NCBI GenBank assembly: GCA_022925895.1
Contig: JAKSYS010000235.1
Coordinates: 1 to 64,000, forward strand
Direction of reading: 5' to 3'
From: Fragilaria crotonensis
Lineage: Eukaryota > Bacillariophyta > Fragilariophyceae > Fragilariales > Fragilariaceae
Length of the DNA: 64,000 nt
Shown here: positions 1 through 64,000 of the stretch, one piece after another
Layout: each line of letters opens with the position of its first letter
Numbering within the stretch: position 1 is the stretch's first letter
The notes under the pieces: model-generated
What the model saw: only the letters and a program-made list of their open reading frames with translations
What the model was told of the DNA's origin: nothing
Databases searched by the model: none
Translations under genes and position numbers: made by a program

Positions 1-567
1 GTCGTAGCCTACTCTTACATCTTACAGTAGTACTAGTATATGAGTGTAAAGTTGCAACTTGGCGAGCTACCAGGTACACTGTACCGTAGACTTGTCCAGT
101 ATTGTACTACGTACCAGGTACGAGCTACGACTGATCGAAGCATACTCGGAGTACGTACGACGGGGTACGGAGTGCTCGCAAATCACAGATGCCGATCAAC
201 AAATGGTAGCACTCCATTGCAATGGAGTCTGGAGTGCCGCACTCCTGCATTTGAAGTACTTTAGTACTCGAGTATATCAGTGTTAGCCAGGTCAGCGTTT
301 CCCGCTAGCGTCGCGGGTGCCTTGGATGGCCAGTCGACTAGGCATAACGTCAATGGCTTTTGTGGGACAAGGACTCTGTGTTCCTACTTCCTAATTCTAA
401 AAGGATATCGTTAGAAGTTAGTCAAATTATCTATTGGTACATTCTATTTAGGGAAACAATCGCTTTTCTTGTTGGATAGATGTATTTCAAACTTCCAATG
501 ACCTTGTAGTCCACGAGTTGTCGCCCTCACAGCAGGTTGTCGCACTGTGCCGATTGCGCGGTCATAG
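1..567. other. Gene-free left edge, GTAC-rich in its first 270 bases
   Basis: No gene is recognised here. The first 270 bases are crowded with GTAC, AGTACT and CTAGTAC words, which open short meaningless frames on both strands. The remainder is ordinary AT-rich sequence without motifs I can name. Confidence 0.5.
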
Positions 568-867
568 CTACCACGGTGAGCTAAGCTCGGGGCAGTCGTC
601 TTCCGATTCCAGGCAACTTTCCCTCACAGTGAAAAGGAAATGATCGGATGGCTTGACAACGTGTAGAATCAGCGGTCCAGACTCTGCACAGTCCTCCTCA
701 CCCCAGCAATCAAGACGGTATTCTCCTCTTGAACAAAGGTTTAAGATATACCAACGGTGTTGCGTAATTTGATGCACCTCATTGTCTTGAGGAGGCTTCG
801 AGTCATATTTCATTTTGCGACGCGAGGTGAGGGCCTTCAACATCGAAAGTCGGTGTGCTAGTATCAT
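568..867 (-). CDS. Hypothetical small protein, 99 aa
   Basis: An ATG-started open frame of 99 codons. The protein is charged, cysteine-containing and not low in complexity. It has no signal peptide, membrane segment or domain I recognise. An acidic C-terminal third (SESEDD-like run) follows a basic N-terminal third (TSRRKMKYDSK). No neighbouring gene helps to interpret it, and no homologous copy exists elsewhere in the window to test conservation. It could equally be one exon of a larger gene or a chance frame. Confidence 0.25.
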   Translation of the reverse strand: MILAHRLSMLKALTSRRKMKYDSKPPQDNEVHQITQHRWYILNLCSRGEYRLDCWGEEDCAESGPLILHVVKPSDHFLFTVRESCLESEDDCPELSSPW

Positions 868-2627
868 TTTTGTGGTTGGTTTAGTTGTCTGCTGATTATT
901 GATGATGTGCGGTTTTTTACTGTGGACTCGGGTTTGTGTGATTTCCGAGTGGGATTTCTATGCACTCATTCGCTACTCTACTACTTGTAGTATGTAGAGC
1001 AGTAGCGCTCCTTATTTACATTTCGTGCAGATTCTGTAGTTTCAGTAATTCGGAGTTATCGAGAAATAGAGGTTCAACGTCAACACCAAATGACTCTGTC
1101 GCAGTGGGCACGAGTATTCCTCGCTTGGATTCCATTCGATTTAGAACTGCCCTTTCCTTACGGACGGACCTGAAAAGTCATCGGAATGATCGAATCAATG
1201 TTTGACACTTTTATGGATTCGGCGCTCCTCCTTATCTCCGAGGCTGCGTCGCGATTGGATGGAAAACTTTAGGTATGACTCGCCTCAGACAGAATCATGT
1301 CATCGAGAACAATCGAAATGTGTCACAGAGAACAATCCAATCAAATAAAACGCGAACGCTGACGACGACAAGGAACAAAACGATGTTCCATGATCTATTT
1401 AGTTACAAGGTGCACGTCGTCATAAATCAGACCAGCGACCTCCGGATGTCCTGGAAGTTCCTTGCCCTATCATATCTTGGATAGAAAAATGTTCCACGTG
1501 ACGTCGAGAAGGTCGAATCAGGGACTCACGTCTAGAGATGTTGGGGAAAAGTGGCATATTGGTGTAGAAATGCTTGTATCAGTATGTGCAAATGCCTTTC
1601 ATGAGGTCATTCACCGGCAATGGATTGGTGCGTTCCAAGTCCTGAAAGGGTTGTTCTCCTAGACTCTCAGAATCGACCATATTTTGGTAGAATTCAGTCA
1701 TTGGCCAGATAGAGTCCAACGTTGAGAGGAAATTTACCTACTTGAGATATCTCAGACAACAGTACCTCACGTTCGTATCTATTGAGCTTATGACCCGTAC
1801 TCAAGCTCCCCCAACCAAACCCAAGCAAGCAATTGGGGAAAGAAAGAGATGGAGGGAGGAACTCATCCATGGTCTGAATACAAAATGACTCAGGGTTTGT
1901 GGTCCAAGGATAAATGCTATGACCGAAATAAGTGAGAATTCCAGTTGCTTGCTTGGCCTTTGCACACCCCCACCTGTACTTCAGGCTGCTGACACACGCA
2001 AGAAATGTTTTGTAGAAGCAGAAGAATTTTTTCTCCCTTTCTGTACTTGTTGCTCTCCTCATGCTCTATTAATTTGTCAATAAAGAACTTTTCATTCCCT
2101 CTCTCTGGAATCTTTTCCATTCTTTCATCATGGTGCCTTTCCATACCTGTTTGCAAGTGCTCGGTCCTCTTGCTGTTCAAAGCATGTTGGTTTAAAAACT
2201 GCATATTAAATCAGTAATTTCACATGATCTCATTGACCATGCGCTTATGGTCCGACACTTCTATGAAAGCATTACCAAACATGTGTTCATTGCTGATGAA
2301 TTTGACAGCTCAAAACGTAGTACGTTTCGTGACGTAAGTTGCAACCCAATCTGCAATGTCCATGGAGGGAGACTCATTTGCTGACATACATCCTACTTTA
2401 CCAACCCCTCCATATATTTTTGTGCAGCTATTGACAATGTTGTTCCATGTTTCACAGGAACAACATAGTCGTCATTATCATCATCAAGTAAATGTAGTTC
2501 CTCAGCACCCCTGTCATTTGCCACTCTCTTCTGTGGTCATTATTCTGTTCTCCGTTACTTTTTATGCATGTGGTCCAGGCTAGATGCTTGTGAAGTGGAA
2601 TCCGTGTTGTTGTCTTCTTTGATAATA
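868..2627. other. Unassigned stretch with overlapping open frames at 1694-2217 (-)
   Basis: The only coding-like part is 1694-2217 on the minus strand. Two overlapping frames there (95 and 122 codons) hand over near 1920-2060, as expected of a once-continuous frame that has shifted. The upstream one is hydrophilic and rich in charged residues (for example ERHHDERMEKIPERGNEKF). I recognise no family. The rest, 868-1693 and 2218-2627, shows nothing I can support. Confidence 0.2.
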
Positions 2628-2870
2628 CATCTAAGGGTGCCAAAACTAAGTACCATAGTTGATACAAGAATTTTTTCTCATATGTATTGGAAAAATTTCA
2701 GGATTCCCAAATGTAGTTCAGGATTCCTGAAGTTTTGTTCAGGTTTACTTATTTAGTTCAGGATTTGGAAGTTTGCAGTTTCCTCATTTTTATGAAGAAA
2801 ATTTTGCACTCCTGAACTACTGCAGTATTATTCCTGAGCTTTTTTCTTCATAATTTCGACATCAATAAAA
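2628..2870 (-). repeat. Diverged element X end fragment with TTCAGGATT-type motif cluster
   Basis: The fragment begins with the same ~20-bp end (CATCTAAGGGTGCCAAAAC, preceded by TA) as the element X copies ending at 9384 and starting at 39117. Further in it diverges, but it keeps a cluster of short TTCAGGATT / TCCTGAAC / CCTGAGC words like that of the better copies. It is oriented as the copy at 39117. The conserved outer end with a diverged interior suggests a shared element terminus rather than a simple duplication. Confidence 0.45.
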
Positions 2871-3830
2871 ATGCTGGTACTGTATGCGCTGTTTACGATG
2901 TACTGGAGCATGGTGTATTGTAGATTGTGTATTGTGTACGGAGTGTTGCTTCTGTGCGCCATACAGTATACGAGTACAGTAATACAGCTTTTTACAGTTT
3001 CTGGCATACGGTATTCGGTGCAATATTCGGTCTTCTATTGTTTACAAGCATGGTGCACATTTCATGGTCTACTGTAGACGGTCTACGTTCTACCACGAAG
3101 TATGGTAGTATGGTTTGTCGCGTCTATCGCTCACTGGGTTATATGGTACAAGTAGTAGTACTCTATGTATGATATACAAGTACTCGAACTCCGGAGTATG
3201 AAGGATGGTGGTGTATTGTGTTGTATTTTGTATGCTTGTTGTGCATGGCACCAGGCGTTGCGGTGTATCGTATGGTGTGCTGCATGGTTTTGTGTATCAG
3301 CATTTAGTGGCGTAGTGGCGTACTACAAGCCCTGGTATGGTTCATTCATAGTACCGTACGTTGTTGTGCGTTGTGTGTTGTTTGTGGTACGGAGTCTTAC
3401 TGGAATACAGTCTACTAGTCCTACTATCTTTTCTGGTGCAATACGGTCAGTTTTTATGGTGGTACTCCGAGTACTGTACGTCGTATTGTGAACTACAGTT
3501 CTTGTGTACTGGTAGTGTACTGTCGATGGTGCAGTATGCGTATGGTATGGTGGCATACGGTATGATATGGCGCGGTTTATGGTGTCGTGTACGGAGTGTT
3601 GTACTGGTACGGTGCTTCATGTACATGGTAAGGTGGTGTATTGCGTACTGCATAGCTACTCGTATGACAAATGATGCCAAGTGTCTGCGCGTTTTACACC
3701 GTTCTTGCGCATGCGAGAGCGATCCGAAGAACGGCATTCCGTACCAGGTGCATGTACATTGTACTATGCATAGTACTACAAGTATGCATACTTCTGGTTT
3801 GTTCGTAGAGAGAACATGATACTACGCTGT
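2871..3830. repeat. GTAC/TACT-rich low-complexity tract
   Basis: About 960 bases are dominated by GTAC, AGTAC, TACGG, GTATTG and TGTAC words without a fixed repeat period. The composition is strongly GT-skewed on the plus strand. Long frames exist on both strands but encode C/Y/V/R-rich low-complexity peptides, so they are treated as artefacts. Shorter tracts of the same flavour recur throughout the window, including inside the Gypsy LTRs. Confidence 0.6.
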
Positions 3831-5009
3831 AGATCTTACGTAAAAAGGTATTGTAGGTGGAATATGTCATATACACAGATTTATTCTTTCATCACCAATA
3901 CCAGTGCATGCTGTACGTTTCTACTGGCTTCGAAAATGCAAACGTATGCAGCCATGGTATTGCGCTTCGTAGAACCCTACCTGCGAATTTTTGTACGAAG
4001 TATCACATCAATTCGTTCGTTGTTTTGTGAACTCCACCACTTGCTGTCACCCCCAATTGAATACTCCATTCTTTGGCACCTTCGCCCCTTCTTCCTCTTC
4101 CCACCAAGCACACTTTGCTCTCCTCGTTGGTGAGTTGTTCCTGCTGATTGTTTGAGTGTTGATTGATTTGTTCAATCAATCAACACTCATGATGAGTTTT
4201 TGAGGTGCTCCTGTTGTGTGGGTACTGCCTCCTACGTACAGTACTCATTTCGGTATCACCGATCACCGACCGCAGTACTGTAGTACTTGGAGTATCTTTG
4301 AGGCTACGGTGAACCAGCAGTACTACTACTCATGTACTCCAGTACTCCAGTACTCCAGTACACTCCTCCACTGTGATACTGCTGCATTGTACAGTACTGT
4401 GTTACCTACAGTACTCATGACAATGGACTGCAGTATTCGGAGTAGCCTGAGGCTACGGTAGACCAGTAGTACTTCTACTGATCTCCCCTCTACTCCACTA
4501 TGACACTGCTGAATTGTACAGTACTGTGGTGATGGCATTGTACACCAGTACTAGTGCAGCTGCTGATGTTCCCGTCCAGTTGAAGACAAAGATCGTCATT
4601 GTTCTTGTCCTGTCATGGCACCTTCATCCCGATGTACTTCTACAGTAGGCTGGCAGCAGTATGCTGCTGCTTCATGTATTGCTTACAGGCAGGCTGGTAC
4701 TATTGTTCTTTCTTGTTGTTGTTTTGCATTCAATCTCACATTGTCCCGCCTTTGTTCTGCTTTTTCTTTTAGGCGGCTGCTTGTGACAATGAATGTTGAG
4801 TGCCTCATTTTGTTGTGCTTTGATGGAAAATGGGCTTCTTCTGTTTGTGTGCTTCGATTGAGCATGTAAGGCAATCAGACTTTCAGAATCTATATTCGGT
4901 CACCTGCGAGAGATTCTCATTGATATGAGTGAATCAAACCAGGTTGATCTACCGTATAGGTCCTGTTTGTCAGTTGTCTGTTTGCATGCTCAAGAGTTGT
5001 ATACACACA
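3831..5009. other. Unassigned stretch, GTAC-rich at 4230-4560
   Basis: No gene is recognised. It holds a perfect 15-bp hairpin at 4154-4188 (listed separately) and a second dense block of AGTACT/CCAGTACTC words around 4230-4560. Short frames on both strands do not look like protein. Confidence 0.4.
4154..4188. repeat. Perfect 15-bp inverted repeat with 5-nt loop
   Basis: GAGTGTTGATTGATT (4154-4168) is followed by the loop TGTTC and by its exact reverse complement (4174-4188). It lies between two GTAC-rich tracts and adjoins no recognised gene, so it is not obviously a terminator. It may be the end of a small foldback element. Confidence 0.6.
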
Positions 5010-6604
5010 AGCCAGTTGCAAGATCATTCTTATTTAAACCAGCAAAATGTTGCACAATCCATCACTGTCCCAAGTCTCTCAAACCAGCAGCTGCTATGAA
5101 TGTGGTGTAAATTCATCCCCTGCCCTGCCCAGGAAAAACAGCCAACAAACAATTCATACACGTTTATTCCAGTAGGCAACAAAGCATCAAAAAAGGTGGA
5201 GGGGAACCGGATGATTGCAAAGCTCCTCAAGCTATGACTGTACTGATGCCACTTCCTCTCCCAATCCATGCCAGCAAAAAACCAAATCTATTTTACGTGC
5301 CTATGACAAAGGGGCATTTGACTCACACAGACGGGCTCCACACTGGGAGGTGTAGTAGCCCTCGCAAGATCTGTCTGATGGAACTTGTGGCCAAAGCCAA
5401 ATTCACTGTTGTTGAAATAATCTCAAATGGATCGCATACTACTCAGTGTGCGCTGCTTAATCCTCCGGTAGCTTTCACGGAAAATGGAAGCATTGGCTGA
5501 GAACCAATTCTTTGTGACAGCTTACGTGTGCTGATCATGATTGCCAATATCTTGATGGAGTAACTTCTGCAAATGAATTTTGTAAATGTTGATGAGTTGT
5601 CTTCGCACTTCACGCTTGGAAGCGTCTGCATGAGTCCGCGCATTGTGCCCATGGCTTCTTGGTTTTGCTCTTTTCAGAGTGTACTAGTATACAATCTCTG
5701 TCAGAAGAAGTGAATGATGCTCGCTTGCCACCTTAAGCTTTGTCGAGTAAGGTCATCATGGGCCCTGTGTGATAAAAGTGTTGTCGCTGATGCCAACACC
5801 ACTCCTCCTATCACATCAGATGGAGAGCCATGATCTACATCCACTCTTTGTACAAAGGAAGCAGTTTCTTCCCATTACAAACTGAGTTGATTAGGGCATG
5901 AACGTTTTTGGCACGTGAGAGTCCACCCACTGGGTTGTAAGAATAATTATCAGCAGATGCAGAGCGTGCCAAAAGTGTAGTTGGGTGCGTTGGCATGGTC
6001 AGGATCTTGAGGAGAGAAACAGTGCGTTTCTGATTGGTAGTATACATGAAGTTGGAACAAAATGATGGGGCTTCCACATCTTCATCAAGTGCAGAATTGC
6101 TGGTACAGGTAAGAATGTTTGGGTCATCACTTAACACGGACAAATCATCACTTTTGTTGCAATCCTCAATATCCTCACAAGAAGTGCTTTCAACTTCCAC
6201 ACCATTGCCAGCCGGAGACTACAGAAGGTTGTACTGCAGAAGGTTGTCTGTGCCAACAAAATCCATGCAGGGATCATTCACCAAATGTCGCCTTAAAAGG
6301 GCAGGCCTTTTGTTACTTGTGCATGTGACATTCCCATCCTCATGAAGACGGCAGCGGTGTGAAACAGACGCACCATGTGTTGCTGCAAGGTGTGATTTCT
6401 TCACAATGAAATTATAGCACGCAATGTTTCTATCAATATGCTGTGTATATGCTGCTTGATTGGAAAATGGTTTCTTGTTGAACTTCTTCAGGCAGAAGGG
6501 TTTTAACAGAAGAGCAGGGTGCCTTTGAGGACAACATTTTGAAGAGGACGAGTGAAGTGAAAATGAGATGTCAAAGATGACAGGGCACAGATTCACTGCA
6601 CACC
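5010..6604 (-). pseudogene. Decayed repeat-borne protein gene (zinc-finger-like, then unknown domain)
   Basis: Minus-strand frames run in order from right to left. Around 6600-6219 a Cys/His-rich segment (KCC..., CLKKFNKKPFSNQAAYTQH, then a Cys) looks like a degraded C2H2-type finger. Around 6200-5835 a 121-codon frame has an acidic start and a conserved-looking tail (YTTNQKRTVSLLKIL, GGLSRAKNVHALINSV, GKKLLP). It resembles, from memory, proteins found in many copies in diatom genomes and presumed to be transposon-borne. Frames further left (5652-5030) are weaker. The reading frame changes at least twice, so this copy is broken. The GC-rich insertion at 6605-7020 sits at its upstream end. The family assignment is inference. 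Confidence 0.3.
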
Positions 6605-7020
6605 AGTGCATGACCTTAGGGCCCGTTAGCCGGCCGGAAACCGCGGGCCAGCCGTGATTTTGGGCGGCTGCGGTCCATGTATTTCTGTCCCGGTCGATTC
6701 CTATCACTTTTCGGCCAATCGCGGGTAAAGGGCGGATCACCTGTCATTTTTCGGGTACGGTGGTTGCTGACAACGTACTGTCAGTACAGTACTGTGTACT
6801 ATGTTTGTACTATGTACTGTACTTCCTTACGACTGCGGCCGGGTCCGGGAACGGGCAGGGACAGTCCGGCTGCGGCCCTGTGCGGGCAGGGACTGTCGGA
6901 CTGCAGACGGGTACGGCCAGGCTCACATATTGGCATACGGCCGGCTGCGGCCAAAAGCCTCTGCAAAAATTTGGCCGGCTGCGGCTTCGGGTACCGTTTT
7001 ATCTCAGATGTCATGCACTG
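6605..7020. mobile_element. 416-bp GC-rich insertion with 10-bp inverted ends and 9-bp target duplication
   Basis: The left end AGTGCATGAC (6605-6614) is the exact reverse complement of GTCATGCACT (7010-7019). The segment is flanked by direct copies of CTGCACACC at 6596-6604 and 7021-7029, as for an insertion with a 9-bp target duplication. Its interior is far richer in G+C than its surroundings, with repeated GGCCGGCTGCGGCC-like words. It has no credible protein gene, so it looks like a non-autonomous DNA element. A 9-bp duplication would fit the Mutator-like (MULE) class, but that assignment is inference. Confidence 0.45.
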
Positions 7021-7149
7021 CTGCACACCAGCACAGAATTTTGGGAAAGCATGCATTCAAATTGTACATGTACTTTTGGTACATTTTTGGTGTATGTAAA
7101 AAATGAAGGGGGGTGTGGTATGAATTCAAAATTCAAAACCTCTGCATGA

Positions 7150-8340
7150 ATGTGTAGAACCTACCTACGAACTTGGTACTTGGTACAAAATTCAAATGGT
7201 CGCAAAATACTATCCCACAAAAAGGATTTCCAGTGTTCAAAATTTGGTGCACCATCAAAAGTTTTTCCAACAACAAGCAAGCACAAATACGACCATGGCA
7301 TCAATGCCACAGGAAACAGCAGCAGGCATCACTGCCTTAAAGCCCAGCTCTAGGAAACAAAGGAGAGAGTTCATAAAGGCGTGCAACAAGTGACCACAGA
7401 TCCCAATGATCTGATTCAAAGTGACAACGAGGAGGAGAGGAGTTGGTGCCACAGAAAATGGATGCAAAACAAGGATGGAGGCATGCATACGGAAATCCAC
7501 CATCCCTACCTTCAACTATTGGAAGCATGCATACAGAAATCCACCATCCCTACCTTCAACTATTAAAGTCGGGGAATCAAGTGACAGCCAACTAACATCA
7601 TCGGTTCCAGGGCTAAGCAGCTTAATGGACATGAGCATGACGGAAATCTCAGAAGAGAATCAAATCAGTATGATCAAGACTTGCATGAAAAAAACACGTG
7701 TTCTCTATTTGGAAGTTCTATCAAAAGACTATCATTCTCATTCCAGTGAAGATGAAAAACACTTTGTGGCTTTATCATGAAGCACACAAACATTCGAGGA
7801 ACCCAAAACTGGTGGCTTGGGATGTGGAGAATACTTGTAAAAACACACTGATCTTGAACAATGCAATAAAAAACATGCAAATGAAATTCAAAGGTGAGGA
7901 TTTGAAGTGGATGTAACTTTGCCAAGTCCGAGCATACTCACACCCACTTGCTTTCAACATCAAACACCTTGCATTCAGAGGATTCACTTCCCATTTAGGA
8001 ACGTATGGACACAGCCTGTACAGTGGATGCAAGGATGAAACCAGTTACCTCCTCAAGATGAGGATAACATCTGCTACAATGCCCAAATCATAGACATTTA
8101 CTCGGCAGCAGCAACTGGAATAACATTATCAACAACATGGAGAACCACTGTGCAACAACTGACAGGAAAGTATGGAGCAAGAAAATCCTGTCCATAAGTG
8201 ATGAAGCATTCATTTTGCGGTGCCTGATCAACTATGGGAAGAGGTGGTTTGCCGAATTAGTAAAGACAGAGAAAATGGTAAGTTTATCCGAGTGGTTTGT
8301 CACAGAACAAACAACAAGGAACTGACTTGTTTTGTTATCA
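7150..8340 (+). pseudogene. Degraded multi-frame coding region upstream of element X copy 1
   Basis: Plus-strand frames follow each other with frame changes. One starts at the ATG of ACCATGGCATCAATG (7294) and reads MASMPQETAAGITALKPSSR; another covers 7421-7780; a third (8137-8325) contains SISDEAFILRCLINYGKRW. The last resembles, from memory, a motif of repeat-borne diatom proteins, and it leads into the element X exons. A 44-bp tandem duplication (7477-7564) shifts the frame. The region is probably the 5' part of a longer element X that is missing from the copy at 39117-40166. No named domain is visible. Confidence 0.3.
7477..7564. repeat. 44-bp tandem duplication
   Basis: Two adjacent 44-bp units, 7477-7520 and 7521-7564, differ at two positions. 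Each contains GCATGCATAC and ends TTCAACTATT. Because 44 is not a multiple of three, the duplication shifts the surrounding open frame. Confidence 0.8.
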
Positions 8341-9384
8341 CTTGTTGGAAACATCAAATCGGTACATTGACAGATGAGGACAACAAAAACCTACCCGTAA
8401 GTTACACTATGATAAGTGAAATGAAAAAACCACATCCTAAATTCTGACCAATCTTTTCTCATGTTCTGCAGCCACCACCTTACACATTCTCCAGGAACAA
8501 GGGTGCTCGCTCATGATAATGGGGGGAGGCTGTGGTTGGTCACAGGCTGGAATGAGGAAATACGATGAATTATACATGGCCATCAAGAATGATAGAAAGA
8601 AATCAGCCCAAACATTCAACCAGGAACTACTAAAAATGTTTCTGTCGAGAAGGAAAAGGAGTCTGGCCAGGGGGTCAGGAAACAATTTGATGACAAGGGT
8701 AAGAAATGCCCACACAAGCGCATGGATGTATTTGACGACAACTCTGATGAGGAGGATGATAACTACTCCCAGGCATCTTGCTTCTGAACTTGTCTACAGT
8801 GAAGTGAAAGTGGAGGCAGTTTAGAATTGATCAGACACTTAGTATGAATAGTAGAATGCTTCATCAAAGCCACACGAATAGGCACATTAACACTAATATC
8901 CAACAAAAGTTAAAATGTGTGACATGTATGTCAATTATATGAACAATGTCAGCTCAGAACTACTGTGGTGATTACTTCATACACACTACACAGCAACCTT
9001 CTTCTTTTCGGATGTCAAATTCAGGAATTGAAATTCATGATCACAAATGAAGAAGTGGTATAGTTCAGATATTTCGAGTCCCAAAGCTCAGGAATTCCAC
9101 TTGGAAGCTAGTTAAAATGAGTCATTGAATTTCAGGATTTGAAATTTTGGAGCTCAGGAATACAAAGTACGAGATCCTATGCAAGAGATGAAAAATTCAG
9201 GAAAAAGAAATTTCCGAGTTCAGGAAATACGAGGAAACCCACTTCATACACATGATGTACAAGCTCTTTAGTCCTAAGTTTTTACCTGTATTTTAGGTAA
9301 ACATTATGAGCAAAAAAAATATCATATCAAAGATGATTGGTTTTTCATATCCAAGAGCCGACTTGGTTTTGGCACCCTTAGATG
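8341..9384 (+). mobile_element. Element X copy 1 (plus strand)
   Basis: This is the counterpart, on the opposite strand, of the better preserved copy at 39117-40166. It keeps the exon pair around a 75-bp GT-AG intron (8397-8471, GTAAGT...TGCAG), then a frame ending with the same C-terminus (HLASELVYSEVKVEAV, stop at 8824). A 3' tail with TCAGGAATTCC-type words (about 9000-9240) follows. It ends at 9384 with ...CTTAGATG followed by TA. Relative to the 39117 copy the protein frame is disrupted shortly after the intron and again later, so it is not functional. Class unknown. Confidence 0.5.
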
Positions 9385-10811
9385 TACAACCTTTGTTGCT
9401 TTCATTCACTTTGTCTTTGCCCCTTTTGTTGTCATCCTCGTTGGCTGAACATTCGGAGTCGGAGATGTTCTTGGATGAGGACCATTCTTCATTCCACTTT
9501 GTGATGTCTCTTCTCTTCATAGCTTCGGGTACTCTATCAATTGTGGTGAGAAAGAAAAGATTTGAGCAACAACCACTTTTGTTCACTAATCCCACTTAGT
9601 AAAGTCGAATAATTGGCGCCCATATTGCATGTCCTATTGCTTGTTCCAGAGTCAATTTGACCGGGTGTCTAACCATAAATCATTGCGGAAAAGCGCTGTA
9701 CTACTGTGGTTTGTGGTAGCTAAGCTACCTCCTGCTAGAAAGAAACATTGTAGTCGTGTAAATGGATGGAGGCCTCCTAGTCGTATAAGCAATTATTGTG
9801 ATGTGAAGATGTTTATACAGCACAAGTTTGCCACAAATTGTGCCAGTAAACCTCACAATTAAATGGTGGGAGTGCTCCAATCATGCTTCTTGTTCATGCT
9901 CACCAAGCATGAAGCGCATGTTCTTTGTGTACAATTGCATTTTTGGGGGCAGTTCACCTAAGCACTGATGCTTTAGATTTGGAACTTACATCCTACTTTG
10001 TGCCATGAATGTATGTCATCAGCATGTTGCCTTTTTTGTATATGAATTTAGCACATTTGTGGCAACCCAGCTAAGTACGGGGTATGTTGCCGTATCATGA
10101 TTATGTACAATATTAAAAATATAGTATGATTCTCTCACACATGGTGTTCTTTGGTTTTGTACTTAGACATCCTTGGGGGAAGGAATGTTTTGGCCTGGAG
10201 TCCCGCATGAGCAAATGATGTCTTGGATACTATAGTATTGGTTTCATATGAATTGATACTATTATGCACAAGTTGTTGCTTTGACAAACTAGGGACGTCC
10301 ATACTTGTTGCTTTCTTTGTGACTGGCACACATGTAAGGATTTCATTCATTCTTTGTATGAAGAGGGGGAACTGCTTGCTTTCTGGCTTGTTGTGGGAAC
10401 TCTAGTTTGGTTGCCTACTTCTGCCCAAACAGGGATATGCAATTTGTCCTTTGTGACAATGTGCTGCCTCCTCATCACTAAAATGTGAAGAGGGGTATTG
10501 CTTGCATGGGAACTGTGGAATGGTTTTTTTTTCAGACAAGGGTTAGAAACTTGTCCTTTTTAATCACGTCGCTGTTTCACGACCCTTCTCATGTTTGTTG
10601 ATACTCCACGTGATTGCACTAGGATCACTAGGTTGCGGCTTACGCACCCGGCGCAAAGCTCTGTCTAAGCCACAGGACGCAATCCGAGTGCGGCTGGGGC
10701 TGGTGCACACCGTGATGGCTGTAAACTGACCTGGAAAATGTGCCCATTTTTGTTTGCTTTAGCGGCCCATTATGACAAAGTATGAACTGAAATGCAGAAA
10801 GCAGCGTGAAA
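9385..10811. other. Unassigned AT-rich stretch
   Basis: A minus-strand frame at 9595-9293 crosses the element X boundary. It reads MKRRDITKWNEEWSSSKN, then a run of acidic and polar residues, and might be an exon or part of a longer element X protein. Nothing else is recognisable. 10560-10740 is locally GC-richer but shows no RNA gene I can fold by eye. Confidence 0.3.
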
Positions 10812-11007
10812 TGATACTGACACGTAGCGTACTATACTGTCACAAGCGCGAAACCAACATACTCCGGAGTACAAAATAGTAATGTGAGCACGGAAGCTTA
10901 CATTCGTACTGAGTCGCGGTTGCAGTCCCGCATTGATATAACGGTCTTTGCCTTGATGAAAACACGGGAACAGGATTGCCGAATTGACAATCCCAGAAGA
11001 CCAAAAT
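10812..11007 (+). repeat. Copia fossil left LTR, first piece
   Basis: It aligns with 22168-22363 of the right LTR (shared words CGTAGCGTACT, CACAAGCGCGAAACCAACAT, GAGTCGCGGTTGCAGTC, GATGAAAACACGGGAACA). The match stops at the inverted end of the DNA transposon. The right LTR acts as the empty site. Confidence 0.75.
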
Positions 11008-11130
11008 TACAATATCACACAATTTTTTGCCACTTTGCAGCTTAGTACACCAATGACTTACTTTCCACAAATTTGAGTTTTACTATGTACTACATTCACA
11101 TTTGTATTCTACAATATCATGCATTCTTTC
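11008..11130. repeat. DNA transposon left terminal inverted repeat
   Basis: Its reverse complement aligns with 17066-17184 over about 120 positions. Shared blocks include AATGCATGAT, AATACAAATG, CAAATTTGTGGA, AGTAAGTCAT, GGCAAAAAAT and GTGATATTGTA. Confidence 0.8.
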
Positions 11131-11154
11131 GTCCACATGTTTTAAATCACGAAT

Positions 11155-11350
11155 TCCTACAGGTGTTACATAAGCTACAGCAATTTCCCTGTTCTTAGGA
11201 ATTTATTTTTACCAATGACCCCGGAATGTCTTAAAATGAAATTCCAATTGGTGCCACATTTCTTAAATGCAAAGTTCTCAAGGGTGTCACATTATAGGAT
11301 TCTGTCTGGTGTTTGAGAAATAAAATTCCCATTGACGTCGCACTGGGAGG
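11155..11350. repeat. Subterminal GGTGYCACATT-type repeats
   Basis: Just inside the left inverted end, related words recur at intervals of some 40-60 bases: AGGTGTTACATAA, TTGGTGCCACATTTC, AGGGTGTCACATTAT and TCTGGTGTTTGAG. They alternate with AAATKCCAATT-like words. Repeated subterminal motifs of this kind are often transposase-binding sites in DNA transposons. That role is inference, and I did not find an equally clear array at the right end. Confidence 0.4.
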
Positions 11351-12577
11351 TGGGGTAACCCGTTCCATATCATGCGCATGTGTGCATTTTGAGTTTTTTT
11401 AGGTAGTAGTACTAAGGAGTACAGTGCTTTTCATATGCGAGTAGCGTAGTATGTACTATGGCACACTGTACACTGTACCAAATCATAAGTCGTGATATGC
11501 ATAGAGTCTACAATTTCTGTGCAGTGGAATTATACAGGGTACAAGTACGGGGTAATATAATTCATGCTGTTAATGGGCCCGTCAGAGCCAACGGTGCGGA
11601 GATCGAACTGAATGCGGCTGTATCTGTATCTGCAGGTTGACGTATGAACATACTGTAGCTGTATCAGGTTGCATTCCATTGCACATGCTTCCTATGTATA
11701 CGCCACTGTATGCATCCTATAATTTGTACTCTGAGAGAGTACAGCTTATTCGATCGGTAGCACACTGGTATGCATAATGCACATGTCTCCGAAGTGACTC
11801 CTTTGTACTATGCCCTACTGGTATCGTACCCAATGCCAGTTAGCACCAAAAGCCGTACTCCAAGTCTGACATTAACACTGTCTCCAGTACTGTACAATTG
11901 TACCGCGTCTTCGACAAGGTCTATGAAGATTTCTGCATTCCCCATTTCCAGTAACCAGTAACCTACACCTGACAAATAGGCATGCTACTAGTACAAGTAC
12001 GGAGTATTGCTTTTCGACGTATTACATCGTGTTGTGTCAGAAAGCTTGAAGGGCTCAATCTGCATGGATGTTTTAATGTCACACGTGAGCAGTACCAGGT
12101 ATGCACGGCATTCGACACCGTAGTCTGCAGTATATATGTATTCATATATGTATACACAACACGGAGTACCGCATTATCGAAGTTGGGTCTAAAACCATTT
12201 TCGAAGCTTTTGTTTGTAGCAGTATATCATAGCCGGTAGGGATTTCAACTTGATCGAGGATAAACGCTCGTGCTGTCGTATGTTACAAACCGTAGCGCCT
12301 ATAGTCGGAGTGCTGCTAGTACAGTTCTACAACAAGTTGTATTGCTCCCACTAATTGTAGAAGCACTGCAGCAAGTTGTATTGCTCCTACTAACAAGCAA
12401 CAACGGCATCAACAGGCATGTGGTGACACAACCTTGTCCTGTTCATGATGCACGCACCCAATTTGGCCAAGTAAGGGTCCCTCTCTTGACGTAAGCGCCG
12501 TGGCTGCGGTCCTGTTGGTGCGGTGGTGACAAATCTAGAGTAATACATCAGTTAACATTTTGTTACTATCATTTAGA

Positions 12578-13550
12578 TTAGTACCTGCACTGAAAGGGTC
12601 GTTCGCCGCTTTCAAAAACTATCTGCGTGATGACAACGACAGCACAAAAAGCAAGCTTATGTTTGTGACGAAAGTGGCGCCACTTTTGTCCCATGCAACC
12701 CCATTGTTTCAATCTACGATTCACCGTCTCATGACGAGCCCTTGCACGTCCTTTTGCACGTCTGTCAGTTCGGGAAACAAAATCATCTGGAGTCCGTGCC
12801 TTCACATCTCGGCCCCTGTATCCCCGATCAGCTTCAACTAGCTCGTTGACGCCGAGATGATGCATGAGACCCTCCTTGAAAATCTTGACATCAGGATACT
12901 TTCCGCACTTGAATGGTCCATTCACCCATACAATGTCACCAGTTTGGATGCATACTGCTACTTCATACCGAATTCCAGGTCCCCGAAATTTGTGACTAAA
13001 CCACTGAGAGTCAAACGGGGCGGGCTCCAAAATCGGGAAATCGACGCCGTCAACAGCAACTTTGCACGTTTTCCCCCTGTCTGCACGAAATCTGTTCTCC
13101 CAACGAATCTAGAGGATGGAGTGCACACACAAGACAAGTTTAACAAGGTGTCGAGGGCACTGAAATGATGTTTGGGAGTAGTACTTACCACATGACGTTT
13201 CTTTGCTGCAATTATCGAAACAACCTGCCATGCCCACAAACGAAATGATTTTCGAGTAACACCAGCCATCGTTGCCAGGATGGGCTCAGTGGCGTATGTG
13301 TTGAGGAATAATAAACCCCACAATAGATGCTTGGGAAGGATATTCTTGGCGAAAAGTTGTCTTGGCAAAGCGCCCAAATTTTCTGACACACATGAGCGTT
13401 GACACCAAAATGAGCGCGGAAGTCCCTCTCAAGAACATGGTTTCCAGGCATCATCTTGCTCCTTAATATGAGGCATGCTTCAGAAAGGAACAATGTTTCA
13501 TCAGTTGGTGCCCTTGTAGCATTCATTGTTGAGGTTGCCGTGAATGACAC
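12578..13550 (-). CDS. DDE transposase (IS5/PIF-Harbinger-like), spliced
   Basis: This would cut and join the transposon's ends. The C-terminal exon (13108-12578) carries the DDE core: VDGVDFPI (first Asp, near 13051), NELVEADRGYRG (second Asp, near 12829) and RHETVNRRLKQWG (Glu), then a VITQIVFESGE tail to the stop. An 80-bp intron with GTAAGT donor and CTCTAG acceptor (13188-13109) joins RHV to IRWENRF in frame. The exon before it holds PKHLLWGLLFLNTYATEP and RKSFRLWAWQVV, the helical N-terminal region typical of this family. Further upstream, FRAHFGVNAHVCQKIW reads in another frame, so one frameshift lies near 13360-13385. The start is uncertain: the open frame begins at GTG 13550, and the first in-frame ATG follows eight codons later. 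It is transcribed toward the left end and diverges from the second gene. Confidence 0.75.
13109..13188 (-). other. Transposase intron, 80 bp
   Basis: The donor GTAAGT follows ...CGTCATGTG, and the acceptor ...CATCCTCTAG precedes ATTCGTTGGGAG. Removing it joins the two conserved halves of the transposase in one frame. Without splicing the DDE core lies in a different frame from the helical region. Confidence 0.75.
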
Positions 13551-13879
13551 GCCTCGAATTGTTTTTCGGCTCTGATTTGCAGCACCTTGGCTTCTTCAGA
13601 ACGTGTAACAACGCGCAACAGTGTTTACTTGCACATCAATTGTGGTCGAAGACAGAATTCTGCATGATGCTGTCAGTCCTGGATTGGATTGCCAGCTGTA
13701 GAATTTCATCGTGGACTTTTGTGATAATCATGACGTTCGGGTGCAGATAAGTCGAACCACAGCAACGACTGCTCTCTTAAAATCTATATTTGATGGCTTT
13801 TTTCTTATGCATGCCTCATGCATTATGTATATATTATATATGACGTACTATATACGATAGTATCTTGATAAGCTCGCTC

Positions 13880-14235
13880 GTCAACTCGCATCATAAGGAT
13901 TTGCTTCGCTATTGTTCATATCCAATCATGAATATGAGTTACTTAAAGGTTTACGTGCATTCGAAAAGCATGCAATAGAATTCTCGAGAATGCGATTGTA
14001 TTCTCGAGCATGCGATCGAATGCGATTCTTTTATCAAAACGTTTTTAGTAGTTTTAGTTTCATACTGAACAACGTCTGGCCGGCTCGAGTGCATTCCATT
14101 GCATGCTCGAGAATTCCATTGCATGCTCGAGAATTCTATTGCATGCTCGAGGATTCGAAAGCACGAATTGGATTATGCTTCGCAACTAGTTATGGATATA
14201 TGATATTTAAATGATCACACGAGTGGATATGAACA
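13880..14235. promoter_or_regulatory. Palindromic 20-bp repeat array between the divergent transposon genes
   Basis: Three head-to-tail 20-bp units lie at 14093-14112, 14113-14132 and 14133-14152 (ATTCCATTGCATGCTCGAGA with small changes). Inverted versions of the same unit occupy 13959-14027 (AGCATGCAATAGAATTCTCG, TTCTCGAGCATGCGATCG). Outer arms also match in inverted order (TTGTTCATATCCAATCA near 13912; its inverse near 14230). The whole forms an imperfect ~350-bp palindrome centred near 14055, between the transposase and the second gene. It could be a bidirectional promoter or operator, or a protein-binding site for transposition. The function is inferred from position only. Confidence 0.55.
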
Positions 14236-14571
14236 TTCAATATACAATAAATAATCGTACTGCTATCTCGTTAGTACTCTCTACTCTAGCTCTAGTAGAG
14301 GACCTTGTCCTGGTGTCCTGGTATGATACATGATACTAGTACCAGGTACTAGTACTACAAATTCTATACATCCAGTAGTAACTACTGGCTACTATGCGTC
14401 AAAACACAGAACATTTGAAGCCGCCAAAGATCAATCCAAAACTACAAAATACCGGAGAAGCAACACCTGTACAAGTATGGAAAAGTCTCACTTTCATTTT
14501 TTTGTTGATTTGAATTTCACCGTCGTTTCCACTTTGTCAATGATCTCTGATCGATCTTCACACTTCTCATT

Positions 14572-16309
14572 ATGCCAGCGCAACAACAAGCTCGCGCTCG
14601 CTGGAACATCAACGGAGAAGAGTCAGCGGCAATCTTCGGTGCAATCCACAACAAGCTGATCACCATCGATCCGCAGCGGACATCAGTGTCGCAACTCACA
14701 CCTGTCATCGCAAGCTGGCTTCGGGCGAATCCATCTTTGGAACGCAAGTTCGGAGGACATAATTTTCGTTGCAATTTTGGAAAGAACTTTCGGGAACGTA
14801 GTTGCACGTTACGAAAAGTGGCGGAGTGAACCGAGTAAGAAGGTTTATTGCTTCTGTTGCTTTGTTGACCGGACTTGTCACTGACACATTGTCAACAGGC
14901 AGTGGAGGTAAAGTTCCGGCATCATTTCTTGAGCTAGCAAACGTCAGCATTCCAGCGCGGAACGAAAACCGAAATCGAGGATTCGAAGACCAACCTGGAA
15001 GTGATTCGGACAATCAAAGTTTGTCGATTATTGGTGGAGACGACGACGACGATAACAATAATTTGAGTGGTAGTGACGACGACGACGACGACGAAGGGTC
15101 AACACTTACAGCCGGAAACGAAACTTCTCCCAACAACAGCGACCCCGAAAATTTTCAAACTGTATGTCCTTCCGTGCATTTGACCTTGTTGTTGCTTCTC
15201 TGGTTTTTTATCTGTCTCATGCATCTCACCCTTGTGTCCAGCAGGCTGTTGCTCGTTTATCCCTTGCAGATAATAAGCCATCTACTAGGATGTTTGTAGA
15301 CTCATTCAGTGGACCAAATTTTGTCACTGATGCACACGATGGTGGTGTCTTACAACTGACCCAGAAGTCGGTTGGCATCTTTGTGTTTCTGGAGTCTGGG
15401 ATGGACATCAGCACTCTCAAACACAAGGTTGTAATTGTTCCGAAGAAGCATGCAAAGATTTTTGTCGAGGTCAAGCAGCATCTCAACATGCTTGATCCTT
15501 TTCTTCTCACACCAGTGGAATCTGCAGGTTGTGAAGAATTTGTCAATTGCGTCCGTGCGTACCTCCAAGAACGACAACGCAAAGGTGGGCACATCATCAA
15601 GGCCGAGGCAACCATCAACGGTGATTTTGAGGAGGGCTTGGTACAGCCCATAATGCAAGCCCCTGGAGGGCCATGCCGATACAAGGCGATGCCCTCCAAC
15701 CTCTCTCCATTTAGAATCTCTAATGTCGGCGGGACAAGCCCCAACCATTCTCAGGGCGTAGTTCTGACAACTTTGTTGTTGTGCAAACTCCACAGGGACA
15801 CCATCAATGCACTCCGAACACCTGAGTATGCAATGCCAATGATGATGGCAAGGTCTCCTGGGTTTGCCAGTCCACCACCCCATAATTCTTCGTTTACAGG
15901 AAGTGCAAGCTATCACCATCATTCTGCTGGCAACTCGCGCTATAGTGGTACAATGGCAGCAGGAGATCAATACTCTGATCCACATTCCGACGGTCGCCAA
16001 TTTGAAGGACCGCCAAATCCTTCTCCTGGTGTTGCTTCATTTGCTGGTGAGACTCCTCAGACACCTGGATACAGCGCTGTTTCTTCTGGAAGGGGAAGCG
16101 CTGTAAATGCTGCCAACAGGACCATGGTCTCCACCGTGGTGGGCGGAAGACACAGATATGGCAGAGGAAGAGGGAGAAAGGAAAATCACTCCGGTCAAGC
16201 GTGTTCGCCAGAGTATGTGAGTGCTGAGTTGTTTGGCTTGACGAGATCCTCAAGTAAATGTGGTGGTGCCTGCGAATGTTCTGCAACTGGTTGCAGCTCT
16301 GTCAATTGA
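14572..16309 (+). CDS. Second transposon gene, unknown function, three exons
   Basis: Predicted exons are 14572-14797, 14899-15161 and 15242-16309, giving about 518 aa. The ATG at 14572 opens an Ala/Gln/Arg start, then a helical segment (SQLTPVIASWLRANP, KFGGHNFRCNFGKNF) that could bind DNA. Exon 2 holds two Asp-rich runs (GGDDDDDNNN, SDDDDDDEG). Exon 3 has a globular-looking part (DSFSGPNFVTDAHDGGVLQ, KHVVIVPKKHAKIFVEVKQH-like), then a Gly/Ser/Pro/His-rich tail ending in a basic GRRHRYGRGRGRK-like patch and a Cys-rich end. Intron 2 (GTATGT...GTCCAG, 15162-15241) is convincing. Intron 1 is less sure: a donor at 14798 keeps the frame, but GTAAGA at 14835 is stronger and would need one base change. 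It may be the accessory DNA-binding partner usual in Harbinger-type elements; no MYB/SANT or YqaJ motif is visible. Confidence 0.55.
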
Positions 16310-17065
16310 ACAGGGTTACAGAGAAAAAGTAGTGATTATAGCCTTACTAGCACTTCTACTACTCTACTATTATTCATTCACAATGTAGTTCCAATTCAGA
16401 ATATCTCTGTGATGGTTTTGGTGAAGGCTTTGCGTGTTGACTGTGGCATATCTGGTGTATGTATAGAGTTCTCCAAACTCGTTGTGCGTATACGCACCTA
16501 TTCGTTTCAGGTACAACGTACGAGTACCAATTGGAGTACACTCCTATACTGAGTACTGTATATCGTATATCGTATATCGTACATCCAATGCAAGTACAGT
16601 GTGATTGTTCTTGGTTGGCCGGTACAAGTACGGCGTAGTACACAATGCTCGGTAAAATTGAGCTGCGTTGCTCTAGAATGCACACGTGCGCATGATATAG
16701 AACGAGTTACCCCATCTCCCTGCATACAGGAAATTTGTGTAGAAATACTGTCATCTTGCAACAAGCACATCATCAGCGGTGTTGTATTCATGTGAAAACA
16801 TTGATGATGTGCCTCTTAACCAAATTATGACCAATATGCAGGGTTGGAGATGACAAAGTTCAAAGCAGATGATGGCTTGGAAGTAAAAGCATTGGACGTG
16901 AAATGAAAGAGAAATCGACCATGATGCAACAGTCATCAGTTGTAATTTTTATGTTCATTACAACACCGTGTACCATGCTGTCCGTGGAGGTCGAGCATGG
17001 CAGGCAACAAAAGCGTGATATAGTAAAAGATGGCAAAAGAATGCGCAATATTGTCAATGCTTCTT

Positions 17066-17184
17066 TTCAAAATGCATGATACTGTAAAATACAAATGCAA
17101 ATGTAGAATATAGTTAAATACAAATTTGTGGATAGTAAGTCATGGTACTATATTGTAAAAAGGCAAAAAATGCGTGATATTGTA
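17066..17184. repeat. DNA transposon right terminal inverted repeat
   Basis: Inverted match to 11008-11130, ending GTGATATTGTA. It is followed by AT and then the remainder of the interrupted LTR (ACCCCCTACTTAAAAACATAC). Confidence 0.8.
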
Positions 17185-17186
17185 AT

Positions 17187-17274
17187 ACCCCCTACTTAAA
17201 AACATACTTTCGTAAAAGCCCTTTAGTTTGTACTTTTGTCATCACTTGTTGATAGCACGACACCAAGTAAATCA
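17187..17274 (+). repeat. Copia fossil left LTR, second piece
   Basis: It aligns with 22344-22431 of the right LTR (shared TAAAGCCCTTTA, TTTTGTYATC, ATGTTGATAKCACGACACC). Together with 10812-11007 it gives a ~284-bp LTR, against 264 bp for the right copy. Confidence 0.7.
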
Positions 17275-17326
17275 AACGCATCCTCTGCACAAGTATACAA
17301 AGAAGAAAACAAGGTAAAGTAGTACC

Positions 17327-20300
17327 ATGGCTGACAAACCGGAGGGAGCGGAAGTTGCATTCGTTTTCTCCCCAGTGTTGGCTGTTCAAGGACTGCTCGA
17401 CTACACAAAGAGCAAACACTCCAAGATCTACAAGTCTGCCATCCGAGAAGTCCTCTGCAAGCGACCCCTTCGACTGCGAAGCCGAAGGTCTCTTCCAGTT
17501 CCTTAAAGACGTCCAGGACAGAGCCGATGAGATGGGGTGGTCCGATGGCATCCTAAACATCACGTTGGAGGTGAAGGACGACAACGAGCCGGTACAGGAG
17601 AAGCTCATTGAGAACTACGGCACGATTTCGCTAGTAGAGAAAGGCATCAAGTCCGAATTGCAGTACATCAACGAGCAAGGACAAGAGGTGCAGGTCACGT
17701 ACATGCTTTACAAGTGTCTCATGGCGTCCTTTGTCAAATGCTGCGAAGAAGGGAATCTCCCTATGGTCAGACCAGTACAAGATCGGCGACGATGATCTGT
17801 GCAGCGGTGTGGCTCTCTTGAAAGTCATCATCTGAGAGAGTCTCCTTGATATGAACGCAACCACCAACCAAGTTTGCACGAAACTCTCAAACTTGGACAG
17901 TTACTTATTGACGGTGGACAGCAACATCAGCAAGTTCAACCAATACGTGAAACTTTTGCTCCAATCTCTGACGGCAAGGAATCAGAAGACGTCGGATCTC
18001 CTCATCAAGCTATTCAAAGGATACGGCGCAGTGAGCGATGAAGTCTTTAGGGAGTGGCTCATGTGCAAGCAAGATGACAACGAGGAAGGGGAGGAGCTCA
18101 CACCCGACAACCTGATGATAGCCGCCAAAAATATGTACGATACAATGGATGAGAAGGGCACATGGAATGCGCCGACGGCCGAAGAAAAGATTGTGGCGTT
18201 GGAAGCAAGCTAAGTTCAACTCCACGATGAAGTCACTCAACAAGAAGGTGTCATTCAAGAGCTCAAAGAAGAAAGCAGCCGAATCGGGAAGTGACAAGCA
18301 GTCTTCAAAGAAGAAAGATGGCGATCACCCAAAGAAGTGGAAGGCACCAAAACAAGGTGACAAGAAAGAAGTCGACTTCAAGGGTCACACATGGTACTGG
18401 TGTGGAAAGGACACCAGTGGTAAGTGCGAGAAGTGGCGAGCTCAAAAGCTGAAAGAGTGCAAGGGCTTAGCAGCAGATGCAGCCGGTGAGAAACGCAAGC
18501 GAGAGTCGACAGGATCAGACAAGAAGAACAAGGCAATTGAGAAGAAACTCAAGGTTGCGAAGGCCTACATTGCCAAGCAAGATGGAGCAGTCAGTCAAAA
18601 AGGACACAACGGAGGATGAAGAAGACAGCGAGTGACATGGAGGGTGGACTAACACACTAGTAGTGTGGACTTTACTCACTTTGTGTTGGTCTATAGCCGC
18701 CATCATCGCAACCATTCTTCAAGACACAAAACGAACATTTGACACCGAGGCGTGGAGCAGGGCAAGCCGAGGGATTGTGAAGAGGAAGGACTTGCTTGTC
18801 GCGTCGGCATGGTCATGCTGCTGGCAAATGATCGAGTCCATCTCGAGCAACCTGGGAGACTGGATCCTGAGGAATACCAAACCACGCAATCACTCGGGAC
18901 ATGCACGCCATCGAATCAATTTAAAACGAGCAAGCTGGAGGCAAAGGGAGGACCATCATGGCGATGACGGTTCTTGCCATGCAAGCAAATGCTACGATAG
19001 CTCGCGACCGAAAGAAAGACCTTTTTTCGACACGGATTCTGAGACATTTTCGGTATCGACAACCGATGTTCGGGGTGAAATTCACATGTCAAGGAGGACT
19101 TCGTTGGGAAACTGAGACCGTCGGATCGGGTAGTGAAGGGATTCGCGGGAACGAGGACAACGAACGTGCAAGTCGGCACGCTACATTGGAGTTGGGAGGA
19201 CTAGCTACTTGGGAAGGAAACATTCCTTCAGCATTCCGAATTCATACTACGTTCCCGACGGACGAGGAGTTTGACTCTTGAGTCCGCAACACTGGTCCCA
19301 AACCCGGACGACTGGATCCGATTGTGACCAATGTGGCAAATACACCAACGGACGGGAGTGCGTGTTGTTTTGGGGCGGTGGAATGTATAAAATCAGGCTT
19401 CGAAAAATTTCGAGCCTTCTGTTGTGAAGCCGAACTGGATAAAACGACTCGGGACGTCATCGCGATGTCTTCGGGTTTCGTATCGGACGACTAGGAGATT
19501 GAGGCGGACGACAGGGAGCTAAGAACGAACGCGTGGTGGAACTATAACAAAACCAACCCAACATTGCGTCACCGGATCTCGTCCTTGACGGTCCAACCAG
19601 TACTCCTTCAAAGGGGGAAACAAACAAGGCAACAACAGACAAGCCTCCGCAAACGTGAGAGCAACCCACAACGACCGACATGGACCTGCCACGAACAACG
19701 AACTCAAACATCATCCTTGACGAGGAGGACCGACAGCCAACCAATGACCTGGCGGAGCTGTTGGCAATCCACCATCAATTCGGGCACATTTCAATGAGAA
19801 AGCTGCATGAGATGGTCAAGCAGGGAATCTTGCCGCGGCATCTATCCAAGTGCAGACTTCCAACATGTTCTGCCTGTCTCAACGCAAAGGCAACGAAACG
19901 ACCTTGGCGAAACAAACCACGGAAGAATGGCAAGGACGACAACACCAAGCCCACAAAACCAGGCCAAGTGGTATCGGTCAATCGACTCGTCTCACCCACG
20001 CCAGGATTGCCCAAATGACTGGATTACTGACCGTGAATCGATACCGCTACGCAACTGCTGTCTACGTCGGACAATTCAGTTGACTGGGGTTTATGTACCT
20101 CCAAAAGACAGCGTCAGCGGAAGAGACAATGGAAGGGAAGCGAGCGTTCGAGGCATACTCCCATCGGCACGGAGTGAAAGCGGAAAAGTACCATGCCGAC
20201 AATGGAATCTTCAAGGCGTACAAGTGGGTGGACGCGTGCAAGCAGGACGGACAAGGAATGATGTATGCAGCGGTAAACGCGCACCACCAGAACTGAATTG

Positions 20301-22167
20301 CCGAAAGAAGAATTCGCAAATGTTAACGCACGCGAATGCCAGATGGATTGACACAATAACAGCAAACTTGTGGCCATACGCCATTCGGAACACAAGCAAG
20401 GCAATCAATCATACTCCGAGCATGCAAGATGCTTCCAGAAGGAGCCCCATTGAACTGTTTTCAAACTCCAAAGTGGCAACAAATCCAAAACATTGGAAGC
20501 CATTTGGATGCCCGACCTACGTACTCTCAGAGTAACCGACCTTTTCCTCACAAATGGTCGCAGCGGTCAAGAGAGGGAGTTTACTTGGGGAGATTTCCAC
20601 AACACGGACGAAACATTGCACTCGTGATGGACATAGACACAGACTTGGTGAGCCCCCATTTCAATGTCGCGTACGATGCAACTTTCGACACCGTTAAAAG
20701 CATCAAGACAAAATCGTCAAGGCAACTGAGAGCGGTTTGTCACGTCTCAGAAGGAGCCAATGGCAAAGGGCACAACGTCACCAGGCCAAACGACGAGCAT
20801 GGCAGGGTCCAGCAAAAAGCGAAAGCGCCACACACCAAATGAGAGAGCAAGGGCAGGCAAACCGGTGCCTTCAAGACAGAAGGAGTCAGCTGCAGCAAAC
20901 ATTGGGGACAACGGTCCACCAATACCTATCAATGCAACTGCAATGAGCAACAGTGCGACAGGAGATGCGAGATGAACTCAAACATCAAGATTCGGACGCA
21001 CAATAAAGCCAATTTAAAAGATTCTCGAGGCGATGTGTACCAAGATCAGCAGCAAAGCCACTCAGAGCAATGTCAAAGGGGAAATATTTTGCTACGTGGC
21101 AAGGTTCCCAAACGATGACCCGTGGAACTATTGCAACCCGTTGATGGCATACAACGCAGTGTCAGACCCGGACACGCTATCCTATTGCCAGGCAATGAAG
21201 GAGGAGGACAGGGAAAGTTCAAATAGAGCAGTATAATATCGCCAGGCGATGAAGGAGGAGGACAGGGAAAAGTTCAAAGAGAGCATGGTGAAGGAAGTGA
21301 CAGACCAGGCTAACAATGTCAACTTCACAATCATTCCGAAGTCAGAAGCTCCAAAGGGACAGACCATCCTACCAGCCGTCTGGCAGATGAAACGAAAGCG
21401 CGACGCGAAGGATGGATCAGCAATCAAGAAATACAAAGCGCGATTGAACATTGACGGAGCGCGGATGAAAAGAGGTGAGCACTAGCATGATGAAACGTAC
21501 GCACCGGTTGCTTCATGGAATATGGTGAGGATGCTCCAGACGATGACAGTGGCGCACGGATGGCACATGAAACAGATTGACTTTGTTCAAGCATTCGCTC
21601 AGGCCCCCGTGGTGATGGCTGGGAATATATTTGTTGGGAACTCAAGACAAAGGTACGATATTGTAACCGATGACCGACAAGGACTTGGAGGTCTTCGTTG
21701 ACGCGAGTTTCTGTGGTGACTGGGACCCAAAGGCGGCGGCGAGTGATCGTGATACGGCGAGGTCACGTCATGGATACATCATCGAGTATGACAACTGCCC
21801 CCTGTTATGGAAGTCCCAATTGCAAACGGAAGTGGCTCTATCGTTGACGGAGAGCAAATATACAGGTCTGATTTACGCGCTAAGAGATGCGATACCTATA
21901 ATGGAATTGCTTAAGGAGATGAAGGAATGAGGATACCGGGTGGTATTGTCAACGCAGAGTGCACTGTTGTGTGTTCGAAGACAATAGCAGAGCCTTGGAA
22001 ATGGCTCGTGTCCACAAGTATCGACCTCGAACGAAACATCTCAATGTCAAGCTCCACCATTTCAGGGACTACGTCAAAAGGAAAGAGATCAGCACTCACC
22101 ACCACATCCAAAGCAACGAACGACCAACCGGCAGACTTATGTATGTATGCAGCAAGGAGGAGTGTAA
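17327..22167 (+). pseudogene. Gag-pol remnants of the Copia fossil
   Basis: In order from the left LTR: a Gag-like part beginning MADKPEGAEVAFVF with an acidic, helical middle; a Lys-rich segment with a Cys/Trp/His patch in the nucleocapsid position; a GAG-pre-integrase segment (HHQFGHISMRKLHEMVKQG, CSACLNAKATKRPWR); integrase pieces (EKYHADNGIF, NSKVATNPKHWKPFGCPTYV); short reverse transcriptase pieces (LPAVWQMKRKRDAKDGSAIKK); and RNase H (EVFVDASFCGDWDPKAAASD, SLTESKYTGLIYALRDAIP). The order integrase before reverse transcriptase identifies Copia rather than Gypsy. The coding is broken throughout. Confidence 0.7.
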
Positions 22168-22431
22168 TGGTACTGACACGTAGCGTACTGAACTGTCACA
22201 AGCGCGAAACCAACATAGTGTGAGCGCGGAAGCTTACATTCGTACTGAGTCGCGGTTGCAGTCGCGCATCAAAATTACGGTCCCTCCCTGGATGAAAACA
22301 CGGGAACACGATTGCCGAATCAAAAATCCCACAAGACAATCTAATCACAATACTTAGAATCATACTTTTGTAAAGCCCTTTACTTCGAAGTTTTGTTATC
22401 AAATGTTGATATCACGACACCAAGTAAATCA
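22168..22431 (+). repeat. Copia fossil right LTR
   Basis: It starts TGGTACTGACACG right after a purine-rich stretch (AGCAAGGAGGAGTG) and ends near CCAAGTAAATCA. It is the uninterrupted reference for the split left LTR. Confidence 0.75.
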
Positions 22432-25400
22432 CACCAGCGCCTTCAAGTTTTTCCGTTGAAGCGACTCAATATGAACCTTCTCCTTACAAGAGAATTTGGC
22501 GAGAGAGTAGAAAGCATTTGACCAAAGGCAAAGGAGTTCTTGACACCTTTGTTAGGGTCTGTCATGACATTTAAAACGGGATCAGGAAGCGCCGGCTATC
22601 TATGGTAGCGGCAGAACAGTTTCCTCATCAAAAACATTGGCATCATCCACTTCATGCTGGTCAGGATCATCAACAGCTACTTCTAAGCAAAGAAGTTGCG
22701 CCAGCATCCTGAACAATACAACTTCCTGACCAGTACTGACTCCCATGATGCATCATCAGTGAGGACAACATGGCAGCCATAGTATTGTGCAGCCTCGGCA
22801 GCACTGTCAATTGAAGTGTCCAATGACATTACTCTTCTTGAGTACCATTATGGTTGAAGTGGTATTGGGTACTGTATGCTAGTATACTGTACTACTGTCT
22901 ATTTGCTTCCTGGCACAATACTATATTCTATGTACATGATATGCTTTCCAGTACACAGTTTCAACATCCATTTATTGATGTAAATTCTACTGTTAGGTCA
23001 CAATATTTGTGTTTGCCAACTTCATGAGTATTGTCGGTAGATTGTTTGGATTGCACACCCCTTCAATCTATCATACCATTCTTGCTTTGTGCTTACATTG
23101 TCCTGATGTTTGCTTGCTGTAATACGGATCAATAAGGCTCTTCCTAAAAGCATAAACGTTTTACAAGCAAGTAGATTGTGACTAAGATGTACCTGCTGAA
23201 TTCTCTTGAAGGGCTTCTGATATCCTTCACACAATGAAGCACTACTCCTGATACTAGTACTTGAAATGGAAGACCAGTTGGGCATGTAAAAATGAGCAAA
23301 AGACAAGCAACAATCCACAAAATAGTTACAGGAGAATCAACAATGAAAGCCAAAACCTCACTGGAACTGCTGTTGAACACTTGCCAATATGGTCAAACTT
23401 TAGATTCTAGCCATTCACTGTGCCTTCAAACCTCATCAGTAAATTAGAAAACAACAAATCAAGTTCTCAAAAAATTGTTTTTTATGTGGAAATAAACTTT
23501 TAGAATAGTACAATTTATGATATCTACAGCTTTGTTGACTCCTAATAGTTATACGTAAAATAATTTGGTATCTCACAGACTCTTATGACCTGCTCATTTT
23601 TAAAAAATCTTTCAAAATAAAAAACGTTAAGTCAAATATTTAAACATCCATATTAACTATCTTATGTCTAGAGTGTCAATGTTCATTAACATAAACTTTC
23701 AGTAATCACTTCAAGTATATCAAGTCACTTAAAACCACCTGGTGATGTTCACGACCTGGTATATGCTAACTTTAGAGTAACCTGATGAAAATAATGACAC
23801 CTTTTCCCAAGTTCTCTGGAGGAGAGGCAACTATAATTCTGTGGTGTAATAAAAGAGACAAGGAGATGAATCAAATCACTTTTGCAGTATAAATATCCCT
23901 CTCCCACCTGACATTTTACCTGTAATCCATCTTGATCCTTGGGAATACATAGGTATCCTGTATTGGCAGTGTTTGGTGCAGACTCATGGTCTGGCAATCA
24001 TCAATCGGTTCTAAAAAAGACCAAAAAGATGCGTTGAATCACTCTTGCCTTAAAGATGTCCCTCACGCATTTGACATTACCCGACGTACATTTTGATTGT
24101 TGATCTCACCAACTTATTCGCAACTTTTCCAAGTAAGGTTGATGGGTGTACCATGAGTAGAACAAACAACATCAAGAAGACCTTGGTACCACCAAAGACT
24201 CCTCCTGGATTGACAAGAAAGTGTACGAGACAGTTGCTTGACAATACTGGTGGAACCCATAAATGTGGTTGTGATGATCAGGACTTCCCAATTAACATGA
24301 TGTTGGATTACTTGTCTAAGGGAACAAGGTAGTTGACAGACAAAACCTTCTCCACCACTTCCACATCAGCAATCAAAAAGGCATTGGGCTCCTGTTCCTC
24401 AGCCAGCTACCAGCCAGTCACTTCACAAGAAGGAGACATGATTAATAAAAGTGCAGTTCAATGTTGCTGAAGTCAAATGCCATTTGTACTATGCTGGGGT
24501 GGTGTAAGTACGGTCTCATGATAGTTTCACATGTGATAAATGATGGTACTACTTTGAGGCTGATTGCCTCACCAGACCACGGAATCGCCTCTTCCATGTC
24601 TTAAAGAGCAGATTAAAACCAGCACTGTCTCATGCAAATTCCTTGTCCTGGGATCATGATTCACCTTCAAACTTGAGGGATTGCTGCGTGTCTCACCATT
24701 CTGGTGCTACAACAATTAAGCTGCCATGATTGATCACCATTTGCTTTGTAGACTGCAACTGATCAACTTGACAGACCGGAGTACTTCTCCCGGAATTCAA
24801 CGTGACTTTCCGAATCCAGAAGGGAAAAGCACCAGGAAAGCATCCCACAAGGATAGTAAGCCTCAACAAAACATGTTGCATTCCTACGATATTGGTTCGT
24901 AGTACTACCCTTGTGAATGTTGCCAAAATGTAGACATCTTTGGGTTTACGTTGAGCGCCTCTTATTCATATCTCAGTCAGCAGCTAGTCAAGGGTTGGAA
25001 CATTTGAAGGGAGGCAAGGAATGTTTTCTTAAAGCAACGTAATGTGAGACACAGGTTAAGTTAACAACAAACTTTACACATTGGTGCGGCTGGTGTAATT
25101 GTTGTGCACATAATTTGAGTGCAAAAGAATCCATGAAGAATAGCTCTGAACTTGTTCAGAATCCTTTGGCATTAATGATGCTTGACTTTTTGCTTATTTC
25201 TGGCTACCACCTGCCATCTAGCCCCCAACACGTGATCAAGGACTGTAGCATTTGTCAATGCGTGATATTGGTTTACAACTGGCAGACCAGGGTCAGCTTC
25301 TAGAAAAACTCAAGAAATGATCACTCATACTCCTTTCCCAATATTTTTTCACATTTGTCATGATTAAAGATAAAATTCAAAGAAAAAGACATTTTTGGAG

Positions 25401-25628
25401 AATTAAAAGGGCTTCTTTTAAGCAACATCAGGAGTAGGAGCCCAATGAAAATGTGGTCAATTCATACTTCTGTGGTTATTAACCATCATGTAGTAATTCA
25501 TCATTGACCAATTAGTTTTACTGCTATTGACCAGGGTTATTTCTTCAATATCCATGTACATATTTGTAGCTGTTTGCCAAATCATGTTAAAAGCAGGTTG
25601 TGGTTAATTGTATGAAATTTTCTGGTGA
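22432..25628. other. Unassigned AT-rich stretch
   Basis: No gene is recognised. Frames on both strands are short. 23400-23720 is very AT-rich. Some frames (for example 24093-24332, plus, with KKTLVPPKTPPGLTRKC) look protein-like but match nothing I know. No inverted ends or direct repeats were found by eye. Confidence 0.3.
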
Positions 25629-26006
25629 TTAGGATATGAGAGAAATGTCCTGGGGAATCCCGGTTTGCAAGTGGATTGGCTTTGAAAGGAGTGTTTGTCC
25701 TTTTAGATGATGAGATGAATAGTACAAAACGTCTGTGACCTTATCAAATGGTGACTCAGTGTTTGAATCCTTACTCAATTGCATTCCCGACGACAAAAGA
25801 CATTTGATCTGTGCCTCTGGGAATGAAACAATGTGGGTTTGTCCTGCACAAAGGCATCCAAAAGACTTCAAATGCAACAACCCAAATAGTCCCATCAGCA
25901 GAGGCTGAGACACCAGATATTGTGAGAGATCATTCCCATGTATGACATCATCACTTAAAGGTCCGACATGCAAGCAATTTTTTGTCGACACCTTTTTCTT
26001 GACCAC
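25629..26006 (-). CDS. Unrecognised open frame, 125 codons
   Basis: A protein-like frame with mixed composition (SFGCLCAGQTHIVSFPEAQ, LSKDSNTESPFDKVTDVLYY). The frame opens with GTG, so a eukaryotic start is not evident; it may be an internal exon or a repeat remnant. It lies about 400 bp downstream of the LINE-like scrap on the same strand and may belong to the same degraded element. I recognise no domain. Confidence 0.25.
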   Translation of the reverse strand: MVKKKVSTKNCLHVGPLSDDVIHGNDLSQYLVSQPLLMGLFGLLHLKSFGCLCAGQTHIVSFPEAQIKCLLSSGMQLSKDSNTESPFDKVTDVLYYSSHHLKGQTLLSKPIHLQTGIPQDISLIS

Positions 26007-26416
26007 GCTGTCTGTCTGAGGCTTTGCCTGCTAGAACTTATTCTAATTTCGTCGTGAATGCAGAGGTCTGGATAATAAAGGTGTATATCAGATGTACCGT
26101 CAATCCCAGAGCACAACAACTTCACCACTTGCCGTCACCAAAGGTGGTGCTCCAACTGCAATAATGTCTGGTCATGCTTGGGAATCCTTCAAGGGTTAAA
26201 GGATGCACAGAGGAGTATGGCAGGCCAATCCAAACAATCTCCCAAGGCTCACCATCATCTGATCCGGAACCTTGGTGAGAGGTGAGGAGGAGGAGCAAAA
26301 GCTTCTACTCTTCACTTATAGGACTATCTCTGAGGCATCACGCTGTTACAGGGGTTTTGCCCTCGAATAATTGTGTTGGTTGCGAACTGTGTTAGCTCGA
26401 AGAAGTCACAATTGGC

Positions 26417-26620
26417 TTACACCGCACAACACCACTGATGCAAACATCCCGACACATCTGTCGTTTCTCGTATATCCTTTGGAATCCGGTGCGGTATAAC
26501 AACCCCAAGGCAATCATAAGATGCTTGGAAGTCCAGAAAGGTGGCGACAGATTTTGTTTCCTTTTTGAGCTGACGGCACTCTATCACAATAATGGACTGC
26601 ATCTCCGGATGTCCTGGCAT
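26417..26620 (-). pseudogene. LINE-like reverse transcriptase fragment
   Basis: The frame contains IECRQLKKETKSVATFLDFQ followed by ASYDCLG and IPHRIPKDIRE. This resembles the palm region of non-LTR retrotransposon reverse transcriptases, where a segment like ECR.LKKE...FVDF.KAFDSV precedes an IP..I motif. Only this short stretch is recognisable. The YADD box expected downstream was not found in a continuous frame, and the Lys-Ala-Phe of the usual motif is replaced by ASY. It is a heavily decayed scrap. The assignment rests on motif resemblance alone. Confidence 0.35.
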
Positions 26621-28241
26621 ACTCTGTCATTTGATGACAATTCATTTGTCCGAATGAGATAGCTCAGACATCCAGGATTCCACTGCAAGTGACGGGGGAT
26701 GTATTTCTGACATTCTATCAGAGCAATGAGATATCACTGTATCAGATCCACAGGCTGCAAACTCGGAGGATACATCGGACGAGGCCACCATTCTTTATAT
26801 CATCCCTTCTACAGATGAGAGGAAGTTATGCCACCGACGGCTTTACCGTTGATCTCCAAGATAATGATTGCTCATTTGATGTAAACGATACGTAAGCAAT
26901 TGAGGCAGCAACGTGATCTTACAGTTAGTCTCCTCTCGTCCCAAATGAGTCTTGTTTGCTTCTGGAACATGAGTTTATCAACGGAAATGATAATTGCCAA
27001 CATAGCATGATCCGTAATTCCAACAAGCTTCACAAGTACCACCTTGGCTGTTCTTGGTGATGACCTAGGTGGCACTTTGCCCTCAACTAGCTAGAGTTCC
27101 CCCTGTGGAATCATATTACATGATTATAACCCAGCTGGACAAAGCAAATTGCGAACATCAACTTCTTGACAATGTGAGAACATCAACTGAACCAAGTTAC
27201 AGTGGACTCTTTGGATGATGTGCGGTTTGCTAGCATCAATAGACACAACTGCTGGCTGGCAGGACGGAGTCTTGATGTTTCACATCTGGTGGACAGCAAC
27301 AGATATAATTTCAACTCTCCCGTTTATGACAGTGAATAAAGACTTTCCAACTGAAACGGCAATACATACTCGCTAACAACAAGGTCAGTGATATCATGGT
27401 TTGATGCTTTTTGCGCTTCACTCGAGAATACAACCGGATTGTACGATGACTTCCATATTGTCACGGTGATACGGAGTATACAAATGATAGCATCGCGTTG
27501 GGTACTACATGGACTCAGTACATTCTTCCAAATGGTACACATTTGATACATTTGACCACAAAGGCTGGAGGCAGAAGAAAACAGAAGTCCTGGTAGAATA
27601 AGTTGAGCAGTCCAAACATAGTATGGTCTTGTGATTTTTACGATTGTCCAACATGATTATGTATGAATTGGATGCTTTTTTAGGATCACACCTCTCTTGC
27701 TTGCTTCTGGCTTTGAACTACTTTTCATTTTATGCCCCAGGATATGAACCCAGCTTCAACTTGTAGTTACCAAGCGTGACTTTTGGTTAGAAGAACATGA
27801 GACTAAGCAGAGTAATTACTACATCTGTTCCCAAGATGCAGACAACTTCAAACTTGTTGCTAAAGCAGATTTTCTGCGGTATCCCTTCTCACTTGCTTGT
27901 GTTGACCCTCCAGTCTACTATTGGGGAAACAATTATAAGAACTTCCCAGAAATGGAGGTGGCATGGGTCACGAGCTGCACTAAATACCTTAGAGAGTGCA
28001 TCCGCAAGATAGAAGCCGAATTCGCAAGATAGAAGCCGAATTCGATTTGGACAGTAATCTTTGGTGGGAGCAACACATAGCTACTAGCAGACAGCAAGCG
28101 TAATCTTTCGTTAGAATCTGGAATTTGACACTTTCAGATACTGATTAGAATTACACTATGAGCTTGCACAATAGGTCAATGGGTTAAGCCTTTTGATGTA
28201 ACCCAATGATTAGGTCGTATATAATGTCTTGTCACATAGCA
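26621..28241. other. Unassigned stretch
   Basis: No gene is recognised. A minus-strand frame at 27075-26872 could be another part of the LINE-like remnant, but carries no clear motif. A short 20-bp tandem duplication lies at 28003-28042. Confidence 0.3.
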
Positions 28242-28674
28242 CACTAGAGACCATTCGGGGATTAATTCGGTTAGTCATTTTTTGGTTATGAGTCATATTT
28301 TCACGCCTGCAAATGCAAAGAATAGCGCATTTTCCTTATGTTAATACAAAAGGAATGCAAAAACAACGATTGAAACTTTCCTGTCAGTTCGATGCCAATG
28401 CTGTCAGTGAGAATGTCATCAAAAATGAGATTAGCGATGAAAGCGTGCACTATGTCATACACTGACACCCATGGAACAACATAGTGCACGATTCTATTGT
28501 CCTTTCAAGAATTCGTCAAATTGTTTTGATTTGACAATTGGACTTGACCATTATCGTCTACTCTTGAGCCAAGAATCAAATGTCATCATATAAATTCCTC
28601 CATAGTCAAACGGTCATATAACGCCAGGCTGGCCGGATCGACACATCGAATTAATCCCCAAATGGTCTCTAGTG
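28242..28674. mobile_element. 433-bp foldback/MITE-like element
   Basis: The left end CACTAGAGACCATTCGGGG (28242-28260) continues into ATTAATTCG. The right end (28646-28674) is its inverse, CGAATTAATCCCCAAATGG followed by TCTCTAGTG, giving inverted ends of about 28 bp with one or two mismatches. It contains no credible gene. Target duplication is ambiguous; TA within CTAG is possible. Only its right part (from about 28311) is present in duplication copy B, where the same right end lies at about 39008-39036. Confidence 0.5.
28444..28490. repeat. 12-bp inverted repeat conserved in both duplication copies
   Basis: CGTGCACTATGT (28444-28455) and its exact inverse ACATAGTGCACG (28479-28490) surround a 23-nt loop. 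The same pair is present at 38803-38849 in copy B. It lies near the middle of the MITE-like element. Confidence 0.6.
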
Positions 28675-29415
28675 AAGTCTTCAGCAACTCCTCCTCAAGC
28701 TCACCGTGGACCATGCCCCCACCACCATTGTAGCTAAGCAGATAAAAGAACGCATAGTAGTAGAGGATAGTTCTGGACTCATGTCGCTTAGCTAGTGATT
28801 GAATATGGTTTTCACAATGACTTGTTTCATCCTGACTTCTTTCTGGAGCGTTACCTGTATGCTCACGGGGAGGTTGCTGACAATTTCCCTACTCCCAATG
28901 GAATGGGTGTAAAGACATTGGTCTTCTTTCAGCCAATCATGCTTGTGGTAACAATCATATTCACACGGGTGTCAAATTTTGTCGTGTATCACTGTCTTTG
29001 TCGGAAGCAACTGTTTTAGTATGGTGTACTAATCGACAAGGAGGATACAATGCGACCAAACCTATTGTGCTGAATTAACCTCCATTGGTTCCGCAGTCGA
29101 CAAGGAATCAATATCAATCCAAGGTGTCTTAGTCTTCCAGTTTCAAAGCCTCCGCATCATTTTGGCGAGGACAACAGAGTTCCAAGATCCCAGACGGCGA
29201 ACTCAAAACGAACCATTGCGGTCTTGTATGAGTCTACTAGACCACAAAGACTCATGAATGCTCAATGGTGGTGCAGATTCAAGAATTTCACTGATGTGCG
29301 TACCAAGGTCCTTGGTAACACTTTATTCCAGGACTTCTTAGTGTTGGATGATATGATGACTTCTTGACAGAGTCTGGGTTTGATAGGAGAGATACGCCTG
29401 GCTCATGATGTTTGT

Positions 29416-29938
29416 TTATCTGACATTGAAAAATGACATGCAGTTTTGTCTTCTCTCAAACAACAGGGACACATTTTTTTTAAAATAGGATCCTTGCTCT
29501 CTGTCCAATGATGGTAACGCATTGTAGCTACCCACGGGGTGCTTATCGTGAATTACTTTCATGCAACAAGCAGAAGGATTGGGCTCATAGTAACACTCAC
29601 CAACCATTGCTTCCACTCCAGCATTGCGGCCAAGCAAGCCGGGGATAAATCCCGGAGCGTCTGAGCTGTCTATTGACAATGTCGGCACCATCCACAGCGC
29701 AGCTGCGGAATTCGCTCATTTCAAATCATGACAGTATTATCCCTCCTTCTCAAGGAGCACAGTCTCTGCCTTCTCTAGATCTCTTCCTTGACATCTTACA
29801 ATTTCTTTGAATTGCTGGATTGATGGAGGAAGTCTGAGATGCAATCTGTTCTTCAATCAACACTGCCAAGGCTTTGATCAGCAAATAATGCGTTGAGTCT
29901 GTCGTGATCCATTCTTGGCGCGTCACAACAACTCTCAC
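29416..29938 (-). CDS. Putative small spliced gene, copy A
   Basis: Two exons, 29938-29800 and 29702-29416, flank a 97-bp intron with donor GTAAGA and acceptor CCGCAG; joining them keeps one frame of about 141 codons. The first exon reads VVVTRQEWITTDSTHYLLIK, the second PTLSIDSSDAPGFIPGLLGR and ends at a stop after SFFNVR. The 5' end is unknown: the frame opens at GTG and a further exon may lie upstream. In copy B the first exon stays open with a small length change that keeps the frame (STHYLIKALAAVL against STHYLLIKALAVL), which favours real coding. There the second exon is interrupted by a solo LTR. No domain is recognised. Confidence 0.4.
29703..29799 (-). other. Predicted intron of the small gene, 97 bp
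   Basis: GTAAGATGTC at the donor and GAATTCCGCAG at the acceptor. Splicing changes the phase from one base to two bases and joins the two protein-like frames. Confidence 0.4.
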
Positions 29939-30244
29939 AGCAATGGAATACTAGTATAATTAATAGGCAGATCAATTCCAATGCACTCATTTCTTGCAAA
30001 TTTGCTTGTTGTCATCCCTCCATACAGCTTTTCTCTAAGATTGACAAAGCAATCACCTAATATGAGAGAGCAGAGAAGTGCAAGCAAGAAGAAGCAATGA
30101 ATTACTGAGTATCTTGACCTCGCAAATGCACACTCGTTGGAAGTGTATAGTACCCCATGTCACTAGCATATGCTGGTAGTACTGGAGTACTGGTTGCACA
30201 CATTGTACTGGAGTACAAGTACTAGCTTTCCAATGGTCGGATCC

Positions 30245-30454
30245 TCACCTCGTTGTTGTCGTCTTCTTGTCCTTGTTCTCGTTCTCATTCTCGTTCATCT
30301 TTGATAGCGCCTTCTGATGAAGAAAAAGTCCTTGCATGATCAGATCTAATGAACGAATGAAGGTAATCGCAATTACTGCCTGTAATTCTTTCAAGATGAG
30401 GTCACGCGACATGTTCGTTGCGCGTTTCTTGAAGGTTTTTGTTGAATTGCTCAT
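30245..30454 (-). CDS. Possible upstream exon or small gene, 69 codons
   Basis: An ATG frame (MSNSTKTFKKRATNMSRDLI) with a helical middle and a repetitive charged end (NENENENKDKK). It is followed by ACGAG then GTGAGG, which could be a splice donor. It could be the first exon of the small gene at 29416-29938, but no acceptor I tried keeps the frame. In copy B about 85 bp of it is deleted. Confidence 0.2.
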   Translation of the reverse strand: MSNSTKTFKKRATNMSRDLILKELQAVIAITFIRSLDLIMQGLFLHQKALSKMNENENENKDKKTTTTR

Positions 30455-32239
30455 GGTGGCAGAATTTTATCTACAATGTACAAAGATATGACAAAGACAT
30501 GGCTGATGTCTCAAGGACTGCTGAACCACATGATAGCATAATATATTTTGTACGCAACAACATTCAACACCTGATTTCTTTTACTCTTATACATCTCAAT
30601 AATATAAGAAGGGTATATTGTTCTCCAATTCTTCAGTTTTGTAATTACTACTAGTAGCTAGTACAGCTGTAGGTACCATATTTTGAGTATGTTTGCTGAA
30701 AGCATCGGCATCACAGCCATAATAACAGATTCATTTCTTATTGTTTACTTAGCACCATGTTTGATCCAAAGTGCATGAATTTAGTCACTTACCACTGATG
30801 CCTTGGTACAGTCAGGAAAAGCAATAGAACCTTAGGTTCTTCATTCCTGCTACAGGGGATTGTCAATGCACCAGCCAACCACCAGGTAATAATCCATTGG
30901 GCATTATATCATTTTTGCAATCAGGGATTCTATAAGGCCTCCATCATGGTTGCATCAGGGATTCTATCAAGTCTGCTACTATTGAATAGCTATTAAGGAG
31001 TATTCCATTCGACAAGCCACCATGCAAGCATGACATGAGGACAGGCAGTCCATTGGTTGTCAAATCATCTCTCCATCCAACTGTCAATTAAGACACTGCT
31101 GAGATTCTCAACATCAATGTAGGCACATTTTACTCCAAGTGTTCAACAGGTGGAAATGCCATTGAGTGTGCCTTGATGATTGCATCAGCTACCCAGCCAG
31201 TCAGGAATTGCTTCAATCCAGCTCTCGTCAGTCTGAATGGTATTTCTGGGTCAGTCAGACAAGGGATCCGTTTTGCCATCAAAAATTCCATATGATGCAC
31301 CCATTGATGTTTGCAAAACTTCCTCCCTACTGCCAACTTTGCCCGCCATGATGCCTTGCTTGGTCATCAGCAAATCTCAAATTTGAACTACAATTTAGTA
31401 TTCCATCTAGTTACTAGTACTATTCCATTGCGTCACCGATATTCCTCCATCATTGTTGCAGTCAGGAATTCCCTCAACCGCAAGCCTACCATCAAGCATT
31501 CCATCTGACCAGCCAAGTGATGATCCACCAGACAGTCCAATGATGGTCCCACTCACTATACATACAACAGTAGATCAAGAAGTTGAGATTCCTAACACTC
31601 CTCCCCAAGTTCTCCGAGTAGTGTAGATGAATCTGAGACTCCATCGATTGTGCCTTTAGTGATTCCATCGGATACATAAGCATCAGGAAATCGCAATCTC
31701 ATCAATCTCTCATGAATTGTTGGTGATGACACGTCCCCAAAGGATACAAGCTTCGTCAAAGGATGTTGCTGAGCTCGTCATTGGTTTGCGCTGCATGTAT
31801 GTACTCGAAGTACACTTCTACTACTACCTCTTACTCCGAGTACCTCGTATTAGCTACTGTAGGAGTACTCCAGTACGTGCGGAGTATTATGCATATGATA
31901 CGCATTATGCGTACACATACACCGGTTCTTGCGTTCTTCGGTTCTTGCGTTCTTGCGTTCTTGCGTGATTCACCTCCCCTTGAAATGAGCGTAGTCCAAG
32001 TAGACTTGTGATGCACTGGATTTAAATCTCCTGTAGAAATGTACTAAGTTGGTACCTCGCGCTTTTGGATACTTTGCCTATTCATATTTGTCTAAGGCGA
32101 ATAAACATTTTCAACACGGATGGAGTGATGCAGACGAATGACATAATCCTCGAGTACTTGTAACTTGTACATGCTACTCGACAAGTCCGTTCTTTGATCT
32201 CCCTCTTTTCCACCTTGCCAATTATCCTTCTAAATCTGG
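30455..32239 (-). other. Region with degenerate repeated words upstream of glycosyltransferase A
   Basis: 30830-31720 is full of related words on the plus strand (CAGTCAGGAATT, AGGGATTCTATCA, CCATCATTG, AGCATTCCATCTG). They read on the minus strand as scattered peptides such as IPDCNNDGG and SDGITKGTI. This could be a decayed repeat-protein gene or an ordinary degenerate satellite. Copy B (47820-48720) keeps the same pattern. 31790-31920 is a GTAC-rich tract followed by a short CTTGCGTT tandem run near 31928-31965. The last ~200 bp before 32240 should hold the glycosyltransferase promoter, but I see no defined element. Confidence 0.3.
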
Positions 32240-33652
32240 ATGTTTAAAGGGTTTGGAATGCGTAAGTATGGACTGCGAGTAGCTGGGCTTCTCGTTTTGA
32301 CGACCCTGTGCTTGCTGTGTGCGGCGCAGGTGTCGGTTTTGGGCTGGGGACTGGTGTTTGACGCTAGGCCATGCGAGAGGCATCAGCTCCCTTTACTCGA
32401 GAGCATTTACCTCCCATTCCTCCCGTTCGACGACTCGGCCCTGCACCCCGCGCCCTACACTGACGACGAGACAGACATCGACCGCCTCCTTAAACTGTGC
32501 CATAATGGTGACTCGCTCATGATCACCGCTCAGTTCCAAGCCTCGGGAGATACTGCCCGCTCTGTCTACGAGCGCACCTGTTTTCCCTTGGAAATCGCCA
32601 CCACCCAGGGCGCCAGGTCAATGGGCCACTGTTCCGACTTTGTCCAATACATCTATTTCGCCGGAGCGAGGCTGTCCGATGATTACGGCGCCGAAGCAAT
32701 CCTACAACATGCACGCCAGTGCCCCAATAGCTCCTTTTTGCATGGAGAGTATCCGCAACCTGATGTTTTCAAACTACCTGGTGTTCGCAATTATTGGATG
32801 CCCAACATTGAACAGGTTAATAAAGAGCAGGAGGAGCTTATACCATTAACGTATCGATTCCTGGGGAAAACTCACAAAGCCGTCGAGGTTATCCGGGATT
32901 ATTTGAAGAAGCATTCGTTGCCTGATACCACTCGGTTTATCTCACACACATCGCCTGATCCGCTTACCCCTCGCGCCCGCCAAACCGAACGCAACTTTGA
33001 TTCCTTTTACCACGGGTATGGTCATAGCGGTCGAAAAAGCACGCCCGAGCTGCTCCGATGCTGGGCCAGAAACCCTTCATTTCCTAACTTGACAGTACTT
33101 GGCCAATTTCCTTTGCCCAGGTTTCGAAACATTCCAAATATTAATCTTGTTGAGGGAGTTGTGGATGTGGACCAATTGAGAAGGATGCAGCGCAGTGCAG
33201 GTGTACATATTTGTCCTTCGTCCATGGAGGGGTATGGCCATTATATTTCTGAAGCTAGGGGTATGGGTGCGCTAGTGGTGACGACCGATTTTGGACCCAT
33301 GAATGAGTTTGTCGTGCCCCACTATTCTGGTGTGCTGATCCGACCTGGCGACGAGGCGGACGAAGCTTATATGGCCTTGGACCATGTAGCCGTGCGTCCC
33401 GTGACGAAAAACATTTGTGATTCGGTTCGGGAAGTTTTGAAGATGCCTTTGCATCAACGCAAGCTATATGGAGACCGAGGACGGAGATTGTATGAAATTT
33501 TTAGAGAGGAAATGAAGCATAACCTTCGTGAATTGAAACGAGAGACTGTGGAACATTTTTCATCCAGCGAGGATAATTCAATGAGCCAGGTGGATATAGA
33601 CAGTGTCATTTCAGAATGCAACCGGAAGTTGCACGAGGCGAAGGCGATGTAG
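32240..33652 (+). CDS. GT4-type glycosyltransferase, membrane-anchored, copy A (intact)
   Basis: 470 aa, single exon. An N-terminal signal-anchor (residues ~11-35, LRVAGLLVLTTLCLLCAAQ) predicts a type II protein of the Golgi or ER, with the catalytic part in the lumen. The C-terminal half resembles a GT-B fold donor-binding domain: CPSSMEGYGHYISEARGMGA contains the E-x7-E pair (Glu330, Glu338) typical of retaining GT4 enzymes, followed by VTTDFGPMNEFV and a glycine-rich loop (SGVLIRPGDEA). The family transfers a sugar from a nucleotide donor; donor and acceptor cannot be told. The ATG at 32240 gives the signal anchor, and a second Met at residue 7 would also work. A near-identical copy at 49188-50599 has a frameshift. 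Confidence 0.75.
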   Translation: MFKGFGMRKYGLRVAGLLVLTTLCLLCAAQVSVLGWGLVFDARPCERHQLPLLESIYLPFLPFDDSALHPAPYTDDETDIDRLLKLCHNGDSLMITAQFQASGDTARSVYERTCFPLEIATTQGARSMGHCSDFVQYIYFAGARLSDDYGAEAILQHARQCPNSSFLHGEYPQPDVFKLPGVRNYWMPNIEQVNKEQEELIPLTYRFLGKTHKAVEVIRDYLKKHSLPDTTRFISHTSPDPLTPRARQTERNFDSFYHGYGHSGRKSTPELLRCWARNPSFPNLTVLGQFPLPRFRNIPNINLVEGVVDVDQLRRMQRSAGVHICPSSMEGYGHYISEARGMGALVVTTDFGPMNEFVVPHYSGVLIRPGDEADEAYMALDHVAVRPVTKNICDSVREVLKMPLHQRKLYGDRGRRLYEIFREEMKHNLRELKRETVEHFSSSEDNSMSQVDIDSVISECNRKLHEAKAM

Positions 33653-33705
33653 TGGCAGGCATAATTGGGTTCTAAAACAAATACTATACTTCTCTTCAAG
33701 AGTCA

Positions 33706-34311
33706 TCGCAGTCCTTGATTGACGGAGGTCCATTGGGACCAGGATGTGGAAAAGCAGTAGAGGCGTGGACTGGAAACTGGCTCTGGCGATTTGCCTATCC
33801 GACAGAATCGTCACCACTCACGCTCGGTCCATGGCCGTCGCTCGTGACGTGGGTTATTGTTGCGATTCTGTGCGGTCTAACAAACGGAATTCTGTTCCTC
33901 TGGTCCCATCGCTGTCAGAGTCGAGGGAATCATGTGGGAGTGATTACTATGGTCGAGTCATCGGGTGGGCGAACACTCTCCCATGCCGAAAACGCTTCAT
34001 TGTTCGCATGGGCCCTGGTGAATGCAATATGTGAAGAAGTTGTCTCTCGAGGATTCTTTCTGCACGAATTCAAACGACGTGGTGGTGTTACCTTCTGGCA
34101 GGCCAATGCCTTACAAGCCACTAGCTTCGGAATATGGCATTTTCATGGTATTCCCAGTGGTTGGACTGGAGTGGGGTTGACATTCGTATATGGTCTGGTC
34201 ATGGGGTTCTTGCTGGAATATGGAGGCGGATTGCTGTTGCCGATCGTAGCTCACACGATCGCAGATTACTTTATCTTTGCTGTCATTGCACGACAAGGAA
34301 AGTTCATGTAA
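33706..34311 (+). pseudogene. CPBP/CAAX-type membrane protease, 5'-truncated copy A
   Basis: It matches the complete gene at 51895-52707 from codon ~70 onward (SLIDGGPLGPGCGKAVEAW) to the stop, keeping EEVVSR, FGIWH and HTIAD. The first ~69 codons are absent. The sequence before 33706 is instead the 3' flank of the glycosyltransferase, as in copy B. There is no in-frame ATG near the junction (the frame runs from a TTG), so it is probably not expressed as a full protease. It converges on the PGAP1-like copy with about 180 bp between stops, the same arrangement as in the complete pair. Confidence 0.7.
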
Positions 34312-34493
34312 TTGCGGCAACGTCACCAATTACTGAGTACTAGTGTGCCAGATCGAACGTGCCTTTCGGAAAGGCTTCGCGTTCACACGGTAACTTCAAG
34401 AGGGGGAAACTAGCTTTCAACGTGTTTAGTATGGTCCAGAATCACTTCGATTCTATGATAATGAACATCTTTATTTGACTAAATGACATTGTA

Positions 34494-36147
34494 CTAGAAC
34501 CTCAGTTTTGGGCCGACAACACACGAGCAATTTCTATCATAGAAACCCACGCCAGGTAATAACCAACCAGGTATGTACCTCCGGCGAAACATTCCCGGAG
34601 CAAAGACCATTGCATTCAGGGCATGAGCAACAATGAAGACTGGTTGTTCAGAATTCCTCGTTGCCGGCTTACCCACTACGAATCGAATTGCTATAGGAAC
34701 CAAAATCTTGATGACAAATGGCAGCAGTACAATCTCGCCATAGTCGTCCACGAAGCTCCACCCGATGAGGTACAATTTTCCAAAAGTCAACACGGGAATA
34801 GCAATTATCGTGAACGCGGAAAACAGGATGCTGCGAGAGTCGAACACGTTGGTGCGAGTCAGAGGTGCAAAGGAAAGATATATTGCGAGACCCACAAACA
34901 GTATGGAACTCGCTTGGAACCTTGGAGTTTTGCCAATAACCAAGCCCGCGATCACAACTACCAAGCAAACCGCGGTCGACAGAAACACAACCGTGGTCAG
35001 GGTCGCGATGGTACTGGAACGCATCGTCAAGTCATTCTTCGAGAATTTGTTTGGAAGAAACGAAAGAACCTTTCGAATTCCCCACAAAAGTGAGCTGGCG
35101 ATTAGTGAGAGTATCAGCACTGATGGCAAAGATTGGTGGCGATTCGACAGGAACGCCGACAACGTGGCAATGTACCCAACCCCAACCAAAGGTTTCAGAT
35201 TCGGCGCCGCCAAGTAAAAACCACACAGCAGCGAGTACATGATCAGCAAAAGATCAAAGTTGTAAATCATTGCGGATTCCAATGCAACAAAACTGGCATA
35301 CCCGCGCTGCGTGGAGTACCGTCTCTTTTGCTCTTCAACGAAGAGGGCGTAACTTCCATTAACTGTGCCAACTTGCTCCACCACCGACTTGCGATCTGCG
35401 GTCTCATCTTGAGAGAGGACAAAAAGGATCTTTCGCGCCTTGTCGAGTACTTGGTGGCACCAAACAATGGCCTTGTGGTCCATCCCGAACGAGGTACCGG
35501 CAACTCTTGATACACCCACAGTGGCTTCACATAAAGTAGAAGGGATGAGCTCATCCTTCAGTCCTCCAGAGATGGATGTTACCAGAATGCTATCACTTAG
35601 ATATTCCAGATCGCGATACACGTCGCGTATGCTTTCATCGAAAGCATACGGCGATGCAACGTGAGGTGTAGCCAGAGTGATAATGTTTCGTATCTTGTCC
35701 CCGACCGATGTAACATATACGGGGACTGCCTTGGCAACTAGCCCTCCAATGGAATGCCCCACCAGCGTTACAGTCGACACGCCGCAGTCGGTGGCGAGCT
35801 GCCTCACTACCTGTGCAACATATTTGCTTTGGCTTCGAATCAAATTTCCATGCAATGCAGCCCCCTGTTCGGCAAAGTCTACGCAATAGACTTCATATAC
35901 AAAGTTCTCCTCGATCGGCAATGCCATTGCGCAATGTTGCACCATCTCGCAGGGATTTGAGGACTGTGGCTTCGTTCGTGTCCCTTTGTCTTGTCAGTTG
36001 AATTCCGTGCGCCCCCAGGGAACGGCATTGCGTGTAACTTCCCCAATGACCAGGAATGTAGAGGACAACAAATGGATCGGCAGCGCAGTGGCGTTGAGAA
36101 ATATCTTGGGGATTGGCAGCGCCAGCGCCTCGGCGATTGAGCAAATG
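34494..36147 (-). pseudogene. PGAP1-like GPI inositol-deacylase, damaged copy A
   Basis: Counterpart of 52903-54791. The N-terminal ~80 codons, including the signal anchor, are missing because homology stops at 36147. A 2-bp loss near 35910 (TCCTCGATCGG against TCCTCGCGATCGG) separates the IPGHWGSY region from the lipase core. The remaining ATG frame from 35945 (483 codons) still holds GHSIGG, ATPHVASP and the multi-spanning membrane domain. Another 2-bp difference near 34583 changes the last ~35 residues. It is probably a pseudogene, though a shortened protein is possible. Confidence 0.75.
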
Positions 36148-36470
36148 TAGGAACTTGAAGTTTATCTGAGGTCTTGCATTAGATGTCTGGAACCCCAATT
36201 GCAAACCTTTTCTTCTGACATTGATGCCGACAGTGGCTTTTCAGGACTAAGTATGGGACCGTGCTTGCACACAATTTTGCTCCTATGTGTTCGAAGCGAC
36301 GAATGGACGTCGGTGAAATGGGTGAACTGTTGGTCGGAAGGTCCAATTCTCGGACAGGTTGTGAATTAGGTGTTGCATTAACATGCAAAAGCGAGCAACG
36401 GAAAGTGGTTGTCTTCGGATTCAAGACCCAAACCGTCCACGGGTTTGAGATTCACCACTGCATTCCATGG
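36148..36470. other. Shared 3' spacer of copies A and B
   Basis: Matches 50936-51267. A minus-strand frame is open in both copies, but most differences between them change the amino acid, so I do not call it a gene. Confidence 0.6.
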
Positions 36471-37783
36471 GCGTTTGTCCCTCCACCTGCTCGTCATGTT
36501 CATTCATTCCACCGCGTTGCCTTAATTCTAAAGGCATCCGATCCGTGACCCTTCAAGACCTGCCTTGTTTGCGTTACCCTCTTGTTTTTCCTTGTTTCCT
36601 TGACTGTTCCCCTACTATGATAAACCAGGATTCGTTTCCTTTCGTATTGGCAGGATGTTTGTGAATCGATGGGTTTACTCACTCCGGCTCCGCTACCTCC
36701 ATGTCAAGCTATTGCTTGTTATAGGTGACATTTCACCGCAGTGTTTATTGTCATAACAAGCTGAACTCCTGCTGTTGTTGTTGTTGATACCCGCGTCTCC
36801 ACCACAGCTGTGTTGAAACTTCGGCCCTCTCGTATTGTCGTTGTGTCGATTTACCAACATCCACAAATCAAACTGATACTCGACACCGATCGTGGTTGAC
36901 CAACAACACTATGCTACTAAAGTACAGAGATTGTCGCCCCGTGGCATTACATATCCCGTTGTGTACCATGTTGGGCAGTAGCTAAATGCATCAAGGCATC
37001 AATGCCGATACTCTGACATTGGCAAGCTTGATGTTGGACTAACGACCAGCATTGACCTCGAACTTATTAATAGCTGGACATTTTTGGTTTTGTTTTTGGG
37101 ATCACACGAACTTGAGCTGAACTCGCAGACTCGACATCATCCAAGTTTGTCATTAAGCTTGAAACATATAATTGCACTCTTTTCTTGCAAGTGTGAGAGG
37201 TTGGCAAGGCTCACGTAATGTGCGGATCCCTCCGCGGGGTCTTCACTTTCGGTACACTTGGGTACTGTTGTAGAATGAACTCTACTGCGAGGCGATACAG
37301 GCCCTAAACCCAACGCGGTGATGAAGTCGCAACGTTTCCAAACTATTGATAACAAGCGGAGAAGAGTCAATCAAACTCTGAAGCTTACTAACTGGATTAT
37401 TTCAAGAGCATGCGACTCTTGAAACTTGAAACACATATGCATACCACATACACACATACACAGTACATGTATGGTTTGGATTGATTGCTCTCGTGACGCG
37501 CTGATTTAGAATTCAAGGAAATGACGTCAAGCCATACCAATCAGCATGCTCTCCGTATGTTACTGTCTTACTGGAGTACTGTATCAGCGTAGGTAGCACG
37601 TGAAAAGGTCAGTAGTGTGACGTCATGCTTGACGTCATTTCCTTGCATTCTACTCGAACCCTCCTTTTTACTACGTCAGCCCACGTGACGTGAGTTTTGT
37701 GACAGATTTCCTTTTCTCCATTCGCCATTGCTACCGTACGAGTACCGTTACTCGAGTCGACGGTAGCGATTGGGTCGGTTTGC
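36471..37783. other. Unique spacer between duplication copies
   Basis: No gene is recognised. It contains a TGTTG-repeat run (GCTGTTGTTGTTGTTGATAC near 36770) and a weak minus-strand frame at 37370-37137. The sequence is not repeated elsewhere in the window. Confidence 0.4.
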
Positions 37784-38266
37784 TTACTTCCAACAGTGTA
37801 CAAGTACCTGAGCAGAACATAAAACATATTCTGTCGATTTCTGGTCATTCCGCTCCCAATGGTTAGGGGGCGGAAACTTGGCACACAACGACTGATTGGC
37901 ATAGCACCATGAATAATTGGGATAAACAACCTCGGTGTAGTAATGATATAAACTCTGAGAACCTTGTGCTCGTTTGCCATTCAAGCTGTTTTTATTGATA
38001 AAACCCCTTGGTTGCTCGCGAAGGCTGGCCAATCTTTCTCGCTTAAGTAGATCTTCAAATCCTAGAGCCTTGTTGCGGTTCTGAATGTGATGCGACTTGT
38101 GACACAAGTCTCGAACCGGGCTGGTCTTTTGAGATTTACCGGCGGTGAAGGAGATGGAGATGGTGCAACGAGCAGGGAGGTTGCTACATTGTTCAACCAA
38201 GGAAAGGCTGTCATCAAAATATCCTAAGGCAATCGTTATCTTGATCAACACAATGCTGGGGTTCCT
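37784..38266 (-). CDS. Unrecognised open frame, about 160 codons
   Basis: The frame runs from about 38266 to a stop at 37784. It has balanced protein-like composition (IKITIALGYFDDSLSLVEQC, LGFEDLLKRERLASLREQP). No ATG lies near its beginning, so it may be the last exon of a spliced gene or a repeat remnant. No membrane segment or known motif is visible. It lies in the unique spacer just left of duplication copy B. A second frame (37980-37609) overlaps it and is less convincing. Confidence 0.3.
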   Translation of the reverse strand, partial: RNPSIVLIKITIALGYFDDSLSLVEQCSNLPARCTISISFTAGKSQKTSPVRDLCHKSHHIQNRNKALGFEDLLKRERLASLREQPRGFINKNSLNGKRAQGSQSLYHYYTEVVYPNYSWCYANQSLCAKFPPPNHWERNDQKSTEYVLCSAQVLVHCWK

Positions 38267-39116
38267 GGATTCACTGCATCATTGCCTCTTTGTACATTGA
38301 GCGACATGCTGATCAATGCGAGAATGTGCGTGAATTCTACAAGTACTTAATGCGCGCCATACACGATCTACAGTGTCGTTGTTGACAACGGATCATTTTC
38401 AAGAAGGCGGCTAAAATAGAGAGTTACAATATCCCTCTCATTTCACAGATTGTGAACCGAATCGCCTTCTCGCACGGCACTTTGATGGCTTTCGCCGTTT
38501 GTATGACTGATGAGATGCTCGTTTTCTTCTTCTTTCCTTAGTAGGGTAAACATTTGCTTGCTTCCTGTTGTGTCGGTACTGCTGACAAAACACCGCAGTT
38601 TCCATCGTCTGACCCCGAAGAGCATAACCTCGCTGTATCAACCAAGCCAGGAATGAAGAAACACGGGAGCAATGCAAAGAATAATTCATTTTCCTTATGT
38701 TAATACAAAAGAAATGCAAAAACAACGATTGAAATTTTCCTGTCGGTTCGATGCCGATGCTGTCAGTGAGAATGTCATCAAAAGTGAGATTAACGATGAA
38801 AGCGTGCACTATGTCATTCACTGACACCCATGGAACAACATAGTGCACGATTCTATCGTCGTTTCAAGAATTTGTCAAATTGTTTGGATTTGAAAATTGG
38901 ACTTGACCATTATCTACTCTTGAGCCAAGAATCAAAATGTCAGCATATAAATTCCATAGTCAAACGGTCATATAACGCCAGGCTGGCCGGATCAACACAT
39001 TGAATTAATTCTCAAATGGTCTCTAGTGAAGTCTTCAGCAACTCCTCCTCAAGCTCACCGTGGACCATGCCCCCACCACCATTGTCGTAGCTATGCTGCA
39101 CATAAAAGAACCCATA

Positions 39117-40166
39117 CATCTAAGGGTGCCAAAACCAAGTCGGCTCTTGGATATGAAAAACCAATCATCTTTGATATGATAATTTTTTGTAAATAATTTT
39201 GACCTAAAATATGGGTAAAAACTTAGGACTAGCTAAAGAGCTTGTACATCATGTGTATGAAGTGGGTTTCCTCGTATTCCTGAACTCCAAAATTTATTCT
39301 TCCAGAATTTTTTCATCTCTTGCATAGGAGCTCATGCCTCACATTCCTGAGCTCCGAAATTTCAAATCCTGAATGTTGCTGAATCATTTTTACTAGTGTT
39401 TGAGTGGAATTCCTGAGCTCTTGGACTCCAATTATATGTACTATACCACTTCTTCATTTGTGATCATGAATTTCAATTCCTGAATTTGACATACGAAAAG
39501 AAGAAGTTTGCTGGGTAGTGTGTATGAAGTAATCACCTCAGTAGTTCTGAGCTGACATTGTTCATATAATTGATATTATTGTTGCTCATTTTAACTTTTG
39601 TTGGAGATCAGTTTTACTGTGCCTATTTGTGTGGCTTTGATGAAGCATTGTTCTACTATTCATTACTAAGTGTCTGTCAATTCTAAACTGCCTCCACTTT
39701 CACTTCACTGTAGACAAGTTCAGAAGCAAGATGCCTGGAGTAGTTATCATCCTCTTCATCAGAGTCATTGTCAAATTCATCCATGCACTTGTGTGGGCCT
39801 TTCTTACCCTTGTCATCAAATTGTTTCCTGACCCCCCGGCCAGACTCCTTTTTCCTTCTGGAGAGAAACATTTTAAGTAGTTCCTGGTTGAATGTTGGGG
39901 CTGATTTCTTTCTATCTTTCTTGATTGCCATGTATAATTCATCGTATTTTCTCATTCCAGCCTGTGGCCAACCACAGCCTCCCCCATTATCATGAGCACC
40001 CTTGTTCCTGGAGAATGTGTAAAGTGGTGGCTGCGGAACATGGTATTGCAAAGATTGGTCAGAAGTAAGGATGTGGTTTTTTCATTTCATATATCATAGT
40101 GTAACTTACTGGTAGGTTTTTGTTGTCCTCATCAGTCCATGTACCAATTTGCTGTTTTCAACAAGC
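39117..40166 (-). mobile_element. Element X copy 2, 1050 bp, with TA target duplication
   Basis: The duplication copy A has ...ACGCATAGTAGTAG at 28750. Here TA is present on both sides (39115-39116 and 40167-40168) of a 1050-bp insert starting CATCTAAGGGTGCC and ending (plus strand) TTCAACAAGC. The ends are not inverted repeats of each other. It contains a two-exon frame on the minus strand and a 3' tail with TTCCTGAGCTC-like words. It is probably a truncated or deleted copy of the longer element seen at 7150-9384. Class not determined. Confidence 0.6.
39683..40166 (-). CDS. Element X protein, C-terminal part, two exons
   Basis: Exon 40166-40110 (KQQIGTWTDEDNKNLP) joins exon 40030-39683 through a 79-bp intron with GTAAGT donor and CCGCAG acceptor (40109-40031). 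The product continues YTFSRNKGAHDNGGGCGWPQ, AGMRKYDELYMAIKKDRKKS, a basic stretch, and an acidic run (DNDSDEEDD) to the stop after VKVEAV. The pattern of an aromatic-rich loop with YDELYMAIKKDRK resembles, from memory, an uncharacterised protein found in many copies in diatom genomes. The N-terminal part is missing at the element's edge. Function unknown. Confidence 0.45.
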
Positions 40167-40686
40167 TAGTAGTAGAGGATAGTTCTGGACTCATGTCTCA
40201 TGTCCCTTAGCTAGTGATTGAATATGGTCTTCACAATGACTTGTTTCATATGCTCACGAGGAGGTTGCTGACAATTTCCCTATCCCAGCAATGGAATGGG
40301 TGTAAAGACATTGGTCTTCTTTCAGCCAATCATGCTTGTGCTGGTAACAATCATATTCACACGGGTGTCAAATTTTGTCGTGTATCATTGTCTTTGTCGG
40401 AAGCAACTGTTTTAGTATGGTGTACTACTAATTGACAAGGAGGATACAATGCGACCAAACCTATTGTGCTGAATTAACCTCCATTGGTTCCACAGTCGAC
40501 GAGGAATCAATATCAATCCAAGGTGTCTTGGTTTTCCAGTTTCAAAGCCTCCGTATCATTTTGGCGAGGACAACAGAGTTCCCAGATCCCAGACGGCGAA
40601 CTCAAAACGAGCCATTACGGTCTTGTATGAGTCTACTAGACCACAAAGACTCATGAATGCTCAATGGTGGTGCTGATTGAAGAATT

Positions 40687-41741
40687 TCACTGATGTGTGT
40701 ACCAAGGTCCTTGGTAACACTTTATTCCAGGACTTCTTAGTGTTGGATGATATGATGACTTCTTGACAGAGACTGGGTTTGTTAGGAGAGATAAGCCTGG
40801 CTCATGATGTTTGTTCATCTGACATTGAAAAAATGACATGCTGTTTTGTCTTCTCTCAAACAACAAGGACACATTTTTTTTAAAATAGGATCCTTGCTCT
40901 CTGTCCAATGATGGTAACGCCTTGTAGCTACCCACAGGGTGCCAATCATGAATTACTTTCATGTGAGTGACTTATGCGGCAAGCAACCAGCAGAAGGATT
41001 GGGCTCATAACACTCACCAACCATTGCTTCCACTCCAGCATTGCGGCCAAGTGCAGTAGACCGCACGTGCCCCTAGCGTAGAGCGATACAGTATACTATA
41101 ATTACTAGTATCCAGTACTACAATACAATGGCCATGTATAGTACTTGGATATACCGGTAGGCTAGTAATACCAAAGTACAGTGCAACAATAGAACACTGA
41201 TCCTGTACAACAGTGCAACCGTACAACAGTAGAATGAGAACTGTTTGACATCTCTTGGAAACTCACTGAGTCTCCTAGATGAATGAAAGAGAACAGTCCA
41301 ATCCCACCAAGGATGGGACTGCTCTCTTGGTTTAAAAACTAGTCTCATAACTTTAATAAGTCTACAACTATTACCCCCTTTAACCTAGCTACAAATTAAA
41401 TTACAAAAACTGATTACTTGGCGCGTAGGGCACCAAGCAAGCCAGGGATAAATCCCGGAGCGTCTGAGCTGTCTATTGACAATGTCGGCACCATCCACAG
41501 CGCAGCTGCGGAATTCGCTCATTTCAAATCATGACAGCATTATCCCTCCTTCTCAAGGAGCACAGTCTCCGCCTTCTCTAGATCTCTTCCTTGACATCTT
41601 ACAATTTCTTTGAATCACTGGATTGATGGAGGAAGTCTGAGATGCAATCTGTTCTTCAATCAACACTGCTGCCAAGGCTTTGATCAAATAATGCGTTGAA
41701 TCTGTCGCAATCCATTCTTGACGCATCACAACAACTCTCAC
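40687..41741 (-). pseudogene. Small spliced gene, copy B, interrupted by a solo LTR
   Basis: Counterpart of 29416-29938. The first exon (41741 leftward; VVVMRQEWIATDSTHYLIK) is still open. The second exon is split by the solo LTR at 41052-41432, and its distal part (MKVIHDWHPVGSYKALPSL) lies at 40962-40687 with a changed C-terminus. An extra ~25 bp is also present near 40970. It is clearly non-functional as a full gene. Confidence 0.45.
41052..41432 (-). repeat. Solo Gypsy LTR, 381 bp, CCAAG target duplication
   Basis: A reverse-orientation relative of the LTRs at 42238-42620 and 47107-47490, about 5% different by eye. It is bounded TG...CA and flanked by CCAAG (41047-41051 and 41433-41437). 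Copy A has the single site GCGGCCAAGCAAGCC. No internal sequence remains, as after recombination between two LTRs. It is older than the neighbouring element. Confidence 0.85.
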
Positions 41742-42237
41742 AGCAATGGAATACTAGTATAATTTATAGGCAGATCAATTCCGATGCACTCATTTCTTGC
41801 AAATTTGCTTGTTGTCATCCCTCCATACAGCTTTTCTTTAAGATCGACAATCACCTACTACGACGAAGTAATATGAGAGAGCAGAGAAGTGCAAGCAAGA
41901 AGAAGCAATGAATTACTGAGTATCTTGACCTCGCAAATGCACACTCGTTAGAAGTGTAGTATAGCACCCCATGTCACTTGTAAATGCTGGTAGTACTGGA
42001 GTACTGGTTGCACAAATCATTGTACTGGAGTACAAGTACTAGCTTTCCAATGGTTGGATCCTCACCTCGTTGTTGTCGTCTTGCTTCTTGTTCTTGTTCT
42101 CGTTCTCGTTCTCATTCTCGTTCATCTTTGATAGCGCCTTCTGATAAAGAAAACGTCCTTGCTTGATCAGATCTAATTGCTCATGGTGGCAGAATTTTAT
42201 CTACAATGTATGATATGACAAAGACATGGCTGAGATG

Positions 42238-42620
42238 TGCCCTACGCGCGAAGTAATCAGTTTTATTTTGGAGGCTAATTTGTAGCTAGTTTTAAAGGGT
42301 TAATAGTTGCACCTTATTAAAAGTTATGAGACTAGTTTAAAAGCAAGAGAGCAGTCCCATCCTTGGTGGGATTGGACTGTTCTCTTTCATTCATCTAGGA
42401 GACTCAGTGAGTCTCCAAGAGATGTCAAACAGTTCTCATTCTACTGTTGTACGGTTGTACTGTTGTACAGGATCAGTGTTCTATTGTTGCACTGTACTAT
42501 GGTATTACTAGTCTACCGGTATATCCAAGTACTATACATGGCCATTGTATTGTAGTACTGGATACTAGTAATATAGTATACTGTATCGCACTACGCTAAG
42601 GGCACGTGCGGTGTACTGCA
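42238..42620 (-). repeat. Gypsy LTR, downstream copy (element orientation)
   Basis: 383 bp, TGCCCTACGCG...GGTGTACTGCA. Rich in GTAC/AGTACT words. Nearly identical to 47107-47490. Confidence 0.9.
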
Positions 42621-42629
42621 CTCGCTTCC

Positions 42630-45600
42630 CTAATTGGGCGGTACGCGTTCTTTATATGGTGTCAGTCGACGTATGTTGACACGTTCATTGACAATGCCAC
42701 GTTGAATGCGTACTGTACCATTAGCATAGGTTTCAGTAATCCGATAAGGTCCCGTACGTGGGGCGGACAATTTGGAGATCAGTCCTGGTTTTTCCAATAG
42801 GACTTTTTCGCCAACACGGTACTCGTGTTCAATGCGTTTTGCATTTTCCTTTTTATTATTGGCGTTAATAATGTCTTGCTTACGTTGTCGTATTCTAGCC
42901 CAATCCGTTTTTAATTGGATGGGCAACAACATGTCGCGTCCAAATACTAACTGTCCGGGTGTAGCATCTAACGTAGTATGTACTGTACTACGTATTGCCC
43001 ATGCAGCTGCACTTAGGAACGGTCCCCAAGGGTCATTCGCATCGAGTTCTTTGTGTTCGAGTTCGAATGTCCGAAGTGCATTGCCAAGTACTTGATGTAC
43101 TCGTTCTACAATACCGTTTGATTGTGGATTGTAACTAGATGACGGTTTTTCTTTCATACCATAATTCTCGCACATTTGTTTGAATTGTGCTTTGAATTCT
43201 GAACCGTTATCATACCCTATGTATTGGGGTCGTGGATATCTTGTCAACCACGTATTATTAAACGCTTCCATGACAGTATGTGCATTTTTATCTGGTATAG
43301 AAATGACTTCGAACCATCCTGTCACGGGGTCGATCATAGTCAATGCACGAAGTGTATGCGTGGACGTTGGAGTACGTACCACGTATGGTCCAATCAAGTC
43401 TACGTTTACACGAGACCAGGGAAGTTCTTCAGCTTCCTTAGGAGGTAAGTGTCCATACTTCTTCCTTTGTTTCTTAAATAGTTGACACGTACGACATGTC
43501 TTACAGAATGTCTCAACGTGACTACGTAATTTTGGCCACGTACATGTTTGACGTATCATTGCCTCAGTGCGTGATTCGCCTGGGTGTGCTAGGTACTCAT
43601 GATACCAAGCTACTACGCGTTGTTGAAGTTGAATGGGAATATATATTTTTCCCTGGTACGTAATGACCTCAACTCCTTCAATCGTTTTGGTATTGAAGTT
43701 TTGACTTTTTGATTTCGTACTTCTTCGTTTAAGTTCGTTATCTAACCGTTGGTATTTAGCGATTAGCGTAGGACTTAACGGAAAGTCCGTTTCTTTGACG
43801 TCCGCCTTTGTCATGAAGATGTAAGCCATACTATCATTTGTAGGCTCTGCGGGTAACTTCTCATTGAAGTTTGCATCTAATCGTGACAAGGCGTCAGCAA
43901 TGACGTTCTTTTCTCCTTTTATGTGTAGAAAGGTAGGTCCAAACTCTTCTATTAGGAGTCTCCATCGTATGATACGATCGGTGGACATTTTCTGATATAG
44001 GAGATTCTTATGATCTGTATGTACTATCAGTTTTTGACCTAATAGTATATTTTTGAATTCCTTAAGTGTTTCTACTATGGATAACAGCTCTTGTTCACCA
44101 GTCGTGTAACGTTTTTGAGCGCTGTTAAGTTTCCTACTGTAGAAAGCTAACGGACGGTCATTTTGCATTATGACTGCTCCCAGTTGATAATCACTGGAGT
44201 CCGTATAAATGTGAAAGTCTTTTGAGAAGTCAGGATAAGCCAGTAATGTCTCTCTCGACTAATTATGGCCTTAATGTCTTCAAATGCTTTCTGTTCTTTA
44301 TCATGCCAAATAAATTTAGCTTTGGCAGAACACAGCGCCGTAAGCGGTGCTAGTATGTGACTTCTACGTCGCCACATGTCACGGTAGTAATTGATCATAC
44401 CTAAGAAACGTCTTAACTGCCGTTTGGTAGTTGGTGGTGTCAGCCGCATAATCGCTTCCACTTTCTTAGGTTGAGGTTGGATACCGCGACGAGTAATCCA
44501 ATAGCCTAAGTAATCAATCTCGGTCACAGCGAACGAGGATTTACGTAGGTTAATGGCAAAGCCAACATCAGTTAGGCGTTGCAACACGAGTTCAACATGC
44601 TGAAGATGGTCCTCGTAGGAACCTGCTGTTGTAATCAGTATGTCATCTAAGTACGCACGCACATTAGGCAAATCGCCCATAATGTCATTAATTATGGCCT
44701 GAAAGATGTCAGGACTGCCATTCAAGCCCATAGGTAGGCGACAGTAGCGATATTTGCCCCAGGGTACAATCATCGTACATAGATAGCTGGATTCTTTATC
44801 CAGTACAATATGGTAGTAGCCCATACTTAAGTCCAGAGCCGTTGCCCAAGTAAACCCTTCAAGTTTCTGAAGAAGGTCTGCAATCTTGGGTAACGGGTAT
44901 GGTTTACGTTTGATGTACCTATTAAGTACACGAAAGTCCGTTAGGACTCGAACGTCACCAGTCTTTTTAGGCTGTATGAACGTTGGTGCCGCCCACTCGG
45001 AGTCATTGCACTTCGTTAATACTCCTATGTCACATAGGCGTTGAATTTCTTTCTTCGTTGTTTCCTCGTAGCATTTTGGTACAGGGAACGGACGAGCGTG
45101 ATACGGCTTCTCATCCTTACTTAAGGGCCGTAGTTCGAGATGTACAGGCGGTACATTAAGTACGCCCAGTCCTCCACGAAACAACTTTGGGTACTTTCGT
45201 AGCGAACGTACGAGTTGTTCTTGTTGATCGTTATTTAGGTGCGTATCCATGTGTGCGTAGTCATCCAGATCTAACGCACTATAGTCTGCATCCAGTATAC
45301 GTTTCTGCCTTGCTTCTGCTTCCTTGAGTACCGTAGGTTCGATACTGTGGTAGTAGATAGCTGTAGCATTCTGTAGATCGGATATTACGTGTTTTTCTTT
45401 CATGGGAATTTCTACACCTTCCCATACTATCCGTTGGGTATTGAAATTAATTTCGATACCTAATTCTGATAGTAAATCTGCACCGATGATCATGTCATAC
45501 TGTGCATTCTTGCGCAATGTATGTGTGTCCTCATGACACACCCATTGTACTATTTTTGACGTACTAAACTCGGGTAATTTGAATTTAATTTCCCGTTGCA

Positions 45601-47072
45601 GTTTTGTTACGAATTGACCACCCATAGTGTGCCATCGTGTATGTGATGTTTTGAATACCGGTCCAGTTAAGCCCCGTATCGCATCCTTAAGTATAATTGT
45701 CGCAGATGCTCCAGTGTCTAGCAAAATGCGAACGATGCCGGGTTTGCCTGTTCCCATCACTTCGCCCACGACTTCGGTGGTTTTGTGTTTTTGTTTTTGT
45801 CTCTTACTGCCATGGCCATCTTTGGATGGCAATATCTCACTAGAAAATAAACCAAAGTAGATGGAACTTTCGTCACTATCTTCTTTAGTCTCTACTGTGC
45901 TAATTGTTGTCTTGGGACTGAACATTTCCACGATTTCTGCATCCGAATTCTCGGGTGTAAAGTCGCGGACCTTACGCTTGCCAGACTTCGGGTTGCGTGG
46001 AAGACGCTCAAGGATAGCGTTAAGCTGCTCCTGCGTCATCAAGACATTTCGGTCGGTAGAACCGACATTTTTCTTACCAGGTTTCTGTTTCCCCTTGTTC
46101 TCAGGGTTAAACCAACAGTCTTTTGTAGTATGATTCGTACGACCGCAATGCGCACACTTCTTATACTTAGACGACTGTGTTTTGGCCGTTGCCATTTTGT
46201 CAGCGGACTTACCGTTCCAATTGCCCTTTTTCGTGCCCTCAGGGTTATCGGATTTGTCCACCTTACGACGTTTGGCCTCAAGTGCCTGTCTGAGTTCAAG
46301 TTTCTCAAAATAATCAACAGTGCCTTGAAAATCGAACTTATAAAGCTCGATGTTCGCACCAAGAATGACCGCTTGCCATTCTTCAGGCTTCGCCTGGTTG
46401 AGAATTTGAATCAAGTCGTCATCAGACAATTTAGACGGTTCAGCCTTACCTTCTTCCCGTGGAAAATACGGTAAGTAATTATTTAGCTCGCGTAAACGCG
46501 TAGCAAAGTTACGAACCGTATGACTTCCAAGACGTAGGTAATGCTGCATGTACACCACCTGCTTCTGGTACGCATGCAAGATTGGGAAGTAAGACTTACC
46601 AACTTCCGTCATTACCAGCTGGAAAATCTCATTTGGGAGTCTTCCTCTGTCGTGCGGGACCCGCTACGTTCTCCGTATCGAGTCTACGCCACGTTTGCTG
46701 GAATTTGTCTCTTGCACTGCCCTTAAGTAGTGCAAGCGCCATAGACGCTTTTTGTTCGCCAGACTCAAGCGGATAGTCACGAATGACCTCCTCGAGCTCT
46801 ATGCGCCACTTCACCCACGCTTCTGGCGAGGTGTCGTAGTCTCCAAACAAACGAATTCTCTTTTCGATATTTTTGGAGTTCGCATTTCCGGCTTCAATCG
46901 GGACGTCGATTTTTTTATAGTTGCCCTCATCGTCAGATTTCTCTGTCGATTTCTTGGGCCTATCGAAATAAATCGACGGCGGATTCAACGCGAGGTTCGA
47001 CTGACGGAATGCGACATGTTCCGCAGACGAATTTTCAGACGCTTTGCGCTTACCTTTATTTTTGTTCGTCAT
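42630..47072 (-). other. Gypsy gag-pol coding region
   Basis: Read on the minus strand. Gag starts near 47072 with a basic MTNKNKGKRKASENSS stretch. The zinc knuckle CAHCGRTNHTTKDC lies near 46150. The protease motif LLDTGAS is near 45720. Reverse transcriptase covers about 45100-44480, with FRVLNRYIKRKPYPLP, LDLSMGYYHI, LPMGLNGSPDIFQ and the YLDDI box. RNase H is at about 44150-43990 (HTDHKNLLYQ). Integrase has a HHCC-like zinc region (CKTCRTCQLFKKQ) and the catalytic core (NVDLIGPYVV, YDNGSEFKAQ, NGIVERVHQ) to about 42800. The C-terminus reaches nearly to the downstream LTR. Listed as a fossil; individual breaks are not given. Confidence 0.9.
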
Positions 47073-47106
47073 GGTGATGTACTGACCACTGGGAGTGAAT
47101 TCACTG

Positions 47107-47490
47107 TGCCCTACGCGCGAAGTAATCAGTTTTATTTTGGAGGCTAATTTGTAGCTAGTTTTAAAGGGTTAATAGTTGCACCTTATTAAAAGTTATGAGA
47201 CTAGTTTTTAAAACAAGAGAGCAGTCCCATCCTTGGTGGGATTGGACTGTTCTCTTTCATTCATCTAGGAGACTCAGTGAGTCTCCAAGAGATGTCAAAC
47301 AGTTCTCATTCTACTGTTGTACGGTTGTACTGTTGTACAGGATCAGTGTTCTATTGTTGCACTGTACTATGGTATTACTAGTCTACCGGTATATCCAAGT
47401 ACTATACATGGCCATTGTATTGTAGTACTGGATACTAGTAATATAGTATACTGTATCGCACTACGCTAAGGGCACGTGCGGTGTACTGCA
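47107..47490 (-). repeat. Gypsy LTR, upstream copy (element orientation)
   Basis: 384 bp, bounded TG...CA, followed by the AGATG duplication at 47491-47495. Confidence 0.9.
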
Positions 47491-47495
47491 AGATG

Positions 47496-49187
47496 TCTCA
47501 AGGACCACTGAAACACATGATAACCATAGTATATTTTGTACACAACAACATTGAACACCTGCTTTCTTTTACTCTTATACATCTCAATAATATAAGAAGG
47601 GTATATTGTTCTCCAATTCTTCAGTTTTGTAATTACTACTAGTAGCTAGTACAGCTGTAAGTACCATGTTTTGAGTTTGTTTGCTGAAAGCATCGGCATC
47701 ACAGCCATAATAACAGATTCATTTTTTATTGTTTACTTAGCACCATGTTTGATCCAAAGTGCATGAATTTAGTTGCCTACCACTGATGCCTTGGTACAGT
47801 CAGGAAAAGCAATAGAAAACCTTAGATTCTTCTTTCCTGCTACATGGGATTGTCAATGCACCAGCCAGCCACCAGGTAATCCATTGGGCATTATATCATT
47901 TTTGCAATCAGGGATTCTATCAAGTCTGCTACTATTGAATAGCTACTAAGGAGTATTCCATTCGACAAGCCACCATGCAAACATGACATGAGGACAGGCA
48001 GTCCATTGCTGGTTGTCAAATCATCTCTCCATGCAACTGTCAATTAAAACAATGCTGAGATTCTCAACATCAATGTAGGCACATTTTCCTCCAAGTGTTC
48101 AACAGGTGGAAATGCCATTGAGTGTGCCTTTGATGATTGCATCAGCTACCCAGCCAGTCACCAGGAATTGCTTCAATCCGGCTCTCATCAGTCTGAATGG
48201 TATTTCTGGGTCAGTCAGACAAGGGATCCGTTTTGCCATCAAAAATTCCATCTGATGCACCCATTGATGTTTGCAAAACTTCCTCCCTACTGCCAACTTT
48301 GCCCGCCATGATGCCTTGCTTGGTCATCAGCAAATCTCAAATTTGAACTACAATTTAGTATTCCATCCAGTTACTATTCCATCGCGTCACAAATATTCCT
48401 CCATCATTGTTGCAGTCAGGAATTCCCTCAACCGCAAGCCTACCATCAAGCATTCCATCTGACCAGCCAAGTGATGATCCACCAGACAGTCCAATGATGG
48501 TCCCACTCACTCTACATACAACAGTAGATCAAGAAGTTGAGATTCCTAACACTCCTCCCCAACTACTCCGAGTAGTGTAGATTGTAGATGAATCTGAGAC
48601 TCTATTGATTGTGCCTTTAGTGATTCCATCGGATACATAAGCATCAGGAAATCGCAATCTCATCAATCTCTCATGAATTGTTGGTGATGACATGTCCCCA
48701 AAGGATGCAAGCTTCGTCAAAGGATGTTGCTGTGCTCGTCATTGGTTTGCGCTGCATGTATGTACTCGAAGTACACTTGTACTACTACCTCTCACCTCGT
48801 ATTAGCTACTGTAGGAGTACTCCAGTACGTGCGGAGTATTATGCATATGCATACGCATTATGCGTGCACATACACCGGTTCTTGCGTTCTTGCATGATTC
48901 ACCTCCCCTTGAAATGAGCGTAGTCGAAGTGGACTTGCGAATTGTGATTTGTGATACACTGGATTTAAATCTCCTGTAGAAATGTACTAAGTTGGTACCT
49001 CGCGCTTTTGGATACTCTGCCTATTCATTTGTCTCAGGCGAATAAACAATTTCAAGTTTCAACACGGATGGAGTGATGCAGACGAATGACATAATCCTCG
49101 AGTACTTGTAACTTGTTCATGCTACTCGACAAGTCCGTTCTTTGATCCCCCTCTTTTCCACCTTGCCGATTCTCCTTCTAAATCTGG
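47496..49187. other. Copy B counterpart of the region upstream of the glycosyltransferase
   Basis: It aligns with 30506-32239, including the degenerate repeated words (47820-48720) and the GTAC-rich tract (48760-48870). The short CTTGCGTT run is reduced here compared with copy A. No gene is recognised. Confidence 0.6.
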
Positions 49188-50599
49188 ATGTTTAAGGGGT
49201 TTGGAATGCGTAAGTATGGACTGCGAGTAGCTGGGCTTCTCGGTTTGACGACCCTGTGCATGCTGTGTGCCGTGCAGGTGTCGGTTTTGGGCTGGGGACT
49301 GGTGTTTGACGCTAGGCCATGCGAGAGGCATCAGCTCCCTTTACTCGAGAGCCATTACCTCCCATTCCTCCCGTTCGACGACTCGGCCCTGCACCCCGCG
49401 CCCTACACTGACGACGAGACAGACATCGACCGCCTCCTTAAACTGTGCCATAATGGTGACTCGCTCATGATCACCGCTCAGTTCCAAGCCTCGGGAGATA
49501 CTGCCCGCTCTGTCTACGAGCGCACCTGTTTTCCCTTGGAAATCGCCACCGCCCAGGGCGCCAGGTCAATGGGCCACTGTTCCGACTTTGTCCAATACAT
49601 TTATTTCGCCGGAGCGAGGCTGTCCGATGATTACGGCGCCGAAGCAATCCTACAGCATGCACGCCAGTGCCCCAATAGCTCCTTTTTGCATGGAGAGTAT
49701 CCGCAACCTGATGTTTTCAAACTACCTGGTGTTCGCAATTATTGGATGCCCAACATTGAACAGGTTAATAAAGAGCAGGAGGAGCTAATACCATTAACGT
49801 ATCGATTCCTGGGGAAAACTCACAAAGCCGTCGAGGTTATCCGGGATTATTTGAAGAAGCATTCGTTGCCTGATACCACTCGGTTTATCTCCCACACATC
49901 GCCTGATCCGCTTACCCCTCGCGCCCGCCAAACCGAACGCAACTTTGATTCCTTTTACCATGGATATGGTCATAGCGGTCGAAAAAGCACGCCCGAGCTG
50001 CTCCAATGCTGGGCCAGTAACCCTTCATTTCCAACCTTGACAGTACTTGGCCGAAATTCTTGCCCGAGTATCAAAACATTTCGAATATTAACATTATTGA
50101 GGGAGTTGTGGATGTGGACCAATTGAGAAGGATGCAGCGCAGCGCAGGTGTTCATATGTGTCCTTCCTCGATGGAGGGATATGGTCATTATATTTCTGAA
50201 GCCAGGGGTATGGGTGCGCTAGTGGTGACGACCGATTTTGGACCCATGAATGAGTTTGTCGTGCCCCACTATTCTGGTGTGCTGATCCGACCTGGCGACG
50301 AGGCGCACGAAGGTTATATGGCCTTGGACCATGTAGCCGTGCATCCCGTGACGGAAAACATTTGTGATTCGGTTCGGGAAGTTTTGAAGATGCCTTTGCA
50401 TCAACGCAAGCTATATGGAGACCGAGGACGGAGATTGTATGAAATTTTTAGAGAGGAAATGAAGCACAACCTTCGTGAATTGAAACGAGAGACTGTGGAA
50501 CATTTTTCATCCAGCGAGGATAATTCAATGAGCCAGGTGGATATAGACAGTGTCATTTCAGAATGCAACCGGAAGTTGCACGAGGCGAAGGCGATGTAG
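49188..50599 (+). pseudogene. GT4-type glycosyltransferase, copy B (frameshifted)
   Basis: Nearly identical to 32240-33652 (for example LLGLTTLCMLCAVQ against LLVLTTLCLLCAAQ in the anchor). The frame is continuous from the ATG at 49188 to about 50045. A single missing base in the TTGGCCGAAATTCTTGCCC stretch then moves the rest, including the intact E-x7-E region (CPSSMEGYGHYISEARG), into another frame that runs to the same stop at 50599. Upstream translation would give 312 residues without the donor-binding half. The divergent bases cluster around the frameshift (50040-50100), which may mark a gene-conversion tract or an assembly error. If it is a sequence error, both copies could be active. 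Confidence 0.75.
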
Positions 50600-50652
50600 T
50601 GGCAGGCATAATTGGGTTCTAAAACAAATACTCTACTTCTATTCATGAGTCA

Positions 50653-50747
50653 TCGCAGTCCTTGATTGACGGAGGTCCATTTGGACCAGGATGTGGAAAC
50701 TGGCTCTGTCGATTTGCCTATCCGACAGAATCGTCACCAATCACGCT
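50653..50747 (+). pseudogene. 95-bp remnant of the CPBP protease gene
   Basis: Matches 33706-33810 and 52102-52206 (TCGCAGTCCTTGATTGACGG, TTGCCTATCCGACAGAATCG) with an internal gap of a few tens of bases. It then stops and is followed by ~190 bp unlike copy A. It shows that the CPBP/PGAP1 insertion behind the glycosyltransferase predates the A/B duplication. Confidence 0.75.
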
Positions 50748-51279
50748 ATTCGTTTAGTACTCGACTTCACCTGACTCGATTTGTGGTAGTGCTCTCTTGG
50801 TCTTGGAACTTTGATGGTCAAGAACCTGCAGCAGCAGTCATATCGGCCCGTTTTGTTTTGTTGGCAATTGCAATACTTTACTAGTACTGTTGAGACGCAA
50901 CGCACCGATGCAAACAAAGTGTTCGTGGTGGTTGCTTGGACGAAGGAACTTGAAGCTTATCTGCGGTCTTGCTTTTGATGTCTGGACCCCCACTTGCAAA
51001 CCTTTTCTTCTGACATTGATGCCGACAGTGGCTTTTCAGGACTAAGTATGGGACCGTGCTTGCACGCAATTTTGCTCCTATATCTTCGAAGCGGGGAATG
51101 GACGTCGGTGAAATGGGTGAACGGTTGGTCGGAAGGTCCAATCCTCGGACAGGTTGAGAGTTAGGTTTTGCATTAACATGCAAAAGCGAGCAACGGAAAG
51201 TGGTTGTCTTCGGATTCAAGACCCAAAAGCGTCTACCTTTGAGATACATACACCACTGCATTCCATGTTGGACTAACTA

Positions 51280-51576
51280 TCATGGGCTCAGGCTGGTTGT
51301 TGTGTGATGTGAGGCTACCGGTAGACTACTCCAGCACCCACGGGTGACGTAGTTCCCCAAATAATTCATCCTGTTGATTTCACGAACGCCGCTTCTCCAA
51401 AGTGACTTGATGACCTCGCATGTCATCATGCTGCGAACGTCACGCGGATTTTGTCTCAACGTCAACATCGACGCATACTGATCTTGGCTCATGTGCGGGC
51501 AAAATGACTCATTCGGCCGAGGGCGAGACCCTTCAATGTGAACAGGTGAACAGGAGCCTACGTACGATATAGCCAT
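51280..51576 (-). CDS. Hypothetical protein, 98 aa
   Basis: An ATG frame with a balanced, protein-like sequence (MSQDQYASMLTLRQNPRDVR, CEVIKSLWRSGVREINRMNY). It has no signal peptide, membrane segment or domain I know. It lies between the end of duplication copy B and the CPBP gene, 319 bp upstream of that gene and divergent from it. No second copy is in the window, so conservation cannot be judged. It could be a real small gene or one exon. Confidence 0.4.
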   Translation of the reverse strand: MAISYVGSCSPVHIEGSRPRPNESFCPHMSQDQYASMLTLRQNPRDVRSMMTCEVIKSLWRSGVREINRMNYLGNYVTRGCWSSLPVASHHTTTSLSP

Positions 51577-51894
51577 TGTTCACGCCCATTTTTTCTCACT
51601 CTCAGAGAATAGTGATAATAGCGATGCGGCAGCAATTCTCTCATGAGTTCATCAACATCAACATGACAACATGACCCTGCGCACTGCGCAAGACGAGTTC
51701 AAACACTGTTAAGAAAAAACGGTGCGCATGACGCGCAGCCCAATTTTGGAAGCTACTCCGAGTACTGGCTACAGTACTAATTGTACCAAAACCGATTTTT
51801 TGTGCGTATGCGTATACAGTATATTTGATATTTGACATTTGACTGTGTTGTAGACTGTAGACATGACTTGGAATTTGAATTGAATTGAATCACT

Positions 51895-52707
51895 ATGTCG
51901 GCACTTCCTTCCTTTGTCCCCATTCTGATATCATCGCTTTTACATAAATCATTGCGAAGCCCCTCTTCATTGTATCTTGTTGCGGATGGTTTGGCGGCGG
52001 TGGTCTTGTGGCGATGGTCGAACTCGATTCTGGCTCTCTGGCGTTGGGCCATGAAACCAATACGATTGTGGACTACGATCCCCGGTGTCAACTATCTTAT
52101 ATCGCAGTCCTTGATTGACGGAGGTCCATTGGGACCAGGATGTGGAAAAGCAGTGGAGGCGTGGACTGGATACTGGCTCTGGCGATTTGCCTATCCGACA
52201 GAATCGTCACCACTCACGCTCGGTCCATGGCCGTCGCTCGTGACGTGGGTTATTGTTGCGATTCTGTGCGGTCTAACAAACGGAATTCTGTTCCTCTGGT
52301 CCCATCGCAGTCAGAGTCGAGGGAATCATGTGGGAGTGAATACTATGGTCGAGTCATCGCGTGGCCGAACACTCTCCCATGCCGAAAACGCTTCATTGTT
52401 CGCATGGGCCCTGGTGAATGCAATATGTGAAGAAGTTGTCTCTCGAGGATTCTTTCTGCACGAATTCAAACGACGTGGTGGTGTTACCTTCTGGCAGGCC
52501 AATGTCTTACAAGCCACTAGCTTCGGAATATGGCATTTTCATGGTATTCCCAGTGGTTGGACTGGAGTGGGGTTGACATTCGTATATGGTCTGGTCATGG
52601 GGTTCTTGCTGGAATATGGAGGCGGATTGCTGTTGCCGATCGTAGCTCACACGATCGCAGATTACTTTATCTTTGCTGTCATTGCACGACAAGGAAAGTT
52701 CATGTAA
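51895..52707 (+). CDS. CPBP-family intramembrane metalloprotease (CAAX protease / bacteriocin-processing type)
   Basis: 270 aa, single exon, ATG at 51895. The three family motifs are present: EEVVSR (Glu179, Glu180, Arg184), FGIWH (Phe210, His214) and HTIAD (His252, Asp256). These are the presumed zinc ligands and catalytic residues of membrane-embedded CPBP proteases such as Rce1-type CAAX processing enzymes. Several hydrophobic segments (for example SLVTWVIVAILCGLT, ASLFAWALVNAI, GLLLPIVAHTIADYFIFAV) predict a polytopic membrane protein, in a eukaryote typically of the ER or plastid. The N-terminus (LPSFVPILISSLLH) may be a signal anchor. The substrate cannot be inferred. It converges with the PGAP1-like gene, with ~195 bp between stops. 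Truncated relatives lie at 33706-34311 and 50653-50747. Confidence 0.8.
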   Translation: MSALPSFVPILISSLLHKSLRSPSSLYLVADGLAAVVLWRWSNSILALWRWAMKPIRLWTTIPGVNYLISQSLIDGGPLGPGCGKAVEAWTGYWLWRFAYPTESSPLTLGPWPSLVTWVIVAILCGLTNGILFLWSHRSQSRGNHVGVNTMVESSRGRTLSHAENASLFAWALVNAICEEVVSRGFFLHEFKRRGGVTFWQANVLQATSFGIWHFHGIPSGWTGVGLTFVYGLVMGFLLEYGGGLLLPIVAHTIADYFIFAVIARQGKFM

Positions 52708-52902
52708 TTGCGGCAACGTCACCAATTACTGAGTACTAGTGTGCCAGATCGAACGTGCCTTTCGGAAAGGCTTCGCGTTCACACGTAACTTCAAGAGGGG
52801 GAAACTAGCTTTCAACGTGTTTAGTATGGTCCAGAATCACTTCGATTCTATGATAATGAACATCTTTATTTGACTAAATGACATTGTACTAGAACCTCAG
52901 TT

Positions 52903-54791
52903 TTAGGCCGACAACACACGAGCAATTTCTATCATAGAAACCCACGCCAGGTAATAACCAACCAGGTATGTACCTCCGGCTTGAAACATTCCCGGAGCAA
53001 AGACCATTGCATTCAGGGCATGAGCAACAATGAAGACTGGTTGTTCAGAATTCCTCGTTGCCGGCTTACCCACTACGAATCGAATTGCTATAGGAACCAA
53101 AATCTTGATGACAAATGGCAGCAGTACAATCTCGCCATAGTCGTCCACGAAGCTCCACCCGATGAGGTACAATTTTCCAAAAGTCAACACGGGAATAGCA
53201 ATTATCGTGAACGCGGAAAACATGATGCTGCGAGAGTCGAACACGTTGGTGCGAGTCAGAGGTGCAAAGGAAAGATATATTGCGAGACCCACAAACAGTA
53301 TGGAACTCGCTTGGAACCTTGGAGTTTTGCCAATAACCAAGCCCGCGATCACAACTACCAAGCAAACCGCGGTCGACAGAAACACAACCGTGGTCAGGGT
53401 CGCGATGGTACTGGAACGCATCGTCAAGTCATTCTTCGAGAATTTGTTTGGAAGAAACGAAAGAACCTTTCGAATTCCCCACAAAAGTGAGCTGGCGATT
53501 AGTGAGAGTATCAGCACTGATGGCAAAGATTGGTGGCGATTCGACAGGAACGCCGACAACGTGGCAATGTACCCAACCCCAACCAAAGGTTTCAGATTCG
53601 GCGCCGCCAAGTAAAACCACACAGCAGCGAGTACATGATCAGCAAAAGATCAAAGTTGTAAATCATTGCGGATTCCAATGCAACAAAACTGGCATACCCG
53701 CGCTGCGTGGAGTACCGTCTCTTTTGCTCTTCAACGAAGAGGGCGTAACTTCCATTAACTGTGCCAACTTGCTCCACCACCGACTTGCGATCTGCGGTCT
53801 CATCTTGAGAGAGGACAAAAAGAATCTTTCGCACCTTGTCGAGTACTTGGTGGCACCAAACAATGGCCTTGTGGTCCATCCCGAACGAGGTACCGGCAAC
53901 TCTTGATACACCCGCAGTGGCTTCACATAAAGTAGAAGGGATGAGCTCATCCTTCAGTCCTCCAGAGATGGATGTTACCAGAATGCTATCACTTAGATAT
54001 TCCAGATCGCGATACACGTCGCGTATGCTTTCATCGAAAGCATACGGCGATGCAACGTGAGGTGTAGCCAGAGTGATAATGTTTCGTATCTTGTCCCCGA
54101 CCGATGTAACATATACGGGGACTGCCTTGGCAACTAGCCCTCCAATGGAATGCCCCACCAGCGTTACAGTCGACACGCCGCAGTCGGTGGCGAGCTGCCT
54201 CACTACCTGTGCAACATATTTGCTTTGGCTTCGAATCAAATTTCCATGCAATGCAGCCCCCTGTTCGGCAAAGTCTACGCAATAGACTTCATATACAAAG
54301 TTCTCCTCGCGATCGGCAATGCCATTGCGCAATGTTGCACCATCTCGCAGGGATTTGAGGACTGTGGCTTCGTTCGTGTCCCTTTGTCTTGTCAGTTGAA
54401 TTCCGTGCGCCCCCAGGGAACGGCATTGCGTGTAACTTCCCCAATGACCAGGAATGTAGAGGACAACAAATGGATCGGCAGCGCAGTGGCGTTGAGAAAT
54501 ATCTTGGGGATTGGCAGCGCCAGCGCCTCGGCGATTGAGCAAATGTTGATGGCGAGGGTCTCGGCCGTCGACAAATTTGTAAAGTTTGTACGTCGTACTT
54601 GTTGAGGCTTCGACGGGAATTGGTACATAATTGAGCATCGAGTAAGTCATGTCACATTCATCGCCATTGTGAAATCCTGTCCGCAAGACAAGGCCGTAGA
54701 CAACCAAGAGGACTGCAATAAGATGGAGAACAACCGTCACTGTCACGTTCGCCAGTCTCAGTCGCATCGATGCCCTCCTTCGTCCTTTCAT
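52903..54791 (-). CDS. PGAP1/Bst1-like GPI inositol-deacylase (one apparent frameshift)
   Basis: PGAP1 removes the acyl chain from the inositol of GPI anchors in the ER so that anchored proteins can leave it. From the ATG at 54791: a signal anchor (residues ~14-36, VTVTVVLHLIAVLLVVYGLV), the oxyanion-side motif LYIPGHWGSYTQCRSLGAHG, the hallmark YEVYCVDFAEQGAALHG, and the nucleophile elbow GHSIGG (Ser215). ATPHVASP and DHKAIVWCHQ (likely catalytic His) follow, then a multi-spanning C-terminal membrane domain. The membrane domain lies in another frame because an A-run near 53613 has four bases where copy A has five, so the lipase part ends LLCGFTWRRRI. A homopolymer difference may be a sequencing error; otherwise this copy makes a protein without the membrane domain. 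The TTG frame extending to 54812 is not used as start. Confidence 0.8.
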
Positions 54792-55376
54792 CGCAGAAAC
54801 AAGCAACGGCAAACCGGAAGAGTTCTACCGGTAGTAACCCTGCAATTAGGACCCATAGAAATATACTCGTGCTTAAGATTGCAGATAGTTGGTGAAACAC
54901 AGCGTTGTCGCATGAACACTGTGGTCGATGGAGTTGCACTACATTCACAACGCAACGACTCAGCTACGACGTATGTACTCTGCTCAACGCAGATATGGAC
55001 ATGCATATGATACACCATATGTTTACGGCAGTACTCAGTACAAGTTCTATTGTTCCTGGTTCCTGGTATTGGCAAATGTCACCGCAAGTGTATTCTGCAC
55101 CTTGATCCGCGCCATACTTCAGTGAATTGGTTTACTATGTACTGTACCACTACGGGTAGAGTATACTGTATGAATAACCTTTCTAAATGCCACTTTTCGT
55201 ACATTTTGTTAGGAATCTACCGTCACTCTGTCACACTGTCTCTCGTATTACTGTAAGGTTAAACACCATACGGTAATACAATAGACAGTCCATTATTTTT
55301 CTTAGTCTGTCCGTGACCCGTTCCCGTAGAATGCTACGGATCAGAACCTGGTACCACTGATCTGCAACACAAAACT
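54792..55376. other. Upstream spacer of the PGAP1-like gene
   Basis: No gene is recognised. 54960-55180 is a GTAC-rich tract with TATGTACTGTACC-like words. It presumably holds the promoter of the minus-strand PGAP1-like gene, but no defined element is visible. Confidence 0.4.
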
Positions 55377-55438
55377 ATTTGAATTCACTTCCTAAGTAAT
55401 TCAAATCATGAGTGTTGTTGATAACTTCAACAACACTC
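55377..55438. repeat. Two adjacent hairpins at the edge of the right-hand Copia element
   Basis: ATTTGAATT (55377-55385) pairs with AATTCAAAT (55398-55406). Three bases further on, GAGTGTTGTTGA (55410-55421) pairs exactly with TCAACAACACTC (55427-55438). The second hairpin overlaps the presumed LTR start. Confidence 0.6.
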
Positions 55439-55634
55439 TTTTTACTATGGACAACACTTCCCAAACACCACTCAGGAAGTGGGACTAAGACAACACTTCA
55501 TTTGTGAGACTCCAACTAATGTTGCAAGTCTCACCTTCATTTTTCATTCCAATTCATCTTATAATTTCCACAAACCAAAAACAGTAAAGGCCTTTACTAG
55601 TTAGCATCTACATTTCTACATCCTTGTATCAACA
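55413..55634 (+). repeat. Candidate left LTR of the right-hand Copia element
   Basis: It starts TGTTGTTGATAAC and ends GTATCAACA, giving the usual TGTTG...CAACA ends. A frame starting MVYVYKTPSPKAG begins 12 bp later at 55646. The matching right LTR is outside the window, so the end is a guess from the terminal motif. Confidence 0.4.
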
Positions 55635-58600
55635 AATCTACCGCCATGGTGTATGTCTACAAAACACCATCGCCCAAAGCTGGACGATCCGTCAGGTTCG
55701 CTTCCTCACCCGTCAAGTCCAACGTTAGACTTCTGGGTCCTACTAACCTTAAGTCTACCGTCGGCCAGTACTCGTGTACCGATCACACGAACACTGTCAT
55801 GGTTGCTCGCCTCGAACCACCGGTCCAAGGCTCTACCGTCGAGAGAAATTACTCGTCCGATCATTGGGCGAACCTTCGTACGGCCGTTAACAATTTGAGT
55901 TTAACTGCTATTAATTTCCTCTCCTCACGGACTCGCCAGCAGCGAATTTAAACTCCCCATTGAAGAACAGAAGCTTCCCAAGTCCACCATGAAGAACGCC
56001 ATCCCGCCCACCCTTGCCCCTCGCATCTCTAGGTCCGCCCGTAAGGCCGAAGACCGCGATGCCTTCGACGATAACGTCGACGTCCGCGCCCCATCGGCGC
56101 GAATCCTGTCCCTCCCGACACGCCCACCCATCCTGGCCTCTATCATGGAGCCTTAGCTTTCGGATCTCCCAGAGGATCCAAGCATCAACGTGTCCACCGT
56201 TTTCCTTCTCCCAACACTACCCCTGATGACGATCAGGATCAACCAACCAAGAAGAAGAGGCGCACCTCCATCAAGAAAGGTCCCCAAGCCGCCTACCATG
56301 CCAACAATTCCGACGACAATTTCGACCAGATCATCCAGGAGGATCGCAACCTCCACTTCAACGAGCGCAACAACAAGATTGCAGCTCCTTCTCCTCAGGG
56401 CACCAACATTAGCCACAGGGCTACTACTCCAACCAAGATGGCTGCAAAGATGCAAGCCACTTCTCCAACTACTCCAACTACTTTAACCACTACGGATGAC
56501 AACAAAAAGGGCACTACTACTGAACCAGATGATCACACTACAAAGCATTATGCATCTACCAATGCCAACTACAAGGACATTGGACCTACAGATGATAATG
56601 AGGAGGACAGCAACAACCACAGGACTACAAGTACTACAACTACCAATATCAGCACCAAAAGTACTTTCAACAACATGGCACCAAAATCCACAACCAACGT
56701 CGCGCACTCCGATGCCGCCACCCAAACACCAACACAGGAACTCGTTTCGCCCCTACGGTTTCCTCGAAGCGCAGGAATCGCGCTCGCAGATTTTATCCCC
56801 GTCGTCACCCTCGCACGTCGCGACCCCAAATCGATCCATACGACGATCCGACGTCGCTGCAACACCTTTCCCAAACCATTTTGGAATCGATCGATGACAC
56901 ATTCCCAATTCTTCCCCTACCTTTCGCTCCATCACGTCGACGCAGACGATTCGCGCCCGAGCTCGCTCGCACCTCCTCAGCTCGCCGATCCAAATTCTGA
57001 TCATCATTTGCCAAATTTTCACAGCAACTTGAAGTGGGACGTCATCGACTTGGCTCGCTACATTCGACAAATTAACGCATTCACCGAAGATGAGGTACCA
57101 ATTAACACCTCCTATACCCTGGGAACGATCCAAGATGACGTTGACAAAGTCATCAGAGCAACTGCCGACGAACATGTGAAGTCACTTCAAAACACACTCA
57201 CCATGATCGCACATGCACTGGTACGCCACACCACGCGTTGCCAGGCGCCACAGTACAACCTTCTCAGCCACCACTCCAAATTTGAGCGAATTCGAAGCGA
57301 CAGATCTCGAGAAACGACTGTTCAAAGTTCTAAGAGTCATTTCGGCACTTTGGTGGGTGCCGACAACTCAGCAGACTCGCGACTCAAAACTATGACGTCT
57401 GATGAGAACAGTGATAACGGCTCTGCTACCCCGCAATTTTGTACTGATTTTTCCCGATTGACCCAGAAATCCCGGATTCCCCCAAAACTCCCACAGCTAC
57501 CTCGCCCACGTTCTACGAACTATACCCCGAGTACAGCCCCTGCTCTTTTCCGGAATCCGATCCCGAACCAACTCGCGACGACAACTCAACAACCCTCGAT
57601 TCCGTTTCAAAATTTTCCACGTCAAGTCCGATTCCTGACGTCGTTTTGGAGATTTCCGATTCTGTGAAACGTCCCGTTAACGGTCCTAACGCATCGCTCT
57701 CGTACTGTGCTGCCGTTGACACGGGAAACGCAGCTACTGTCGTTCGTACCGCGGTTTCCTCCCCCAACCCACAACAATGGGCCTGCAGAGCCCACAATCC
57801 GACCGTTTCCTCTGAGACTTTGACCTATTTGGATGTTCAGCACCCTGTCCCAATCAAATTGGAAGATTTGCCAAGCTCCCAAGCTGATGATGCCGATGTT
57901 TTCCTTGCCGATCATTGTTACTCCTGCAGTAATAATGACTCAACTAGGGAAACTGTTAACTTTTATCCTGATGCCGACCCAGATCCGCTACCAGAAGTTG
58001 CAAACGACCCTGATCCCGAACCAATGGACATTGTGGAGGATGATCTTGACAATAATGGCGACGCTAACCGAGATATTGGTGAACCTAATGAGGTACCAAG
58101 TGCAGCTATACAACAACTTGTCAGACTACTGCCTCCTCTGCGCCCTGCCCCACCGTTACGATACGCCAACCCCCTCGACGCCATTCATCACCACCCTTTT
58201 CGGATGTTCCAACACTTCCATCACATTCCGTCACGCGACCTGTTTTTCACCGAGGCAATGCTAATGGACACAATCAACGGCACGATTCACCTTCGCGACC
58301 TACCGCTTTGCGTTCGCACAAGTGCAACTATATCTGCCTTTGCATCAACACACTCGCCGACCCACCCGAACTCAACATCATCCGTGGCCTCGACAAGCAC
58401 TTCATCCACCACATCCTACTTCACGTCATACGCAACCACATGTATATCGACGAACTGATCTCCGGCACCAACATCCCACTTCTGAATGTACGACCCGATA
58501 AACTCCTGCTCCTACGTAGCATGAAGCACACCCTCAATCGCGCTACCAACATGGTCGTCCAACACCTCAACGAACAGCAACGCTCCCAGTTCCTGCCCCG

Positions 58601-61600
58601 CCGAACTCCCGAGCATTCAGCGACATCGACGACGCGTTCCACGACGACCCCCAGACTGTCCGATGGAAACACGATGCGCAGTCGCCATCATCTACGCGCT
58701 CAGATTACTATACATCACGCATCACCGCAACTATTTCAACCGCGACCATGGACTAGCTGAGCACTATTTTTACCCGGACCATCTCTTCGCAATCGCAAAG
58801 GAAATCAAATCAACTGCCGCCGCTCTAAGTCTCCTTCCCGATACAACAACCTTCAACCTCCTGCCCCGTTTTGTTCACGATGCCTTTGACGAAGTCGACG
58901 ACCTATTCCCCGGAACATCCCTTGGCCACCGTTCTGATCAATATTATCGCGACAAACTGCCCTATCTCCAAACGGAATTCGAACTCGTGCAACCTTATGT
59001 AACGGACTACATCAATTCTTTCCCGACGCCATCCACCGAAGCCAAAGAGATTGCGTCTGACCGCGCCTGCGAATTGATTAACGTCGCCCTTTTTCAACAT
59101 GCTATCATCCATCGTATGTCAAAGAAGCGTTCCAAGCAACCTGAACTCAACAACAACCAAGTTTTCATTGGCAACCTCCCCTGCAGACATGTTCCTTTCC
59201 AGTTTTGCTACCTGCTACCCAATGATCACCAAACCTTCTGATGTCCAACTGACCTTTGACAATGTTACTGAAGATACTTTGGCCATCAATCATGTGATTT
59301 GCAATCCCTCATCCTTCAGGAGCTCATCGCCATGAACCGATTCGACAGCGATCCCCTTCAATACATGGAGATTTACAACCGCCTCACCCCGATAGCGACC
59401 GACACCGTCAACGATTCAATTGACTTCCTCCCCCATTTCGAATACATCCTATTCCGAGTTGTGCAACTGCTTCATCCCAAAGACCCAACTGGCATTATCA
59501 GAGAGAACTACCCACCTACCAATGTTGTTATTTTCCAGGGCTCCCCACTCCAAGCTCCCACCTACTGCTTTGGCTCCCCAACTGAAATTGCTATCCCTAC
59601 TCCAACAACTGGTGCCTTTCCCATCAACCTTGACCATTCTGGAGATCCCATCATTGTCAACAATATTTCTGGTGAAGCCTACAATCGTTCCACAGTTCAA
59701 CGCCTCTTTCGGACCCAGACTGCCAAACCAATTCATCCTGATCAAGTTAATGACCCGGATTGGATACCACGCCACACTGCCGATTTACGTCGCCACCCCG
59801 ATGCCGACTTGTACCACGTTGCCTGCGACCCCAAACGCATCCCGTTTTCCTTGGCTGTCCGCTTGATTCCAGTTTATACCACAGGCCCCAGTGGACAGAC
59901 TATTTATCAAGCATGGGCTCTTCCACACCTTAACGATGCCCTCCGCGACCCTGAGCTGCAACTATTCAACAATTTCCTCTCTTACTACCACACTGCAAAG
60001 GAAAACCACCCTGAGTTCCCATTCATTGATCTCATGGGATCTGATTCACCTGTTCCAAACTATGGTGAGTCTAGTTCACAATGTTTACATTATCCTGGTT
60101 GTTATGCTGGTTACTTACCTCTTTCTATCTGTGACAGTCTAAGCTGTCCCAATCAGATAGAATCAGTTGCAAGTAACAATATAATTACCTTTCAACAGGA
60201 TAATAGTACATTTTCTGGAACACATTTTGCATGTCTTGCCGTTTCAACTCGCCGTTCATCTTTATTATCGGATCCGACTCGAACCCCGGACCCCCCAGGA
60301 CGAAATTCCTGCACAAATCGACCCGCAAACGCAAATTTTTGCACCAAACGAACCCCAAACTGCAATTTTTACACACGACGAACACGGCGACGAAATTCCT
60401 GCGCAAAACGACACTACCGGCGAAAATCCAACGCAAAACACCACCGACAGCCCGGAAATTCACTCCCAACAGCTAATTTCCGACGCAGAAACTACATACG
60501 ACGAACACGCACAAACAACTCAACAACTGCCCGGAACTCAACCAAATCTCGCATTTTTACCACCAAACTCGCCCGAAACAAGCAGTTCACACGCCGAAAC
60601 ACCCTCCAACTCACCTCCAACTGCGAAATCAACAACTGGGCCTCTAAAACGCTTCTCCGATGCATTTTCAGGCATTCTCACGCCGAAAAACGTAAAATTA
60701 CCTCACAATCCGGACGCCACCGAATCGAACCCACAACCTCCGATTTCGACAACTTTTTCGACGACACCCAAAATTATACCTACCAAAAAGTTCTCACCCC
60801 AAAATTTGAACCCCCAACCACCAAATCCGTCGCAAAATCTTTCGCAACCCCATAATCAACGCAACGAAATTATTCAACCTCCCAGCACGAAATCTGCCAA
60901 ACCTACGCAAAAATCACCTAATTTTGGAAACGACGACCAAAACCCCCCAAAATGCACCAAAATCCGTTGCAACACGCCCAACTCCGCGCCAGGCGACCCA
61001 CGCAACCTTCACATACCCTCCCACTGTTGAAACCTTCTTTGATGAGGACACAGACCATGATTCAGAACAAGAACCCAAGCACATTCAACACACATCCCTG
61101 ATGCGCTCACATCATCAACGCGAACCGATTTTACTTATCCGCCAATCGAAGACCTCACGAAAACACTTTTGAAGTACGCCAAAAATGCTAACCTTCGCAA
61201 ATTGTCCTACCCAACCGACCTTCAAGCACGCCGCCGACATTTTAACACCTTCATTGACAACCTTCGAATTGTTTGCAACATTTCCCGTGGACGCGCCAAG
61301 TCTTTGATCTTTGGCCAAAACAAGTGTCCTATTCACACCCTTTGTTGGCACTGCTATCTACAATTTGATCTTCACAAACGTTTGCGACCCTTGCCAGAAA
61401 CACATCATTGATGGCCCACCGGACGCTCGGACTGCAATTCTCACTCTACGACGCCACTGCGCTCCGCTAACTCCTGATCATGTCGAACGAACTCGCGAAG
61501 CTTTCTGCTCAATCAAACAACCACATCATGAAGTCGCAACCTCCTACCTCAACCGCATTCGCCTTCTCACGCGCGACTGCTATCATGCTGGAATACCCAA

Positions 61601-64000
61601 CACTGACGCCGAACTCATCAAACGCACCGTTCGTGGTGGAAGCAATCACTCCTTCTACGCCGCATCCTATCAACGCTTCGACGCCGACATACGTCGAGCA
61701 GAACTGAATGACGAAGCTCTGCCACCATTCGCCGAACTCGAAAGCCATCTCCTGAACATTGACGAATCCCGTGGCCTCACACTCCCATCCCAAAACCACC
61801 GCAACTACAACCAACACGCCAACGCTGCCCGTGGTCACCACTCCCACCATTCTCAACCGCGCCACAACCAAACTACCCAACGTGTTTTCACACAAAGACA
61901 ACAACAAGCTTTCAGCTCCATCCTTCGACCTTATTCCAATCCCAGCAGCAACAATCAAAACCGAAACCAACCACCGCGACTACCGCAAAACCATTCGCGC
62001 CCGTTCCGACCTCCTACAAATCCTTCGCGACCACCATTCAACAACTCGAATCAACGTCGTCCACCACCACCCTCCCGCGGCCATCCAACCAGCCTCAACG
62101 AAACAATCGACCACCTTTCCGACCGACGTCCAGTCCTAATCAACGTCCATCTCCTAACGGATCCAACAACAACCATTCGCGCAACCCTTCCAATGCCGCT
62201 ACAATCGTCTGCAATAACTGCGGACGCCTCGGCCACTATGCGCGCAACTGCACAAACCCCAGATCAAACCAAAACAATCACTCCACCAACCCACAAAGAC
62301 CATCCAACAATGAAAACGCTGCTCCCCGCAACCAACAACGCGCCTACTTCATCACTGACTCTGGCCAAAACTCACCAGACCAATCAAGATACCACCACCA
62401 AGCCTTTTCAGCCTCATCTTTTGACAACACTGATGGTCACCCATCCAACATCCCTTGGCCCAATCCTGACCTACCTCAGATGACCATCAACCAACCTCTC
62501 CTTGACAGAGATTATCTACCATCTGCCAATTATTCTCCTCCCAACTCTGGAGCCACAGCTTACTTTCCAGATGATCCCCAATCACCATACCAAAGATTTG
62601 GTCCCCCACATCTTGAAAACTGGCTACCTGACAGTGGTGCTACCAGCCATTATACTCCACTCTTCAGCGACCTCCACGATGTCGAACCCTGCAGTGTTCC
62701 AATCTCCTTAGCTGATGGCAGCACCAAGATGTCCACTCACAAAGGCACAACTGCATGCCACTTCACCACTGATGATGGCCTCAAGTCCATCCTAGGACTC
62801 ACTGATGTCTACTATGTTGAAGGTCTCAGCCACAGACTCCTCTCCTTAACTGCTCTATCATGCACCCAAAACTTCAGTGTCCTGATCAAGAACAGAGCCA
62901 CAACAATTCAACTCCCAAATGGTTCCACATACACTTGGCCAATACTGACCAGAGAACTACCTTCATCACAACAAGCCTTCTCAACCATCTCCAACTCTAA
63001 CCTACCTTCTGACCCTGACTCTGATCCTGATGAACAACATTTTGATGACACTACACCCCCTGTTGACACCGATCAACGCCGTTCAGTCACCGCCCTACCT
63101 TTGGAACTCATCTATCGACGACTTGCTTTCCGAAATTTCCGCAACCTTATGGTCGGATCCCTTCACCAAACATGGAATGACCATGTCTTGACACCTACTG
63201 TTGATCACAACTCCTGGCCTCTACGCATTTCAATCAGCCAAAAACGTGCCCGCAACAAAACTCCTCAACGCCAAGGCACTGAACCTTTCCACCGCCTTCA
63301 TCTTGACCTAATGCGCAACCCTTTCCGCTATGGTCTCACAACCAATACCAACTTTTCAGCCTACTTGTTCATTGTCACAACACCTGGCAAACTAACAGGT
63401 TGGATTGGTCTCCCAACTGAAAGCACAGCTTCCATTATTACTGCTCTGAAGCAATGGCTAACTGACACAGAACTCCTTGGCCGCACCCAATCTGTCCGTT
63501 TTATCCGCACTGATGCTGGATCTGCTTTCACTTCAACCAAATTCATTTCTGAATGCACTTCACTTGGTATCAAAGTTGAAGCTGCAGCACCTGAACATCA
63601 AGAAATGAACGGTATTTGCGAAGCCAAATGGCGTGAAGTCCACAACACTGCCAACATCCTTCTGAACAATGCAAGACTAGGAGGTGCATTCTTCCATCAT
63701 GCCCATGCCTATGCTGTTCAAATCCTCAATGTCTGCCCAGCCAAGAATGTTATTGACCAAGATGGCAACCCAACAACTCCCTATCAATACAGTTTTCAAC
63801 GCAAGCCTTCCTCGCCAACTTCGCGTCTTCGGATGTCCAACATTCTTCAAACGCTACGAACCAACCTTCCGCAACAAACTTATAACCTACAAGCAACAAC
63901 TCCAACGTGCATCCCGCGGTATTTTCCTTGGATTTCCCGACAACTCTGCAGGCTGGTTAATCTACTCGCCAGACCAACCCCAAAGCCTCATCATAACCCG
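55413..64000 (+). mobile_element. Second Copia-type LTR retroelement, cut by the right edge
   Basis: A plus-strand element with a candidate left LTR (55413-55634, TGTTG...CAACA) and then about 6.5 kb before a CCHC zinc knuckle (CNNCGRLGHYARNC, 62210-62251). A retropepsin-like motif (PDSGATSHYTP, ~62630) and an integrase core follow (HLDLMRNPF, RTDAGSAFTS, HQEMNGICEAKW; ~63290-63640). Protease then integrase with no reverse transcriptase before it gives the Copia order; reverse transcriptase and the right LTR lie beyond the window. The pre-knuckle part is unusually long, with Thr/Asn/Pro-rich segments. Coding is interrupted at perhaps half a dozen or more places. The integrase part reads cleanly, so it may be younger than the fossil at 10.8-22.4 kb. 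Confidence 0.7.

Follow-up and report, generated by a model that had tools for sequence, protein, structure and literature searches.

Does the 6.2-kb stretch at positions 11,008 to 17,184 of contig JAKSYS010000235.1 of the diatom Fragilaria crotonensis hold one unusual DNA transposon or several ordinary ones? The window, by which we mean the whole stretch of DNA analysed (64,000 nucleotides, positions 1 to 64,000 of the contig in assembly GCA_022925895.1), had been read in a first-pass annotation as carrying a single two-gene element with inverted ends of about 120 bp and a 2-bp AT duplication, lodged in the LTR of an older retroelement and possibly representing an undescribed subgroup. We find that the locus is made of two ordinary mobile elements nested in an old retroelement repeat and is not one unusual element. 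The structure, transposons of known kinds inserted into one another, is well shown, and the placement of the inner element in a known group is likely.

The outer ends and their siblings

The LTR is split at the insertion point, as the first-pass annotation had stated. Alignment to a sister LTR without insertions (22168-22431 in the limits of that annotation) puts the left piece at approximately 10808-11005 and the right piece at approximately 17193-17280, all three on the plus strand. The long inverted ends between the two pieces, at 11006-11125 (plus strand) and 17071-17186 (minus strand), are real; their arms of 73, 27 and 22 nt have 86, 78 and 91% complementarity. Using the left 145 bases of the outer end as query, we searched the genome (62.1 Mb in 881 contigs) and obtained 42 matches including the window's own two; 40 of 44 candidates were scored. 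The same genome has 19 matches to silicon transporters, 18 of them over the cut-off, as suits a diatom, and one control genome also matched, under the cut-off. Around the outer-end matches 20 stretches were fetched, two of which are halves of one place on contig C131 (contigs are given here as C and fetched loci as L). Both ends are present in 14 of these loci, eight of which (L009-L016) are about 7.5 kb long. L009-L012 are mutually 98-99% identical and L013-L016 99%, and the sequence that they have in common with the window is only about 220 bases per end. The MULE model PF10551 scores over the cut-off in L016 (E 8e-10) and under it in L009, SWIM PF04434 over it in L009, the Ulp1-type Peptidase_C48 PF02902 over it in both, and the Mutator DNA-binding model DBD_Tnp_Mut PF03108 under it in both. 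The outer family is therefore Mutator-like. Mutator-like elements with an Ulp1-type protease are a recognised kind. The siblings of the window copy resemble them in their long inverted ends, their mostly 9-bp duplications and the combination of MULE, SWIM and Peptidase_C48 with a sub-cut-off DBD_Tnp_Mut, while the window copy differs from them in being short, MITE-like and damaged at its left end.

The siblings also account for the supposed AT duplication. In them ATTACAATATC is internal to a longer repeat, whose start reads GGGGAAATTACAATATC with minor variation, and is preceded by GGGGAA or a similar sequence. Directly outside the GGGGAA/TTCCCC termini, perfect 9-bp duplications are found at 8 of the 13 two-ended sibling loci scored, which do not include L013 because its contig ends there. 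The other five have perfect duplications of 8, 7 and 7 bp (L010, L011 and L017), 8 bp with one mismatch (L016) and 5 bp (L022, where the right end is degraded). Since GGGGAA precedes ATTACAATATC in the siblings and the 9-bp duplications lie outside it, the AT seen at either side in the window belongs to the repeat itself: it is part of the MULE inverted repeat and not a target duplication. The MULE target duplication of about 9 bp is present in most of the siblings scored and lost in the window copy. There the left outer part has neither the terminal GGGG nor a left target duplication, and the right outer end reads ACCCCC where the siblings have TTCCCC; it is followed by TACTTAAAA, which corresponds to TACTTAGAA of the sister LTR. 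With the outer GGGG and the left duplication missing, the sister LTR lends no support to an AT on the left, the window does not show a duplication made by the outer insertion itself, and the insertion into the LTR is read from the siblings.

Limits of the inner element

The empty inner site is preserved in three short outer-family copies, L019, L020 and L028, which measure 806, 802 and 755 bases between their ATTAC ends. They align to window positions 11006-11345 and 16720-17186 at 86-92% identity, partially on the right side in L028, and read through the junction as GTCGCACTGCATACGG with a single CTG. The outer MULE-type MITE of the window consists of a left part at 11006-11345, 86-88% identical to these three loci, and a right part at 16720-17192, 90-92% identical, with the L028 match covering 362 of its 473 bases. 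Between the two parts lies a two-gene Harbinger-like (PHIS) transposon of 5,374 bp at 11346-16719, flanked by a CTG target duplication at 11343-11345 and 16720-16722. Its inverted repeats at 11346-11388 (plus strand, beginning GGAGGTGGGGTAAC) and 16677-16719 (minus strand) match at 39 of 43 bases, compared with a best of 25 in 10,000 shuffles of one arm, and the first bases after the duplication are GGA. A foldback repeat sits between the two genes at 13954-14165, and similar stretches occur at other places in the genome. The copy on C425, interrupted inside, matches the window from 11345 to 16720. The copy on C240 matches up to 16720 and gives the right limit only, its contig ending inside the element. 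The first-pass reading of a DDE transposon of IS5/Harbinger type that carries a second gene can be kept; the 6.2-kb limits cannot, since the interior copies stop at 11345 and 16720. The limits in C425, and the absence of the interior from the 20 outer-end loci, likewise separate the outer ends from the two genes that had been assigned to them. With the limits and the AT duplication wrong, the argument for an undescribed, AT-duplicating subgroup falls.

The inner family recurs across the genome. Twelve contigs have matches to the DDE transposase with 50% identity or more over 100 residues or more, and matches to the second gene also fall on 12. The two genes stand together on 11 contigs, divergent in every case; in the same genome searches C224 has the DDE gene only and C12 only the core of the second gene. 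A search at E up to 10 for the N-terminal part of the second gene picked out the 11 contigs that hold both genes and no others. Five inner elements that were measured are 4.8-5.7 kb long, and the copies on C259, C303, C339 and C875 have longer end alignments than the 43 nt of the window. Six copies have two ends: those of the window and C875 are flanked by CTG/CTG, C425 and C303 by CAG/CAG, C259 by AAG/AAG and C339 by the mismatched triplets CTG/CAG. The 3-bp duplication is hence perfect in five of the six and a CWG pair in four. Copies with one end show CAG (C240, C498 and C246), TGG (C215) and CCG (C437). C498 and C246, and likewise C303 and C215, were not counted as independent insertions because their right flanks are common to each pair. 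For most pairs of distant inner copies dS is saturated or not computable, and we therefore make no claim on selection. The first-pass annotation had itself named three observations that would speak against it: ends lying elsewhere in other copies, 3-bp TWA duplications, and genes that never occur together. The ends do lie elsewhere; the duplications are indeed 3 bp long, CWG-like and not TWA; and the genes recur together.

The two genes and the placement of the inner element

Both genes are real. The DDE transposase gene lies on the minus strand at 12578-13526, as judged from Pfam DDE_Tnp_1, relatives and frames, with exon 1 at about 13526-13189, an intron at about 13188-13109 and exon 2 at 13108-12578 (splice sites set by eye). 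The match of exon 2 of the window to DDE_Tnp_1 (E 2.7e-4) stays below the curated cut-off, and the DDE exons of C259 have no Pfam match. Exon 1 changes frame near 13355 in the window and in C425, and C303 has a frame change close to that position; both halves stand in one frame in C215, C224, C246, C259, C339, C437, C498 and C875. The D positions of VDGVD and EADRGY are invariant in four aligned rows and the E of RHE in the three rows that reach that far, and the corresponding D, D and E are present in L065 and L066. We take these residues to be the catalytic triad. The DDE alignment found no relatives in viral contigs and the protein no match in a sequence search of solved structures.

The second gene, on the plus strand, extends from exon 1 at 14572 to the end of the last exon at 16309, with introns at about 14835-14898 and 15162-15241 (splice sites again by eye). 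Its exon 1 changes frame near 14797 in the window and not in the close copies C240 and C425. Separate breaks occur in the diverged copies C215, C259, C498 and C875. Frame-shifted in both genes, the window copy of the inner element is probably dead. The first-pass statement that the second gene matches neither the Myb-like partner nor YqaJ was borne out at the level of Pfam, where no model of either kind matches it. Exon 1 has no Pfam match at E up to 10 in any of four rows, and the core has a weak DUF1583 match (E 0.17) in one of six rows and otherwise none. No relatives of the second gene were found in viral contigs with its alignment, nor of its core in a sequence search of solved structures; exon 1 gave six weak matches there to assorted molecules (best E 0.013), none convincing. 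A single-sequence AlphaFold model of 75 residues of exon 1 is helical with a mean pLDDT of 54, too poor to decide the fold, and neither it nor the model of the core, with a mean pLDDT of 33, is good enough for a structure search. Exon 1 retains many aromatic residues, a feature also described for Myb-like tri-helix domains (PMC9179366).

Where does such an element belong? In the account of Han et al. 2015 (PMC4482050), NuwaI elements have CWG duplications, usually GGG ends, inverted ends of 12-61 bp and a DDE plus a Myb/SANT gene, and are recorded in 16 animal genomes; AT duplications and YqaJ characterise ISL2EU, and TWA duplications PIF/Harbinger. The inner element is like NuwaI in its two genes, its DDE transposase, its mostly CWG 3-bp duplication, its G-rich ends and its similar size. 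It is unlike NuwaI in residing in a diatom instead of an animal, in starting with GGA and not GGG, and in a second gene in which no Myb/SANT domain was recognised. The CWG duplication is seen in the inner family with exceptions (AAG, CTG/CAG, TGG and CCG), and the make-up of two genes, one of them DDE, is seen on 11 contigs. NuwaI is the closest fit in duplication and make-up. We file the inner element as PHIS, Nuwa-like, and not as NuwaI, because the Myb/SANT feature and the clade are not settled. Membership in ISL2EU was rejected: the duplications are 3 bp and not 2-bp AT, and the second gene lacks a YqaJ match in Pfam. The TWA duplication of PIF/Harbinger sensu stricto was found in none of the six two-ended copies.

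Three Harbinger families, Harbinger4_TP, Harbinger-29_CCri and PIF_Harbinger-1_PI, are described as near or in Nuwa by their DDE and as having 3-bp duplications (PMC12730594, section 3.1.4). The inner element is like them in this duplication length, a likeness taken from their description. The species codes in these names include that of a diatom. Harbinger-like and Mutator-like elements are already known from diatoms (PMC2806351).

The inner element could instead be a canonical PIF/Harbinger or Pangu member and no part of a Nuwa-like group, a serious possibility that we hold to be somewhat improbable. The duplications not strictly of the CWG kind (AAG in C259, TGG and CCG at single ends) would suit it, the likeness to Nuwa is one of duplication and make-up, and the window DDE is linked to DDE_Tnp_4 through the 38% identical C687/C317, which score that model at 61.5 bits. 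Against it, four of the six two-ended copies have a CWG pair and none has TWA or ANT. In a tree, a supported branch separates the DDE and its C687-type relatives from 11 of this genome's DDE_Tnp_4 proteins, and the window DDE profile has no significant match among the genome's top DDE_Tnp_4 proteins (best E 0.061); both results set the DDE apart from these proteins and do not place it in Nuwa. The tree used the matching frames of the DDE_Tnp_4 loci and left out L064. Since IS5 shifts sides with the frames chosen for these loci, nothing is drawn from its place. A bolder extension of the Nuwa-like placement is that the inner family is a diatom branch of CWG-duplicating PHIS transposons in which a so far undescribed kind of second protein replaces the Myb/SANT or YqaJ partner. 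We put this forward tentatively and regard it as rather doubtful. The same doubt attaches to the accompanying description of the protein, namely an N-terminal domain of ~80 residues, rich in aromatic residues and probably helical, that is linked to a conserved core of ~180 residues without recognisable relatives.

A nested history of the locus

How the inner and outer elements came together remains to be weighed. It is very improbable that the MULE captured the two-gene element and that the 6.2-kb composite is mobile as one unit in the manner of a Pack-MULE. MULE ends that a MULE transposase could in principle cut do lie on either side of the inner element, but the composite was seen only once, and the inner element is flanked by a 3-bp duplication of its own, as in a direct insertion. 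Inner-element sequence is present in none of the 20 fetched outer-end loci and outer sequence in none of the 22 fetched inner-family loci, which come from 12 other contigs and in 16 cases reach an element end. The reading as one 6.2-kb transposon, with ends of 120 bp and AT as a 2-bp duplication, has practically no chance: long inverted ends, with AT at either side, do surround the two genes in the window, yet this make-up occurs at no fetched locus elsewhere, the siblings with outer ends run on to GGGGAA and in most cases show 9-bp duplications, the C425 copy ends at 11345 and 16720, and three MITEs hold the empty inner site.

We consider it highly probable that a two-gene PHIS element sits in a MULE-type MITE which in turn sits in an LTR retroelement, including the cut-and-paste movement proposed here. 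The LTR retroelement would first have been hit by a short MULE-type MITE (about 0.8 kb), for whose movement the 7.5-kb MULE family presumably acted in trans. The 5.37-kb Harbinger-like PHIS element would then have inserted into the MITE and duplicated CTG. Cut and paste is the most likely way in which this element moved. By analogy with its family, the DDE transposase would cut at the GGAG...CTCC ends and join them to a 3-bp CWG-like target. In the Harbingers studied, both proteins are described as needed: the transposase is guided by the second protein, which binds the ends (PMC2836001). The same two-protein requirement may hold for the inner element, its second protein helping the transposase as an end-binding partner like the Myb-like protein of those Harbingers.

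For the classification of such elements, a mistaken composite is corrected here before being filed as a new transposon subgroup. To the known PHIS families the analysis adds one from a diatom that is well delimited, duplicates mostly CWG and repeatedly pairs the same two genes. Its conserved partner protein without recognised relatives offers a handle on the role of the second gene in transposons of this type.

Copies of the inner element and its foldback repeat

The two-gene Harbinger-like transposon of the window contains a foldback repeat at 13954-14165, and similar stretches (83-90%) were found on 15 contigs beyond C240 and C425, the two contigs that carry close copies of the transposon. 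On contig C224, a stretch resembling the foldback lies about 2.4 kb away from a relative of the transposon that has only the DDE gene. The transposon loci on contigs C498 and C246 have a common right flank, as do those on C303 and C215, which suggests that each pair represents separate haplotypes or duplicated segments of the assembly.

The MULE family and other features

The MULE copies that share the outer ends (L009-L016, about 7.5 kb each, on contigs C532, C334, C87, C401, C765, C707, C65 and C305) form two sets of four with 98-99% identity inside each set, and in this family an Ulp1-type protease sits upstream of the transposase, and the opposite strand has long reading frames as well. 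The window also holds a segmental duplication (30505-36148 versus 47492-50699 and 52101-54546; 94-99% identical) with several long reading frames inside it. Elsewhere in the genome, a single open frame of 1456 residues on contig C97 (29749-33762) comprises three silicon-transporter domains.

Harbinger-type transposases in the genome

DDE_Tnp_4 scored above the cut-off in all 150 listed loci of the genome, many of them within long open frames; with 150 of 333 candidates scored, there are at least 150 matches. One of the 14 control genomes, Bacteroides ihuae, also gave a match. Harbinger-type transposases are abundant in the F. crotonensis genome.
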